Shown: piece by piece, positions 1 to 64,000 of the stretch
Layout: the number at the start of each line of letters is the position of its first letter
Numbering within the stretch: position 1 is the first letter of the stretch
Assembly (NCBI GenBank): GCA_035236585.1
Contig: CP141139.1
Span: 19,918,990-19,982,989, forward strand
Direction of reading: 5' to 3'
DNA: 64,000 bases
DNA from: Warburgia ugandensis
Taxonomy: Eukaryota; Streptophyta; Magnoliopsida; Canellales; Canellaceae
Made by a program: the position numbers and the translations under genes
The notes under the pieces: generated by a model
Seen by the model: only the letters and a program-made list of their open reading frames with translations
Database searches by the model: none
Told to the model about the DNA's origin: nothing

Positions 1-1115
1 TGTTCGTTTGGTGAAGATAAATACACAGAACTTTTCATTCACATCATTATGCATTTGATTTATTAATCAAGCATAGAAGATTACTCACTTAATATTACAA
101 CACAGTCAACCTTACCCATCAATCTGGTTGATACATAACATCCACTGGATCCTGGTATTCATTTAGATAAATCTCCATTAGTGCAGTGTGTAATGCTGCT
201 CCAATGGAAGGACATTCTCATCAAGAAAGAAGGGGAGTGTTGGGAGTGCACTGCGCCCAGTTCCTCATTCCGAATACCAATACTAAGCATCATGGATGGA
301 GTCACTTGTCGATAGAATGCAAAGTCCTCCCCTGCCATCACCTTCTTTTCAAGTCTCATATTATTGGGACCGAGCAGGAATCCACCAACCTTCTGGACGT
401 GCTTATTCAAGCTTTTATCATTTGTTAGAGCTGGGTGAGACGGGTTCTCAACATCATCTTTCATGAACAAAGGCCTTACATCTATGTATAGCTCCCTGAC
501 CTCGGATAACCTGCAAAAGGTTATGCGGTTATCCCTTTGATGTAGAATTTCTCCATCTTCATAAATATTGACAGGAAAAAAGGATACCCTGTCAAGTTCT
601 ACAGAGGCAAAGGCTACCTCATTTCCAGAATGAAGTCTGCCATCATCATTTCTACAAAATAGAACCCTTGCACATCTCATTGCTAGAGGAAGGGCATGGA
701 AGCAATCAAAAAGAATGTTAGGCAGCTTTTAGCACCAGATATAGATTACTAACCGCCACAAAGCGATTGAGAATACGACTAACCAGAAGGGCAAGAATGT
801 TATTGAAGTTTATGATCTTAGACCTCTTTCACCCTGCGCTGTTGTTGTTGTAGCCTCTCAGTGGTAGAAGTCCTCAAAATGCCTCCGAGTTCACGAAAGG
901 AGTGGAATTCAGTGCAATGTCATGTCAAACATAAGTAACGGACACCACCTTCGACAAAACAATACAGCAGGAAGTGATTTTAGTTTAAAACTTAATCAGT
1001 TTCACTCATCTAAGGAAATTAACAATAATTTAAGGGGAAGAGAAACATAGAATAAGTACGACTAGCACTATGTTTCAATATATCATATTCTACTATCATA
1101 CCTAAGAAATGGTAT

Positions 1116-1118
<3 letters not shown>

Positions 1119-1150
<32 letters not shown>
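1119..1150. repeat. (GA)n microsatellite
   Basis: An uninterrupted GA run of about 32 bp lies in what would be an intron of the decayed amidohydrolase. Confidence 0.95.
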
Positions 1151-1151
<1 letters not shown>

Positions 1152-1369
1152 CAAAAATAACAGATATGTTTGTGTTCAACATATGTAGATTGCAAGTACC
1201 AGAATTATCCTTATCTTGGTTGGGAATAATGAGTGCCAGCTCAGTCTTCTCTAATTTAACAAATTTAACCATAGACAAGCAATTCATGTAGTTTGTTGAT
1301 GTTTCATACAGATCCAGATAAATGACATGAATGTGATGTTTGTGTTTAAGATACATGTAGACTAGACTG

Positions 1370-1932
1370 CTGACAAAAACTTCAATTGTAGCGCATGATA
1401 TGTGGAAATTCATGTAAAGGATTCACCTTCAATTACTTCAACCAATTGGGCATTGGCTCTTGCTATTCGCATACATTTTCGGTAATCAATTGTTTTAATC
1501 ATAACACTTGGTTGAAGCTAACAAAATAAATGAGGAAGTTACTTGACCATGGAAGGGATCAGCTTCGCTTGAGACAAGCTGCTGCAATGCCAAAATAGCA
1601 AACATTGTAGTAACCAATGAATGAATGAGCTGGTTACTGACAAAAATTCAACTGTAATGCATTGATACAGACACTTCCAGCATGATATGTGGACAATTCA
1701 TGTTAAAGCATTCATCTTCAATTACTTCAATTTAAAAGGACCAACTTGGAATTGCAGCTCTTGCTATTCTTATAACTTCTTGGTAATCAATTTGTTTTGA
1801 TAGGACAATTGGTTGAAGCTGAGGATATATAAAAGAAGTTACTTGGATATGAAGGGGATTAGTTTCTCTTGAGAAAAGCTGCTGCAATACCAAAATAGCA
1901 ACGATGCAGTAACCACTGGATCAATAAGCAGG
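1370..1932. repeat. Diverged tandem duplication, two copies of about 260-300 bp
   Basis: Copy 1 is about 1370-1632 and copy 2 about 1634-1932. Both carry, in order, ACTGACAAAAA, GCATGATATGTGGA, TTCAATTACTTCAA, CTCTTGCTATTC, TGGTTGAAGCT, GAAGTTACTTG and AAGCTGCTGCAAT. Divergence is substantial, with many substitutions and small indels. The duplication sits between amidohydrolase exon remnants B and C, where the family's middle exon would be expected. Confidence 0.75.
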
Positions 1933-2155
1933 TGAGCATCTGCAGCATGGTAGCTTATCCTTCTATTTTTGCCTCAAAGGAACATACAGCAGCCAGTGTA
2001 GGTCCTGGATGACATAATATGCTTCCGGCAGGTGATTGAGTATCAATGAGCACGGCAAAAATCACTTCAGCATCACCAAGAGCTCTTTCCTTTATAATGT
2101 GAGATGCACCTGCACCACCCTCCTTGGCAGGTTGGCAAAGAAGTTTCACTGATTC

Positions 2156-3839
2156 CTTAAACATCAAATATCAGAACTATATTAGGAACTCTAATCTTAG
2201 TTAACAGAATTGTTCATCAAGTCTATTAAATTGTCTGAAGAGATAATAGAAATTTGATATGATCACCTTTTTCTAACTGTAAAGTATCACAACCAATTTC
2301 AACTTTCCAGATCAAGAAGCTATTTAAGAAATTAAATTTGAAACAATCAAGACCCATTCTAAAAGCAAACGCAATAAACAGTTAACTGTGAAAGGAAAAA
2401 GTAAAGAAAGAAATGAAAGAGAAAGATCTGGAGCTCCTATACCTATAATAAATAAACATTTTCATCTCTAAATCAGTGCATGATACATAAGATACTAATG
2501 GATCATATAAAGAATAGCAGAAGCATATTTCAAATCTGAGCATGTTAATTGAAGATTACTGAAAGAAATAATCCTCTAAGATTGTCAAATGTCAAGGGAT
2601 TTTAAATGACCGTTCCCAAAAAAAAACTAAAATAAATAAAATCGAACCAAAACTTTGTGTTACATGAATTTTCCTACCAAGACATGTAAACAGATAGATG
2701 TCATCTTCATTATAGCTATATTCTCCTTTATCACCTGCTAAAAAGAGCTATAAATATCTGGTGCATTGGAGCCCATGGCTATTGATTCAAATCTATTGGT
2801 TCGGCAAATCTATTAGTGCGGAAGATTTTCTTTACCAATTGAAATCTCCCAGTATATGAACGAATTAAAGAGTGCTTTTATCGATCAACTTTAAGCTAAT
2901 ATATATGTCACTTTCCATTTATCCCATCAGTAATGTAGGTAAAGAACCAAAAAAGGAATCTGCAGAATCCAGGTCCTCAGTCTAGGTTTCTGCCACTGGT
3001 TCAACTCTGCTTCTAAATACACGAAACATTAGAACAAAAGAGAGTTTACTGAATAGAAACAATACTGAATATTTGTTTCACACTGTTATAAACTATAAAC
3101 CTCTTGCTAGTTGGTACTTAGTTTTGAACTTGAAACGGTGTTAGGGGGAAACAGACAGACAATGAAATATGAATGTGAAAAAGCAGTCAAATCATGCTTT
3201 CATTTGCCTTAATCATACCTTTGCATTCCAATCTTTGTTGAAGATATTGCATCATAGTCCCTCTTGCTTGGTATGGATGTCAGACTTATATGAACCATCC
3301 AGTAGTGCATTGCTACCATGGACGTGATTTGCACCGATCCATACTTAAGTTGAAACATAAGTTGTCATTAATCTCACAAAATACCCCAGTTTCAGTGTAT
3401 TTCACAACATAAATTGCTGTGGAGGCTCTACGTGTAAGGCTCACTTGACCATCGTCTGTGAGAATCCTGCTTCTTAACTGAATCCTAAGTGGCATCCTGA
3501 CAGCCCATTCTTTTTGGAGTATTTCTGTTTTAGCATATGTGGCATCACCATTTACCCACGTAAATGTGAAGGTTGTGTGTCAGTTAATCTCTTCATCTGT
3601 TATTTCCTCATGTAATAAGTGAACTGAGCCATTTCTATTCAATTTTTCAACTGCCAACATAGTAAACTTCCTTCTGTTTTGAGTCGCAATGTAAGGGACA
3701 TGATAATGTGTCCTCTATCTTTGATTATAGCATACTCACCCTCTGCAAGCTAATTATATTAGAGTCAATTAAAGAGTGGGAATACTATTCTCAAATATGG
3801 GAGAGAAAATATCATTCCTGGAAATAAAATATCCATTTT
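2156..3839. other. AT-rich interval, no recognised gene
   Basis: No repeat family or gene was recognised. On the minus strand about 3660-3313, a stretch with one stop reads ATYAKTEILQKEW, MPLRIQLRSRIL and STAIYVVKYTETG. It looks protein-like, but I cannot match it to a family. It could be an upstream exon of an unrelated broken gene, or chance. Confidence 0.4.
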
Positions 3840-4583
3840 GTTTTTACATTGACTCGTGTTCACCCAGATCTAATTAATTCTTGTTCCATCTCTAATCTTC
3901 ATGTGATATTTGTTGACGATATTCTTGCTTTCCTTCAATTTATTTTTGTGTCTGCACTTTTTCTATCTTTTGGCTACTCAAAATCAAGGTGATTATATTT
4001 CTTCATTGTTATGGAAGGTTTGAATATGTTGGATGTTCTCTTTGCTAAGCCTTTACCCACAACTATGATGTGTGAGGGAAATAAGAAGAGAATAATCAAA
4101 GAAGAAAATTTTCTCTCAAATTCACTCAAGAACAATTACAAATACAAGGTTGCCACCTTTACAAGACTTACTCCCTCACGCTCTCACTCACTCCTCACTC
4201 ACCTCTTTATTTCTTCTTTCTCACTTGCTTACAAATGAGTGCTCCTCTATTTATACTTGTCATTCACCTACCACCTCCTCAGTGTGTAGTGGAGATTATT
4301 CCAAGTGTTTTTAATCTAATGGTTAACACTTTTCTAGAAATTATAACTTGAATCTTCCACACAACTCTGTAAATATCTACCTTAGATATTTCTAAAGATT
4401 AATCTAGATTTGTTGACTTTTATACACTTTTTAAAACATAGGCCTTTTAGATTATGGGCCTTTTGTGTAAAATTAGGGCCAAGCTCATGACAAAAAGAAG
4501 AAAGGGATGATATGGGCCCACTCATGTCACTGGGCCCACTCATGTGATTGGGCCCACATATATACTTTTGGTTTACTTCAACA
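3840..4583 (+). mobile_element. Possible Ty1/copia fossil: pol tail plus LTR fragment
   Basis: Around 4023-4060 the plus strand reads LDVLFAKPLPT, resembling the ADVLTKPLPT end of copia RNase H. Just downstream, about 4071-4583 starts TGTGAGGG, is rich in LTR-like sequence and ends CTTCAACA. No matching target duplication was found. The element is fragmentary and broken. Confidence is low because the match is short. Confidence 0.3.
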
Positions 4584-7178
4584 AAATATACATCCGTGCT
4601 TACAGAAAATTAGGTCTATCTAATGGCATGTTTCAACAGTCTGATCCTCTACAAACTCCAAAACAGTGTCACTGAATACAAATAGCATTATTAAGAAGGC
4701 TACAGTATTTATGCTAACTACTGAGCCATAATGCATCTGCAAATATTTGATGGAATAGTTATTAATGTTGACACTGTATAGGTGTTAGTGTAATAACCCC
4801 AATTTTTGTAAATTGATTGAGAAAAGCAATAAAATTTGAGTTTTTAGAAATTTCAGGCTGAAATATTAAGTTATTAGAAATTCTCTTTTTATAGAGATTA
4901 AAACATGATTTAAAACTTAAAAATTATGAATGTACTTAAAAAACTTATTGAAATGACACTAAGTACCTTCAATTTTGAGTTTAAAAAAAAATAATCTAAT
5001 TTTTATGAATAAAATGGTAAAATAATAATTTTAACAAATAACTGAGATCTGAGACATCAATATTTAGAATGTACTTGGAAATACAATTCCAATGCCACTA
5101 AGTACGCTCAATTCCTCATTGGGAGAATAAAATGAATTTTTCTCTATAAAAGGGCAAAATAGTCCTTTCACACCTCATGAGGTCCACAAGGGGCCCACAA
5201 ACGAATTCAACAACCAAAAAATATGTAATGAGTGGTCAAATCACTACCAGCTGCTAGTAGAGAAGAAGGTGATAGTGGAGGATCTAATGTTAATTTAATA
5301 TTTAAAAGAATTAAAACATAATTATTATAATTAATTATGAAAAATGCAAAACACATAAATGTCCCTCCAAAAATCCTCCAAAAATGTTCATTAAAATTCC
5401 CATGAAATCATCTTGCATACTCTGAAAAACCAAAACTAGATTCCATTTCAAAATTCCAAAACTCCCAAAAATCTCCCTTCTTGCACTTTCTCTCTCCTCT
5501 CTCTAATTGGAACAAGAGATCTAAATTCAATTAAGCATTCTGTTCCAAATTGAATCTCACCGTCCATACAATCATAGACTACCTTATCTACAAAACACCC
5601 AAATAAATTTCAAGATCCAATGGTAAAAGGGTATTTATTTCAAATTGGCCTTCAAATCTATGTTGTTTCTTCAATCAGGTAGGTGGACACACTTCCTATA
5701 TTTATTTCATGTTGTTTTATGTAATTTTTATTTTTTTGTAATTAGTTTTAAGTTCAAATTTATAAAAATAAAGTAAGGACTAGAACCCTTCAATTCTGGA
5801 TGAGTGAGGGCTCATATGGAAAGTCTAAGCCGTCCAATTGCTCCAAAAGGGTTCAAAACCCCTAAGGTAGAAGTTTCATGAAATTTTATAGAGTTTTGAG
5901 CCTTTGATTGAAGAGGATTGATTGGATGGTCCAAAACGGACTGTTCAATCTCCAAATCAAATTGGGATTGCGGGACGCACTGTGAAATGTCGTATAGAGA
6001 TGCACCCCTGTGACAGCATCTCCACGCGCATGCCATGTGCGGCATTGTCCCATTGGGACGACCTCGCCATAGCACAGGCACAGGGGGAGTGCGTTACTCA
6101 TGCGTCCTAGTGATGGGTGGTCGAAGACTGCTCCACTCGACCCGCTCTGCCCAATCAAAACAAGTTCTAAAGAAAAGAATTTTTGCTGCTTTGTTTTGCG
6201 AATTTTTTTTACTACTAAGGGCTTTGCCTTTTAAAAATGTATTACAAAATATGTTACAAAAACCCAGGTTGTCTCAGTTTGTGACTCAGGTTCTCACTCA
6301 AAGAGATCTTGACTGTTCTTTTCTGCATTGATTTTTTATTGTATTTGCTTTTGTTATGTCCATGTTAGTCCTCCAGACATAACTAGTTTTGTCCCAATGC
6401 TGCAACTTGTATATTTGTGGGATATAAACATGACCATGGGATACAGATAACAACATACTGGTGATCAACTTGTGGTCGGCACGAACTATAGAGAAAGAAA
6501 GAGCAAAGAGAGGTAAAATGATTAGAAAAAGTTTATGCGAGGAACAAGGCATCATCATGTGTAGAAGGCAAAGAGTTGGCGGTGTAATAGTGATGAAACT
6601 ATTGAACAAAAAAGAAATTATAAAAGAAGGCATCGATTTGACTCGTGACGCAATTTTAAGTCAATTAATTTATAGGAACCCTTCTACAATAAATATGTGG
6701 GTAATTTCTAAATGACATCATATCAATGCGGGACTCGAGCAATTGACTAGCCCATAGGTCTCTAGTAACTATAGAGTTTCTTCTCATTCAATGAGCATCT
6801 AATATTTCATAAAAAATGAGGCCAATATAATCCTTAAGCAAGGGCCAGCCTATCCAACTTTTAGGCATCAAGATACATTTCAGGTATGGATGATTTTCAT
6901 AAGAGATTCCAAACATATCATAAGACTACTATTCTTAAAAATCCGCACTTTTCCAAATCTAGAAAACTAACGCAATTCTAGGGTTGAGAGCTCACTTGAA
7001 ATTTTTTCTCTCCAATTTTGATTTAGTTTTCATTAGCCATTTTCTATGATTCTCAATTTTGAGTGGCGTAGATGGTGCGAAGAAATTATCCTTTTCTATG
7101 ATTCTCATTTTTTAACAGTTCAGATGGTGTGGAGAGGATTATCCACCTCTTCACTTCCTTAGAAGGCACTTTGAGTAC
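4584..7178. other. AT-rich repeat-like interval without a recognised gene
   Basis: The sequence from 4790 (TGTAATAACCCC) looks like the start of a long Ty3-type LTR, but I found no matching end or target duplication. The interval 5920-6140 is more GC-rich, with several short overlapping frames that match nothing I know. Nothing else is supported. Confidence 0.35.
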
Positions 7179-7364
7179 TGTTGATTACAAAGCACTCTAC
7201 ATCTTTCCTAATTTGATTTATATCAAAGAGTAAAACAAATATGCTTATGTAGAAGTGACATATTGATAAGCAGCAAAAAACAATGTAGATCTATTTACTC
7301 GATAATTTCTCTAATAGATATTATCTTATAGCATAGATGTTATCTAATAACATCACCCCTCAAA

Positions 7365-8046
7365 CTAATACAAACATAATTTCTAAATTAACTTGTTGAT
7401 TAAATGTTGTAATTGAAAGATTGCTACCTTGATAATTGACTAAAGAACATAATCTCAAGTTAATCTAAACTTCTTTTACCATATGGAGTAGATCCAAAAT
7501 TGACAATATCTTCTTCAATGAATCCAACTTGATTGTATTTCACAAGATTAAAAAAAGAAAAAAAAGACCCTAGTAATAGGCATTATATCCTTAAATACTG
7601 ATCACAAATTCGAATGACGATTGAAAGCAATCCATCAGAATATTTGGACCATCAATGGTATGTGGGTGCCTAATCCAGCAGGCTTTTCAAACAACTTTCA
7701 TGGGATTGATCTCTTAATAAAGAAATCAAATAACACAACTCCCTTATGAGTTGTGATCCCTCCACATTGATAATTGGTCTGAGAAATGGGGGCTTAGGCG
7801 ATCTGGGTGTTGGGAATAGCATGGATGTGATCATCGGTTGAGAACAAAATCTATTGTAGGAGAGGCAGATCGCATGAGATCGACAATGTTCAAGGCAGAC
7901 CGCATAAGATCAACGTGGATATGCATTCATAGATGAGATCAACAAGATTGGTGATCGTAGATTCAATTGTTAAGATCTGAGATCAATGACAATAGATATG
8001 ATCGACAAGATCTGAGATAGACAATGTGATCGACAGGATTGGAGAT

Positions 8047-8103
<57 letters not shown>

Positions 8104-8289
8104 CTTTGGCAAGAATGGCAATTTATTGTGAGCAAAGTCAACATGTTATGTGGCAGTCAAAAGTCATGTCAGGAATTAAGATCTAACCAAACATAAACCG
8201 TTTGACAAGATCTCAATGGCACAACAAATTACTAATACCTCATATCGGAGAAGCACTAGGTTTTATTAGCTCGAAGTCAACTAGCGTTG
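7365..8289. other. Interior of the TRIM-like element; no gene seen
   Basis: The sequence is AT-rich. At about 7900-8040 there is a run of near-repeats built on GATCGACAAGATCTGAGAT-like words, followed by the (AT)n tract. No coding sequence was recognised. Confidence 0.4.
8049..8100. repeat. (AT)n microsatellite
   Basis: About 26 uninterrupted AT units. Confidence 0.97.
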
Positions 8290-8894
8290 TGTCACGGACT
8301 TACATTACAAAGCCCGTGACCAAGGCCTATAGCCTCTAAGATGGGCTCACTTCGGACGTGACCCTGGCCTGAAGGACTTAGGTCTGCTATTGAAGAACCC
8401 AATGGAGGCCTGCTCAGCTAACGGGTTCAGCCTGAAGGACTCAAATCCATTTAAAGGATCCATAATCTAAAAGCCCCAACACATCAGGTAAATATCTAGA
8501 CTCTAGAATGGTCCAGGAGCTTCTTGAGTGTGGAGGAACCCAGGGCTTGTGTAGAGACTTCTAGAGTAGTCTCTAACCATTGGATGGTTAACATATCTAA
8601 ATATCCTCACCGTCCATTGAGGAGGTGGAAGGAGGCAAGCACCTATAAATAGGGGAGCTTCCTCACTTGTAAGGCATCCAAGAGAGTGAGTCATCCAAGT
8701 GCGTGAGCAAAGAGTGATCCTAGAGGGATCCAAGAAAGTTGTAAGCATCTTCAAGCAATAAAGCTACAAGTTCCTTCAAAGTTCTCTTTCAGTTGTTCTT
8801 CTCGTTTGAGTTTCAGTCAAGCTTACTTAGTTGGTTCGGAGTGAGAAGTCAATCTAAGTGCCGTACAGGAGTTTGAAAATCTCACCCCGTGACA
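8290..8894 (+). repeat. Left LTR of the Ty3-type element
   Basis: 605 bp, TG...CA ends, matching 11048-11674. It contains a TATA-like CTATAAATAGG at about 8642-8652 and an AATAAAG polyadenylation-like word near 8757, the usual U3-R layout. Confidence 0.92.
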
Positions 8895-8896
8895 AT

Positions 8897-8908
8897 TGGT
8901 ATCAGAGC
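8897..8908 (+). promoter_or_regulatory. Primer-binding site (initiator Met-tRNA)
   Basis: TGGTATCAGAGC, three bases after the left LTR, is the standard plant LTR-retrotransposon primer site. Confidence 0.95.
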
Positions 8909-8960
8909 GAAGGTTTGGCAAGTTAGGAGGGAAGGTTCGTATCATAGCTAGGAGAAGAAG

Positions 8961-10280
8961 ATGGTGGACGGTTCTCAAGTGTCAAATGTGGAGCTGGCTT
9001 GTGAAGATGCTCGGAGGAATAACAAGAGAGGTAAGTCCAAGGACTTAGTCTCTTCCTTAGAATCCAGACTTGTGAAGATGGAGTTAGTCGTTGCAAATAT
9101 CTCCACTTGGCTTGATGTAGAGCACCCAACGTTTGGGTCCCCTGAAGCTATAGGGGAAGAGCTTAAAGGAGAGTTGGAGAGCAGTCTGAACTCCATAAGG
9201 GATGCAAGTCAAGTGGAGTTCCAAACCCAATTGGATAAGCTGTTTACAAAGTTAGCTACACTTCGTGATGAGATGAGGGTAATGCGCGAGGATGTATCCT
9301 TATGCAAAGCAACTGTGGCGAATAGGACTCACACAGTTCGTGAGGTCCCTAAGATTGATGTCCCAAAGCCAAAAAGCTATAGTGGGACACGGGATGCAAA
9401 AGAGATCGACACATTCCTTTGGAACGTTGAGAGGTACTTCCGTCACTTACAAATGGAGGAAGATGAGCAGAAAATAGCTACTGCCTCACTCCACCTCACA
9501 GACAATGCTCTATTATGGTGGCATAGGAGAAGCATGGAGATCGAAAGAGGCACATTCTCCATCAACTCTTGGAATGAGTTTAAGGCTGATCTCAAGGTGC
9601 ATTTCTATCCTGAGAATGCACGCATAGAGGCTAAGGAGAAACTACAATGGTTGAGGCATACGGGGACTATTTGAGATTATATTTCGGAGTATTTAAACCT
9701 TTTGTTCGAGATCCCCGATATGTCTGAAGAAGACAAGTTCGTATACTTCTTCAGCGGACTGAAGGATTGGGCAAAGCAGGAGTTACGTCGTTATAACGTC
9801 TCTACTTTGTCCGCCGCCATCATAGCAGCCAAATCCTTAGTGGAAATAAGGAAGGATAATGGGAAATCAAATGGCCAAAAGAGTAGCCATGACAATGGTG
9901 GGGGGAGATAAAGGCTTTCATAGGAACAAGCCTGAGTCATCCAAACCAAGCTGGAAGGGGAAAAGCAAGGAGCAAGCCACTCTATTAAGAACTTGCTACT
10001 TTTGTGATAGACAGCACTTCATGCCGAACTGTCTAAAGAAAAAAGCCTTAAACTCAATGGTCGCACATCAGGAAGAAGGAAGTACTGGGGAAGATTATAG
10101 ACTATCTTCCTTCCAATATCTCAACACTGTCAAGTTGAAGGTTCCTAAATCCTCTACGGGAAAAAGGTTGATGTATGTGGACGTGTGTCTCAAAGGCAAA
10201 GGCACACAAGCTATGGTGGATACGGGAGCTTCTCACAACTTCATCTTTGAAGGAGAGGCTAAGAGGTTAGGCCTCAAATG
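8961..10280 (+). mobile_element. gag and protease region of the Ty3-type element (fossil)
   Basis: Parts in order are a coiled-coil-like N-terminal segment, then the plant Ty3 gag core with PKPKSYSGTRDAKEIDTFLW and DNALLWWHRR. Next come a CX2CX3HX4C zinc knuckle (CYFCDRQHFMPNC, about 9993-10031) and a protease active-site motif MVDTGASHNF (about 10213-10242). These are nucleic-acid-binding and polyprotein-processing domains of virus-like particles. The region is broken in a few places and is treated here as a fossil. Confidence 0.85.
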
Positions 10281-11035
10281 AAGAAAGATGAGAGCTGGAT
10301 CAAGACAATCAACTCCAAAGTCAAGTCCGTACTAGGAGCTGCCAAAGACATACTGGTCAAGGTGGGAGAGTGGCGAGGAATTATCACTTTGACTGTAGTA
10401 CCTTTGGATGATTATGAGGTTATCCTGTGAATGGATTTCCTCACCAAGGCCAGAGCAGTCCCTATGCCACATCTAGGGATGCTGAGCTTCTTTGATGAGA
10501 AGACCCCTTGTGTGGTCCAGGTGTTGAAGGAAGGAAAGGGGCACGGGAAGATGCTATCTGCCTTGCAGTTGATAGAAGTATCCACAAAGAGTGTGGAGTT
10601 CGCACAGCTAGACTTACGACGTCTAGGTGTCATCGAGGTGCTAAGGTGTGAAGGGTCCAAGGAGAAACCAATTGATGGCAAGAGGGTGCCCCAACCAGGA
10701 AACTCCAAGAAGTACAAGACCAAGCCAAGATGTGCAAGAACCATAGGAGCTGGTAGCTGTTATCCCCATGTGCAGGAGGCACAACAACGGAGTGCAGCAA
10801 AAGAGGAGCGCCAGAGGGGCGACAACTTCAAAAGGGCTCAAGTGTGCAAGAATGCACACAACATGAAGGAGCCAAAGAAAGTCCCTAAAGTGCACTAGAG
10901 GGGTTGGAGGGCAAGGTGCAAAGGGAGGGACACAATAGGGCATCCCATGGAGAGGGCAAGGCAACATGAGACTTGCTTAAATGCAATGAGTGCGACACCA
11001 GTGAAGATGTGTCCACGAGGGCGTCGACGTTATCT

Positions 11036-11047
11036 GGTGAGGGAGAA
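11036..11047 (+). promoter_or_regulatory. Polypurine tract
   Basis: GGTGAGGGAGAA lies immediately 5' of the right LTR. This is the usual position of the plus-strand primer. Confidence 0.8.
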
Positions 11048-11674
11048 TGTCACAGACTTACTTTACAAAGCCCGTGACCAAGGCTTACAGCCTCTAAGAT
11101 GGGCTCACTTAGGACGTGAACCTAGCCTGAAGGACTTAGGTCTGCTATTGAAGAACCCAATGGAGGCCTGCTCAGCTAACGGGTTCAGCCTGAAGGACTC
11201 AAATCCATCTAAAGGATCTATAATCTAGAAGCCCCAACACATCATGTAAACATCTAGACTCTAGAATGGTCCATAAGCTTCTTGAGTGTGGAGGAACCAA
11301 GGGCTTGTGTAGAGACTTCTAGAGAGAGTTCTAGAGTAGTCTATAACCGTTGGATGGTTAACATATGTAAAGATCCCCACCGTCCATTGAGGAGGTGGAA
11401 GAAGGCAAGCACCTATAAATAGGAGAGCTTCCTCACTTGTAAGGCATCCAAGAGAGTGAGTCATCCAAGTGTGTGAGCAAGGAGTGATCCAAGAGTGATC
11501 CTAGAGGGATCCAAGAAAGTTGTAAGCATCTTCAAGCAATAAAGTTACAAGTTCCTTCAAAGTTCTATTTCAATTGTTCTTCTCCTTTGAGTTTTAGTCA
11601 GGCTTACTTAGTTGGTTCGGAGTGAGAAGCCAATCTAAGTGCCACATGGGAGTTTGAAAATCTCAGCCGTGACA
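11048..11674 (+). repeat. Right LTR of the Ty3-type element
   Basis: 627 bp, collinear with 8290-8894. The length difference comes mainly from small tandem expansions near 11320-11335 and 11480-11495. Confidence 0.92.
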
Positions 11675-11891
11675 GTTGACATCAAATAAATAGCCCGATA
11701 TTTGGCTGGTGCCGGTCAGCTCACAGTGCTCCACTGATTGGATCTATTTTATTTTATTTTTTTTACTTTCTCTGTATGCGCATAGTATGATTAAAAAAAG
11801 GATCCATAGCCCACTCAAATAATACCACAAATAGGACAAATAATGGGTGTGGCTATCAAAATGAGGGAGGTGAGAACTCTTATCGAATTAA

Positions 11892-12215
11892 TTAGACTGC
11901 AGATCTAACAGACATGGTTTGTCTTTTGGAGTACATTTGAAGCATCAGAAGCATCATCACAGTCACCATCGCCACCACAAAAGCCATCCACACCGCAACA
12001 AATGTGAAAAGCATGAGGATGACGGCGATCTCCCTCTTCCTGTTGCTATTGCAAATTCTCCCGACGTAAAGGTCCAAAACAGATCTGGATCCAGCGATGG
12101 TGAAGAAATAGATCCGGATGACGAATCTGAAAGCGGCCTTAGCTCCGGCGAGATACTGGCCAGATGTGTATGCTGGATCAGTGCTCTCTCTCTCTCTCTC
12201 TGAGTTGGTTGCCAT
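11892..12215 (-). other. Unrecognised 107-codon frame with hydrophobic C-terminal half
   Basis: The frame opens MATNSERERES, where the ERERE comes from a (CT)n tract. It has AKAAFRFVIRIYFF and then a strongly hydrophobic segment (VILMLFTFVAVWMAF, VVAMVTVMMLLML) near the C-terminus. A membrane protein fragment is possible. It lies inside the TRIM-like element beside the transporter fragment, so it may be more captured sequence. I recognise no family, and chance is possible. Confidence 0.25.
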
Positions 12216-12277
12216 TACCTACTTTCTCGAGTAGGAAGAAGAAAATACCGAGATCTAAGAACGGAGATGTTAGAACC

Positions 12278-12740
12278 GAACCATCACATCCATGCATGTA
12301 ACAGTCACGGAAGTGGATTCGCAGAATCCGAACCCATAAGGTAGAGCAAAAAATATGCTCAAATGGATCCTTCCTTAGAGCTTCATTTGCTGGCATTCAA
12401 TCTCAAACTTATCATTGACAATGGCTTCTATATTGTACTCCCGGCCTTTAACTGTGTACAAGTCTGAGAAGAAGAGGGAAGCACTTAGTGTCATAGAGAT
12501 TGAAACTCCAACAAGAGATTGTGATCACTACATGCACGATCAAGGCATAACCAATGATAAGATTGGCAATGGCAAAGAATGGGTAGGTAAGATGGCTGAA
12601 AATGAAAGCACCAATGGCCGACCAATCCAGGGTGAAGGCACCAAGGTCCAGGCCCTGAAAGCCTGAACCGTGTTGTTGGGATAGGATTGACAACAAGGGA
12701 ACAGAGGGGGCTTCCAGTGCTCGATGGGGACATTCATCAT
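12278..12740 (-). pseudogene. Oligopeptide transporter (OPT family) fragment
   Basis: The minus strand reads GSGFQGLDLGAFTLDWSAIG, then FFAIANLIIGYALIVHVVI, YDTKCFPLL, GREYNIEAIVNDKFE and GRIHLSIFFALPYGFGF. These match consecutive parts of a plant OPT proton-coupled oligopeptide transporter: the GLGAFTLDWSA loop, the next membrane segments, the YNISAIVNDKFE-like loop and the GRIHLSTFFALTYGFGF helix. Intact members are about 700 residues with a dozen or more membrane segments. Only about 150 residues are present, with a stop after QQMKL and at least one frame change. It is a relic, lying between the LTR-like blocks of the TRIM-like element on the same strand. That fits capture by the element, though insertion of an element around a gene relic is also possible. 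Confidence 0.8.
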
Positions 12741-13330
12741 TCTGTAATCAGTGATGGTTGAAGAATACGGAAGATCGTCTGCTTCGGAGAAGATGGGAAG
12801 AAGCCTCGCCGTTGCAGATTAGAAACTGTGGCTCTCAGGGAAGCCAATGAAACTCGTACAAGGACACTGTGATAGAGATCGATGATCCGTAGCTTGCTAT
12901 GCAGATCGTCGATGTGCAAGCCCGGAACACGCAGGACGCTGGTGAGTTAGAGAGATCTGCAGAAACCCCAATTGTAAATACACAAGATACCGATAAGAGA
13001 TCTGAAGATATCTCAAAGTGAGAGATGAGGAAGAAGAAATATCTTATCAGGGGTGACAGATCTGATCAAGGAAACTGGACGGTCTCCTAGCCGAGTTATA
13101 GCTGGATTGCAGCCCAAAGAAGTTGGGCAGAGATCTAATCCGATATGCAGATGTTCACCCTCTAACTCTGATACAATATTAGAATCCACTTCTTTACTAA
13201 ATCGATATCAATGGGTAATATAAATATGCTTATATAAAAGTTACATATTAATAAGCACCAGAGATAATGTAGATCTGTTCAGTTGATAATTTACGTGACT
13301 TATTGATTTGATTGCTCTGGGTTTAGATAT

Positions 13331-15239
13331 TTCTCCCCAACTAGAAAACAACAAAGGGTAGATGATTTTGCCCTAAAATTCAAGTTTTTGTTGATTGAAC
13401 TTAGATTGATGTTTCATGTGAAGTTTATAAACCCTTCTTTTCTTCAATTTTGCCTCTACAATAATAAAAATTTATAAAAAGCATACAGACACGTTAGTAA
13501 ATAAATTTATTGAATCTGAAAATCCGTGAATTGTAGCTTGAAATCCAAATCCATTTCATGAATAGGATTTTTCAATCCATATCCTATCCATTTTGATCGG
13601 ATTGGATCAGTTAGGATAGTGGATAATCCATTCCAATAGGCAACCCTAATCCCTATTCACTTTTCAAACCAAAAATCACAATGATTGGAAGATCCTCGCA
13701 TTCTAGAAACCATATTTTTGAAAATTGAATTATATATTGCATGTTTTACACAAAGTTTCTAGTCATCTAGTTCTTATTATCACAATCTATGCTAGAGTCA
13801 TCCAATCCACATGCTTCCAATGCTCAAGTAACCATATGAATGGGTTGGATCATTTAAAGGTATGGCCAAACATGCAATAATGTGGCACTTCAACTAACAA
13901 ATTATAGGGTTTGTCATCTCAACAGTCCCTTCATTAAGTTAATTACCGAAATAAAAATAGGATATTAATATATGGCCCCTTCATTTTCCTCATGAGTCCC
14001 TCACTAATGTAAGAAACAGCTATAACTTTGAATTGTCTCTGGTTTTTGAAGATCTAGACCCTTCATAATATTGCCCTTGACTTAGATGGGTCATGCTCAA
14101 AATTTCTAATCCATAGGATGATCCTAACAATTCTTACATTTAGTATGTACCATGAAAGTTAACTCTTGAACAAAAAAAGTAGTGTAGTCAATTGACTTGG
14201 GTCACCCACTTGAAAACATGCTGAACTAAGGAAACCTTTTGCCATCCATTTCACAACTCAAGAAAACAATAAGCAAGATTGTCCAATGAATGAGAATTTT
14301 AGAACATAGCACATATAAATCGAGGAAAACATTATGAGTCATTCGAATTTTCTAAAATATGGGCCCACTTGGAGTTATGGCCATTCCTACAATTTAGTGA
14401 GGGCCTCGTGAGAAAAAATCAAGAGATACACATATCACTACCACAATCACCAAAAACTACGAATAGTTGAAATTTTCCATACAAAATCTCTGACTTCTTT
14501 AGTCTCCCGAATTTCCCCCCAATAATTTACAAGTTCCTACATATTTCTAATTCTAGACAAATTTACCTAATGAAATATTAATTTATAAAACAAAACTCAA
14601 ATTTGAAAAACAAGATATCATCAACTTATCAAACATCATTTATAAATCTAGATAAAATATTTAAATTAAACGATCAAAATTTATATTCTTGCAATTCTTT
14701 TTTTTTTTTCCAAAATTTCTCAAATGTTTCCCGAATTTTTGCCTCGCATGTAACTGTGATCACTATCCTAGAAATAAACCATTTTGATTACTAGATCTGA
14801 AAACTAGCATCGACGCAGCTTCTACTTCTCATTCCATTCATTTACTCATTATCCGTAACGATGTAAATTTTCCCAACATGTCCCTTCTTTCCAACACATC
14901 CATCTAGACAGCCCTTCCTTGGATTGTTGATCGCCCAAAACATCAATCTGACATGCAAGTACAACAATTTAACACTAGAGCCTCCAATTACTTTGAATAC
15001 TAGCCTGAATGAATTATGACATTCAAACTACTGACACGGGTTCAGGACCACCTGAAACCTTGCTCACAATGCCAGTCATGAAATGTGCTAGTCCTGAAAC
15101 CTTGCTCACAGTGCTAGACAAGAATGTGAGACCGCCACGGATCTTAAGTACATGGGAACAACTGAAAGAATTTCACAAACCTTTCTAAGTTGTTACATAT
15201 CTTCATTAAAAGCAGGATTATTGTGTCACCAATAGGCAC
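13331..15239. other. AT-rich intergenic sequence, no gene seen
   Basis: No coding sequence was recognised. A small direct repeat, CCTGAAACCTTGCTCACA, occurs twice about 43 bp apart near 15053 and 15096. The segment ends at the 3' side of the NAC gene. Confidence 0.5.
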
Positions 15240-15495
15240 ATTAGGAGAGTCAGGATCCCACTAGATTTATGTAAATAAACAAAAAATATACATATATATG
15301 AACTACACTCTACAGAAAAACTATAAACAGGAGACTAACTGTTCTCTGTACAATAATATCAAAGATCATGAGCATCCCCTCATACTCCAATAAACAGAAT
15401 GGAGGATGCAATCTACTCTCTATACAATATATAAAGATTCAAAGCATCTCCATACCCCATAAACTAGTATGAAGACCATGTTTTTCTGTAGAGTA
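15240..15495 (-). other. Probable 3' UTR of the NAC gene with degenerate internal repeats
   Basis: This lies directly after the stop codon on the minus strand. Three loosely similar units of about 65-75 bp share GCATC(T/C)CC near 15372, 15445 and 15508 and CTCT(C/G)TACAATA near 15343 and 15418. The transcript end cannot be placed. Confidence 0.4.
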
Positions 15496-18400
15496 TCAAG
15501 AACTAAAGCATCTCCACAACCCCCCAATAAGTACTGTGGAAATGACAACGAATATAATTATACGAACAGCATTTCGCGATGAGAAACTACGCCTCAATAT
15601 TTCTGGCTGCATGGATGGACCTTCCTGGTTGCTACCCAATTTATCACTGTTTTTCACTCTCAATCTCAGATTGGTTTCTAGGCTCATCTCCCTCTTACTG
15701 TCAGCATCTAGGATGGAAGTTTTGTTTAGGGACTTGTCTTCAAGTAACTGGTCCACAGAATCTCCAGGTGCACAGTGCTTCACTGCTGAAAGAGATAATC
15801 CTGCATGACAAAATCGTGGATAAGAAATTCAGTTAACACAAAAATATTCAGTTTGTTGTTTCGTTTGTCTATAGGCACTAGTCAAAAGTACCGCGAGAAT
15901 AGTCTTCAAGTCTGTCAACATGAACAGGCCGCGTCGCTCCTGTACTGGCAGTATCTTCAACGTTTTCTCTTATCTGCATATCAAATTACTAGCTTGAGTC
16001 CACTATGGATAGAAAGAAGTCGCATATAATTTTCAAATAAAAAAATTCCTAACATCACAGTAATAGAACTCAAAGTACCTCAGTTATTGCTGATTTTGCA
16101 TCATGGCCTTCCGTATCACTGATTAATTCATCTCCCTTCACAAAACCAGGTTCTGTAAAGACTTTCCTTTGGCCACAAATGGAATCTTTTCGCTGCAAGT
16201 GAATCCTTTTTGGAGCACTACCATGGGCCACAAATCTATGCGAGCTGGTGAGGTCTGGTGGCTGGCGAGCCCTTATCTTGACCCCCGTGTCACCATGATC
16301 ATGAGTACCTGTCCCAAGTGCCCCAAGTTTCTTTGAGCTTACCATAGCTTGCATGTGGTCCATTCTTAGCTTGATTCCAGTTTCATCAACAGTATCGCTA
16401 TTTTGGAACAAGCTGTTTTGAACGGGCTCTTTGAAGTTATTGCACAAACCTTGTAGAGAATCTGCAGTGGAATCAATTGATGAAACCTCTTGGTCAGCAC
16501 TATCTTTGTGAAACAGAGAAGGGCAAGGAACATCAGCAGAATGTCCACTTCTGTAACCTTCCATCCCAGATGCATGCCTCTTTGCATCCTGATGTGACAA
16601 TGATTTCTTATACATGTACCTAGAAGCTTCAGCTACAGCCTTTGGAGCCACCTACAAGTTAAAGAAAGATGAAATCATGCTTCAGAGCTAGTGATTAATC
16701 ACTAACAAGGTATTATATAATTATGAAGTAAGCTCCTTTGTTTAATAATGTCACAGCTCTCTTCTTCCAATTAGCTCTTTAGGCTTACAAGTAGGCTTAC
16801 AACCACTCATAAAATAGTTTAATACAGAACAGAACATCATTAATAAAGCTAGGTATCATTGGTGTCATTTAACACAGTTAATTAGCCTAGAAAAAAGATA
16901 GCTGACGAAAGTGCTCACCTGTGTAACTGGTTCTTCACCATCACTGCCAGATATGATGTCCTTGGGTTCAGAGTAAATCAGACAAATTCCACCATCCATT
17001 GTTTCAATACCTGAATCCTTGGGGCAGCCAGAATCTTTGAAGGAATATTCATCATGATCATTATTGAATACTGTATCCAAGAAATCCTTAATGTTCTCAA
17101 CAGAAGAATTATCTTGCTCAACTTCAAACAACTCTATCTGTTGTCCCTTTATACCATAATCGTAGAACGGGGAATCTACACAAGGATAAAATAAACCAAG
17201 CTGCGTCTGAGAATCCCCTGGTGAAAAACCTTGGTCACCTAGCAACTCAAATGGTGGCTGACAGAACATTCCTAAAGCTTGCAACAATGGATCCACCTAA
17301 AGTAAGATAAAACAAGGAAACAGAGCAGAGAAAGGTGATTCAGGCGACTTTCATTTGTGATTTCAAGCAGTGAAGAACAAAAATGGAGATGCAAGAAAAA
17401 CTTTCAGAACATTCCGTGATTAATTCAGAACATACTACAATAAGTTCTTGGAAATCAATGTTGAAAAAGTTATAATGTTTACCCAATGCTTAAGCATCTA
17501 TGTCTGTTTCGACATATGAAAGAGAGTTTGGATGGAGGAAATAAAGCTATCCAGAACTTTATCATTAAAATCTGAATGAAAAATAGCAAAGAAATTTTAG
17601 TGGTATCATCTGATCTCCTCACCTCTCCTGCAGCTACTTCAGTCTCATGATCCTCTATGTCAGAAGCCATATGACTATTGCACTGGCTATCTTCCAGTGC
17701 TGGCAGATAAGAACCACCATTATCTCCTTTATCAGCAAGCCACCGCTCGACGTTAACTGGTTGCTTTTCAATTGCCACTGGCAAAGTTTGCGACACTTCT
17801 TGCATAGCCATTACAGGATTCCCTTGATTTATCGGTGCTTCAAACTGCACTACAGCATCTCCTGCATTCTGAGAGTCCTCCGGAGAAGGCTTGGTTATGG
17901 TAGGTGACAAGCCACTCCCCTCGACCTCATCAAAGTTTGTTTCTATATCTTTGTCATCCATTTCATTGCAGTTTGAATTTATATTCTTCTCATCAGATTT
18001 TTTGAACAGGCGACAGAGAACAAAAGCACCCTGAACAAGACAGATCATAAAAAAGCTTATGGTGCTGAGCAGACAAAAATGTAAATTAAACCTGCGAAAT
18101 AGTAAAATGGAATTAATACTAAGCAGATAGACACAAAGCACTTCCACCAAAATAGGGGCAAGAAGCGAAGAAAAATCTTAAAGAATTTACAGAATACTAC
18201 ATACAGGGAATCTTCTTACATATTTCCTGATAAATAATGTTTCCTTCCACAATACTCCTGCAGCAAATTTCATAGTCCAAAACTAACATGAGTGGCTCAA
18301 TAGTTCAAATGTAAGAAGATCTTACTCTGGAAATCGGGTGAAGGGCATAGTTTTTCCTGAACTAATTAAAACAAACATTGTTTTCCTGCATATTTCCCTT

Positions 18401-21059
18401 ACCCTAACATCTGTGGTTTTAAAACAAACTCTTGAATACCATAAAGAGAACTACATCAAGCTAGTAGTGGGAAGTTGCAATATCCACACACATTTGGGGA
18501 GTCCTACCAATAAGTTCACCTTCATTAGGCTAACAAGAGTTGACTTCCAAGCTATTCAGATACTATGTCAATTTCCAATTTGAAGAGTATCACATGGTTA
18601 CCACTATAAAGGTTTAGCAGTACACTTTTTCAGAAAAGGGGAATGAGAGTGGTTCTGCCAAAAAATGCAAGTTTTGAGTGCAGAAGAGTCATCTTCTTCA
18701 TGTCAAATTAGGGTTTTGCATTTTTTTTATTTTGAAAAATTCTCTAAACCTGTGTTTTACTGAAACAAAGCTCCTAATTAATGGAGGATGATTTTCCATA
18801 ATGCCTCTCAATTTCGATCCTATTTGGCCATTTTTTGGGCGTAGAACTAGAAAGCTAAAAATCATAAAACCTGATGACATCAATGGTGTCAGTTGAAACC
18901 CTGAAAATGACCTGTTTAACCTTCACAGTGAAAACCCGCTGGTAGTAACTGGTAGAGTTGATATCTTTTTCAGGTACGAAAATCATCATTTTTCTCTACT
19001 GTTTTTGCCAACCGAAACAGCAAAACCCAAAATTTCTGGGTTTCAGCCACTACCAAAATGGCACTGACAATCAGCTGTAGGTTACATGAAGACTTCAACT
19101 GCTACATGTTTAGCGGAACAACCACATCAAATCCCCACTTTTTACTTTAACCATATAACAGCAGGCCTACCAAAGCATCAGAGATCACAAACTATGAGTC
19201 AAACCAATAGAGTACAGGGGATGCCACCCCCTGTTACCTTTGCTCGGTAGTTCTGTAATTCCTATTCCATAGCCATCTCAGAAATTGCTTTACAAGCAAA
19301 GAACAGGTTATACTCAAAGTTCTCAGATTAGATTGAGACACATCTGGTGAAGATGAAACATTTAAAGGTGTATCACATATCCACTCTACATCTGGGGCAA
19401 TAGCCTGCTGCCATATGTAGATCCTAAATACCAGTCAAAACCATGACATGTCATGAATACATATATGCAAAAACAAGATACATCTTGAAAATACAGAGAC
19501 GGGTAAAACTAAGTAGACAAGAGTAAAATACTCAAATTGGTGATGGAATAGTCGCAAACAACTGATCAAATTTCTAAAATTGTATTTAACTAGTAAAAAG
19601 GGGCAATAACAAACACCCATGGGAAAGCATCAGGTACTACAAAGTAGATGTTAACTTTCCAAACTCCACTACCAGCTTATGAAGTTCATGCTAAGTGTAG
19701 ATCAGATACCACTCTCCTAATCTAAGATCAAATGATAGTTGTTGGTATAAAATCTTTATCTGCATGCCTCAAACAAAAATTAGCAGCCCGGCAGCAGGTA
19801 CAAGTCAATGAAATCAGAAGCATTGATTAGCAGTTCTCTTAGCCTAAAATAAGTACTGACCACAACCTAAAAGATGCACTAAAGCTAGTAAAGAACGGCA
19901 ATCACATGCTTAATAAACCAAATCTTGGACATGAACAAATATATTAAGAGGCATCTTTAAGGACAGCTATTTAGCAATTATACTAATATAATAGTAGTAC
20001 TGGTAATGTAGATGGAGTAAAAGTAGTAGTAGCAGCAGCAGCAGAGGCAACAGTAACACTATGATGATTAGGATGATGATGGGGATGACGAAAATATAAA
20101 TCTAACAGTAAGCAGAAACTAGCAAAATTTATGTATATTCTGTCTGCACTGCTACATCAGCCATTTTAGAATATCGCTACTTCATCTCTTACTGGTCGAC
20201 ATGGCAACAAGTTCCTTATGCACAGAGCTCAGATAAGTAACACAAAACCTCACTAAGAGCAACTGAATCGAACTCGGGGGTCAAAATGGTCTCACGACAG
20301 ACCCGGTCCAAAGTTGCCATAGTTCCCAAAAGAGAGAGATTCGATATTCATATACATGACAAAGACCGAGAACGTGAATTTATTCTAACCAAAAAATTTT
20401 ACCAAATCAAAAGCAGATCGACCAAAAAGACCAAATTTTCCTCGGAAGCAAACAAAATCTTACCTGCTCACCATTGCCACCATCCAGCTTGTTGTCAGTT
20501 GCCCGATATTCATGCATGATCCAGCAAGTTCGCTTTCCACTTGGTGCCCTCCCTCTGTAGAAAACAAGGGTCTTCTTCATCCCAATCAATTGGACTTTAA
20601 CTCCAGGGGACTTAGACTTAATCGACCGATCTTTTCCCGTGGCTTTCCAGTACCCAGCCTCCGTCGCCCTGTTGGAGCGGTGGCCATTCGGATATTTCCG
20701 GTCACGAGGGGAAAAGAAAAACCACTCCAGATCATCCGTTCTAATCAGTGATTTTCCTATAACCCGATCAAAGACCAAAAAACAAGCACAATTCAGCAAA
20801 AATCTGAATTTGATTCTTAAAGAAACCCAGATAACCAAAACAAGAAAGAACCAAAACCCTAAGTTCCGTGCAGATTGAGGATAAAAGACATACCCGGTAA
20901 ATCCCATGGTTCGCATTTGCATACATCTATTTCGGGAATCACCTCCACGTCTGCTTTTTTCCCGTTGATTTTTCCCTTGAGGTAATGATTAATAAGCTCC
21001 TCGTCTGTTGGGTGAAATCTAAACCCTAATGGCAGGGATTGCATTTGCACAGCGGCCAT
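15496..21059 (-). CDS. Membrane-tethered NAC transcription factor (NTL type)
   Basis: Seven exons splice cleanly with GT-AG borders: 21059-20894, 20756-20464, 18030-17623, 17296-16919, 16651-16079, 15973-15892 and 15800-15496. They total 2205 nt (734 codons plus stop). Residues 1 to about 165 form a full NAC DNA-binding and dimerisation domain ([90 protein letters not shown]). A long acidic, low-complexity middle follows, with three basic motifs ([20 protein letters not shown]) and APKRIHLQ, as in ANAC013/016/017/053/078-like proteins. The C-terminus has one transmembrane helix ([16 protein letters not shown]) just before the stop. Family members sit in the ER membrane and are freed by proteolysis under stress. 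I see no defects. Clade assignment is by motif recall. Confidence 0.93.
18031..20463 (-). other. Large intron 2 of the NAC gene
   Basis: This 2.43-kb intron separates the NAC core from subdomain E ([11 protein letters not shown]). It holds a short AGT/AGC-rich run at about 20018-20050 and otherwise no recognised gene or element. The frames inside it match nothing I know. Confidence 0.7.
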
Positions 21060-22020
21060 TTCTCACAAAACCAAAGACCCAGAACCCAGACCGTACAACA
21101 GAGAAAATCCACCGAAACAAATCTTTCAGAGAACCAAGAAAACACGAAGAACAAAAAGAATACTTGGTCACGAAGATTAGAAATTGCCCATTACCTCTGA
21201 ATTTCCCTCTACTTGTAAAACCCAAAATCCTTGAGAAGAAATTTCGTGCAAAAGAAAGCAGAAAGCTACGTCACTCTCAGAGAAACCTTTCCAGCAGGGA
21301 GTTGTAGTATGATCAGCTCTCTCTCTCTCTCGCTCTGTATGTTTTCTCTCTCCAGGAGTGTCCACCAAATCTCTCTTTAACACATGGGCCCAAACCGCGT
21401 TAATCGGAGGATATACCGCGTAGGAAGTTTCACCCCTATTTCTTTCCAAATTTACATAATCACCTACCTTCCCTGAAAGCAGAGGCCACGCGGAAAGTAG
21501 GCGTCGGGAGCCAGGAAGAAGCTCAATTTTCGGGCCCACATGGTCAAATCGTACGTCCTTCTCACCGATTTATCACTCTTTGAATTCCAACAGTGGATAG
21601 CGACCCATGTGGGGCCCAGCAAAAGTCTAAGGCTACTTTTGGAAACTTGAAAAAACCACGTAAGAGAGAAACAACAGTATGCACGATCAGCCAATGGGAC
21701 GGTACCACGTCACGTAGTCAGAGTGTGGGCCCTTCAAATGACGTGGCACTGCCTCAACGGTTTCCGATCGACTGCTCACTTGTTTAATGGACGTGGGAAA
21801 GCAGACTAGATGTTATTTCCGCGGCACCTCCTTTTTCCTTCTCTCTTTCGCTTTAATCTTTACGTGGGGCCCTTCTATTGCATTTTTATCTTCTTGCTGC
21901 CTGTTTTTTATTGGTACATGGTTTGGATTCATGAATTCTAACGAACGGCTGGTAAAGAATTTAGAGAGATTTTCGATGTGGGTCCAGGCGGTGGATATTA
22001 GTGGGTGAGTGGTGGGGCCA
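21060..22020 (-). promoter_or_regulatory. 5' UTR and promoter region of the NAC gene
   Basis: A CT-rich leader lies at 21318-21347 (GA-rich on the transcript). Upstream, GGGCCC occurs five times (near 21386, 21532, 21612, 21727 and 21868). TGGGCC-type (site II) boxes are common in plant proliferation and organelle-related promoters. ACGTGG G-box-like cores occur near 21862. No clear TATA box was placed. The direction is inferred from the NAC start at 21059. Confidence 0.5.
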
Positions 22021-22112
22021 CGGATGGAAGATTCTGGATGATGCTAGATCTTGGGTTTTGAATTATTTCCACGTGGTACGGGAAATATCCATAGGAGTAG
22101 AAAATCAGGTGG

Positions 22113-22415
22113 AAGTCGAGTGGATTGCGGGAGGCTACTCTAAAGTACTTCGCGACATCAACATTGTGGATACTTCAACATTAAAGAAGGCGAAATGATA
22201 TTCCCAATAAGTAAAGTCGAGTGGATTGCGGGAGGCTACTCTAAAGTATTTCGCGACATCAACATTGTGGATACTTCAACATTAAAGAAGGCGAAATGAT
22301 ATTCCCAATAAGTAAAGTCGAGTGGATTGCGGGAGGCTACTCTAAAGTACTTCGCGACATCAACATTGTGGATACTTCAACATTAAAGAAGGCGAAATGA
22401 TATTCCCAATAAGTA
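22113..22415. repeat. Tandem triplication, three 101-bp units
   Basis: Units start at 22113, 22214 and 22315, each beginning AAGTCGAGTGGATTGCGGGA and ending CCCAATAAGTA. By eye the only difference is one base (AAAGTAC/TTTCG) in the middle unit. Near-identity implies very recent duplication or gene-conversion homogenisation. Confidence 0.95.
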
Positions 22416-22983
22416 AACATAACACAGTGATGAGCTCATATCCTAAATTACATGCTTTCATCTTACCATTGTTTTTCTTGAGTTATTTTTTGAGTTGAAA
22501 CTGGATAATAATAAAATTGATGTGACAAAGGATTAGTGGATTTAGAAAAAATAATTTTTTTTTCAAAAAACACATAGATACTAAATCTGTTTAAATTTAT
22601 TCAAAAATATGAGCATACTTAAAGACCTGACAAATTATATTTATTTTCTATCATATTTGCTTATGATATTGTTAGACAATAGAAACTTGAAAATTCAACA
22701 TGATCATGATATTCTTTGAAAAAAGTTTGGGACTTGCAAATTCAATCAAAGTTTAAATATTTTCTTTTGCATCTCGCTTAATTAAATTACCTGATCCTAC
22801 TAGTTTATCACAACTTCCTCCTTCTGATCTTCTTTTTGAGAATTGTTCCTTGGCATAATGAATCACTGTCATTTCTTGTCATAGAATAACATCTCTTTGG
22901 AAAGAGTTGATAATTGAAGTCTCAAAATCAGCCATTAATGACAAAACTCCAAAAGAAGTTATCCAAGTTAGTTTTCTATTTTC

Positions 22984-23069
<86 letters not shown>

Positions 23070-26000
23070 GGACTATTGGTATTGCACCTGATGCATATTT
23101 AGCTTCATATTTGAGAAAATATATAAATAAGAGAGTTTTGAATGATAACCCCTTCTCATAATAATGAAATTTGAGTTAGAATGAAAGTCTGCTAAGTGAA
23201 ATTGATGTAACTATGTTTTTGTTGCATCTGAATTGGAATTGCTTGAGAAATGGGATCAATAGAATCTGAAAGAAGGAATTCATTACACCAATCCACTGAT
23301 GTAGGTATATTAGACTTGATTGGGACTTCACAAGGTAATCTCAGACTACCAAGTATTTGGGAAGTTTTCGAGGTTGTGATGCAAACTTCCTTGCGTCATA
23401 TAGGCAACAAATTAACTTTAGTGTTGAATGATGGACTTTAACTTTTGATCATCTTATGTTTAAAGAATTTAACTTTTAATTTTTTTAATCTTTGTAGGTA
23501 ACTAGACATTTAGAAGTAGTGATCAAGACCTAGAATGCTAATGTGAAAAATAAGAACCTAGGCTACAAGCTTTCTTGAATCACCACTTGTAATGACAAAA
23601 AAAATTCTAATGTCTTTATATGAATTTCTCACTATTGAGGTGTTTTGTTGGAGAAAAATACAAAGTATAGGTGGCTTAAGTAAACATTACTTGAATGTAG
23701 GTAGTCACTTGGATATAGCTGAACTTTTAGTAGCAATTGACGTGAGCTTTTCTCATGCAAGCTAACACATGTTCAATAGCTGTGGCATAGCAACTTTCTA
23801 TCAGTTTTAACATGAAATTTGCTATTTTCCAATATAAATTCCCTTAGCATAGCAGTAAACTGCCTCATTTCCTATAAAAGTAAAAGAGAACCTAGAAAAT
23901 TTACTACTTCTTATAGAATTGAAGAAAATATTATCTAAGAAAATTCTAAAATTACTCTCTACAAGATATTCTAAAATAAGTTTCTAAAACAACAATTTCT
24001 ACAATAGGTTCTCAAGCGGTGTCATATATGATTCCTATACTATCTTTCTTAGTGTATTTTCAATAGAATTCTAAAATGAGCTGATTCATGTATTTTCAAC
24101 AATAGATTCTTGTGTGCGGTTTAACATGAGTTTTTGTAAGCGATTATGGATGGATTTAGATAGGTGTCTATGAAGATTTTTGAGTAAACTTGTTTTTATG
24201 TGTTTTTACATTTGTAAATTTGTTTGAACTACTGTGTTTCTTGTGAACCTCATGTACTAAGGCAATTGGACCAAAAATTCTGAAAATAATTGCAATTCTT
24301 TTAAGATTCCTTGGTTTTGGATTGAAAGTGAGTGAATTATTAAATTTGTAAGTGATTTTCTACACATGATGCATTGTTTTCAAGTAAATTGCTTTGTACC
24401 AATTAGCAAAGTAAGTAAAATGAATTAAAAGTTTGAAGTTACTAATTGATTTCGTGAGTAAAATATAACCAAATATTATCCCACTTGAGCCTCAATGAGA
24501 CATTGCTAAGGTAGTGGCTCCAATTAAAACATCATTCGAGAATTTAGTGGAACTGTGTAATCAATAGTGTTAGCAGCCGTAGCTAGGACATTAATGAGGA
24601 TTTTGTAAGGACCTTTAGCAGGGTCGTAATTGGCCTCCTTTGATCAATGGGGAAGTGGCCTTCACTAATTCATTAGTGATGTGATCATGTTTGAATGCAT
24701 GAATTATATTTATCGAATTCTAGTGAATATTCAACAAACCCATTGATATTTTAGTGTTAGTATTTTTAGATTGAGGTTGTATTATATGAATTAAATTACA
24801 TAAATGCTTGCAATACTCTACTTGCATGATCCTTGTGTTACAAAATTGAATTATAGCTTTAAATGTTTCTAATGGTCTTTTTCAAGCATTTTAAATGCAT
24901 TGCAGTAATTGTATTTTTTCAAATGCCTTGTTTATTGAAAATTCATGAAATCTTTTGTTTCATTATTAGTTTAAGTGTTGAGGTCACACTTTATGATATG
25001 GAAATTTTAGGGCCACAAGTTGATTGGATGAGGAAAAATCTTTGAAAATCAAAGTGTTGCGATAAGAAGTCCTTGTTTTGAAGCAACTAGTAGTTGTTAA
25101 TTAGAATTAGAAGTTTTATTGGTTATTAGCAACATTTGAAAACAAAGTGCACCATAACTCATATAAACAAAGTTTTTACGTAGTTTTGATTTAAGACTCA
25201 ACTATATAACTCTTGGGTTGTATTTGTAAGTTTTAACGAAATTAGAGGTGCACAATAGAAGTTTTTGTTTTTTTATAAGTGTGATCATGGTACTTTGGAA
25301 ACCTATCATTCTTAAATTCGCCTAAAGGCTAAAGGCTTTGGCGTTTAATGTGCGACACAACCTCCCTAAATTATTGGTGCACCTAGTGTATCCATATGAA
25401 GGGCTACTTTATTATCAATGCCTCAGCTAAAGAATGTTAGTAATGGAACATATAATAAAGTGAATTGATAATCCACATAGTATTACTTTAAAGTTATTAT
25501 CAGAGCACATCCAAGGACCTCCTAAACCATAGTAGTGTAGATTTTTTTAATTTAATAAAGCATTGAGTCTATTGATATCTATTGTTAATAGATTCCCTTG
25601 TTGTAAAAGAAGAAAAAGAAAAAGTCTTCTAAGACATGACCTATCTTGGTAATGGAGATTGGGATGGAAATACTCCTTGCATATAATTTAATTTTGGAAC
25701 ATCATATCCCTACTTTTACTACTCTTTTCGGTAATGATCAAAATAAGCAATATATGGAACTCTATTTCCATGATTTTGTTATCCCAAATAGAAAGTTGAT
25801 TGATGAAAGAATTCAATAAAATAAAATAAAATCTAAGTAAGAGGACGAAAATGTTCGTAACCTCTGGATTTTCTTGTCACATCCTCTCAGATACCTCTGA
25901 TTAGATAAGAAAGAGCAAAGGGTTCTATAATGAGCAAATAGGAATGCTCCACCTAAACACTAGTATATGTCTTACTCATAGTGAAAAGGGATTGACAATT

Positions 26001-26260
26001 CACCACCAATTGTACATCCAAAGATTTGTGAATTGAAGGAACTATGCAAAAGTAAATGGTCTTTCAAGGCCCAAGCAATTCCAAACAATAACTTCCCCAT
26101 GTGAAAAATCTTTCTTCCCATATGTTATGAGTAGCTCTTCAAACATCTCTATCTCACACAAGATTCCATTCTCATTTCTTACTTACTCTATCTATCCTTT
26201 TTCATGCTCCTCTACTTTCTTTCAATATCCTCTCTATCCCAGACAACACCAAAGAATATC
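22416..26260. other. AT-rich intergenic sequence, no recognised gene
   Basis: About 3.8 kb with no coding match. It contains the GA microsatellite at 22986-23066. The part 23600-25600 resembles old non-coding LTR or spacer sequence, but I could not find paired ends. Confidence 0.4.
22986..23066. repeat. (GA)n microsatellite
   Basis: About 81 bp of GA with one GT interruption near 23031. Confidence 0.97.
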
Positions 26261-26265
26261 CTACT

Positions 26266-29039
26266 TGTAACATCTTCGTTTTAAAAAAAAAAGGGGGGGG
26301 GGCGGGGTGGTTTGATAACGGCACCCCCTCACTTAAACGAAATTGAGAACAGACGTCCCAACCCCGATGAAAAGGGGGAAACCGATGGGAAGAAAAGAAA
26401 GGGGGAAGAAGAAGAAGAAGAAGAAGAAGAGGGAAGAGAAAGGAGAAGAGAGGAGAACAGAAAGAAAGGGAGAAGAGGAGAGGACAGATTGTGTGCTGGA
26501 TAATAGAACCCATCCATGACGAAGGAGTAGAAACGTAGGGTTTCTATTTTTTCGGAGTTGCAGAGGTTGCCGAAGAAATGGCAGCATGGATTGAGGCTTA
26601 AAGCTGTTCATTCTCTTCAGCATGAAGTTGGGAGCAAAACCCCTTTGGATTCGCTACGAACGGAGAAGAAATGGCTGCGGATTGAGCCATGAACAGTTCG
26701 CGCGGCTAGGGATGGATCGTTCACAGCAGATCGGAGCCAATCTAGCACGCCTAGGAAGGGAAAAAGCATGGCTACACATTCTTTAGGTAAGATCTACAAA
26801 ACCCTTATCTTGATTTGTTGAAATTTTGATAAATTCGTTAGTTTTGATCTTAGATCTAAATTTAAAGACGATCCAACCGTTAAATTGTAAATCCATGCTT
26901 AGTAATGGGTAGATCGATGCCTGAGATAAGTCAGATTTGATGGAATTCGTGATCTGTGCTAGAAAATAGATCGAACGATCTGGACCGTCCGATCGGTTAC
27001 TGTTCACACAGTAACTTTTGAACGTCTGAAGGATAATTAGACACTATGGATGACTCTTACGATCCTAAATTAGCTAGATATGAGCAATCAGAGTAGATCT
27101 TAACCATCGGATTGCCTAAAAAAGGTAGATCTGATCACTCTTAGTAGATATGTACAGTTAGATCACTTGAAAAGGGTGGATCTGACCACTCTTAGTAAAT
27201 GTGGACCATCGGATTACCTGAAAAATGTGGATTAGACCATCTTTAGACAATCTTAATATATGGATCATTTATATATAGTTGATCAGTCATTGTCATCTTG
27301 TGGAGAATAGTAAATTTAGAGGCAAATCCAACCCTTGATATAAGGACATAAGACCAGATAGTTAAATCATAACTATATGTAAGTGAAGGTATTAAGAAAA
27401 GAATTTTTATATCTTGTATAGATTGAAGCGTACTAGATCGATCAATTAGTGGACAATGGATGAACTAGCCACACGAGGTAGGTGATTCCATTCAATTATT
27501 TCATTATTTCAGTAACCATGAGTGGATTTTTAAAGCTTTGAGACATGTATTTTATGTTTTCTCATGCACATGATTAGATTCCTATTTTTGTGTTGTAGCA
27601 TGACTTTTCAATTTGGTAATAAAAATGTATGCTGGGCTTTAATCGTGTTATTGGAATTATTTATAGCACATTTACATGGTTTATAAGATTTATATCTTGC
27701 CGATGATTTATGACGGGTGCTTTCACCCGGTGGGTACTATGCTAGGAGGGTTGTAGGGTTGGCCACCCGCCCTCTAATTTTGTGAGGATGATGATGATTA
27801 GACATCGCCCTAGAGTGATACAAGGCCAGGTACATAGGGGTGGTATCATGGGTAGTCCCCCCTACGGGTCCGTTCCTTCCCATGGGGATGAAGAAAGTCT
27901 CTCGTTTGATGTCGACGAGGAGCGGCAGTGGTTTAGATCCTGATGGGGTTGCCACTGCAGCATAGTGACCCATATAGTTATTGTGCATGTGCATATGGAT
28001 TTTATATGTTAGGTGAACCAGGGCAAGCCGGGCCTAGGCCGTAAGAGACTCCGGGGGCTGATGCGGGCTGCACGGGAGGAACCAAAGTTAGTATGGGTAC
28101 ACATCACCGGTGATTGAGTATATTGGAGCATTTTGGTATCGTTTTGATATAGTGTTTTGTTATCTATGATGGCATGCATATTATCCCGTGGCTATATACT
28201 AGTATGGTTTTGATGTACTTACCTTTGTATTTTAATCATGCCTTGCATGCTATACTGATTTAACTCAATATCTGTTTTGTGAAAGTTGTAATTGTAAGCA
28301 TTCGGTTATTGACATTTCTTGGGTATGCTTCCTTTATGAGAAGCCTATTGTAAACTTTTGTTAAACTTTATTTGAGTGTAATCACCTGCACAAGCATAGC
28401 TTGCTGAGGCATTATTTTGATTTGCAATGCCTCAGATACAGAGAGTGACAATAGGTTGACGTGCTGACAGAGCAAGTAAAAGTGATGGCAGCTTCCGGCG
28501 AAGCATAGACGATGTTCAAAGATGACCAGGTTTGCTCAAGACCTCACTTTGGGTTTGAGTATGGGCTGTACTTTAGTTAAAAATGTAATGTGACCTGGAT
28601 GTAAAAATGAGGATTTATGTTGGATGTGATGGCTATATGGAGGGACCCTGGGTATTTGGTAGTGATTGTATTTTCTTATCCATTGTTGGAGTGTATTTTA
28701 TTGAAAACAACATTTGGTTGTGGATGGGTGTGGAGACTAAGTCTCCCTTACAATATGCATTATACATTGTTTATTAGGTGATTTTGTATTGCACTGGTCA
28801 TGTGCAATGGTCCAAATTACAGAGGAAACTCTGTCGGATTTTCGGTAGAAATGGTATGTCATTTCACTGTTAAATCTGTAGTTTTGTGGTTGTATGACTC
28901 CTCGGACTTTGAAAGAAATGCTTTTGTTTAAGTTTTTATTTTTGGTCACTTTAGAAATGTTTCTTTCAAAAATAGGGATCCCGACTACTATTTTTGGAAA
29001 AATATTATTCTAGTGTATATAAAAACCCGGGGTGTCACA
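26266..29039 (+). mobile_element. Solo LTR, 2.77 kb, Ty3-like, with target duplication
   Basis: The segment begins TGTAACATC and ends GGTGTCACA. It is flanked by the exact 5-bp duplication CTACT (26261-26265 and 29040-29044). There is no coding sequence, primer site or second LTR, so a solo LTR left by recombination is the simplest reading. The CCCGGGGTGTCACA-type end is common among plant Ty3 LTRs. Inside are a G-run and a (GAA)n stretch (26405-26430), and a 10-bp inverted repeat CTGAGGCATT/AATGCCTCAG at 28404-28435. As a fossil it carries no protein. Confidence 0.8.
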
Positions 29040-30128
29040 CTACTGAGCTTCTACCTTAATATTTTCTATTACTACGATAAAGTAGGGTCTTTCTTGGCTT
29101 CAAACTTTAGGTCCTATTGTTCGTCTAGATGCTTTTGTATTTTTTGTCTATGTGGTTATTGATAAATCATTTAGGGAATTTGTAAAATGCCAATAGAGAT
29201 TGGGGGGTACACAATCCTTGATAAAGCAGCTTGATGGAGGTAGAAGAAAAAATCATTGATCAGGACACCCACCAAGATCATCTATCGACATAGTCAAGGA
29301 CCAACCATAATAACTTCAAACAAAGTAGATGGAGTAAGAGAACTGCAATAAAAATGAAATGATTCAACCACATAATTAAATAGATTAGTTAGTTTGTAGA
29401 GTAAAAAATCTGAAATATTCAATAAAGAAGATCTCAAGCAAGGTATGGCATGCTAAAACTTGACTCTTGTTGGTAGAATCAATGATAAATTTGTAAATTG
29501 TAGTATCCTAAAGGAAAACTTGAAACATCTATGGAAAATCCAAGGATAACTTACAATACTAGACTTTGGTAATAGTACTTTTGCATTTGCTTTCAAAAAG
29601 AAAATTGAGTATTGGTATACTTTAACATGAGGCTAGTGTGTTACCAAGCTAGTGTGTTATTGGTAATACATACTTACTAATATAGAAATGCTACTCAGGG
29701 TTTTTGGTCAAGAAATGCAAATTTTCAAACTTTCGAGCTTAGGTCCAACTACCAAAATTGCCAATGCATTAAGATGCTAGTGAGTCATAAGGATTTCTAG
29801 GACATTATCAAGAGTATTTGGCTAACTCTTGTAACAAGATCACAAATATGTCAATCATGTACAAGACTTGAGCTCCTAAAAGCAAAGTTAAAAAAGTGGC
29901 ATTTTAAACCTTTTTACATTATTGACACTAAGGTAAAAGAGCTAACAAAGAAAGTAAAAAACATTCAACAATAAATACCATTAGTAGATGCCTTAAATTG
30001 CTACGATGAATTACAGCAATAGTTGATTTCCATATGAGACTAATGTTCTAAGAGGATTGCTAGAACCAAAGAGCTAAGTACACCTATATAAAAGAAAAAG
30101 ACCTAAATATAAATTTTTTCACACTACT

Positions 30129-30802
30129 TGTTGATTGTTTAACCGCAAGTGCATGGGCTATTGTAGTGTAGCTTATGCAAGTACGGGTCGATCTCACAAG
30201 GACCTGATTTAAAATGATGGAGTTTTCAATAAAATTCAATTAATAAAAAAATCAAAACAAAGAATATAGCAAAATTCAACTAACAATAAAATAAAATCCA
30301 TATTTATTCAATTGTTGTAATGTACACAATTATTTATTCCAAAAATACAAAAAATGCAACAAAATAAGCAGTCCTGGATAATCAAAATGTGGATAAGTTC
30401 AAATCGAAATAGCACAGGGACACAGATGGAATTAAATTAGGGACTAAGATAGAATTAATCTGGGGACACAGATGGAATTCATCAGATCTGCTAGGGGCAG
30501 ACTTGTCAATTTCTCATAGTTCTGGTTTTAAACGAAAACCAAGAAAATGTGGGGAGAAAACCGTGGAAGCTAAGGGGGAAGAAGGAAGAAGGAGAAGAGG
30601 AAGGAGAAAAAAAGAGGAGAAGATGTCTAGGTTTTCTCTCCCTGAGCCGTGCGTTGAGGTGGAGAAGAGAGGAGAAGAAGTAAAGGGAGAGAAAAAGAGA
30701 GAAATGGAGAGAAAAGGAGAAGAGGAAAAACCAATGGAAACCCACGTCGGGTTTCCTTCCCCGGGAAGTTCGGTGAAGGGGAATTTGGCTTGTGCGGTGC
30801 TT

Positions 30803-30881
<79 letters not shown>

Positions 30882-31649
30882 GGCGTGAAAGGAGAAATTG
30901 AGTGGGGGATGATGCCAACCAGCCAGGTGTGTCACGCACCTATCACTAGTTGGCCCAACCGAAGAGGAAGAGGGAAAAAATAGAAAGGGGAGAGTGAAAT
31001 GGAGAAGGAGAAGTGAGATGGGATACGAGAGAGAAAAGGGAAGGAGAGGAGAGTGGGAAAGTTGGCTGCCCAGCCTCCCAAAAGGGAAAACCGTCCTTTG
31101 GGGAGTGGAGAAGGGGAATATAAGAAGAGGGAGAGAGAGACACGTGAAAGAGAGGGAGATAAGAGAAGGAGAAAAAGAGACAGAAGAGAGAGAGAAAAGA
31201 AAGGAGAGGGATAAGAGAGAAAGAGAGGAGAAAGAGAAGGAAGAGGAGATAGGGTGATAGAGATAGGTGGGGTCCACTAGCTTTCTTGGTATTGCTAGAA
31301 CTCTGAAAGAAGAAAGTCTTCAAATTTGTTTTGTCTTAGGACTCTTCAAAATCCTCTTTTTCCATGAAACTTCATTATCCTCATTTGATATCCTTGATTC
31401 GATCTGGAGTATCCACGCCTGAGTCGATTAATTTGCAATGCACAGGACCCAATTAGAATCATCTTAACCATTTAGTATTCCTCCGATTAGCTTTAATGAT
31501 CATCTGACCACTAAATCTTTCAATTCAATGGTTAATGAGCAATTAAAGCTAAAATAAAATATTTTATATAAAATCTTGAAATTAATGGCCTAAATGCTCT
31601 AATTGAACATTAAATTAGGGGTATTTTGACCAAATTTGAACACTTAACA
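30129..31649 (+). mobile_element. Solo LTR (1.52 kb) inserted in the L1 LINE
   Basis: It starts TGTTGATTGTTT and ends CACTTAACA, flanked by an exact CTACT duplication (30124-30128 and 31650-31654). The LINE continues on both sides, so insertion postdates the LINE. The same family recurs inverted at 43482-45299 and truncated at 49020. The centre is extremely purine-rich (30551-31255) and includes a (GA)n tract. No coding capacity was seen. Confidence 0.85.
30807..30879. repeat. (GA)n microsatellite inside the solo LTR
   Basis: About 73 bp of uninterrupted GA. The related LTR at 43482-45299 has its microsatellite at the matching place. Confidence 0.97.
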
Positions 31650-34600
31650 CTACTATGGCTTGTAAAAGACACAGAGAAGAATTGAACAAATCATGCTGAT
31701 TATTTCTTTACTAAAGGTCTTGCCAAGTCTTGAATGACTTTCAAACTTTAACATTGATTAAAAAAATTAATTAGAAGGCATTGTTAATCTTATGGAAGAC
31801 ATTTCAAATAAGAAGGTAAAAAGGCAGGGTTCTCAATGGACTGACATAGAAGTCCAAGTCTAGATTGGTACAAGCTAGGCTTCTATAAAAAATGTTGGTC
31901 AATGATCAAAAATTCAATTTGTGTGATGGCAAAAAGAAGCATTTAGATTCTGGAACATTTTAAAAGAGATCAATAAAATGAAAATTGTTCTTAAATCTAA
32001 AGAGTAAAACAATTACTATTGATAGATTCAGGACAATAAGGCTATGCAATTTTAGTTATCAAATCCTTACAATGGTCCTTGTAAATAGAATTAAAAATGT
32101 CTATCTAAAATCATTAGCAAAAATCAAGGGGATTTTGTAATAGGGAGGTGTATGTAATATATAACATATTACTATGGCATGAAATTATGACACTCTTGAA
32201 AATAAGAAAAAGGGGGCAAGATGTAATATTTTTTATCAAGGTGGACTTTGAAAAATTCTATGATAAAATTAAATTGAAATTTATTGAAGAAACAATAAGG
32301 GATTTAGATTCCCAGAAAATTGGTGAAACTGGTTATGAACTATGTGACAATAGTAAAAATGTCAATCATTGTTAATGGAACTCAAATGAAATCATTCCAG
32401 CCAAGTAAATGTATTCGAGAAGGGTTTTCCTATCACCATAACTCTTTTTCTTATGTATTCAAATGCTATCATTTTAGTATAAACAATGAAGTAGAGGTGA
32501 GAAGACTAAAGGGCCCAAGTCTATTTAGAAACAACTCCAACTATCACCCTTTTTTTTTTGTGTATATGATGTTCTATTATTTGCAGTTGGTACTGTTGAA
32601 AACTGTATCACTATTAAAAGAAATATTGGAACTTTTGAAAAAGAAATAGGATTTTCAGTTAACCCAAACAACTCATCAATCTCTTTCTTGACAAATGTTC
32701 ATCATACAAGGAGAGATGTTCTTAAATAAATACTACACATATAAAACTCCATGAACCATGATAAATATTTGAGAATTCTATTCATTGAATCAAGACCAAC
32801 GAAGAACAAGTTTATCTTTATTGGAGACAAGATCTAAAGAAGATTGAAATAATGTAAATCGAAGACAAGTCTAGAGCCACCAAGACTCAACTTATTAAGG
32901 CAACAATGGAAGGCATGCCATACTATGCAATATCTCGATTCCCAATCCCAATGACCAACGAGGAATGTGAAAGAATCCTAAGAAACTTTATCTAAGATAA
33001 TGTAGATAATGATGAAGGTATGCATTTGGTTGCATGGAAAAATATGTGAAAGACAAAAATAATAGGAGGACTTGGATAAAAAGACTTCAATGCATGAATA
33101 GGGCACTCATTTCACTATGCTAGAATGGAAAATATTAAAGGATGAGGACTCTATATAGGTAAGCTTTGTAAAAGAAAAAGGAAGTATTTAAAAAACACTC
33201 TTTTTTGGGATGCAACAATTAATTAAAAAAATTTTATAGCTTAGAATGCATTCTTGAGAGCGAGAGATATTCTTAGAAAGGGGGTGGAATGAGATTTGAG
33301 GAATGAATGCAAAATTAACCTTTGGGCTGATAATTTGCCACGAATGAACCACTCATAAACCACTTAAATAGGGATTAATTGAAAGCATAGATTTAAAGGA
33401 TAAAGTTAGTTTAGTTATGGATAAAGAAAATAGAGAGTGGGATGAGCTTAAAATTCAACAATGAAAATTTTAATTAAAGAAACTATCATAAATATTACTA
33501 TTTATGAACACAAATGAAGATGACACTTCAAAATGCATTGATAATAAAAATAAAAAATTCATAGTAAAATAGCATATAAACAAATGATCCAGCATAACCT
33601 TTGGCATAATGATAATCAATATATAAAAATTTGGAATTAGAGGTACCAACCAAAAGTGAAATTCTATCTTTGGCTGCTCATGCATAAAAGAGTTCTTTGT
33701 TACAAGGTTATAAGCTAGGACCCAAATGAGAAAAAGCTTTGTATAGGGTATAACTAAGATGAGGAAACCAATTTCCATGCAATATGAGAATGTTAAAAAT
33801 TAAGGGATATTATAAAATGCATATTAGAAAATTGAAATGAATTGAGAAAACTTTAGTATAGTAGTCAATATTCAAAGGCATGGTTGAGAGTGAGGGTCAA
33901 TAAATCAAAAGAATACTTTATTAAATCAATTGCTATGTCATACTTTGCATGGATTATCCAGAATGATAGAAATGAAATTGTTCATAATAATAGAAAATGT
34001 AATGAAATATCAATATCGAGGAAAATGGAAACCTACTGTTATGACAAAAGAAAAATAAGCTTGCACAAAATACAAAGAAAGATATATCAACTTTCTTCAA
34101 AGATAAGAATAAAATGAAATGTCAGAAGAGAGAAAAAAGAGAGAGTATAAATTGCTAAATGGATACCACCACATGATGGGATAGTTAAGTTAAACATTGA
34201 CCAGTAGCAAAAGGAAACCAGGAAAAGTTTGGACTCGTGAGGTCATAAGAGACAAAGAATAGAAAATTCATAGTGGCATATTAAGGGTAACCTCAACAAA
34301 GTGGAATTGATGGCGTTATATCATGATTTACTTCTAGTAACTAACACTAAAATAAATGCTTTGCAGGTTGAAGGAAAATATCATATTATAATTATGTCTT
34401 TGGGAAATATTGAGCAGAACCAATCTTGGGAGCTAGAAAAAGTAAATATAATGAAGTGGTGATCGAGGAAGTTGAGGAGAAAATGCAAAGCCTTAATAGA
34501 CGGCATCCAAAAGATTGAAGTCGCTCATGTCTTTAGGAAAAGGAATAAGGTAGCATATTTGCTTTCAAATTATGCTAGTATTAGTAATTAATCTAGTTTG

Positions 34601-35060
34601 TGGGTTGAAGTATGTCTGCCATCTATTATGTGTTATGTGAGAAGATGCAGTAGTTTTAAGTATTAGAGAAATGTCAGGTTCTAAGAGTCCAGTTTTACAG
34701 TGTATTTTGTTGTCCAATGAGTAAACACCTCTATTTGCCACTGAATATATATTTCAAAACAAATGAGATGATTTTCTTCTTATTTGTGCAAATGATCCCT
34801 CCTTTTTTCTTCGTGTAACTGCCTCCTTGTTGCGGCCTCTGGATAAAGGTCCCTCTCGTTCGTTTGCATGGTGCCCTTTTTACTAGTATAGATAAAGTTT
34901 CCTCTTATTTTCCAAGGCTCCATGCAACGGAATCCTTAGCTTGTGCAGTGAACAAATTTTAGTTTTCCCGTCTACCATAGTTTTCCCGTCTACCAAGTCA
35001 TTTTTAAAGGCATCTGCAGACGTTACACCTTTTGCCAATGATATGACCAAACCCCCTATA

Positions 35061-35092
<32 letters not shown>

Positions 35093-35196
35093 GTGTGTTT
35101 CTTTTACATTAAGCACACAGTTAACGGACAGCCTCTTGGTTGTCAGACAAGACATCTGACCAACTATGCTAATTAGGCAATTCCTTTCTAGTTAAG

Positions 35197-35199
<3 letters not shown>

Positions 35200-35247
<48 letters not shown>
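35200..35247. repeat. (CT)n microsatellite
   Basis: About 48 bp of uninterrupted CT, about 30 bp from the SINE end. Confidence 0.96.
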
Positions 35248-35252
<5 letters not shown>

Positions 35253-35277
35253 CTTTTAACTAGTTATTAGTAAGAAA

Positions 35278-35452
35278 AGGGCAGCCTTGATGCATGAAGC
35301 TCTTGGGTATATAGGGTTCGGGAAAGGGACAGACCACAAAGGTCAATAGTATGTAGCCTTACCTTGCATTTTGTAAGAAACTGTTTTCACGCCTTGAACT
35401 CATGACCTCAAGATCAGACAATTACAATTCTACTGTTCCACCAAGGCTCCCC
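35278..35452 (-). mobile_element. Au-type tRNA-derived SINE, near full length
   Basis: The reverse complement reads GGAGCCTTGG...GGTCATGAGTTCAAGGC...TGCAAGGTAAGGCT and ends in GGCTGCCC, the Au SINE order. The promoter is internal pol III: an A-box region, and a B box near GGTCATGAGTTC. It encodes no protein. Confidence 0.85.
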
Positions 35453-35761
35453 TTCAAATAATTAAACTCTTTCTTCTTTAAAAAAGAGTTCCAAACGAAG
35501 TAGTGTTTTCCTGTAGGGAAAGTTGTGTGCCATTTGTCCATTCATGTGTAGCAATTGTATAACTTCAGCATTTGATTGAAAATTTAAAATATACTTGTTG
35601 GAAATCATTGAACGCCTCTGGATTCAGCAGCCTTATTTGGATTACTCTCTTCTACACGTAAGGAAATATGGATTATAGAATACAACTTACAGCAAGAGGA
35701 GGGGGTGGTAAAAGAATGGAAAGGAGGGACAATATCTTCCCCGCGCCCCTGTTTCGGTACA

Positions 35762-35866
35762 AGCGCTCTTTAGTTGTATACTATTCTTATTACAATCTGC
35801 GGTTTAGAGAGCTCCCCGTTTGATTGTAAACTATTCTTATTAGAATCTGCGGTTTAAAGAGCCCCA
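35762..35866. repeat. Tandem duplication, two units of about 53 bp
   Basis: Both units contain CTATTCTTATTA(C/G)AATCTGCGGTTTA followed by GAGAGC or AAGAGC. They differ at a few positions. Confidence 0.8.
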
Positions 35867-36973
35867 CATATGTCATTATAGGCTCTGATGCTGACAAGTG
35901 GTCTTAGCATTTAGGACCTTAAGAAGCCATATATTTTTATATCCTCCTCTGAAAATAAGAGAGGAATGATCCAATACAACATAGTAGACCCAAAGCCCAT
36001 GTGTTGAACACATGAAGGAACTCTCACTGGTCTGGACCTTCCGACTACTACTACCACCTAAATCCACGTTGGATTTCTCAATGAGCTAGTCAAACAATAT
36101 TCCTGTTCATCCAGTTGATCAACATTTAAGCTCTTGGATGTAGACCTCTCAAGATATTACTTTGCACCAACCAGAAATCCAATTCAAGGGTGAGTTTTTG
36201 GACAGGTGCAACCCACTACAGTGCCCACAAGTGGTGGTCCAATCATCAATCATCGACGTGTCTCAATCCGGATCACTCTATGTCCAGTCTGTGGAAGTTG
36301 TATCATAGTAAGACGCCTAGAAGAGTATTCCCCAAGATCATTTTCTTCCAAATAAAAATTCATCGTTACTAATAATGTAAGCATCAATCAATTGCAAACT
36401 GGCAAGATGGGTTAGTAGAGAGTACTTGAACTAAAGTAGAAGCCAAAAAGCAACACTACGTATCTCTGTGTATATCTCCCCAAGGGGCCCATTTTGGAGC
36501 TTGACCAAGGTGGAATTGATCTAATATATTCCGTGTTGTTATCTGTCTTAATCCAACTTCAATGGAAAGAACAAACAATAATACATCTTGACCCTCTTTG
36601 GTTCAAAAGTCCTAATACATGCAAACGTAGCTCATTATATTGTTAAGATAAAGAGAGAGCTTTTCTTGTCTGCTTTATGGAATGCAAATTGTAAAGAAAT
36701 TGTCTGGATTCGAGGGGATTCCATCATGTGATTAGGAAAGCCCCTAAGGAGACAGGACCCAACTCTCACACGGAGGTTGCTTGCAGAAGAAGCTCCCCAG
36801 GGAAAAAGCTAAGCCACATGTGTTTCACAGAAAACAAGGGGAATTTCATAAAGTAAAAAGAGCACTGGGGAATGGGGTTAAAAGATCTTTTCCTGACAAT
36901 ATTTTTATCAATTTCTGCAGCACAGAGTGCGAGGGGAGTTGGAGTGTGACTCTTAAGTAACGGGTATAAGGCA

Positions 36974-37088
36974 TGAAAATAGTCTCTTACAAGAATTCAA
37001 AGGCTGCATACTATAGACCCTTGTGGTCCCATCCCTTTTTCAAACACCGCATAGATAGGAGCTTCATACACAGGAGCTGCCCTTTTAA
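36974..37088 (+). mobile_element. Au-type SINE, 5'-truncated
   Basis: Only the downstream part is present: AGTCTCTTACA, GGCTGCATACTATAGACCC, TTGTGGTCCC and GGAGCTTCATACACAGGAGCTGCCC. The tRNA-like head is missing. Confidence 0.75.
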
Positions 37089-37639
37089 TGTTAGGGGAGA
37101 TTAGGGTGTCTCTTCAATCATGCCAAGGACATGCACTTCAACGTAAACAAGGATTTGATGCAAAGTCAATGATACTAGTTAGGTAAATTGAGGTTTAAGA
37201 GAGAAAAGTGTAGGAGGTTGGGAGTGAATTTAGGGAGGTTGGGCAAGACTGCCACTAGCTGCTCCCTTATTGATGGGATCTGCCGGGGCCAATCAATGGG
37301 GGGGGCTACGGTAATTTTAACATTCATGGACACCCTCCTAAACTCATGGGCAGGCACAAAGACACACCCTCCTAAACTCATGCTGGGAGGCCTTTGGCCT
37401 GGGTCTATATGCAGTTCAGTCTTGGCCCAAAATTCATCATCTTGTTAGCAAGTTTCTAAGATACTTAATCAAAAGAAAACCAGTTTAAGCTTGGTTTGGG
37501 AGAAATTGATATGTACCTTTTTTTCTCGTGAAAGCGAGAGATTGTATTAACAAAATCACAAAACATGCATCACAATAGGTGTCTATGACATCCTTCATTC
37601 AAGCTAAATCCAAAGAAGGAATATATTCTGCCCAAAAGC
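37089..37639. other. Intergenic; no recognised gene
   Basis: An open frame at 37188-37448 (plus) matches no family I know. A 19-bp word ACACCCTCCTAAACTCATG occurs twice (about 37331 and 37365). Confidence 0.35.
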
Positions 37640-37890
37640 TTAGAGGCAAGAAGTCTTCCCAAGGTCCTTGCTAGTAGGTTAAGTAAAGTAGTCCATAAAA
37701 TCATATCTAATTGGCAATCAGCTTTTGTGAAGTCCGATACATTCTTGACGGGTTATAGTTGCCTTATAGGTTGCCCACTTGATGGAAAAGTTTAAGAAAG
37801 GTGCTGTTTTGTTAAATTGGACCTTTAAAAAGCATATGATTAGGTAGATTAAAAAGTCTTAAAAGAAATAGGGATGCAATGGGGCAGGCA
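37640..37890 (+). mobile_element. L1-type LINE reverse-transcriptase fragment
   Basis: The plus strand reads KVLASRLSKVVHKIISNWQS, then AFVKSDTFLTGYSCLI, and after a frame change CFVKLDL and KAYD. This matches the L1 RT segment VLANRL...ISxxQSAFVxGRxI...LDLEKAYD. It is a short, broken scrap, separate from the LINE at 29-35 kb. Confidence 0.75.
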
Positions 37891-37998
37891 CATTATAATT
37901 GTCCCTCCCTACCATGGGTCGATGAGATTTGTAACTCATTATAGGACAAGTGGGTTGTGAAAAACTCATCTTGACCTGCCCTACTGTATAACTATTAT

Positions 37999-38170
37999 TG
38001 TGACACCCTCGGTTTTTATAACATTTTTTTATATTAATAATAATTATAGTGGGATACCAAAATTGAAAAGTCTTATTAATTATTGTATTAGAACATTTAT
38101 TTAAAAACCTCCGAGGGTTATCTCTTTTTTCAAAACATCACAACCATGATTAAAAGATAAATATAAGTGT
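37999..38170 (-). mobile_element. LTR 3'-end fragment (Ty3-like)
   Basis: Read on the minus strand, it ends ATAAAAACCGAGGGTGTCACA. This resembles the end of the solo LTR at 26266-29039 (ATAAAAACCCGGGGTGTCACA) and shares a preceding GGTATCCCACTA/GGGATCCCGACTA word. No paired end or duplication was found. Confidence 0.45.
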
Positions 38171-38300
38171 GCAGTAATAAATTTAAAACAATACTATTAT
38201 CAGATCCAATGTCAAAATCAACAACACCTTTATTTTTTAATCGTGGTCGTGATGTTTTTGAATGACTTAGAATACGAAGAATTGTCCCACACTCACATTA

Positions 38301-38304
<4 letters not shown>

Positions 38305-38374
<70 letters not shown>
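38305..38374. repeat. (GA)n microsatellite
   Basis: About 70 bp of uninterrupted GA. Confidence 0.97.
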
Positions 38375-38377
<3 letters not shown>

Positions 38378-40475
38378 AACGTTTTTCAGTTCCCATGTTA
38401 AGGCAAGTTGTAAGTACAAGGAAGACAGAATTTGGTGATCTTAAGTCAAAACAATCTAAGCGATAGATTTTCTGGTATAAAGAATTGATAAGCCATAGCA
38501 CAGATTTCTCGTCTAATGGGTGACGCTGAACCTTCGTTTCCTGAGTTGCAGAATGGACGGCAAAATAATTTGCCTTGTGATACATCAAGTATGGTGTAAT
38601 GTTCCATTAAAAGGCTGGATATCTTCCATTTTAATCTTAAAGAATGAAAGGTAGTTCTACAGGGAATTAAAGATGTGGGCAGCATGAAAGATGATTTTAC
38701 GAGATGAGCAACCCCGATTATAGATATGAAGGGGTTATCAAGCATCGGAGGCCTGTTACGTCTGACTTAAGAAAATTAAGTAAAGAAATATTTGAGACTC
38801 TACTAACTGAGCTACATATATCTTAGTATTTGTAAGAATCAATCATGCTCTGTAAAAAAAATAGAACAATTCAATGTAAAGAAGAGCATCTTTACAGGGA
38901 CTGCGGTTTTTAGTTTACAAAGATATAAACCTGTTGTTTGCTGAAAATGGATGGCATTTGGAGACGTTGGGGATTTCATGGAAGACACTTCCCATTCACA
39001 GCCATTTCTTTTCCTTTCTTCCATCAAATACCTGTAACAGGTTTTAGCTGAATCAGAAGTGGGCTCAAAAATGGTATTACTACGTAATAAGGATGTGATA
39101 TACATCACAAATCAAAAGCCAAAAAGCAGTATAAAGAAAGATGAGGGAGACCTTTTTTATTTTTTTCCTTTTGTATAGCAGAGAGACTGAAGGTTCTTTC
39201 ACCCAAGCAATAAGCTAGTGAGATTCAAGAGAAAACAATAGAAGCCCAAGAAAGTGATGTTTAGTAAATCTTCATCCTTCACTGTTGACTAGAGGCCAAT
39301 TCCACAGACAGTATTCTAAACCTATGCGCAACAATTTTTTATGTTTTGTCCGTTTTGATCTAATCTGTTAACCTACTGGTGGCAAGATAAATTGCAATTA
39401 TACATGAAGCAGTCATAATTCCACATGTCGCAGTAAATTCATAAAAAGCAGTCCCGGGAGAACTTCCCAGTTAAGTCAGTGAAGAGGGTAGAAATGAGGT
39501 TGTTATGGGAGTGGATTCATCTCCTTCCCGTTTATCCATTATGAAAATTTTCATGTTCCAGAGCTGAAAACAAATCACTGTTAGGTTCTATTGCTACTTA
39601 CTGCACCACTCTTTCACTACCTCTATGTTCAAGACCTCATTAGTACAGAGACTGGTTCAAGAGGACTTTTGTTTACCGAAATGGAATTAAAGGGACTCTT
39701 TATCTTGCACCTTGACTTTGCTTCAACTTGTTGTTTTACTCTGTGTGTAAGTCATCCTTGGCAAGTCTCCATATTAGACAAAGGTCAACAAAACCCATCA
39801 CAAAAAGTCTCTTCCGGCAATTTGCCTTCTAATTAAGAGAAACAAATTCATCATCTCCGAGTATTTAAACTACCGTTTGGAGAAGAACAGGTCCAAGTAA
39901 CAGGGTTTAATTAAAATCCCAATTGATATCATGGTAAACATTTTGTTCTCGTATTTTGATTAGCATGTCCTTCTATGTTTGCATTGATGCATTCTTGAGT
40001 AGTATAGTTTTATATTTAAAAAAAAGAAAAAGAAGCAAGAGTAAAAGTTGCAACATTAAGACCATAACAGTGGAAACTCGGGGAACGATTACAAATGTTG
40101 GCCTGCAACTATGACATAGGTACATGTATAAATGTCAATGTATAACAGGTTTTGCTACCGATCTAATCTTTTATTTAATTGTCTGCCCTTTGCCAAATAC
40201 TTTAAGCATTAAATTTTATCATTACCATCATCAAGGCCTTTCTTCCATCTTTTAATATAAATATCCATAGCCATTAATGTATGTTGTGTAGTTAAGCTCT
40301 CTCCAGGTATCGCCACACAATCCTTAAGCATTAAGTTTAAGATGTTTAAATATTGTTCTTGAGTTGGTTAAAGTTGTAGGTTTGTTCAATGGAATACAAA
40401 ACATTAGTAAAAACGCTATAAATCATGGATCTAAGCAAATGAAAAATATTATTAGCCATTAATTAACTGTTAAGA
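38375..40475. other. Intergenic sequence with unrecognised minus-strand frames
   Basis: Minus-strand frames at 38446-38745 and 38839-39108 (the latter containing CYRYLMEERKRNGCEWE and SPTSPNAIHFQQTTG) look mildly protein-like. They match no family I know and lack convincing splice partners. The rest is AT-rich and empty. Confidence 0.3.
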
Positions 40476-40665
40476 AGGAAGCCTTGGTGCAATGGTAGAG
40501 TTGTCGTCGTGTGACCTGGAGGTCATGGGTTCAAGGCACAGAAACAGCCTCTTAGAAAAATGCAAGGTAAGGCTACATACTATAACCTCTTTGTGGTCTG
40601 CCCCTTTCCTAGACCCCACCATATGTGGGAGCTTTGTGTGCCAATCTGTCCCTTTTGTTTTTTTG
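40476..40665 (+). mobile_element. Au-type tRNA-derived SINE, near full length
   Basis: It begins GGAAGCCTTGGTGCAATGGT and has a B box GGTCATGGGTTCAAGGC. It then runs through ACAGCCTCTTAGAAAAATGC and GTGGTCTGCCCC to GGGAGCTTTGTGTGCC, ending in a T-rich tail at about 40650-40664. This is the clearest copy in the window. Confidence 0.9.
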
Positions 40666-42262
40666 AATGAACGGTTAAATTCTAAAACATAAGAACTTTT
40701 GGCTGGACTATCCTAGAAGTACTATGGGCCAACACAAGGAAAAGAAATTTAAGATTCTTCCCTTAAAAGTTAATCACTCTTAATAGAGTCATAAATAACA
40801 ATGAAAAAGAAACATGAATATCTGTTTCTTTTCCAGGCACATGAAATCAAATGTCAGTCATCTTCAGCTTAAAACAGAGAATATAAAAAGAAGGCACAGC
40901 AGGGCAATCATTTTACAGCAGAGGATTGTACTTAGGTGCACAATCCTATTTGATTTCAAAAGAAACATCAATGACAATTACATTGATAAACAAAGTTCTT
41001 TGTCCAGCATAGAAGAGAATTTCCCCTATTCATGTCCTGCACAAAGATTTTGGGCACGATCAGTTAAAGAAGTTTCAGATGCCTTTGTTCCATCTACATT
41101 AATTAATATCTTTACAGGACTCATACTGCTATTTCCTTTTGAGGGTAACTAAAAATACTTTTCACCTCAACTCTTCCTTTGCTACAAGAGAATTATAGAA
41201 TGTGTGTTTTAATCTCAACAACTGTAACACCTGACTTCTTGAAATGTGAAGCTTCTACAAGCTCCTAGTCACAATGTTGATCCCACTCGCTCAATTTTGT
41301 CAGCCTTCCAGCTACACACTTCAACAGTAATGGGGTTAGGTAAATTAGAAAGCATGAGCTCTCAATGAAGCTACCCCTTCACATCTTGTTCATGCTTTGG
41401 GACCTAGAGAATAAAGCAATTCAGTAATCCAGATCCAGCTGAATCCACTAGTTTTCAGCTGTCCAATTCCGATACGTATTACCTGGCAGTCTTTACCAAG
41501 TTTCTAAGCTAAACCCAGCCAAAACTCTAACTTCCTTTTAGGGTTCTAACTTAAGCTTAAGTTTCTTTTCCTATTTAAACGTATCTAATGTTTTACTTCT
41601 ATATGCAAAGAACCTTAGTATGACAAGATGATAATACCATCCTTTGTATTAAAAAGGTTAAGAATTAACTCATAACACCCAAGTCTAAGCCAAACCTTGC
41701 CAGCCCTCCAACTTCCTTTTAGGGTTTTCTCTTAAGCTTCAGTTACTTTTCCTATTTTTACTTATTCTAAACATCTTATTTTGGTGAGTCTTTTTTTTCA
41801 TTCTTTCGGTAAATAGCGACCAACATAAAATTCTAAAGATAAAAGAAGAATGTATGGCAATGCATATGATTGAATGAGCAGCAGCCACAACCAGTAGAGC
41901 AATTTTTCTACCAAATCCTGTCACATCTAGATATCCTATCCCTCCAAACCTCATTTATAACCTTCATTCCCCTCTTTATACTAACATCCAGGTCATTTAG
42001 GCTAAAACTGCCAATAAGATGCATGGTTTTTTTATACTGTATGAAACAAAGACCATATTTTTGAACAAAGAACCATGTTTCATAATTCAAGACCAATTCT
42101 TTTCAATTGTTAGAGGTACAGTATTCTGTATATGTTCCAGAGCTTTCTTAAGACTCTTAGAGCTTAACAGAACAGATCCATAGAAAGTTCAAGTAGTGCC
42201 AGCCTCCAAAATGCAACCTAGGAAACAAAGATGAGTTATCATTGGTATTAGAAATTAAAATG
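40666..42262. other. Intergenic sequence with a degenerate repeat pair
   Basis: Two segments (about 41490-41590 and 41680-41775) share AACTTCCTTTTAGGGTT, CTTAAGCTT and ACTTTTCCTATTT-like words about 190 bp apart. No gene was recognised. Confidence 0.4.
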
Positions 42263-42709
42263 TTGAGTAAGCTACTTTCACTGCAAATGAGCTCATTCAG
42301 TGTTTGGTCCCTAGAATTAGTAGTCACCTTGTTGGTTCTAGTAGGAAAGGCTGGAGCCTCTTGAGCATAAATATCCAACTGTTGTATTGTAATAAAGGGA
42401 GCCATAGGAGGGTGAACATGTGACCATTCACCTACTAAACACACATTTCTTATCGGCCTTCACTGCAAGCCCACTTGCCTCACCTTGAGTAAGCTACTTT
42501 TGCTGCAAATGAGCTCATTCAGCATTTGGTCCCTAGAATTAGTAGTCACCTTGTTGGTTCTAGTAGGAGAGGCAGGAGCCTCTTGAGCATTAATATCCAA
42601 CTGTTGTATTGTAATAAAGGGAGCCATAGGAGGGTGAACATGTGACCATTCACCTACTAAACAGACATTTCTTATCTGCGGCCTTCACTGCAAGCCCACT
42701 TGCCTCACC
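42263..42709. repeat. Direct tandem duplication, two copies of 222-225 bp
   Basis: Copy 1 is 42263-42484 and copy 2 is 42485-42709, both starting TTGAGTAAGCTACTTT and ending CACTTGCCTCACC. By eye they differ at about ten positions. On the minus strand each encodes a similar open frame containing GEWSHVHPPMAPFITIQQLD and TRTNKVTTNSRDQ. I cannot assign that peptide. Confidence 0.93.
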
Positions 42710-43481
42710 AAGAACAAATCTTTTCACAATATCAGGAATAGTCGAATTTCAGAGTTTCCTCACCACACTGAAAGCCTCAAAGTACCAGAAGAAGAGTTTG
42801 AACACATCCTACTGTAATTGGATGGTGGAACTCTCCGGTAGATATTTGATGGAAATATAGCACAACCACTGTGATAGCTTGGAATGCTTAATGAAATCCT
42901 TCATTTCTGTAGGGATATCTGAGGCCTCTAATGATCAGATACACAACTTCTTCTCTGGGGAGTTGAGATATAGCCAGAAAAATCACTCAGATTACTCTGA
43001 CTTCTCTAAGAAATGTTCTATTTCCACAGAGAAATCCACACCATTCCTTAGTTTTCTTCTCCTGTTGGAAAGGACATGATAAAGAGAATCATGACATACT
43101 AATTGAGGGGTATGGTTGCATAAGGTCTACAAAGGAAAAGAGAGACCATACGACAAAGGCCAAACTTAAACAAACAATAAATGCAAAAGATAACGACGAG
43201 CCTTGGAAAATGACAGAACCACTTCTTCAGATAAAATTGAAGTTGGAAGCCCCTCATAAAACATAGAAGTATCCAAAGCAGGATGTCAGGGAGCACCCAA
43301 CATATGGAAGACAAAGGCCAAAGATCAAACTCAAACAAATCTGCAGGTGAGAGAGGGAGAAAGTCTCCGTGCCTATTGAACTTCTTTCCTAACTTCACAT
43401 TATTTTTATATACCTCTTTGGCTTACTATATAAATAGGAGACTGGATGAGAAAGAAAATATAGAGAGAAAGCACCTCTTTC
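42710..43481. other. Unassigned interval, possibly a decayed coding region on the minus strand
   Basis: Minus-strand pieces such as LFFWYFEAFSVVRKL and STIPDIVKRFVLGEASGLAV run into the 222-bp repeat in one reading direction, but with stops. A decayed gene or transposase is possible; I recognise no family. Confidence 0.25.
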
Positions 43482-44133
43482 TATTAAGTGTTCAATTTTG
43501 GCTAAAATACCCTCAATTTAGAATTTAATTAGATCATCTAAACAATTAATTTTAGTTTTAATTAATCATCCAACTGCTGATTTGTAAAATTTAACTGTTA
43601 GATGATTGTTAGAGTTAATCAGATGTATAAAGCATGGGTTAGATGAATCTAATTTAGTCATGTGTGTTGCCAATCAATCAGATTGAGCATTGAATCACTG
43701 GATCAAATCAATGAACCAAATTGCTATTAACGCAAGATGGATCAAGAGGTAGTTTCTTAACTGGGAAACAAAATGAAAGAGGAAACCCGTAAGAGAAATG
43801 GACTGAAAGAGGAAGACAAGCAAAGAAATGGACGCTTGCAGAGTGGAATCTGTAGAAGGGAGTTTGGAAAGAAAATCCGAAAGAAATCTATCGAAGTAGA
43901 AAATTTGGAAGAGAGGAGGAAGAACCGTAGGTGGAGATAGGAAAAAGGAAAGTGCTAAGAATTTATATATAAGAGGAGATCTCTTCACTGAGGGAGGATG
44001 GGTTTTCTGTTAGAACTACGATAGAATTGCTCAAGCCATCTCTCTCTCAGAACAAGGCATACATTAGCAAAAGAAGAGGGAGGGAAGATGGTTTATCTCT
44101 CTTGCTTCTTCTCTCTTTCTCCCGCACTGAGCC

Positions 44134-44226
<93 letters not shown>

Positions 44227-45299
44227 ACCGTAAGGAGAAACCGTACCCACTCCCTTCTCCATCCCTCTCTTTTTGTCGCTCAAGCTTTCTTCACTATAGG
44301 AAACCAAGCTCTCACCCGCATCTCTCTATTTCTCTCTGTCTCTTCACCATAAGAAAACTAGGAACCAGTCACCACTGTCTCCACTGTTCTCCAACATTCC
44401 ACAAATTTTCACTGAAAAATCCTTGCTTTTCCCTTCCTTGCATTGTTACGGAGAAAACCCAACTCCGTTTCTCCCAAATTCCCACTCTTTCCCCCAATTT
44501 TCTCATTCCCTGAGTCATCTTCCTCATGTGTTGGGTTTCTCTTTCGTTTCTGTTAAAAAAACAAAAAAAAATCATTTTTGCCCTTGGTCCTTCTTCCTTA
44601 ATTCTAAGTGTGCTCCTTATTTTGTATTTTTCCCTGTTTCGTCTTATTATTATCCCTATTCTACCCATCCAAGTTTTGTGCTATCTCCAGTTAATCCAGG
44701 AATTAAGTAATCCAACCCCTATTTGACTAAAGCTTAACCAAATCAATAGTTTAGCAGAATAACTTTATTTCCTGCTCTTTTTTCTTCTTAGATTTCAAAT
44801 CAATTCTTAGCTTGTTCTTCAGACAATTCCTAGCTGATCCATCAGTCCTAATCTTCAATTTGAAATCCAAGAACTCGACCTAAGTCGTTCAAACCTCAAA
44901 CTCCTTCTCTAGTCCAGATTATCAAGTTTTTGGAAGATCACAAAAATGCAGCCTTTGAATCCTTAATTAGAGATATGAGTGAGAGATTGATGAAGGCCGA
45001 TCGACTCTCATGAGACCCAATTTAAAGAAATTTACCATGATCAAGCTAGGGCAGTAGATTTTAGTTGTTAATTCATTTAATTTTTTGTCTTTTTAGTTTA
45101 GAAATTTTGTATTTTTGATTAATGCAATAGATTTGAATTTTGAGTTAATTATTATTTAATTTCAGCCATTTCTTTTAATTTGTGGATAATTAAATTTTAT
45201 TTAAACTTCATTTTCATTAAGTCAAGTCTTTGTAAGATCGACCTGTACTTGCATAAGCTGTACTACAATAGCTCGTGCACTTGCGAAAAACAATCAACA
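43482..45299 (-). mobile_element. Solo LTR (1.8 kb), same family as 30129-31649, inverted
   Basis: The plus strand starts TATTAAGTGTTCAATTTTGG and ends TTGCGAAAAACAATCAACA, the reverse of the 30129-31649 termini. Subterminal blocks match it, such as GCTATTGTAGTACAGCTTATG read on the minus strand. Flanks CTTTC (43477-43481) and CTTGC (45300-45304) fit a 5-bp duplication with one change. A (CT)n tract lies at the same relative place. No coding capacity was seen. Confidence 0.8.
44139..44224. repeat. (CT)n microsatellite inside the solo LTR
   Basis: About 86 bp of uninterrupted CT, the longest such tract in the window. Confidence 0.97.
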
Positions 45300-47162
45300 C
45301 TTGCCTATATCCACTCCTTCAAGCAAATCTCCCTCTTTGAGTATTTCCACTATGAACAACAATCTTCTTCACTAGTGAAAATTAAGCCCTTACAATCTTC
45401 TTTTAGAGTGTTGATGTAATGTCACTCACTCCTTCCCTAGAGTGTTGATAAGAAGCCACTCACACCCTTACAATCTTCATTGTAGTAGAGAAAATACAAA
45501 GAACTGGCTCTCTCAAGAGTATGCATACAACTAAAACTCACTAGAACTCAAATGACGAGCAACTGAAGGCTCAAAGTCTCTTGCGTATTTTTTCAAGTAT
45601 GTAAGTATAGAGGCAGGTGGATATCTTCTTCAGTTCCTAAAATGTTAACTCTTATTATAACTCATTTGAACATTTAAGAACTATTGGAGCTTGCCTGGAG
45701 CATTGCACCATTTCAAACTTTGTGGTCGTAATTTTTAAATTTTGTGCTGCACGGGTCATGCTTGTCCCTCTTTCATTTGGCATCCAATTTAGGTTATGCC
45801 AGTGTCATTGGAATGGTATAGCTAGCTATTATCAAATATCGTTGGCCTTGGTATAAAATTCCACTTACAGCTTAAGTTATGAATAAATGAATAGACAAAG
45901 GTCAAATTAGCATAGCAAGTGAGATCAGCTCCAAATGGTCCATCTTAAAATGTTTGTATCTCTCTCTCTCTTCTAACATCCATTTTTGGTGATCTTGTTT
46001 CACTAGGAAGAAGTGAATACCAACTATCAAATGCCATTGCTCTTGCTCCATGTCCCACATGTAGATTAAATATGATTAAAACATTGAGCAATGCTCAATT
46101 CTGACAGCAGATAATCTTAGCACCTTGTCCTTATTTTGATTCTTTAAACCTTGCATACTTAAGCAAATACATAGGACATACAATTAATGCTTCGTTACAG
46201 CAACTTTTTTGGTACAACTTTGTGCTAAAACTTCTTACTCTGGAGAAAAGCTGTGTGTGTCTGATCAAAATATATGCATGAAACGAAGATTCCAAGTTCT
46301 AGTACTAACAATTAACCCAATGAAAAGAAAACCAAGGTTCCTAAGCAAGTCTAGCAATAAGACCTCACCTCATCACTGCCATCACACTAAAATCACAGTC
46401 TTTATCTCTGCCACGACCAGACCATTGTCATTATGAAGTCCACCCACTTCCATCAGCAGCTCATCAATGCATTCTCATATAAAATATCACATTCCTTACT
46501 GAATTAAGCAGCAAATGATGGATGAAGGTAAATAGAATTTTCACATTCTTAAATCCCTAACTAGCCCCCAACTGGATCATGTGGGAAAAGAATATCTCCT
46601 AATTGCATTTGCCACCATTTTCCATGAATTTTTACTTTTTCCTTTCCTTACTCACTTCTCCTATTCATGGCCATTAACTGGAATCAAGGGGTGCAAGGAC
46701 ACAGAAGAATGTATAGATTAGTGATAGATGAGAATTACTCCCAGATGCAACCGAAATTGCAGACAAAGACAAGCTTCATTAGTCTCCCTAGCCAAATTTC
46801 CAGATATGAATTCTCTACTTGTTCGCCTCATCTGATTATTTTATATGATTCGACTTAGGTGGTAAGTTGTGTCCATCATTGCCTTAGAAGTTAAACAAGA
46901 CTGTAACTGTTGGCAAGAGTCCCCTAACCACAATAGAATAGTTTGTTTCCATCAGAAGGAATGACGTTCGGAAAGCATCTACTGCTAACAGTTCTAAAGA
47001 AAAGATAAGGACCCCAAAATAGTAGAGGAATCAACAATCTAAAGTGACGTTTTCCAAAACTCAATAATTTCCCAAGAAAGTGATGTTTGTCAATCTAAAG
47101 TTGTCATTCATCATTCAAGAAGAAGAAGAAAATGCTTACTTTGGGAGTAAGAGTTCAAGCTC
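45300..47162. other. Intergenic sequence, no recognised gene
   Basis: AT-rich sequence with only short frames. The last few hundred bases are probably the 3' UTR and downstream flank of the minus-strand gene that ends at 47163. Confidence 0.45.
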
Positions 47163-47702
47163 TCATCCATGGAATTGAAAGACAAGATCCAACGCCCTCA
47201 ACCGGTCACCCTTTCCAAATGATCTAAACTCCCTAACATCATCCCCACCGAACCGATCAAGTGCCCAAGCCGGTGAAACCGGCCTCTTTCTCTTCTTACT
47301 CTGCAATACACAATCCCTCATCCCTTCCTCAACCGTCTCGATGATTCTAGAAGTATCTTCTCCTTCTCCTTCTCCTCCTCCTTCAGCAGCTTCATCGTCA
47401 ACTTGAAGGTCAGACATGAGCTCATCTTCTCCGCCGCCGGCAGCCGAATCGTCGACGGAGTTGTTATCTACGGCGGCCAGCTGAGGCTGGAATCGGGCGA
47501 GAAATGCTTCGATCTGGTGTTGCGCGTTTTGGAAGGAAGCGCAGGCGGAGAGGATCTGGGAAGGATCGGTTGAAGAAGGGAGCTGTTTGGCGATTAGGGT
47601 TGCGTGTTCGAGAGAAGTTATGAGGTCTGTCAATGGCGGTCGGGTTTCCATTGGATTTGCGGGTAAATTTGGAGCATTGAGTTGCGGATGGAGGAGTTCC
47701 AT
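47163..47702 (-). CDS. Small single-exon plant protein of unknown function, 179 aa
   Basis: The open frame runs without interruption. I start at the Met of MELLHPQLNAPNLPANP; an in-frame Met 16 codons upstream would add only a low-complexity CVCVCACAF stretch made by the (CA)n tract and is unlikely. Residues 1-75 look helical (PPLTDLITSLEHATLIAKQL, ASFQNAQHQIEAFLARF). Residues 79-117 are acidic and Gly-rich. A basic KKRKRPVSP at 136-144 could be a nuclear signal, and the end is RLRALDLVFQFHG. The high GC of the frame against an AT-rich background, and the structured ends, argue for a real gene. The sequence seems familiar as a conserved plant unknown, but I cannot name it. No membrane segment or signal peptide is seen. 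Confidence 0.75.
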   Translation of the reverse strand: MELLHPQLNAPNLPANPMETRPPLTDLITSLEHATLIAKQLPSSTDPSQILSACASFQNAQHQIEAFLARFQPQLAAVDNNSVDDSAAGGGEDELMSDLQVDDEAAEGGGEGEGEDTSRIIETVEEGMRDCVLQSKKRKRPVSPAWALDRFGGDDVREFRSFGKGDRLRALDLVFQFHG

Positions 47703-47710
47703 TTCGAGTT

Positions 47711-47760
47711 TCTCACACACAAACGCACACGCACACACACACACACACACTCTCTCTCTA
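47711..47760. repeat. (CA)n-(CT)n microsatellite in the 5' leader of the 179-aa gene
   Basis: An imperfect CA run (with CGCA interruptions) merges into CTCTCTCT immediately upstream of the start codon. On the transcript it reads AG then TG repeats. Confidence 0.9.
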
Positions 47761-48839
47761 AATTAATTTTATTAGCAGTTAAAATACTGTTTAATCTTTA
47801 ATACAGCTATAGTCACAAATTTTTAAAGTAATTAATTACTTATTTTTAAATTTAGAGCACATAAGTAAGAATCCACAGATTCGCATTCATCGGAATTTAC
47901 GGCCACTCATAAAGTACCTATCTAAGGCATCGATAAAATTCATAATCATCAGGGTTTAAGGCTATTTCTAGAGCATTTGCCTAAGTATCAACAAACAGGA
48001 TTGCTCAACTTTTTGACAAAGAAATGTCAAATTTTTATATTTTTTAATTAAAATATTTTTTTCTTAAAAATTAACAAAAAATTATCTAATAAAGCTCAAA
48101 TTTTATAAACAAGGTTTTAAATTCTCAATTATTATTATAAATTTAATTAAAATTTAAATAAAAAGCTCAAAATTATATTTGAAAAAGACAAATGCTAGCT
48201 AAAGCTCCAACAAAGCATGCCAAAACCAAATCACCACTTTTTTACACACAGAGCCTCACTTTTGAATAATCCTACCAGCTTATCTAATTTCTCTTGCTGC
48301 AGATTTTCTCCTCTTATTAATGAAAAATTGAAGACTAAAAATATAAATAAATAATAGTCTAAATTCAATGACATAAATAGACTTTTGGATTATCTAACTT
48401 AATATTTCTAGTGGTCCAAAATTAGTTTTGAAACCGGGTCGGTATAGAGAGGCAAGGGCTATTAGATCCAAAGTTATTATTACAAACGGGCCCAGTTTTA
48501 AATGACCTAAGCCGTTAATCTCATAGAGCTCACACAATTTACTGTCAGATTATTCTATATCTTTCATTAGTCAAATGCTTGGCATCGAAGGTTGCAAAAT
48601 CAAAGGCATAGAGTATTCATATTGCATTCAATTTTTTAGGATGGCTCATCCATGGCATGATCCCGAGAGATAGATGGTTTAGATCATCTAAACGGGTGAG
48701 CCCTAGCATTACTAAACGTTTGTCTGTCTTGAATTTGGCCCACACGATTGGCATTGTGGGGAAACAACTGATCCAGCGGTTGAGATCACAATGTTGCGCT
48801 AGAGTCAATCTCTACATCTGATAGAAACCACACATCAAC
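47761..48839. other. AT-rich intergenic sequence
   Basis: No gene was recognised. A near-palindrome GTTTAGATCATCTAAAC lies at about 48677-48693. This stretch separates two divergent promoters. Confidence 0.45.
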
Positions 48840-48969
48840 GCAGAAATGTGTTCCTTAAATAAACCCTAACTCCCACCGTTGAGGAGCAACAAAACCCTAG
48901 CTTGCAGAAACCCTAGGGTTTTTCCATCCCTTCCTTCCTGCAGTCTCAGAGAGAGATCAATCTTCCGCC
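48840..48969 (+). promoter_or_regulatory. Promoter and 5' leader of the eS17 copy, with telo-boxes
   Basis: AAACCCTA-type telo-boxes occur three times (near 48861, 48892 and 48908), followed by a pyrimidine-rich leader and TCTTCCGCC before the ATG. Telo-boxes with pyrimidine leaders are typical of plant ribosomal-protein genes, matching the coding start that follows. Confidence 0.65.
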
Positions 48970-49019
48970 ATGGGTTGCGTTAGAAAGAAGATAGTGAAGA
49001 AATCCTCCCCAATAGTCAT
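48970..49019 (+). pseudogene. RPS17: Ribosomal protein eS17 (RPS17), first 17 codons only
   Basis: The frame MGCVRKKIVKKSSPIVI aligns with the eS17 start MGRVRTKTVKKSSRQVIERY. Nucleotide identity is strong in GTGAAGAAATCCTCC. eS17 is a small-subunit ribosomal protein of about 130-145 residues in the cytosol. Several usually invariant residues are changed, and the frame is cut after codon 17 by the LTR sequence starting at 49020. I found no continuation of eS17 in the following 5 kb. A broken gene copy is the best reading. The short match limits certainty, but the telo-box promoter supports it. Confidence 0.6.
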
Positions 49020-49560
49020 TGTTAAGTGTTTAATTTTGACTAAAAGACCCATAGTTTAGCATTTAATTAGATAATCTAACTCATTAATTTGATAATTTTT
49101 TGAATAAAATATAAAAATTAACTCAAATTGACCATCCAACCATAAATTATCAAAATTAACAATCAGATGATTAATTGAGCTAAGTGGATGCTTAATATAT
49201 GATTTAGATGACTCTAATCTAGTCTTTAGTCTTGCAGATCAACTAAAGGAGGGTTGGATTTAGTAAGAGTCGTCCAGTTTAGATCTGTTTTTAGAATCCA
49301 AATTGAATATTATAAATAGCAATTAAACTAGAAACTATCATAAAAACATGTTATAAAATTTAATTAAAATTCTGAATTAAAACAGACAAGAAATAGAAGT
49401 TTTCCCATGGTTAAACTAAAAACTTGATTTGGTTAAACAGGAATAGATAAGATAATTCCTAGATTAACTAAGAACGCGAGTAATCAAAACGACAACAATA
49501 ACAGGACAGAACATGTAAATTGAAATTTTCTTCCAAAGGCAAACCTGGAATTTTATTTCA
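49020..49560 (-). mobile_element. Truncated LTR, same family as 30129-31649 and 43482-45299
   Basis: Plus-strand TGTTAAGTGTTTAATTTTGA followed by CTAAAAGACCC matches the other copies' terminal block. Similarity continues weakly to about 49480 (for example AGTTTTCCC, GGTTAAACAGGAAT). The opposite terminus (AATCAACA) was not found, so the copy is incomplete and broken. Confidence 0.65.
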
Positions 49561-52500
49561 AAACTTCTTGCGCGAGGGTTTGGCGGAGGAGATGGAGGAA
49601 GCCGCTGGAGACGATCTGGGCGGTGGATAACGACGCCTTGTCTGAGGATGGGGCGTCCCACTGGACTTCGCATGCTGGCCGGCTATGGGTAGATGTTGCC
49701 GGTGAAGAGGGACGCCTGAACGTCGTCTGATGCCGTTTCGGTTCCATCCTACTCGAAGCCCCTTGGATGCTGGACGCAGGAGTTAGGTCTAACAAATGCG
49801 ATTTTGTTGCTTGCTCTTAGTACATGGTTCTTCTGTTTTCCAAAACTTGGAATCTTGACAATGGATTGTGTTTAGTGCCATATATTCTCTTTGTTTATAT
49901 TTCGATTTTGGAGTTGTTGTTGGATGATTTGTTACTCTATCTGGTTTTCATTTCCAGGGGATAGTTTGAACCAATTCAAATGTTGGAATGTAACCTTTTC
50001 TTACCCTCTGATTCAAGCCTTTTGATTGATATATCGATATGCATTGCTGGCCTGGAGATTTTGTTATATACATGAACTAGGACTAGGATGCAATCCCATA
50101 TTAGCTTCTCCTGTAAGCCCCTTTCAATCATCTCATTCATTATGTTAATAAAGTTGTTTGAATGGTAGTAGTGAGATGTGGTTCAGAATAGCAGCATAAG
50201 ATGATCATTTTCTCTAGGATGATGGTGATATTGAAGTAGGAATACTTATATCTACTACATTATCAAATTGAGCTGCTAACACTAAATATTATGTGATGGG
50301 AGGCATTGGGGTGCTGCATTCAATGCAAAATGTAGCCTGATGTGCATTCCTGAGACCGATGCCTTTTTACAGAGTATGCAATCTAGCTGATATGCATCTT
50401 GAAGCCTCAGGTATAATATACTGTTAACATGATGTGGGGTTCAGTGAGCATGCTGGATACTCCTATTTACTTGTATCTTAAGGTACTAAAGAGCATCCTT
50501 TCTCTATCACCAGGAAAATGGGAAAAAGCAGAGGGTCTGCAGATTGCACAAAATTTATTGTGTCCATAGTTGAAGGCACATGTTGAGATTTGGTTGGATC
50601 AGATGGTCCCTCTGTTGGTAGAAAGGGCAGGACCTCTTCTCAATGTGGAAGAAAATATGAATAAGGGTATAAAAAGACAGCATAAGGCAGCCACACCAAA
50701 CTTTTATCTTGATAATGGTCCTGGTATGTTTTGGCCCAAACCATTGTTGACCAAAGAGGACTGATGAATTCTAAGATGCAGCCAGGTTCTACAATTATCT
50801 CTTTTGACTACGAGAAGACATTGTTCTGATGATTCAAGAACTGGTGATAGGCAGCTAATACTACGAGTATATAGAGGAATTCTATTGGATATCTATTAGT
50901 AATTTCTGAATTGAGATGATTACCAACCATATGATTGAAGTTTCAATGAAAATCTATGGTTTTGAGGAGATCTGCCCGTAGAATGAGAGAAATTTGACGT
51001 AAGTAACAGAGTTATGTCATTCTAAAAGAACTGCCACTATAATTATGTTACAAACAGCACATATTAGTGGAGAAACCTCAGAAAACTTTACCTTATGGAT
51101 TTTGTCTCCTAAATTCATCAGCATTATTTTTGAACTGCTTGAATCATCTTCATACTAGGAAGAATTGATTCCTTTTGTTCCAAGCCCAGTTCTGGCCAGC
51201 ATCCTGCTTTCTTGGGGGGAAAAAAAGGGCTCTGTTGACATGCTCAAGAATATATCTGCCGTGAGATCCAAGAAAACCTTAAAAACCATTGTACCTCCGG
51301 CATTCTTGCAAGATGCTCATGTGAGATCCAAGAAGGCCCACTTTGGTGTTATAGCCATCCATACATTTAATAAGGGGCTCATGGGGAAACACTAGGGATG
51401 CATATATCATTTCCCGTAATTTATTGCGGCGAACACAGAAATCTTGATTTAGAAAATTAAAACCTGCTCTACCTTGATGCAATACTTGCTCATCTAGTGA
51501 AGTGGGACTTTTGGGCAGATTGTGAGAAAAAGTTACCTATGGACATTAGGTCAGGGTCTTTTCTCATCTTTTACCATCAGAATTGAGAGGATATTAGAAG
51601 GGATGAGAAGGGGTAAGTCAATTGAAAGTTATATAGGAGAGAGAGTGATTGCCTTCCCTTGCTTTTACATGGACTCGAATTGAACAGTCGAATAAATTTA
51701 GCTATGCTATCCTCTCTTGATCCTACCATTGAGGCTTTATGATGAAATCCTTTCCCTTTTTTCCATGAGTTAGTTGGACAAAATGCTGCTAGAGGAACTT
51801 AAAGTTTCTGGCCTGTGGGGTGACATATAGTTGTAAACTGAGTAGCACATAGTTGCCTATTTTCACCAAGCTTCCTTCCAGAGGGTACTTAAAATGTCTT
51901 GGAGGCAAATACCTTTGGCTATGTGGATATTAAGTTGTGGAGCTGATACACTCTGTGGATATTAAGTTGTGGTGCTGATTACTGTGTCAAGATTTATCTG
52001 GGAACTTCTAGCACAATGGTTTTGAGTTGCGTATCTCTTCAAGGAGCATCAACTCTATATAGACATTCTAGTTGAGGACATTATCATTTGACAAACTTCG
52101 ATAGAGTTAAGCATGGAAGCACAATTTATCAGTCTTACCACATGCTTAGTGGGGTTGTGACCTTGCCTTGGAATGGCTGTGAATGTTTTTCAGGTTGGAG
52201 CTCATGCTGTTTGTTGCAGGTTTATGGTGGTTATTGATGGTTCAGTTATGAACTTCCTACTGTTATGTTCACATTAGCCTCTTTATATTCATTGCTGATT
52301 GAATTTGCCAGCATTACAAATTCAGGAGGCGAGATTCATGCGACCCGTTAATTGGGAATGATCCTTTATTAGCATCTTCTTTCTATTGACTTGTGGGAGG
52401 CTTTCTCGAAGTTTGTAGAATGACTTATTTTCACATAAATTATTTTTGAGAATCCACGTCTCTTGCTTGATTAAATGGTGCTGCTCATGGATAGGTTCAA

Positions 52501-53097
52501 CTTGACCTCTTTCCCTGTTTTCCTCACATCTAGTCTCTTAGGATGCTGTTGTGGAGTCCAGATGAAGTTTAAAGGTTTTTAGTGGCATGCAGGTACTGAC
52601 TTTTCTCACAATGTTTTTTCTGTTGACTTCTACGCATGTGATTGATAATACAAAGTTCTACGCCTGTTGTGTCTTTGTAAAGTTGGAGAAGGTTTCTGTT
52701 CCCTGGATGACAATTTTGAGGTCCAAGTGGGTTAATGTTGAAAATTGAGGTGCGGGGTACATTTTGCGTGGGTTGCACATCTTAGTATTGACGTGTTACT
52801 TCCCTAAGTCTGGTTCAGTGATTGGAGAATATGTTAGATGTTCCCATATGGATGACTTGAGTCTTTCGCCTAGTGTTGCATATTTCATGTAGAATTATCT
52901 TTTTCCTTCAGAAAGGATGACGTTCTTGCTCTTGTTTTTTGTTTTTTTGTGTATCTGAGACTCTCTCACTAAAGCCCACACCGTTCCATTAGAAAGGTTC
53001 TTGGACTGTCTTCTGGGTTGAAGTTTTTTCATGATGATGTTACCAGTGAAGAGATTCGGTCTAGGTTATGGGCTGAAGGAGCACTTGAGGTTTCCCT
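49561..53097. other. Long interval without a recognised protein gene
   Basis: About 49561-49800 is GC-rich and has overlapping open frames on both strands, none recognised. The rest is T-rich and intron-like. Small frames at 50570-50764 and 51165-51395 (plus) match nothing I know. A 24-bp word GTGGATATTAAGTTGTGG(A/T)GCTGAT is repeated at about 51919 and 51955. A non-coding transcript running towards the hairpin at 54 kb is possible but not shown. Confidence 0.35.
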
Positions 53098-53222
53098 TAA
53101 AGGGCAGCCTGGTGCATGAAGCTCTCACGCATGCTAGTTCTGGGGGAAGGGGCGGACTACAAAGTGTCTATAGCATACAGCCTTACCTTGCATTTTGAGA
53201 GGCTCTTTCTACATCTCAAATC
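53098..53222 (-). mobile_element. Au-type SINE, 5'-truncated
   Basis: The plus strand shows the SINE tail reversed: AGGGCAGCCTGGTGCATGAAGC, GGGGCGGACTACAAAG, ACAGCCTTACCTTGCATTTT. The tRNA-like head is missing. Confidence 0.8.
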
Positions 53223-54004
53223 TTAGTGTGCTTGCTGTACATCATGTTTTGGGGGTTTGAAATACACGGTTGTTACATATGTGAGAGGATTTGGAGATTT
53301 AATTCATGGTCAGGAATATTGCGTGGGCATTTTTGTCCTTGCGTGGATAAAATGTACATTCTACACGTTTTTGCAAATATTCCGAGTCACAATAATATTA
53401 TCATCTTTGCTACAGCTTTTGACCAATTGTAAATATGAAAAGGCTTTTTTACCTATTGATCTTGCAGGGGGGAAATTGCTTCTGCTGATAAAACTTTTGG
53501 CATGAGCTTAAGGATTGCTAGGCCTGTTATCTCAGCTAGGCTCGTGGAGGCAAGTCTTTGATGAAATTAGTTGGCGTATGAAGCAGTTCATGGAAATTGC
53601 GTGTGCTGATGAAGGTTCTGGCATAAGCTTAAGCTTGCGCTTGTTGGCAGATAACTGCTTGTTGAAACGCTCTATGTTCTCACAGCTACATGGAGATTCT
53701 TTTCCATGGTTCATTTGCAGTTATTTATTGAGCTGTTTTACTGGGGCCAATGAACGCATGGATCACTTGATTGGCTTTGGCTGAGTTATTCATTGTTGGT
53801 TCCTCCTCCTCCCACCTCTGCTTCTCTGAGTTTGAAAAGCTCACGTAAGTTTGCTTAACATGCCTTGAAATATTTGTATTTTTGGTCATGTGAAAGTTAG
53901 AGGTCCCTAATGCATCCGGTTCTTATTGATGGCTACGGATATATTTTCATGAAAGAGTGCATTAAGCAGAGGGAAAACATAAACTGATGCTCTATAACCA
54001 AATC
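53223..54004. other. No recognised gene; contains a short imperfect duplication
   Basis: About 53473-53515 and 53597-53640 share GAAATTGC(T/G)T(C/G)TGCTGAT followed by GGCAT(G/A)AGCTTAAG. A frame at 53515-53784 spans the second copy but matches no family I know. Confidence 0.4.
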
Positions 54005-54140
54005 TCAAAGTGAGTCTCCCTCTCGTAGCCTGCCAAGCATCCCATGTGATGGTTAATGTATATAACCGCTCAAAGGGAGTTTATCAGAGTCTAGTTAAGT
54101 GGGACATATGGCAGGCTCAGAGGGAAACTCTAATGCTTGT
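54005..54140 (+). ncRNA. Candidate miRNA precursor hairpin
   Basis: The arms at 54012-54045 and 54097-54130 form an imperfect stem: GAGTCTCCCTCT pairs with AGAGGGAAACTC and AGCCTGCCA with TGGCAGGCT, with further pairing at TCCCA/TGGGA. Bulges are small (CGT against a single base, and a 3-4 nt internal loop), and the loop is about 50 nt. Arm length, few bulges and loop size are those of a plant pri-miRNA. The 5' arm (TCTCCCTC then GCCTGCCAA) loosely resembles miR477 (TCTCCCTCAAAGGCTTCCAA as I recall it). It could instead be a MITE-like foldback. Confidence 0.4.
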
Positions 54141-54598
54141 TCTTTGGTGCTTATTAGTAAATTCAAATAAGTTTTATCTGCCAACAAATGTCTAGCTTAC
54201 TTGATTGAAGACAACTCTAGCATCTCCAACAGCAAGTTTGAGTTGAGGCTTCTTCTTTGGCCGGATTGTAAATGGAGAGTAGGTGGAAGTGATTTGTTTT
54301 ATAATTCCTTGCTGGTATATATGCTTAAGAAACAAACACAATAGGCTACAGATTTAAAGCATGGAATATTACAACAGGGAAGACTTTGATCTGAATGGTT
54401 GAACACATGGCTGCTAATTCCACCAAAATCCCCAAAAATTAATAAATAGCCTTCAGACCAGAGGTTTTCTATTAATATGTAGGGTTATTTTACTTTATTG
54501 GCAAATCTTGTTAAATTAAAATATTCTAGGTACTTTTTATTTGTATTACTTACATACAAATTTTTACTTGGTATTAAATAATGAGTCAGTTTGATGAT

Positions 54599-54600
<2 letters not shown>

Positions 54601-54654
<54 letters not shown>
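54601..54654. repeat. (CT)n microsatellite
   Basis: About 54 bp of uninterrupted TC. Confidence 0.97.
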
Positions 54655-54659
<5 letters not shown>

Positions 54660-54950
54660 GAAAACCAAATGTATTTCCCCACAAAATGATATTCTCGAAA
54701 AGTAAAAAGAAATATTAAGGGGGGCATTTCATATTTTATTTATGCAATTTTGATATGAGATTTTACTGTAAATGATTCTTGCTTCCGCATACAAGTGGTC
54801 AGTTATGCTATTGCCTATTTCCACTTGGAAATTATGAGGCCCTTCATTCCAATTATCTGAACGGTGAATCTGATAGACTTTGCAGTCCGCGAGCCATGCA
54901 CCGAATCCAGAATTCAGCCTGTGTGGCAATTTTAACCTCTTATATTATAT

Positions 54951-55088
54951 CACTTGAGGCCTCAGGTTCAAGGTGTGGAAATAGTCTTTTTTTAAATGCA
55001 AGGCAAGGCTGTGTATTATGGACCCTTGTAGTCCGCCCCTTCTCCAAACCTTACATATGCAGGAGTTTCGTGCACTGGGCTGCCCCTT
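54951..55088 (+). mobile_element. Au-type SINE, 5' part degraded
   Basis: CCTCAGGTTCAAGG (B-box region), AAATGCAAGGCAAGGCTG, GACCCTTGTAGTCCGCCCC and GGAGTTTCGTGCACTGGGCTGCCCC follow the SINE order. The head upstream of 54951 is barely recognisable. Confidence 0.8.
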
Positions 55089-57429
55089 ATATTAGATCAC
55101 TAAGGAACAGTTAGAAACAAAGAAATAAATGCTGCAGCCATTCTTCAGCAAACAGTCCAGAATCAGAGGCTTCACAATCAAGTAGCGGTCCTAACTTCAT
55201 TCTTACATCTGACAAAGCATGATATGAATGATTTACATACAAAAATTATCCACCATTGTACATTCTAAAGCCTTTGATTCATGGATGTAGACGCTTGATT
55301 CAATATCTTCAAAGGCTTCAAATCGGACGCTGGAATTTTTTGGTTCGTGCCTCTTTGCTGGATCCATAGATTTTCATCATTGAATGAGTAGTCCCGTACT
55401 TTTCTTTTTTTCTTGAAAAAAAAAAAAAAACCCTTTTAGTTATGGCTTATACTAGCTAATTTGACCCTTTATAATTATAAAGTCTTAGTGAAGAATTATA
55501 CAAAACACCTAGTAACCTATTATTCTAATTTATAAATCTACTTTAAATCTTCCCGCCAAAGAGAAAATGCCAACGCAAACCTCCCACAAAGCGTAACAAG
55601 GAGAAGTGCCTTGTTGTCTGCGACCAACTAAGCCAGACACCTTCCAAGTCCAACTATGATTTGTTACTATTTAACTAACCCAAAATTAAGCTAGTTCCCA
55701 CTCATTATAATAAGCAAGATCCATTAGCCGAGTGCGGATTCCAGCACTGCAAATGTAAGTCTTGATTCATAGCGCCTGCCATTTGGAGCAGTGGGTCTTG
55801 CTGTTGACTGTGAGAGGCTCCTCCATGCTCCAGAGCTGCAAATGTAGGTCCTGATTTATTATACACATACTTAATAGAGAAGTAAATATACTAATAGCTT
55901 GTCAAATACCTTATAATCACTTAAATTTAAATTTAGTATTCTGTAAGATCACGATTTTCACTATTAGTTGCATTTGTATAATAAATAATGGATCATTCCC
56001 CACCTTATTTTAAAAAAAAAACATAAGTCGGCAAAAGGAGCAAGGTAGGCCATGTGGATGGATCGTTTTTTGGTAAGAATTGTCTAGGAGAAGCTCTTAG
56101 AAGACATTTATTTGATTAGATGAGACTGAGTAATATGTATTCATAATGATAATCCGGCCATATCTCAGTTGGAAGGTGTTTTCTGTCACGATCATAAGGT
56201 CAATGCCGTTTAGGTAAAGATGCTTACTGGTTTATAATGTCATATGCCAAGTAATTGTCCTTAATTAAATGTATGGCCAGAAAATAAAATGGAAATTACT
56301 GCAATCATAAAAAAAAAAATCCTCACATAAAAGGCTTAGAATCAAAATAGTATAAATTTCATACTCTCTGAAATCTGGACAAGTGGTTTTTCTTTCTTTA
56401 AAAAAAAAAATTTCTAATGAAGGACTGGCCCCAACTTATATCTTACCACTCTTATTCAAGTTAAGAATGAAGCAAGTCATTTACACACTCTTCTAAATCT
56501 AACCCCTAGCCAAAGAGGAAAACGGTGACTCAAAGCTGCGACCATACATATTTTAGAAGAAATGCTGAGTCATTTAGAACGAAACATTAGACATTCGTTG
56601 GCTTTAGAATTAGATTTCTACACATCCATCGTAAAATCACCTCTCAAATTATTGGTGCTTATGTATTCAAGTGGGTTCAAGTTAACTATACCAAATCCTT
56701 AATCATATTAATATGATTTTCAATAAATCACTTTATCTTGGGCAGATAAAGGGAATCTGATTCATCACCTACATGCCCTTTATGCCTAGTCATTCCGATG
56801 AACACTTGGTCTCCCGTCGTTGTAAAACGCTCCGGTTGTCTACCAATGATACTGATTGAACTAGAATTAGGTGATCCATAAATGAACTCAGAGCTTTGAC
56901 TTCCCATCAAGTGGCATAAGGAGGTACCTCTCCCATAGTAAGTCAGATGTTTGAGATTAGGGGTTTGTGTATCTCTCAAAAAAATAAAAGAAAAGGAAAA
57001 GAAATTTCAAAAGCCAAGGATTTGTGGGATTAGTTGTTGTTATTATTATTATTATTTCAGTTAATAAAGTATGTAGTGGCTCATCTAGGCGGATTCTTTT
57101 AATGTAATCTCATGGTTTAAGCATTCTATTCCGCCACCTTCTAGTTTTTGGTCTACTATGGATAGAATTGAACTGATTAGAGAAAGATCAGAAATTCTGT
57201 TTACACATTTGCCTCACTCAGCCAACGAAAGAAAAAGGACTAGCTAAAGAGGGAGTTCGCCTTAACTCCATGAGAATAACATGGAATGGAGAACTCTTCT
57301 GATCCTCCCCCTTGTTAAAAAAATGAAATGTGCAGTGGCGCAAAGAGGACTCTCTCACTTGGGTCACAAGGGTTCAGGGTTCAAGGTTGTGCACAAGGGG
57401 CATGTGTGTCCAACTTTCAAAATTAAAAA
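55089..57429. other. Intergenic sequence, no recognised gene
   Basis: AT-rich with several A-runs. A minus-strand frame at 56728-56979 (containing GRGTSLCHLMGSQSSEF and GRQPERFTTTGDQVFIG) looks protein-like, but I cannot assign it. The interval 57340-57400 has a GGGTTCAGGGTTCAAGG word that may be another decayed tRNA-like head. Confidence 0.35.
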
Positions 57430-57606
57430 AAGGGCAGCCTAGTGTATGAAACTACTACATATGCAGGGTCCGGGGAAAGGATGGACCTCCAGGGTCAATC
57501 ATTCACTCCTTGCCTTGTATTTTGGAAGGTGCTGTTTTCACACCTTAAACCCCATGACCTTTAAGTCACATGACAACAGTTCTACCATTGCACCAAGACT
57601 CCTCTT
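57430..57606 (-). mobile_element. Au-type SINE, near full length
   Basis: The plus strand runs from AGGGCAGCCTAGTGTATG through GGGTCCGGGGAAAGGATGG and CACCTTAAACCCCATGACCT to ATTGCACCAAGACTCC, a complete reversed Au SINE. It is flanked by A-rich sequence. Confidence 0.88.
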
Positions 57607-59470
57607 CAAAAAAAAAAAGAAAAAAAAAGGGGGTTAGAAATTGATTAAAAGTGAAGGACCTTAAGAAGTAAGGTGAAATTCGGTAGAAAACGAAATAGTC
57701 GATGTCATTCCATAAAGTTTTCTATGTGCAAAAAACAAAAGAGATACCTATTGATGGCGACTTAAACCTAAAATTTACTGCTAGGGCTATAAAAACAACA
57801 ACAATATATGTAGGAGTATATTATAAGCAACCTTCATAATAACAAATTTAACTATATATGGTACGGCATCTTTGAAACCGAGAAATAATGTCTTTGCCTT
57901 TAGCAATTATGATTTTTTTCCTTTTTGTAAACTATGAAATAACTATCTTATGTTTGCTACTCTCCTTTGACGTTTTCTACACTGCAGTGTCCCTATACGT
58001 CTCCCTATCTGGGAGACTTCACTTGAAATCCATAATTTAGACACTATTTTTGTTTGATAAAATAGCCTTTGTACTAAAATTACCATTTTTTAAATTCATA
58101 ATTTTAACTAAAATTATGCGCGTTTTATAGATGTTTTCATTTTATATTCCTTAGCTAATGGCAATTATTTTTAGGAGATTTATTAAGGGCCTATTTGGTT
58201 AGCAGGAAATAGACAAAACTTGACTCTCTTGGATAAGGAGTTCTTCGTGGAAAGTGCTTGAAATTGAATAATGCAAATTACCCAAAAATCATCCATGGTA
58301 TAAATTTTTTGGGTCTTTGGTATAATTCAATTTCAAGGCATAAAACACTTTGTACGGATAATTCTTTCTTTAAAAAAAAAAATCAATTTCCATTCCTCCT
58401 CTCGTGTTATCAAATGGAACCATGGCTAACAAAGATTTATATAATATCGCAAGTATTCTTTTTCTTAAAGTTGAACAGTCACTCGCTTGGACACCTCTAA
58501 ACCCTGATGTCTTACTAGGTACTCTAGAGAGGCTTTTCTTGCACTATCATTGTATGAACTTGTTCATACTTACACACGCAAAGTTTTTAGCCAATATATA
58601 ATTTGTCATGACTAGTTAAGAAAAGTCTTTATATTAGATTTAGGAGTTTGAGCAAGTGATTTGCGCTGTAATTCTTTACTTAGAAAATGAAAAAAAATTA
58701 TGGGAAAAGTTCTTATGGATCTATTTTTGTATGTACTGAATCAAGACAAATTGTAACAAGGGAATAGATGGAGAAAGGTTCCTAATCATGTATCTTTTCT
58801 TCCCTGGCTGGCCTTCAACAATTATATTTGTTTGTCTAGTCTCCAAAACTATTTCTTGGAGTTCGCCTCTACTTCAGATCGAAAAAGGCAGGTGGAATGG
58901 ATGGATAGACTCTTTGGTGGATTCACAATCTATTGCCTTGATCTACTTTGCTACGTAGACGCCCCTACCCTTGCACTGGTTTCAGTTTCTATTTTATAGG
59001 TTTTTTTTTTTGTTCTAAATTTCCTTTCATTGGTTTCACACTTCCATAAGGTTCTTCTAACTTCCCTTTAACTTTTTGATGTTGGAGTTTCTTTTACAAG
59101 AGGAGACACCATTAGCAATGACTCAAGATGAAACATTGAAGTTTTACGAGTAGTATACACCCATTCCATGGTATATGATCACCTATAAACCTTTCCATGT
59201 TGTGCAATGTGTGAAGGGATTGCAGTAGTTCCTGAATTCCAAAGAAAGGTAAGAAAGTGTGAAACCGGAGCTACGTTTTGTTTCCTTGTAAAGCAGACAG
59301 CTTATTCGTTACTTTTAAGAGACCCTTTGAGGTGATGTAATTGCATTAGATTCAAATGTTTATGGCCTAAAGCTGTCTAGCATAATTGGTTGCACACGTC
59401 ACGCCCTCTCTTCTTATTAGCCTTGGTCAATGGTTTGAGGTTACACTTTCACCTTATTGGAGAGATTTTA
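57607..59470. other. Intergenic sequence, no recognised gene
   Basis: AT-rich sequence with only short frames and no recognised element. Confidence 0.45.
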
Positions 59471-59592
59471 TGTTGATTTAAAAATTTAGATATGCTTGTA
59501 AGTAATTTCCTTCGTAAGTCTTTATATATTTTTATATATAAAGACTTACGAAGGAAATTACTTACAAGCATATCTAAATTTTTAAATCAACA
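59471..59592. repeat. Perfect palindrome, 59-bp arms and 4-nt loop
   Basis: The left arm runs TGTTGATTTAAAAATTTAGA ... CTTTATATAT, and the right arm is its exact reverse complement, ending ATCAACA at 59592. Perfect arms mean a very recent origin. The right arm ends exactly where the SINE at 59593 begins. Confidence 0.97.
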
Positions 59593-59722
59593 GTCTGGTG
59601 CACAAAGCTCTCTCATCGTCTGCAGAGTCATGGAAGGGGCAGACCAATAGGAGGTCCTTTCCATGTCTCAAACCCATAACCTCAAGATCATAGGACGATA
59701 ACTCTACCATTCTGTAAAGCCT
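59593..59722 (-). mobile_element. Au-type SINE lacking its 3' end, joined to the palindrome
   Basis: The plus strand has GTCTGGTGCACAAAGCTC, GGAAGGGGCAGACC, CTCAAACCCATAACCTC and CCATTCTGTAAAGCCTC, a reversed SINE with an internal gap. The usual A-run plus GGGCAGCC end is replaced by the palindrome's right arm. CTTTATATA after the SINE (59723-59731) also occurs in the left arm (59519-59527), a possible target duplication. Confidence 0.75.
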
Positions 59723-59731
59723 CTTTATATA

Positions 59732-60440
59732 CAAAAAGAAAAATGTAAAAAAAAAAAAATCTAGCTATTTATCTTAGGCAGCTATATATACATGCTGGGA
59801 CCCATATCTTGGAGATCCAAGCTGTTCGTCTGCTAGGTCTTATTAAAATCGGTGACGCCCAGGAATCCTCTCCGTTTGGGATGATCTAAACCACTATCAC
59901 AGTAAGGGAGAAATAAGATGAATGGTCATGATGAACAGATTCCACACCTATGTGGAACTAAATGGGGACAACTTTTTTGAGACAAGAAAAGAGACTCAGC
60001 TTCTCATAGCGAGTGATAATTAAGAAAAGTTTCAATTCTTACACGCACGTCTCCATAGTTTTTTTCTTTCTTTCTTTCCTGTTATCTAGTACAGCAAAAC
60101 TCCACTCAGCAGCTACCTTTACTGACGTAAAATGATCCAGCCCCTTGATCTTCACCGGCTAGTCTGGCTAAGTAAATCAACGGTTCCCATCACATGTGCC
60201 TGGCACAATCAGCGGTGCACAAGAGAAAATGTAGAAAAATAGAAAAATCTGCAATGACCTTTTATTCCATGCTAACACGCTGCACACTTTCTTTACTGAA
60301 ACGACGTGAGCAGTGAGTTGACGTAGATATATTTTCGGGATCCCAGTTCGCTAAGAAAATCTGCGCCTGTAAATCTGTATACGCTTTACGCGAGTTAAAT
60401 TTGTATGCAGGTCCCAGGAATAACTAATCCAATCCGTTAA
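59732..60440. other. Intergenic sequence, no recognised gene
   Basis: No repeats or coding sequence were recognised. It leads into the promoter of the plus-strand gene. Confidence 0.4.
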
Positions 60441-60824
60441 TTCGTGGATCCACATGACCCTCCGAAATTAGAAGACGCGTCGACGCTCCAGTTTCAGCAG
60501 ATACAGAAAAAGAGTGTCATTTTGGAGAAACAAATCTTTGTACTGGCTGCTTTATTCTTCTTGGAAGATCCTGACCTTTCCTGTTCTGAAAGTTTGAAAA
60601 TCTCGTGGGCCCTAGTAAAAGTGACGGTTGCGATCACAAGAGGCTGGGCCCAGTAAATAGTGTAGTTGTCGTCGGGCGAGCACCACCGTGTAAAGTGAGG
60701 GCGAGTCATTTACGAAGTGAGGATGGCAGTTCCGTCAAAGCCAGCGAGAAAGCGAAAATGGAAAGCCAGAGGATTTGCGATGGGAAGTATTGGTTTCTCG
60801 CCGTCGAACAGGTTAGAAATTTCG

Positions 60825-60888
<64 letters not shown>

Positions 60889-61577
60889 TTCGGCACAACT
60901 AATTCCTCCCTTCTTCTTGTTCTTTTCTGTAAGCCTCAAACATGCGATTAGTTCTTATTCCTACTTTTCGTCTCCCTTTCTTTGGATCTCTCTTTCCTTT
61001 TCTTCAACTTTCAGGTTGAAATGCGACGGAATCGACTGTTCATTTCCGGTTAATTTACCGGCACGATCATTCCTTCCTCCAGCCGTGGTGTTTCCAAGCT
61101 CTTCTTTTCGCCCAGGTCTTTGTCGGGTAAGGATTTTTGGATCGAAATTTTCTTGTTTTTCCTACTGAAGAGATTAGATTGAGGCTGGAATTTAGGCAAG
61201 TTTCTCTTTGTCACTTCTAGTAAGCGTATGAGATTTCGATGATTCAGTTTCTGCTGCGACGGGTTCTTGTTTTTTCGTCCTACGGATAGTCTGTAATTTG
61301 GGTTGCTAAACGGACATGGACATGCGCCTCTTACTGTATCGAATTATTTCGTTTTCCTAGCTTAATTTTCAGTGATCAGTGTTGTGCTTTTTCCTTTTTG
61401 TTTGTGGCGAAATGTTATTGTATTGCCAGTTTTTAGTGGATTGAATTGGTAGATTTTAGTGATTGACGAGCTTTCTGTATTCTTCTTAGGCGCTTATTGG
61501 AGTTTCTGATTCGAAACTGTTTGCAGATTTGCAGTTAGATATATTGAGGAAAAGTGGCAATACCGTAAATATAACAA
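60441..61577 (+). promoter_or_regulatory. Promoter and 5' leader of the gene starting at 61578
   Basis: GC rises sharply. TGGGCCC (about 60606) and CTGGGCCCAG (about 60644) are site II-like boxes. A probable leader intron donor CAG/GTTAG lies at about 60811, with the (ATT)n tract just after it. A possible acceptor TTTGCAG lies near 61526. Transcription start and leader exons are not certain. Confidence 0.45.
60826..60888. repeat. (ATT)n microsatellite
   Basis: About 21 ATT units, probably in the leader intron of the downstream gene. Confidence 0.97.
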
Positions 61578-61909
61578 ATGCAGAATGGTGAGGCAGATGA
61601 GACGCGGATTACGGTTGGACACTCTGTTGATTGCTCTAGCCCTGAGAAACAGGGGAGAGCTGATAATATAGATGGGAATAATGGAAGCACAAGTGCTCAG
61701 GTGGAATCTGTAGATAAACATGAAGCGCCGGCAGTAATAAGCATTGTAATCTCTCGTAGTGATGATTATAATCAGGTTTCAGCGGTTCCAGAATTGAAGG
61801 GAGGGAATGTTCATCGGATAACAGGGGCAGACAAGGATGATAAATCGGACGCAGTGGCTCCTGCAAAATGTTGCCTGTCCAGAAGTGAGAGTTCTCATGA
61901 GCAATGCAG
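61578..61909 (+). CDS. First coding exon, probably of a RING-CH (RINGv) zinc-finger protein
   Basis: The frame begins MQNGEADETRITVGHSVDCS and stays open for 110 codons plus two bases, ending SRSESSHEQCR across a good donor (CAATGCAG/GTAAAA). The end SSHEQCR is what precedes VCQ in plant RING-CH proteins, whose next exon encodes the C4HC3 domain of a membrane-associated E3 ubiquitin ligase. The exon itself is acidic, Ser-rich and has no domain, so identification rests on that junction. No RINGv exon was found in the remaining 2 kb, which is filled by a minisatellite and a LINE, so the intron must be long if the gene is intact. An unrelated Ser-rich N-terminus remains possible. Confidence 0.55.
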
Positions 61910-62587
61910 GTAAAAATCCAAAGTTATTGAGCCTCCTTGGGTTTTAATCTTTATCTTGTTGTCACTGAGATTTGTTTGTTTCTTTGTTGAACTTGTTTCA
62001 TTGTGCCTGAAGATTCATTTTCACATCCTTTGCTATGGGAAGGTGCTTTCTTAACACTCATTAGGACGAGCTGGAAAGCTATTTTTGGAAATCCTCAAAA
62101 ATTTCTAATCATCTCGAAATTTAAAGGAAGTTATGCTTTTTCTACATCTATTTACTTATTTTTGACCCAAATGTTGCTTGATGCAAAACAAAGTTGGGTT
62201 TTATATGCTGCTCATCTTTGTGACTTGTCTGGGAGTGATATGCAAAAGATTCTTGCCTTTCTCAATCAGGCTTATGTTTTGCTTGTCAAAAAGTAGCTAT
62301 TGTATTTGTTAGATTGATTACAAATATGTTTATAAAAGAAACAGTTATTTCTTTTTCTCTATCACTTTATCCGGAATATCTTTCCATAGTATCGTGAAGT
62401 TCTATGGCCATTTCTATGTTTCATCATATCTACTAACCATTCTGCTTGTGTGGTTTTATGACCTCACTGCTAGTCTCAAGCCCACATAAAGGAGGAAGGT
62501 CGCATTAGGTACAGCCAGAATAAAATTCTTTGACAAATCCAATGATATGAATCTGACATTGACATTCCCTCAGGCTATAGTGTTCAT
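61910..62587 (+). other. Presumed intron 1 of the gene starting at 61578
   Basis: T-rich, intron-like sequence. A frame at 62003-62296 matches nothing I know. Confidence 0.4.
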
Positions 62588-62840
62588 GTAAGCGACGTGC
62601 TGCATTGGATCCTCGCGTGCAGTGGGAAATGGACAAGGGCTGCTAGGGCATTACCTCGTAAGCAGCACACTGCATCGGATCCTCGTGTGTAGTGGGAAAT
62701 GGGTAAGGGCTGTTAGGGCGTTCCTCCATATGCAATGTGTTGCATCAAATCGTGGCTGCAGTGGGAAATAAGTAAGGGCTGTTGGGGCGTTCCCTTGTAA
62801 GCGAAGCGCTACTTTGGATTTCCTTGTAAGCAACACGCCT
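62588..62840. repeat. Minisatellite, units of about 70 bp
   Basis: Units start at 62588, 62658, 62728 and 62797, with a partial one at 62826. Each opens with GTAAGC-like sequence. Full units then have CTGCATYGGATCCTCG, AGTGGGAAAT and AAGGGCTGYTRGGGC. Divergence between units is moderate. Confidence 0.9.
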
Positions 62841-62869
62841 CAAAAATAAGAGAATGGAAGAGTGAGGAC

Positions 62870-64000
62870 TTGGGCCATGTTAAATGCATTAAAAGTGATG
62901 ACCTAAGAGTACTAGTCAATGATGACAAGGTCAATCAAAGGTGGGAAAGTTACTTCTAAATTTTGCTAAATGACAATTATCCTGAGAATATAGAGACTGA
63001 AATAACTGTAGACCCAAATAATGTTGGACTATATAGATATGACCATAGGATTAGGATATCTGAAGTGAAAGAGACCTTGAAAAAGATGAACTTAGGAAAA
63101 GCTTGAGGACCCGATAGTATCCTATGGAGGTTTAGAAGTATGTGAGAGACACTTGAGTAGTTTGGTTGACAAAGTTGTTTATCAATATTGTAAAATGAAA
63201 GAAAATGCCAGATGAATGAAGGAAAAGCTTTATCGTATCAATTTATACAATAAAGACGACATATAGAGTTGTGAGATCAAACTTATGACCATACTATGAA
63301 ACTTGGAAAGAGTAATTGAGAAGATGATACAGCATGAGACAAGTGTATCAAAAAATTAGTTTGGTTTCATGCCTAAGTGGTTTACCATGGAACCTATTTT
63401 CCTACTTAGACTATTTATAGAGAAATATAGGGAGAAGGGGTAGGACCTCTATATGGTCTTTATCAACTTAGAAAAAGCTTATGATAAGGTCCCTAGAGAG
63501 TTAATATGCTGGATATTGGGCAAGAAAGAGATTTCACAGGAGTTATATAGATATAATTAAGGATATGTATGAGGGAGTGGTAACAAATAGTAGGACCACT
63601 AGTGGAGGGACTGATGATTTCCTTATCACTATAGTATTTCTCTAAGGATCGACATTGAGTCCGTACCTTTTCACATTGATTATGGATAAGTTAACAAAAT
63701 ATATGCATGATGAGATTCCATGGAAATATATTATTTGCAAATAATATAGTTTTGATTGATAAGACAAGGGAAGGAGTAAACATAAAGCTAAAGGTATTGA
63801 GAGATGCTATAGAGTCTAAAGGATTTAAAATTAGCCGAACTAAGACAGAATATGTGGCATGCAATTTTAATAAAGAAAGGAGTGAGAGGGAAGCACCAAT
63901 AAAGATTGTTAACCAAGAAGTCTCCCAAAAAGACCACTTTTGATACTTGGGATCGATAATTCAGGAGCAGAGAAATTGCAAGAGATGTTATCTGGAGAAT
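62870..64000 (+). mobile_element. RTE-type LINE, ORF2 (reverse transcriptase) relic, runs off the window
   Basis: The plus strand reads, in shifting frames, NQRWESYF, ILLNDNYPENIETE, ISEVKETLKKMNLGKA, GPDSI, NQFGFMP-like remnants and an EKAYDKVPREL-like segment. It then has DMYEGVVT, DEIPWK, ILFANNIVLIDKTREGVNIK and SKGFKISRTKTEYVACNF, continuing to YLGSIIQEQ at the edge. This is the plant RTE/BovB-like order. The catalytic FADD is FANN, so both metal-binding aspartates are gone, and many stops and frame changes are present. It probably lies in an intron of the gene at 61578. Confidence 0.85.

Follow-up and report, generated by a model that had tools for sequence, protein, structure and literature searches.

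Differing host-gene pieces, including an oligopeptide-transporter exon fragment, in a small-LTR retrotransposon family of Warburgia ugandensis

Structure of the Locus

The window analyzed here is a 64,000-nt stretch of the Warburgia ugandensis genome (GCA_035236585.1, CP141139.1, positions 19,918,990-19,982,989 of the forward strand), and all coordinates are positions in this window; parent genes and relatives, given as L-numbered loci on chromosomes C1, C3, C7, C8, and C13, were taken from the same genome. Positions 7179-13330 are an old copy of a minus-strand, polymerase-less, small-LTR non-autonomous retrotransposon (Table 1). A first-pass annotation had paired the LTR-like ends of this region as one minus-strand element, and alignment confirmed the pairing: over 113 columns, block 7196-7308 matches block 13185-13292 at 77% identity (E ~1e-18 within the window), the local score is 95 where the highest of 2000 two-base-block shuffles was 46, and 109 of 138 ungapped positions are identical. 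The purine tract and the primer-site-like sequence that it had described beside these blocks do directly adjoin them. We take the primer site to be complementary to initiator Met-tRNA, and the two sites together are presumably Copia-type signatures, by which the family is probably Copia-type. A target-site duplication was looked for around the window copy and not found; the outer end of the 5' LTR is decayed.

The annotation had also seen no polymerase between the ends, and Pfam gave no polymerase match among nine interior ORFs. The interior cannot be read as a single unbroken element, as it is split by an unrelated LTR element at 8290-11674, which is bordered by a direct repeat (GTTG at 8286-8289 and 11675-11678) and encodes Ty3_capsid, Retrotrans_gag, and Asp_protease_2 domains. 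The gag coding sequence in the window belongs to this nested element. TR-GAG elements have LTRs and gag without polymerase; the nested element resembles them in having LTRs and gag with no polymerase match, and also has a protease-like stretch. With the insert subtracted, the outer element is ~2.75 kb.

Table 1. Features of the outer element and its nested insert, in window coordinates.
Feature	Position	Strand	Description
3' LTR	7179-7352	-	TG...CA, 174 bp; sequence reading and family LTR matches
Polypurine tract	7353-7364	-	TTTGAGGGGTGA; directly adjoins TG of 3' LTR; sequence reading
Conserved 3' interior of family	7365-7815	-	together with 3' LTR, most of 7196-7815 is matched in L034-L040 and L044 (eight relatives)
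3' interior module	8121-8265	-	common to L033 (81%); 8122-8239 common to L039 (80%)
Nested LTR element, unrelated	8290-11674	+	gag and protease-like coding, no polymerase match; TR-GAG-like
LTRs of nested element	8290-8894 and 11048-11674	+	90% with gaps; 568/603 ungapped positions identical
PRP4 kinase N-terminal exon fragment, captured	11936-12057	+	antisense to element; 88% to L017 gene on C3
PNRC-motif gene fragment, captured	12087-12230	+	antisense to element; 86% to L016 gene on C1
Class III peroxidase fragment, probable	12262-12323	-	sense; RIHFRDCYMHGCDGSVLTSP; PF00141, E 1.7e-4, below curated cut-off
Oligopeptide transporter (OPT) exon fragment, captured	12324-12680	-	357 bp, sense to element, small indels
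Module common to OPT-free relatives	12695-12853	-	wholly or partly in L024, L027, L028, L040
Module also present in L047	12811-13039	-	80% identical to relative L047 (C3)
Primer-binding site	13166-13176	-	TTGTATCAGAG; directly adjoins 5' LTR; sequence reading
5' LTR	13177-13330	-	~154 bp, outer end decayed; 77% to 3' LTR; family LTR matches

Host-Gene Pieces in the Window Element

Exon pieces with located parents lie between the LTRs, from an OPT gene on C8, a PNRC-motif gene on C1, and a PRP4 kinase gene on C3, each matching within a single exon as read. The OPT coding stretch reported earlier on the element strand was verified (Pfam PF03169, E 3.9e-7, in the minus-strand ORF 12451-12747) and is 87% identical to nt 159-517 of one exon in the C8 genes L030 and L031. 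The C1 parent carries the PNRC motif (PF15365, E 4.2e-7) and the C3 parent encodes a PRP4-homologue kinase domain. Beside the OPT piece is what is probably a short piece of a class III peroxidase gene, judged from a match to profile positions 17-38 of PF00141. The idea of one element with an OPT passenger held for the OPT capture itself, but the interior also contains a nested element and fragments from two, probably three, additional host genes. A second hydrophobic frame, likewise part of the earlier description, does exist (11895-12218, minus strand, 108 aa), but as a gene of its own it was rejected, with a best Pfam E of 0.1; it is the reverse strand of the PNRC and PRP4 kinase pieces.

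The chimera recurs elsewhere. The C13 copy (L029) has the same composite in the same module order beside the same 5' end, and its OPT piece starts and stops at exon positions 159 and 517, as in the window; its 3' end was not found, even with 2 kb extra on the left. Identical OPT breakpoints in the same composite indicate that the chimera is older than the split of the window and C13 copies, so that copies were made after capture. Three more loci (L025, L050, and L051, the last with no clear match to the family LTR) have the upstream breakpoint in common with these copies, beginning their OPT sequence at exon positions 159-163, and stop earlier than the window copy. At exon position 168 all five OPT-bearing copies have A, and the two C8 genes and a C7 gene have T. 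Adding the distances of the window and C13 copies to the parent (0.130 + 0.117) gives more than the distance separating these copies from each other (K 0.147), which is the pattern that a shared stem would leave. The peroxidase piece is also common to L029, and to L033 from 12316 downward. The PNRC piece occurs in at least seven loci (14 further genome matches overlap it), adjacent PNRC and PRP4 kinase pieces in three (the window, L033, and L029), and these with OPT in two.

At the upstream OPT junction we read CCCAACAA, the same eight bases as in the OPT exon, and this was also read in the OPT-free relatives L024 and L040. It is preceded by 14 bases in OPT-bearing copies and by eight in L024 and L040, which align poorly, and the alignments of OPT-free L027 and L028 end before the junction; for these reasons the apparent eight-base microhomology is suggestive only.

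Relatives Across the Genome

Searching the genome with the family LTR gave at least 41 matches, query included, with 40 of 102 candidates scored. Eleven two-ended elements were compared, counting the window: the window element and L025 were found via OPT, L047 via a cargo match, and L034-L040 and L044 via the LTR search alone. Other copies with the same ends, which the first-pass annotation had proposed to look for, were seen and have a common interior layout, and the OPT segment was also seen in other copies. In the ten-element layout comparison, from which L038 was absent, the elements were 2.3-3.0 kb and had both ends in common and most of the middle different; L038 is a member of ~1.3 kb. 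The 5' module spans ~105-210 nt, the 3' module spans ~630-855 nt in most members, and the middle is 1-1.8 kb. L047 matches the conserved 3' interior and the LTR from 7282. Relatives have similar primer sites of TGGTATCA-, TAGTATCA-, or TGATATCA-type at the same place (lost in L036) and equivalent purine tracts. Target duplications of 5 bp are perfect at L035 (TTTCT) and L037 (CATCT), and agree at four of five bases in L034 and three of five in L036.

No reverse transcriptase, integrase, or gag family was found in 106 interior ORFs, chosen by hand (mostly the longest) from 179 ORFs at 16 related loci; L038, absent from this first scan, was scanned separately (5 ORFs). The description of the outer element as TRIM-like stands for its TG...CA LTRs, which fall in the range of ~100-250 bp usual for TRIMs, its primer site and polypurine tract, and its lack of retrotransposon proteins, but not for size, since TRIMs are mostly <1 kb and the window element and its relatives are larger.

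Host-domain pieces, counted at Pfam E ≤ 0.01, were present in eight of the 11 two-ended elements and exceeded curated cut-offs, our stricter tier, in six; nearly all come from different genes and lie between the common 5' and 3' ends. Among the eight elements found by LTR search alone the corresponding counts were six and four. Pfam recognized no host domain in L035, L038, or L047, and matches to tubulin (6.7e-5), acyl carrier (3.4e-5), MLLE (1.3e-5), and, in L037, LRR (7e-4) were below curated cut-offs. Cargo in related loci includes acyl carrier protein and cystathionine-synthase-like pieces in L034, a peroxidase piece in L027, and an aquaporin piece in L044. The pooled interior scan also matched DUF568, UBA_HYPK, DAP10, and AGTRAP. 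As a control we scanned flanks of eight loci (43.1 kb; 106 of 157 ORFs ≥60 aa), which returned RVT_2, zf-RVT, chlorophyll a/b-binding, WD40-type, and YrhC models; the corresponding interiors (18.8 kb), from which 64 ORFs were scanned, returned eight host-domain pieces and no reverse transcriptase. Identified pieces were sense to their element in 12 of 15 cases (two-sided p 0.035), the antisense ones being PNRC, PRP4 kinase, and a ubiquitin-conjugating enzyme piece in L020. No 3' end bracketing the L020 piece was found, and without it the count is 12 of 14 (p 0.013).

Origin of the Cargo

We favor capture of mRNA by template switching, and put at roughly 0.7 the probability that this is a small-LTR family that picked up pieces of host mRNAs in this way, copied the resulting chimera, and was later hit by a gag-only element. 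The family keeps its cis parts, namely the LTR promoter, the primer site and the short leader beside it, and a 3' portion that includes the purine tract, and in most examined members the middle contains host-gene pieces. Host mRNAs were most likely co-packaged with element RNA in particles from an autonomous relative, which we infer to have acted as helper; reverse transcriptase would have jumped to the mRNA and back wherever short identities allowed, the chimeric cDNA would have integrated through its intact ends, and module swapping may have been repeated in later copies. The window element would thus have gained OPT and probably peroxidase sequence in sense, together with antisense PNRC and PRP4 kinase sequence, given rise to one or more sibling copies, of which C13 is one, decayed, and then received the gag-only LTR insertion.

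The three antisense pieces of 15 count against mRNA capture, as simple mRNA copying does not predict them. They are easily explained if capture occurred at the DNA level, by break repair or by insertion of Helitron or Pack-MULE cargo that then spread by retrotransposition, and as the window pieces lie within single exons, introns do not discriminate between the two here. We nevertheless consider a DNA-level origin unlikely, given the 12 sense pieces and the short or absent gaps at which pieces adjoin; no transposon ends were noticed, in passing, around them. Very improbable is a pair of unrelated solo LTRs flanking ordinary decayed intergenic DNA with gene relics; the ungapped LTR identity, the missing target duplication, and the decayed 5' end would suit it, but the primer site and purine tract are correctly placed, ten loci have the two-ended layout in common, two with perfect duplications, and the OPT composite recurs on C13 beside the same 5' end. 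The reading of the OPT piece as what is left of a decayed local OPT gene into which elements inserted, to which 357 bp of same-strand coding sequence might point, is refuted by the identical one-exon breakpoints on another chromosome. A longer collinear relic extending past the repeats, named beforehand as one of the observations that would overturn capture, was not seen: both ends of the OPT piece fall within the element, and elsewhere in the 64-kb window no coding part of the C8 OPT gene stretch was matched, its other seven matches all lying in a single intronic portion, itself a recurrent small repeat.

Relation to Known Elements and Significance

TRIMs with captured exons, such as GmaRetroS15 of soybean, carry exon fragments drawn from as many as three host genes (Gao et al., 2016; PMC4717578). 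That paper describes 30 exon-capturing elements of 1,172-1,449 bp in seven subfamilies and two legumes, with intron loss shown, and 225 of 289 TRIM subfamilies <1,000 bp. The Warburgia family is like them in its short LTRs, lack of proteins, host exon pieces, mostly several post-capture copies, and 5-bp duplications, here perfect at two relatives, but most of its elements are 2.3-3.0 kb and its cargo varies within one family. Bs1 of maize, as outlined in a review (PMC13317346), is an LTR element with pieces of three host genes, a single chimera with one gene set, whereas the relatives studied here differ in their gene sets and have some pieces in antisense. Gene capture by LTR elements is in itself common, with 672 captured genes in rice, 1,343 in sorghum, and 424 in maize by a count that took any annotated gene within a full-length LTR element (Jiang and Ramachandran, 2013; PMC3726574); genes inside LTR elements are thus shared with those cases, and changing cargo in one small-LTR family is the feature here. 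For template-switch complexes and VejuL in Triticeae, the explanation given is an abnormal switch of template from one packaged RNA to another (Sabot and Schulman, 2007; PMC1950507). Those chimeras join retrotransposon sequences to one another, and the paper does not use the term "host gene", whereas ours contain host-gene pieces.

Both TRIMs with multiple captured exons and LTR-captured genes by the hundred have already been published; what is new here is that cargo varies among the copies of a single small-LTR family. Gene capture by small-LTR elements has mostly been discussed from a few chimeras. With a host piece in eight (by the stricter tier, six) of 11 members, and some breakpoints traced to parents and common to siblings, this family makes it possible to count template switching, microhomology use, strand bias, and stepwise exon assembly instead of deducing them from single cases.

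A more tentative proposal, for which we would offer slightly less than even odds, is that this is a chassis-and-cargo retrotransposon family, a retroelement counterpart of Pack-MULEs, in which fixed 5' and 3' modules mobilize an exchangeable middle assembled through repeated template switching between host mRNAs and sibling elements. If so, most copies would be different, often multi-gene chimeras, and the module histories (PNRC, the PNRC-PRP4 kinase pair, and that pair plus OPT, at decreasing numbers of loci) would record the order of assembly. Sense as well as antisense RNAs with homology to host genes could arise from the captured pieces.

Structure and Age of the Outer Element

Alignment within the window bore out the earlier match between two short repeat blocks, 7179-7352 and 13177-13330 (77% identity over 113 columns; local score 95, against a best of 46 among 2000 shuffles). 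On the minus strand, TTGTATCAGAG follows directly where the right block finishes, at 13177, and the left block, with TTTGAGGGGTGA just ahead of it, opens with TGTTATTAG at 7352 and closes with CA at 7179; both blocks, TTGTATCAGAG and TTTGAGGGGTGA are parts of one minus-strand LTR element, as the first-pass annotation had proposed. No target duplication was recognisable around this copy. LTRs, primer site and purine tract are in place, but the size lies outside the TRIM limit, and we therefore describe the element as TRIM-like, not as a TRIM.

The outer LTRs agree at 109 of 138 positions (K 0.247) and are older than those of an unrelated element nested between them (568 of 603 ungapped positions identical, K 0.061; 90% with gaps counted). 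At 1.3e-8 per site per year, a rate often used for grasses, rough ages are ~9.5 million years for the outer element, a figure based on few sites, and ~2.3 million years for the nested one, a scale that is only approximate for this species. The nested element, younger by LTR divergence and adjoined by GTTG at each end, is TR-GAG-like; its coding gave no polymerase match. Elsewhere in the window, 22113-22417 and 42263-42709 are tandem duplications with copies 95-99% identical.

Host-Gene Passengers

The oligopeptide transporter (OPT) coding segment claimed for the interior was found there, and matches a 566-bp stretch of contig C8, read by us as a single exon, that is carried by two near-identical OPT genes (L030, L031); a C7 gene matches less well (78%). 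Because of small indels relative to the parent, the window copy reads as a pseudogene, and since the piece lies within one exon it is uninformative on intron loss. An intron of L030 holds a dispersed ~150-bp repeat (about 1408-1564 of the stretch compared with the window) with seven window copies (35276-35423, 36945-37085, 40510-40662, 53099-53212, 54944-55075, 57426-57571, 59590-59646).

Two further passengers have coding strands opposite to the element. One matches L016, a gene on C1 with a PNRC motif in its product (Pfam E 4.2e-7); the other matches L017 on C3, which farther downstream encodes a PRP4-homologue kinase (its best match in the PDB at E 5.4e-35). The second hydrophobic frame noted earlier is present, at 108 aa, but is the reverse of these two antisense pieces and was rejected as a coding frame of its own. 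The sense strand adjoining OPT, RIHFRDCYMHGCDGSVLTSP, matches peroxidase weakly, its E of 1.7e-4 falling short of the curated cut-off.

Features of the window and of related loci (L handles)
Feature	Locus	Position	Strand	Evidence
OPT piece	window	12324-12680	-	87% to positions 159-517 of C8 stretch
PNRC-motif piece	window	12087-12230	antisense to element	86% to L016
PRP4 kinase piece	window	11936-12057	antisense to element	88% to first coding exon of L017
Nested LTR element	window	8290-11674	+	Ty3-type capsid, gag, aspartic-protease-like coding
UQ_con	L020			E 8e-24; element 3' end not found
Orn_Arg_deC_N	L025			E 1.8e-22; 270-aa open frame
Peroxidase	L027			E 2e-18
Acyl carrier	L034			E 3.4e-5
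Cys_Met_Meta_PP	L034			E 3e-11
LRR piece (LRRNT_2)	L036			E 6.4e-5
LRR piece	L037			E 7e-4
MLLE	L039			E 1.3e-5
TPP_enzyme_N + tubulin	L040			E 4e-9, 6.7e-5; one shared frame
MIP	L044			E 9e-6
Eleventh two-ended element	L038	4307-5609		~1.3 kb; no recognised cargo

The Small-LTR Family and Its Cargo

In the genome searched (1.12 Gb, 14 contigs, the window being C14:19918990-19982989), the left LTR has at least 41 matches including itself (40 of 102 candidates scored), several of them paired with 2-3 kb between. Relatives have cleaner ends, with LTRs running TGTTATCAGATAAG...TCTAACA-like and primer sites that match TGGTATCAGAGC or depart from it by single bases (lost from L036); 5-bp target duplications are perfect in L035 (TTTCT) and L037 (CATCT), and agree at 4/5 bases in L034 and 3/5 in L036. 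Ten elements (window, L025, L034, L035, L036, L037, L039, L040, L044, L047), compared in sense orientation, measure 2.3-3.0 kb. Most share with at least three others the 5' LTR and leader (~105-210 nt) and a 3' part (~630-855 nt; 383 nt in L025, where the 3' LTR match is weak), and their middles are mostly unshared. L038 (C4:31739500-31748000) also holds a third, opposite-orientation LTR copy (3302-3455). L040 (C5:57075000-57084500) has, at 2449-2740 and 5193-5327, three partial LTR copies in series at one end and an opposite-orientation copy immediately outside the other.

Interiors of 16 loci yielded 179 ORFs of at least 60 aa, and the 106 scanned for domains contained no RT family. Host pieces at E<=0.01 occur in 8/11 two-ended elements, above curated cut-offs in six (window, L025, L034, L036, L040, L044); none was recognised in L035, L038 or L047, further ORFs included. 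The window and L025 were reached via OPT; among the eight reached by LTR alone, six have a host piece at E<=0.01 and four above cut-off. The interiors gave eight host pieces from 64 ORFs (18.8 kb); in 106 ORFs from the flanks (43.1 kb), scanned as a control, the matches were to two host families and two RT-related families, plus one stray. In L039 (4018-4496) a PABP-like MLLE fragment stands in two neighbouring frames, suggesting an internal duplication in the cargo. The fused thiamine-enzyme and tubulin pieces of L040 (2830-3192) form a single 121-aa open frame.

Assembly and Mechanism of Capture

The first-pass annotation had asked whether other copies hold the OPT segment. L029, a C13 relative, has it with both end points identical (85.6% to the parent), adjoined by a partial LTR and by the leader that the window copy also has, and L025, L050 and L051 share the upstream end (159-163), stopping at about 232, 211 and 244, respectively; family LTR matches are present in L025 and L050, and L051 has no clear one. 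Exon position 168 is A in all five OPT-bearing loci and T in the three OPT genes compared, two on C8 and one on C7. The window and C13 copies diverge from each other by K 0.147, less than their separate distances from the parent added together (0.130 plus 0.117), the pattern predicted if they shared a stem after capture.

Beyond the window, the PNRC piece occurs in L020, L022, L023, L026, L029 and L033, a lower bound, with 14 further genome matches overlapping it. PRP4K adjoins it in L029 and L033 also, and L029 alone adds the full OPT piece. Family matches are weak and near a 5' end in L020, L022 and L023, and only short in L026. L033 tracks the window to 12316, within 8 bases of the OPT end, then diverges. 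The OPT-free L024 and L040 resemble the window up to and including CCCAACAA, a sequence present at the OPT breakpoint too, and diverge beyond it; alignments of OPT-free L027 and L028 end before CCCAACAA. Identity of at least 8 bases at a given junction has a chance of ~1 in 13,000 by our arithmetic, but junction microhomology is suggestive only, because the bases just before CCCAACAA, 14 of them where OPT is present and 8 where it is absent, align poorly. The PRP4K piece of L029 is split (1049-1095 / 5615-5691) by ~4.5 kb of inserted DNA with an 8-bp overlap, the pattern expected of a transposon insertion that duplicated 8 bp.

Published gene-fragment TRIMs, as reported by Gao et al. (2016; PMC4717578), number 30 in seven subfamilies, measure 1,172-1,449 bp and contain exons only, one carrying pieces of three genes. 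A 2026 review (PMC13317346) covers Bs1, the Arabidopsis TRIM case, Rider, VejuL and template switching. Our literature search, mostly of titles and with few subscription journals, pointed to no small-LTR family with cargo that varies among its copies.

Twelve of 15 identified pieces are sense to their own element (two-sided p 0.035; 12/14, p 0.013, without L020), counts in which strands were assigned by us and pieces of one element are non-independent. The antisense minority leaves capture of gene pieces at the DNA level as a less likely alternative. The excess of sense pieces, their close adjacency, the constancy of the ends and the breakpoints common to several copies fit a probable mechanism in which reverse transcriptase switched templates among co-packaged RNAs and the resulting chimera then spread.
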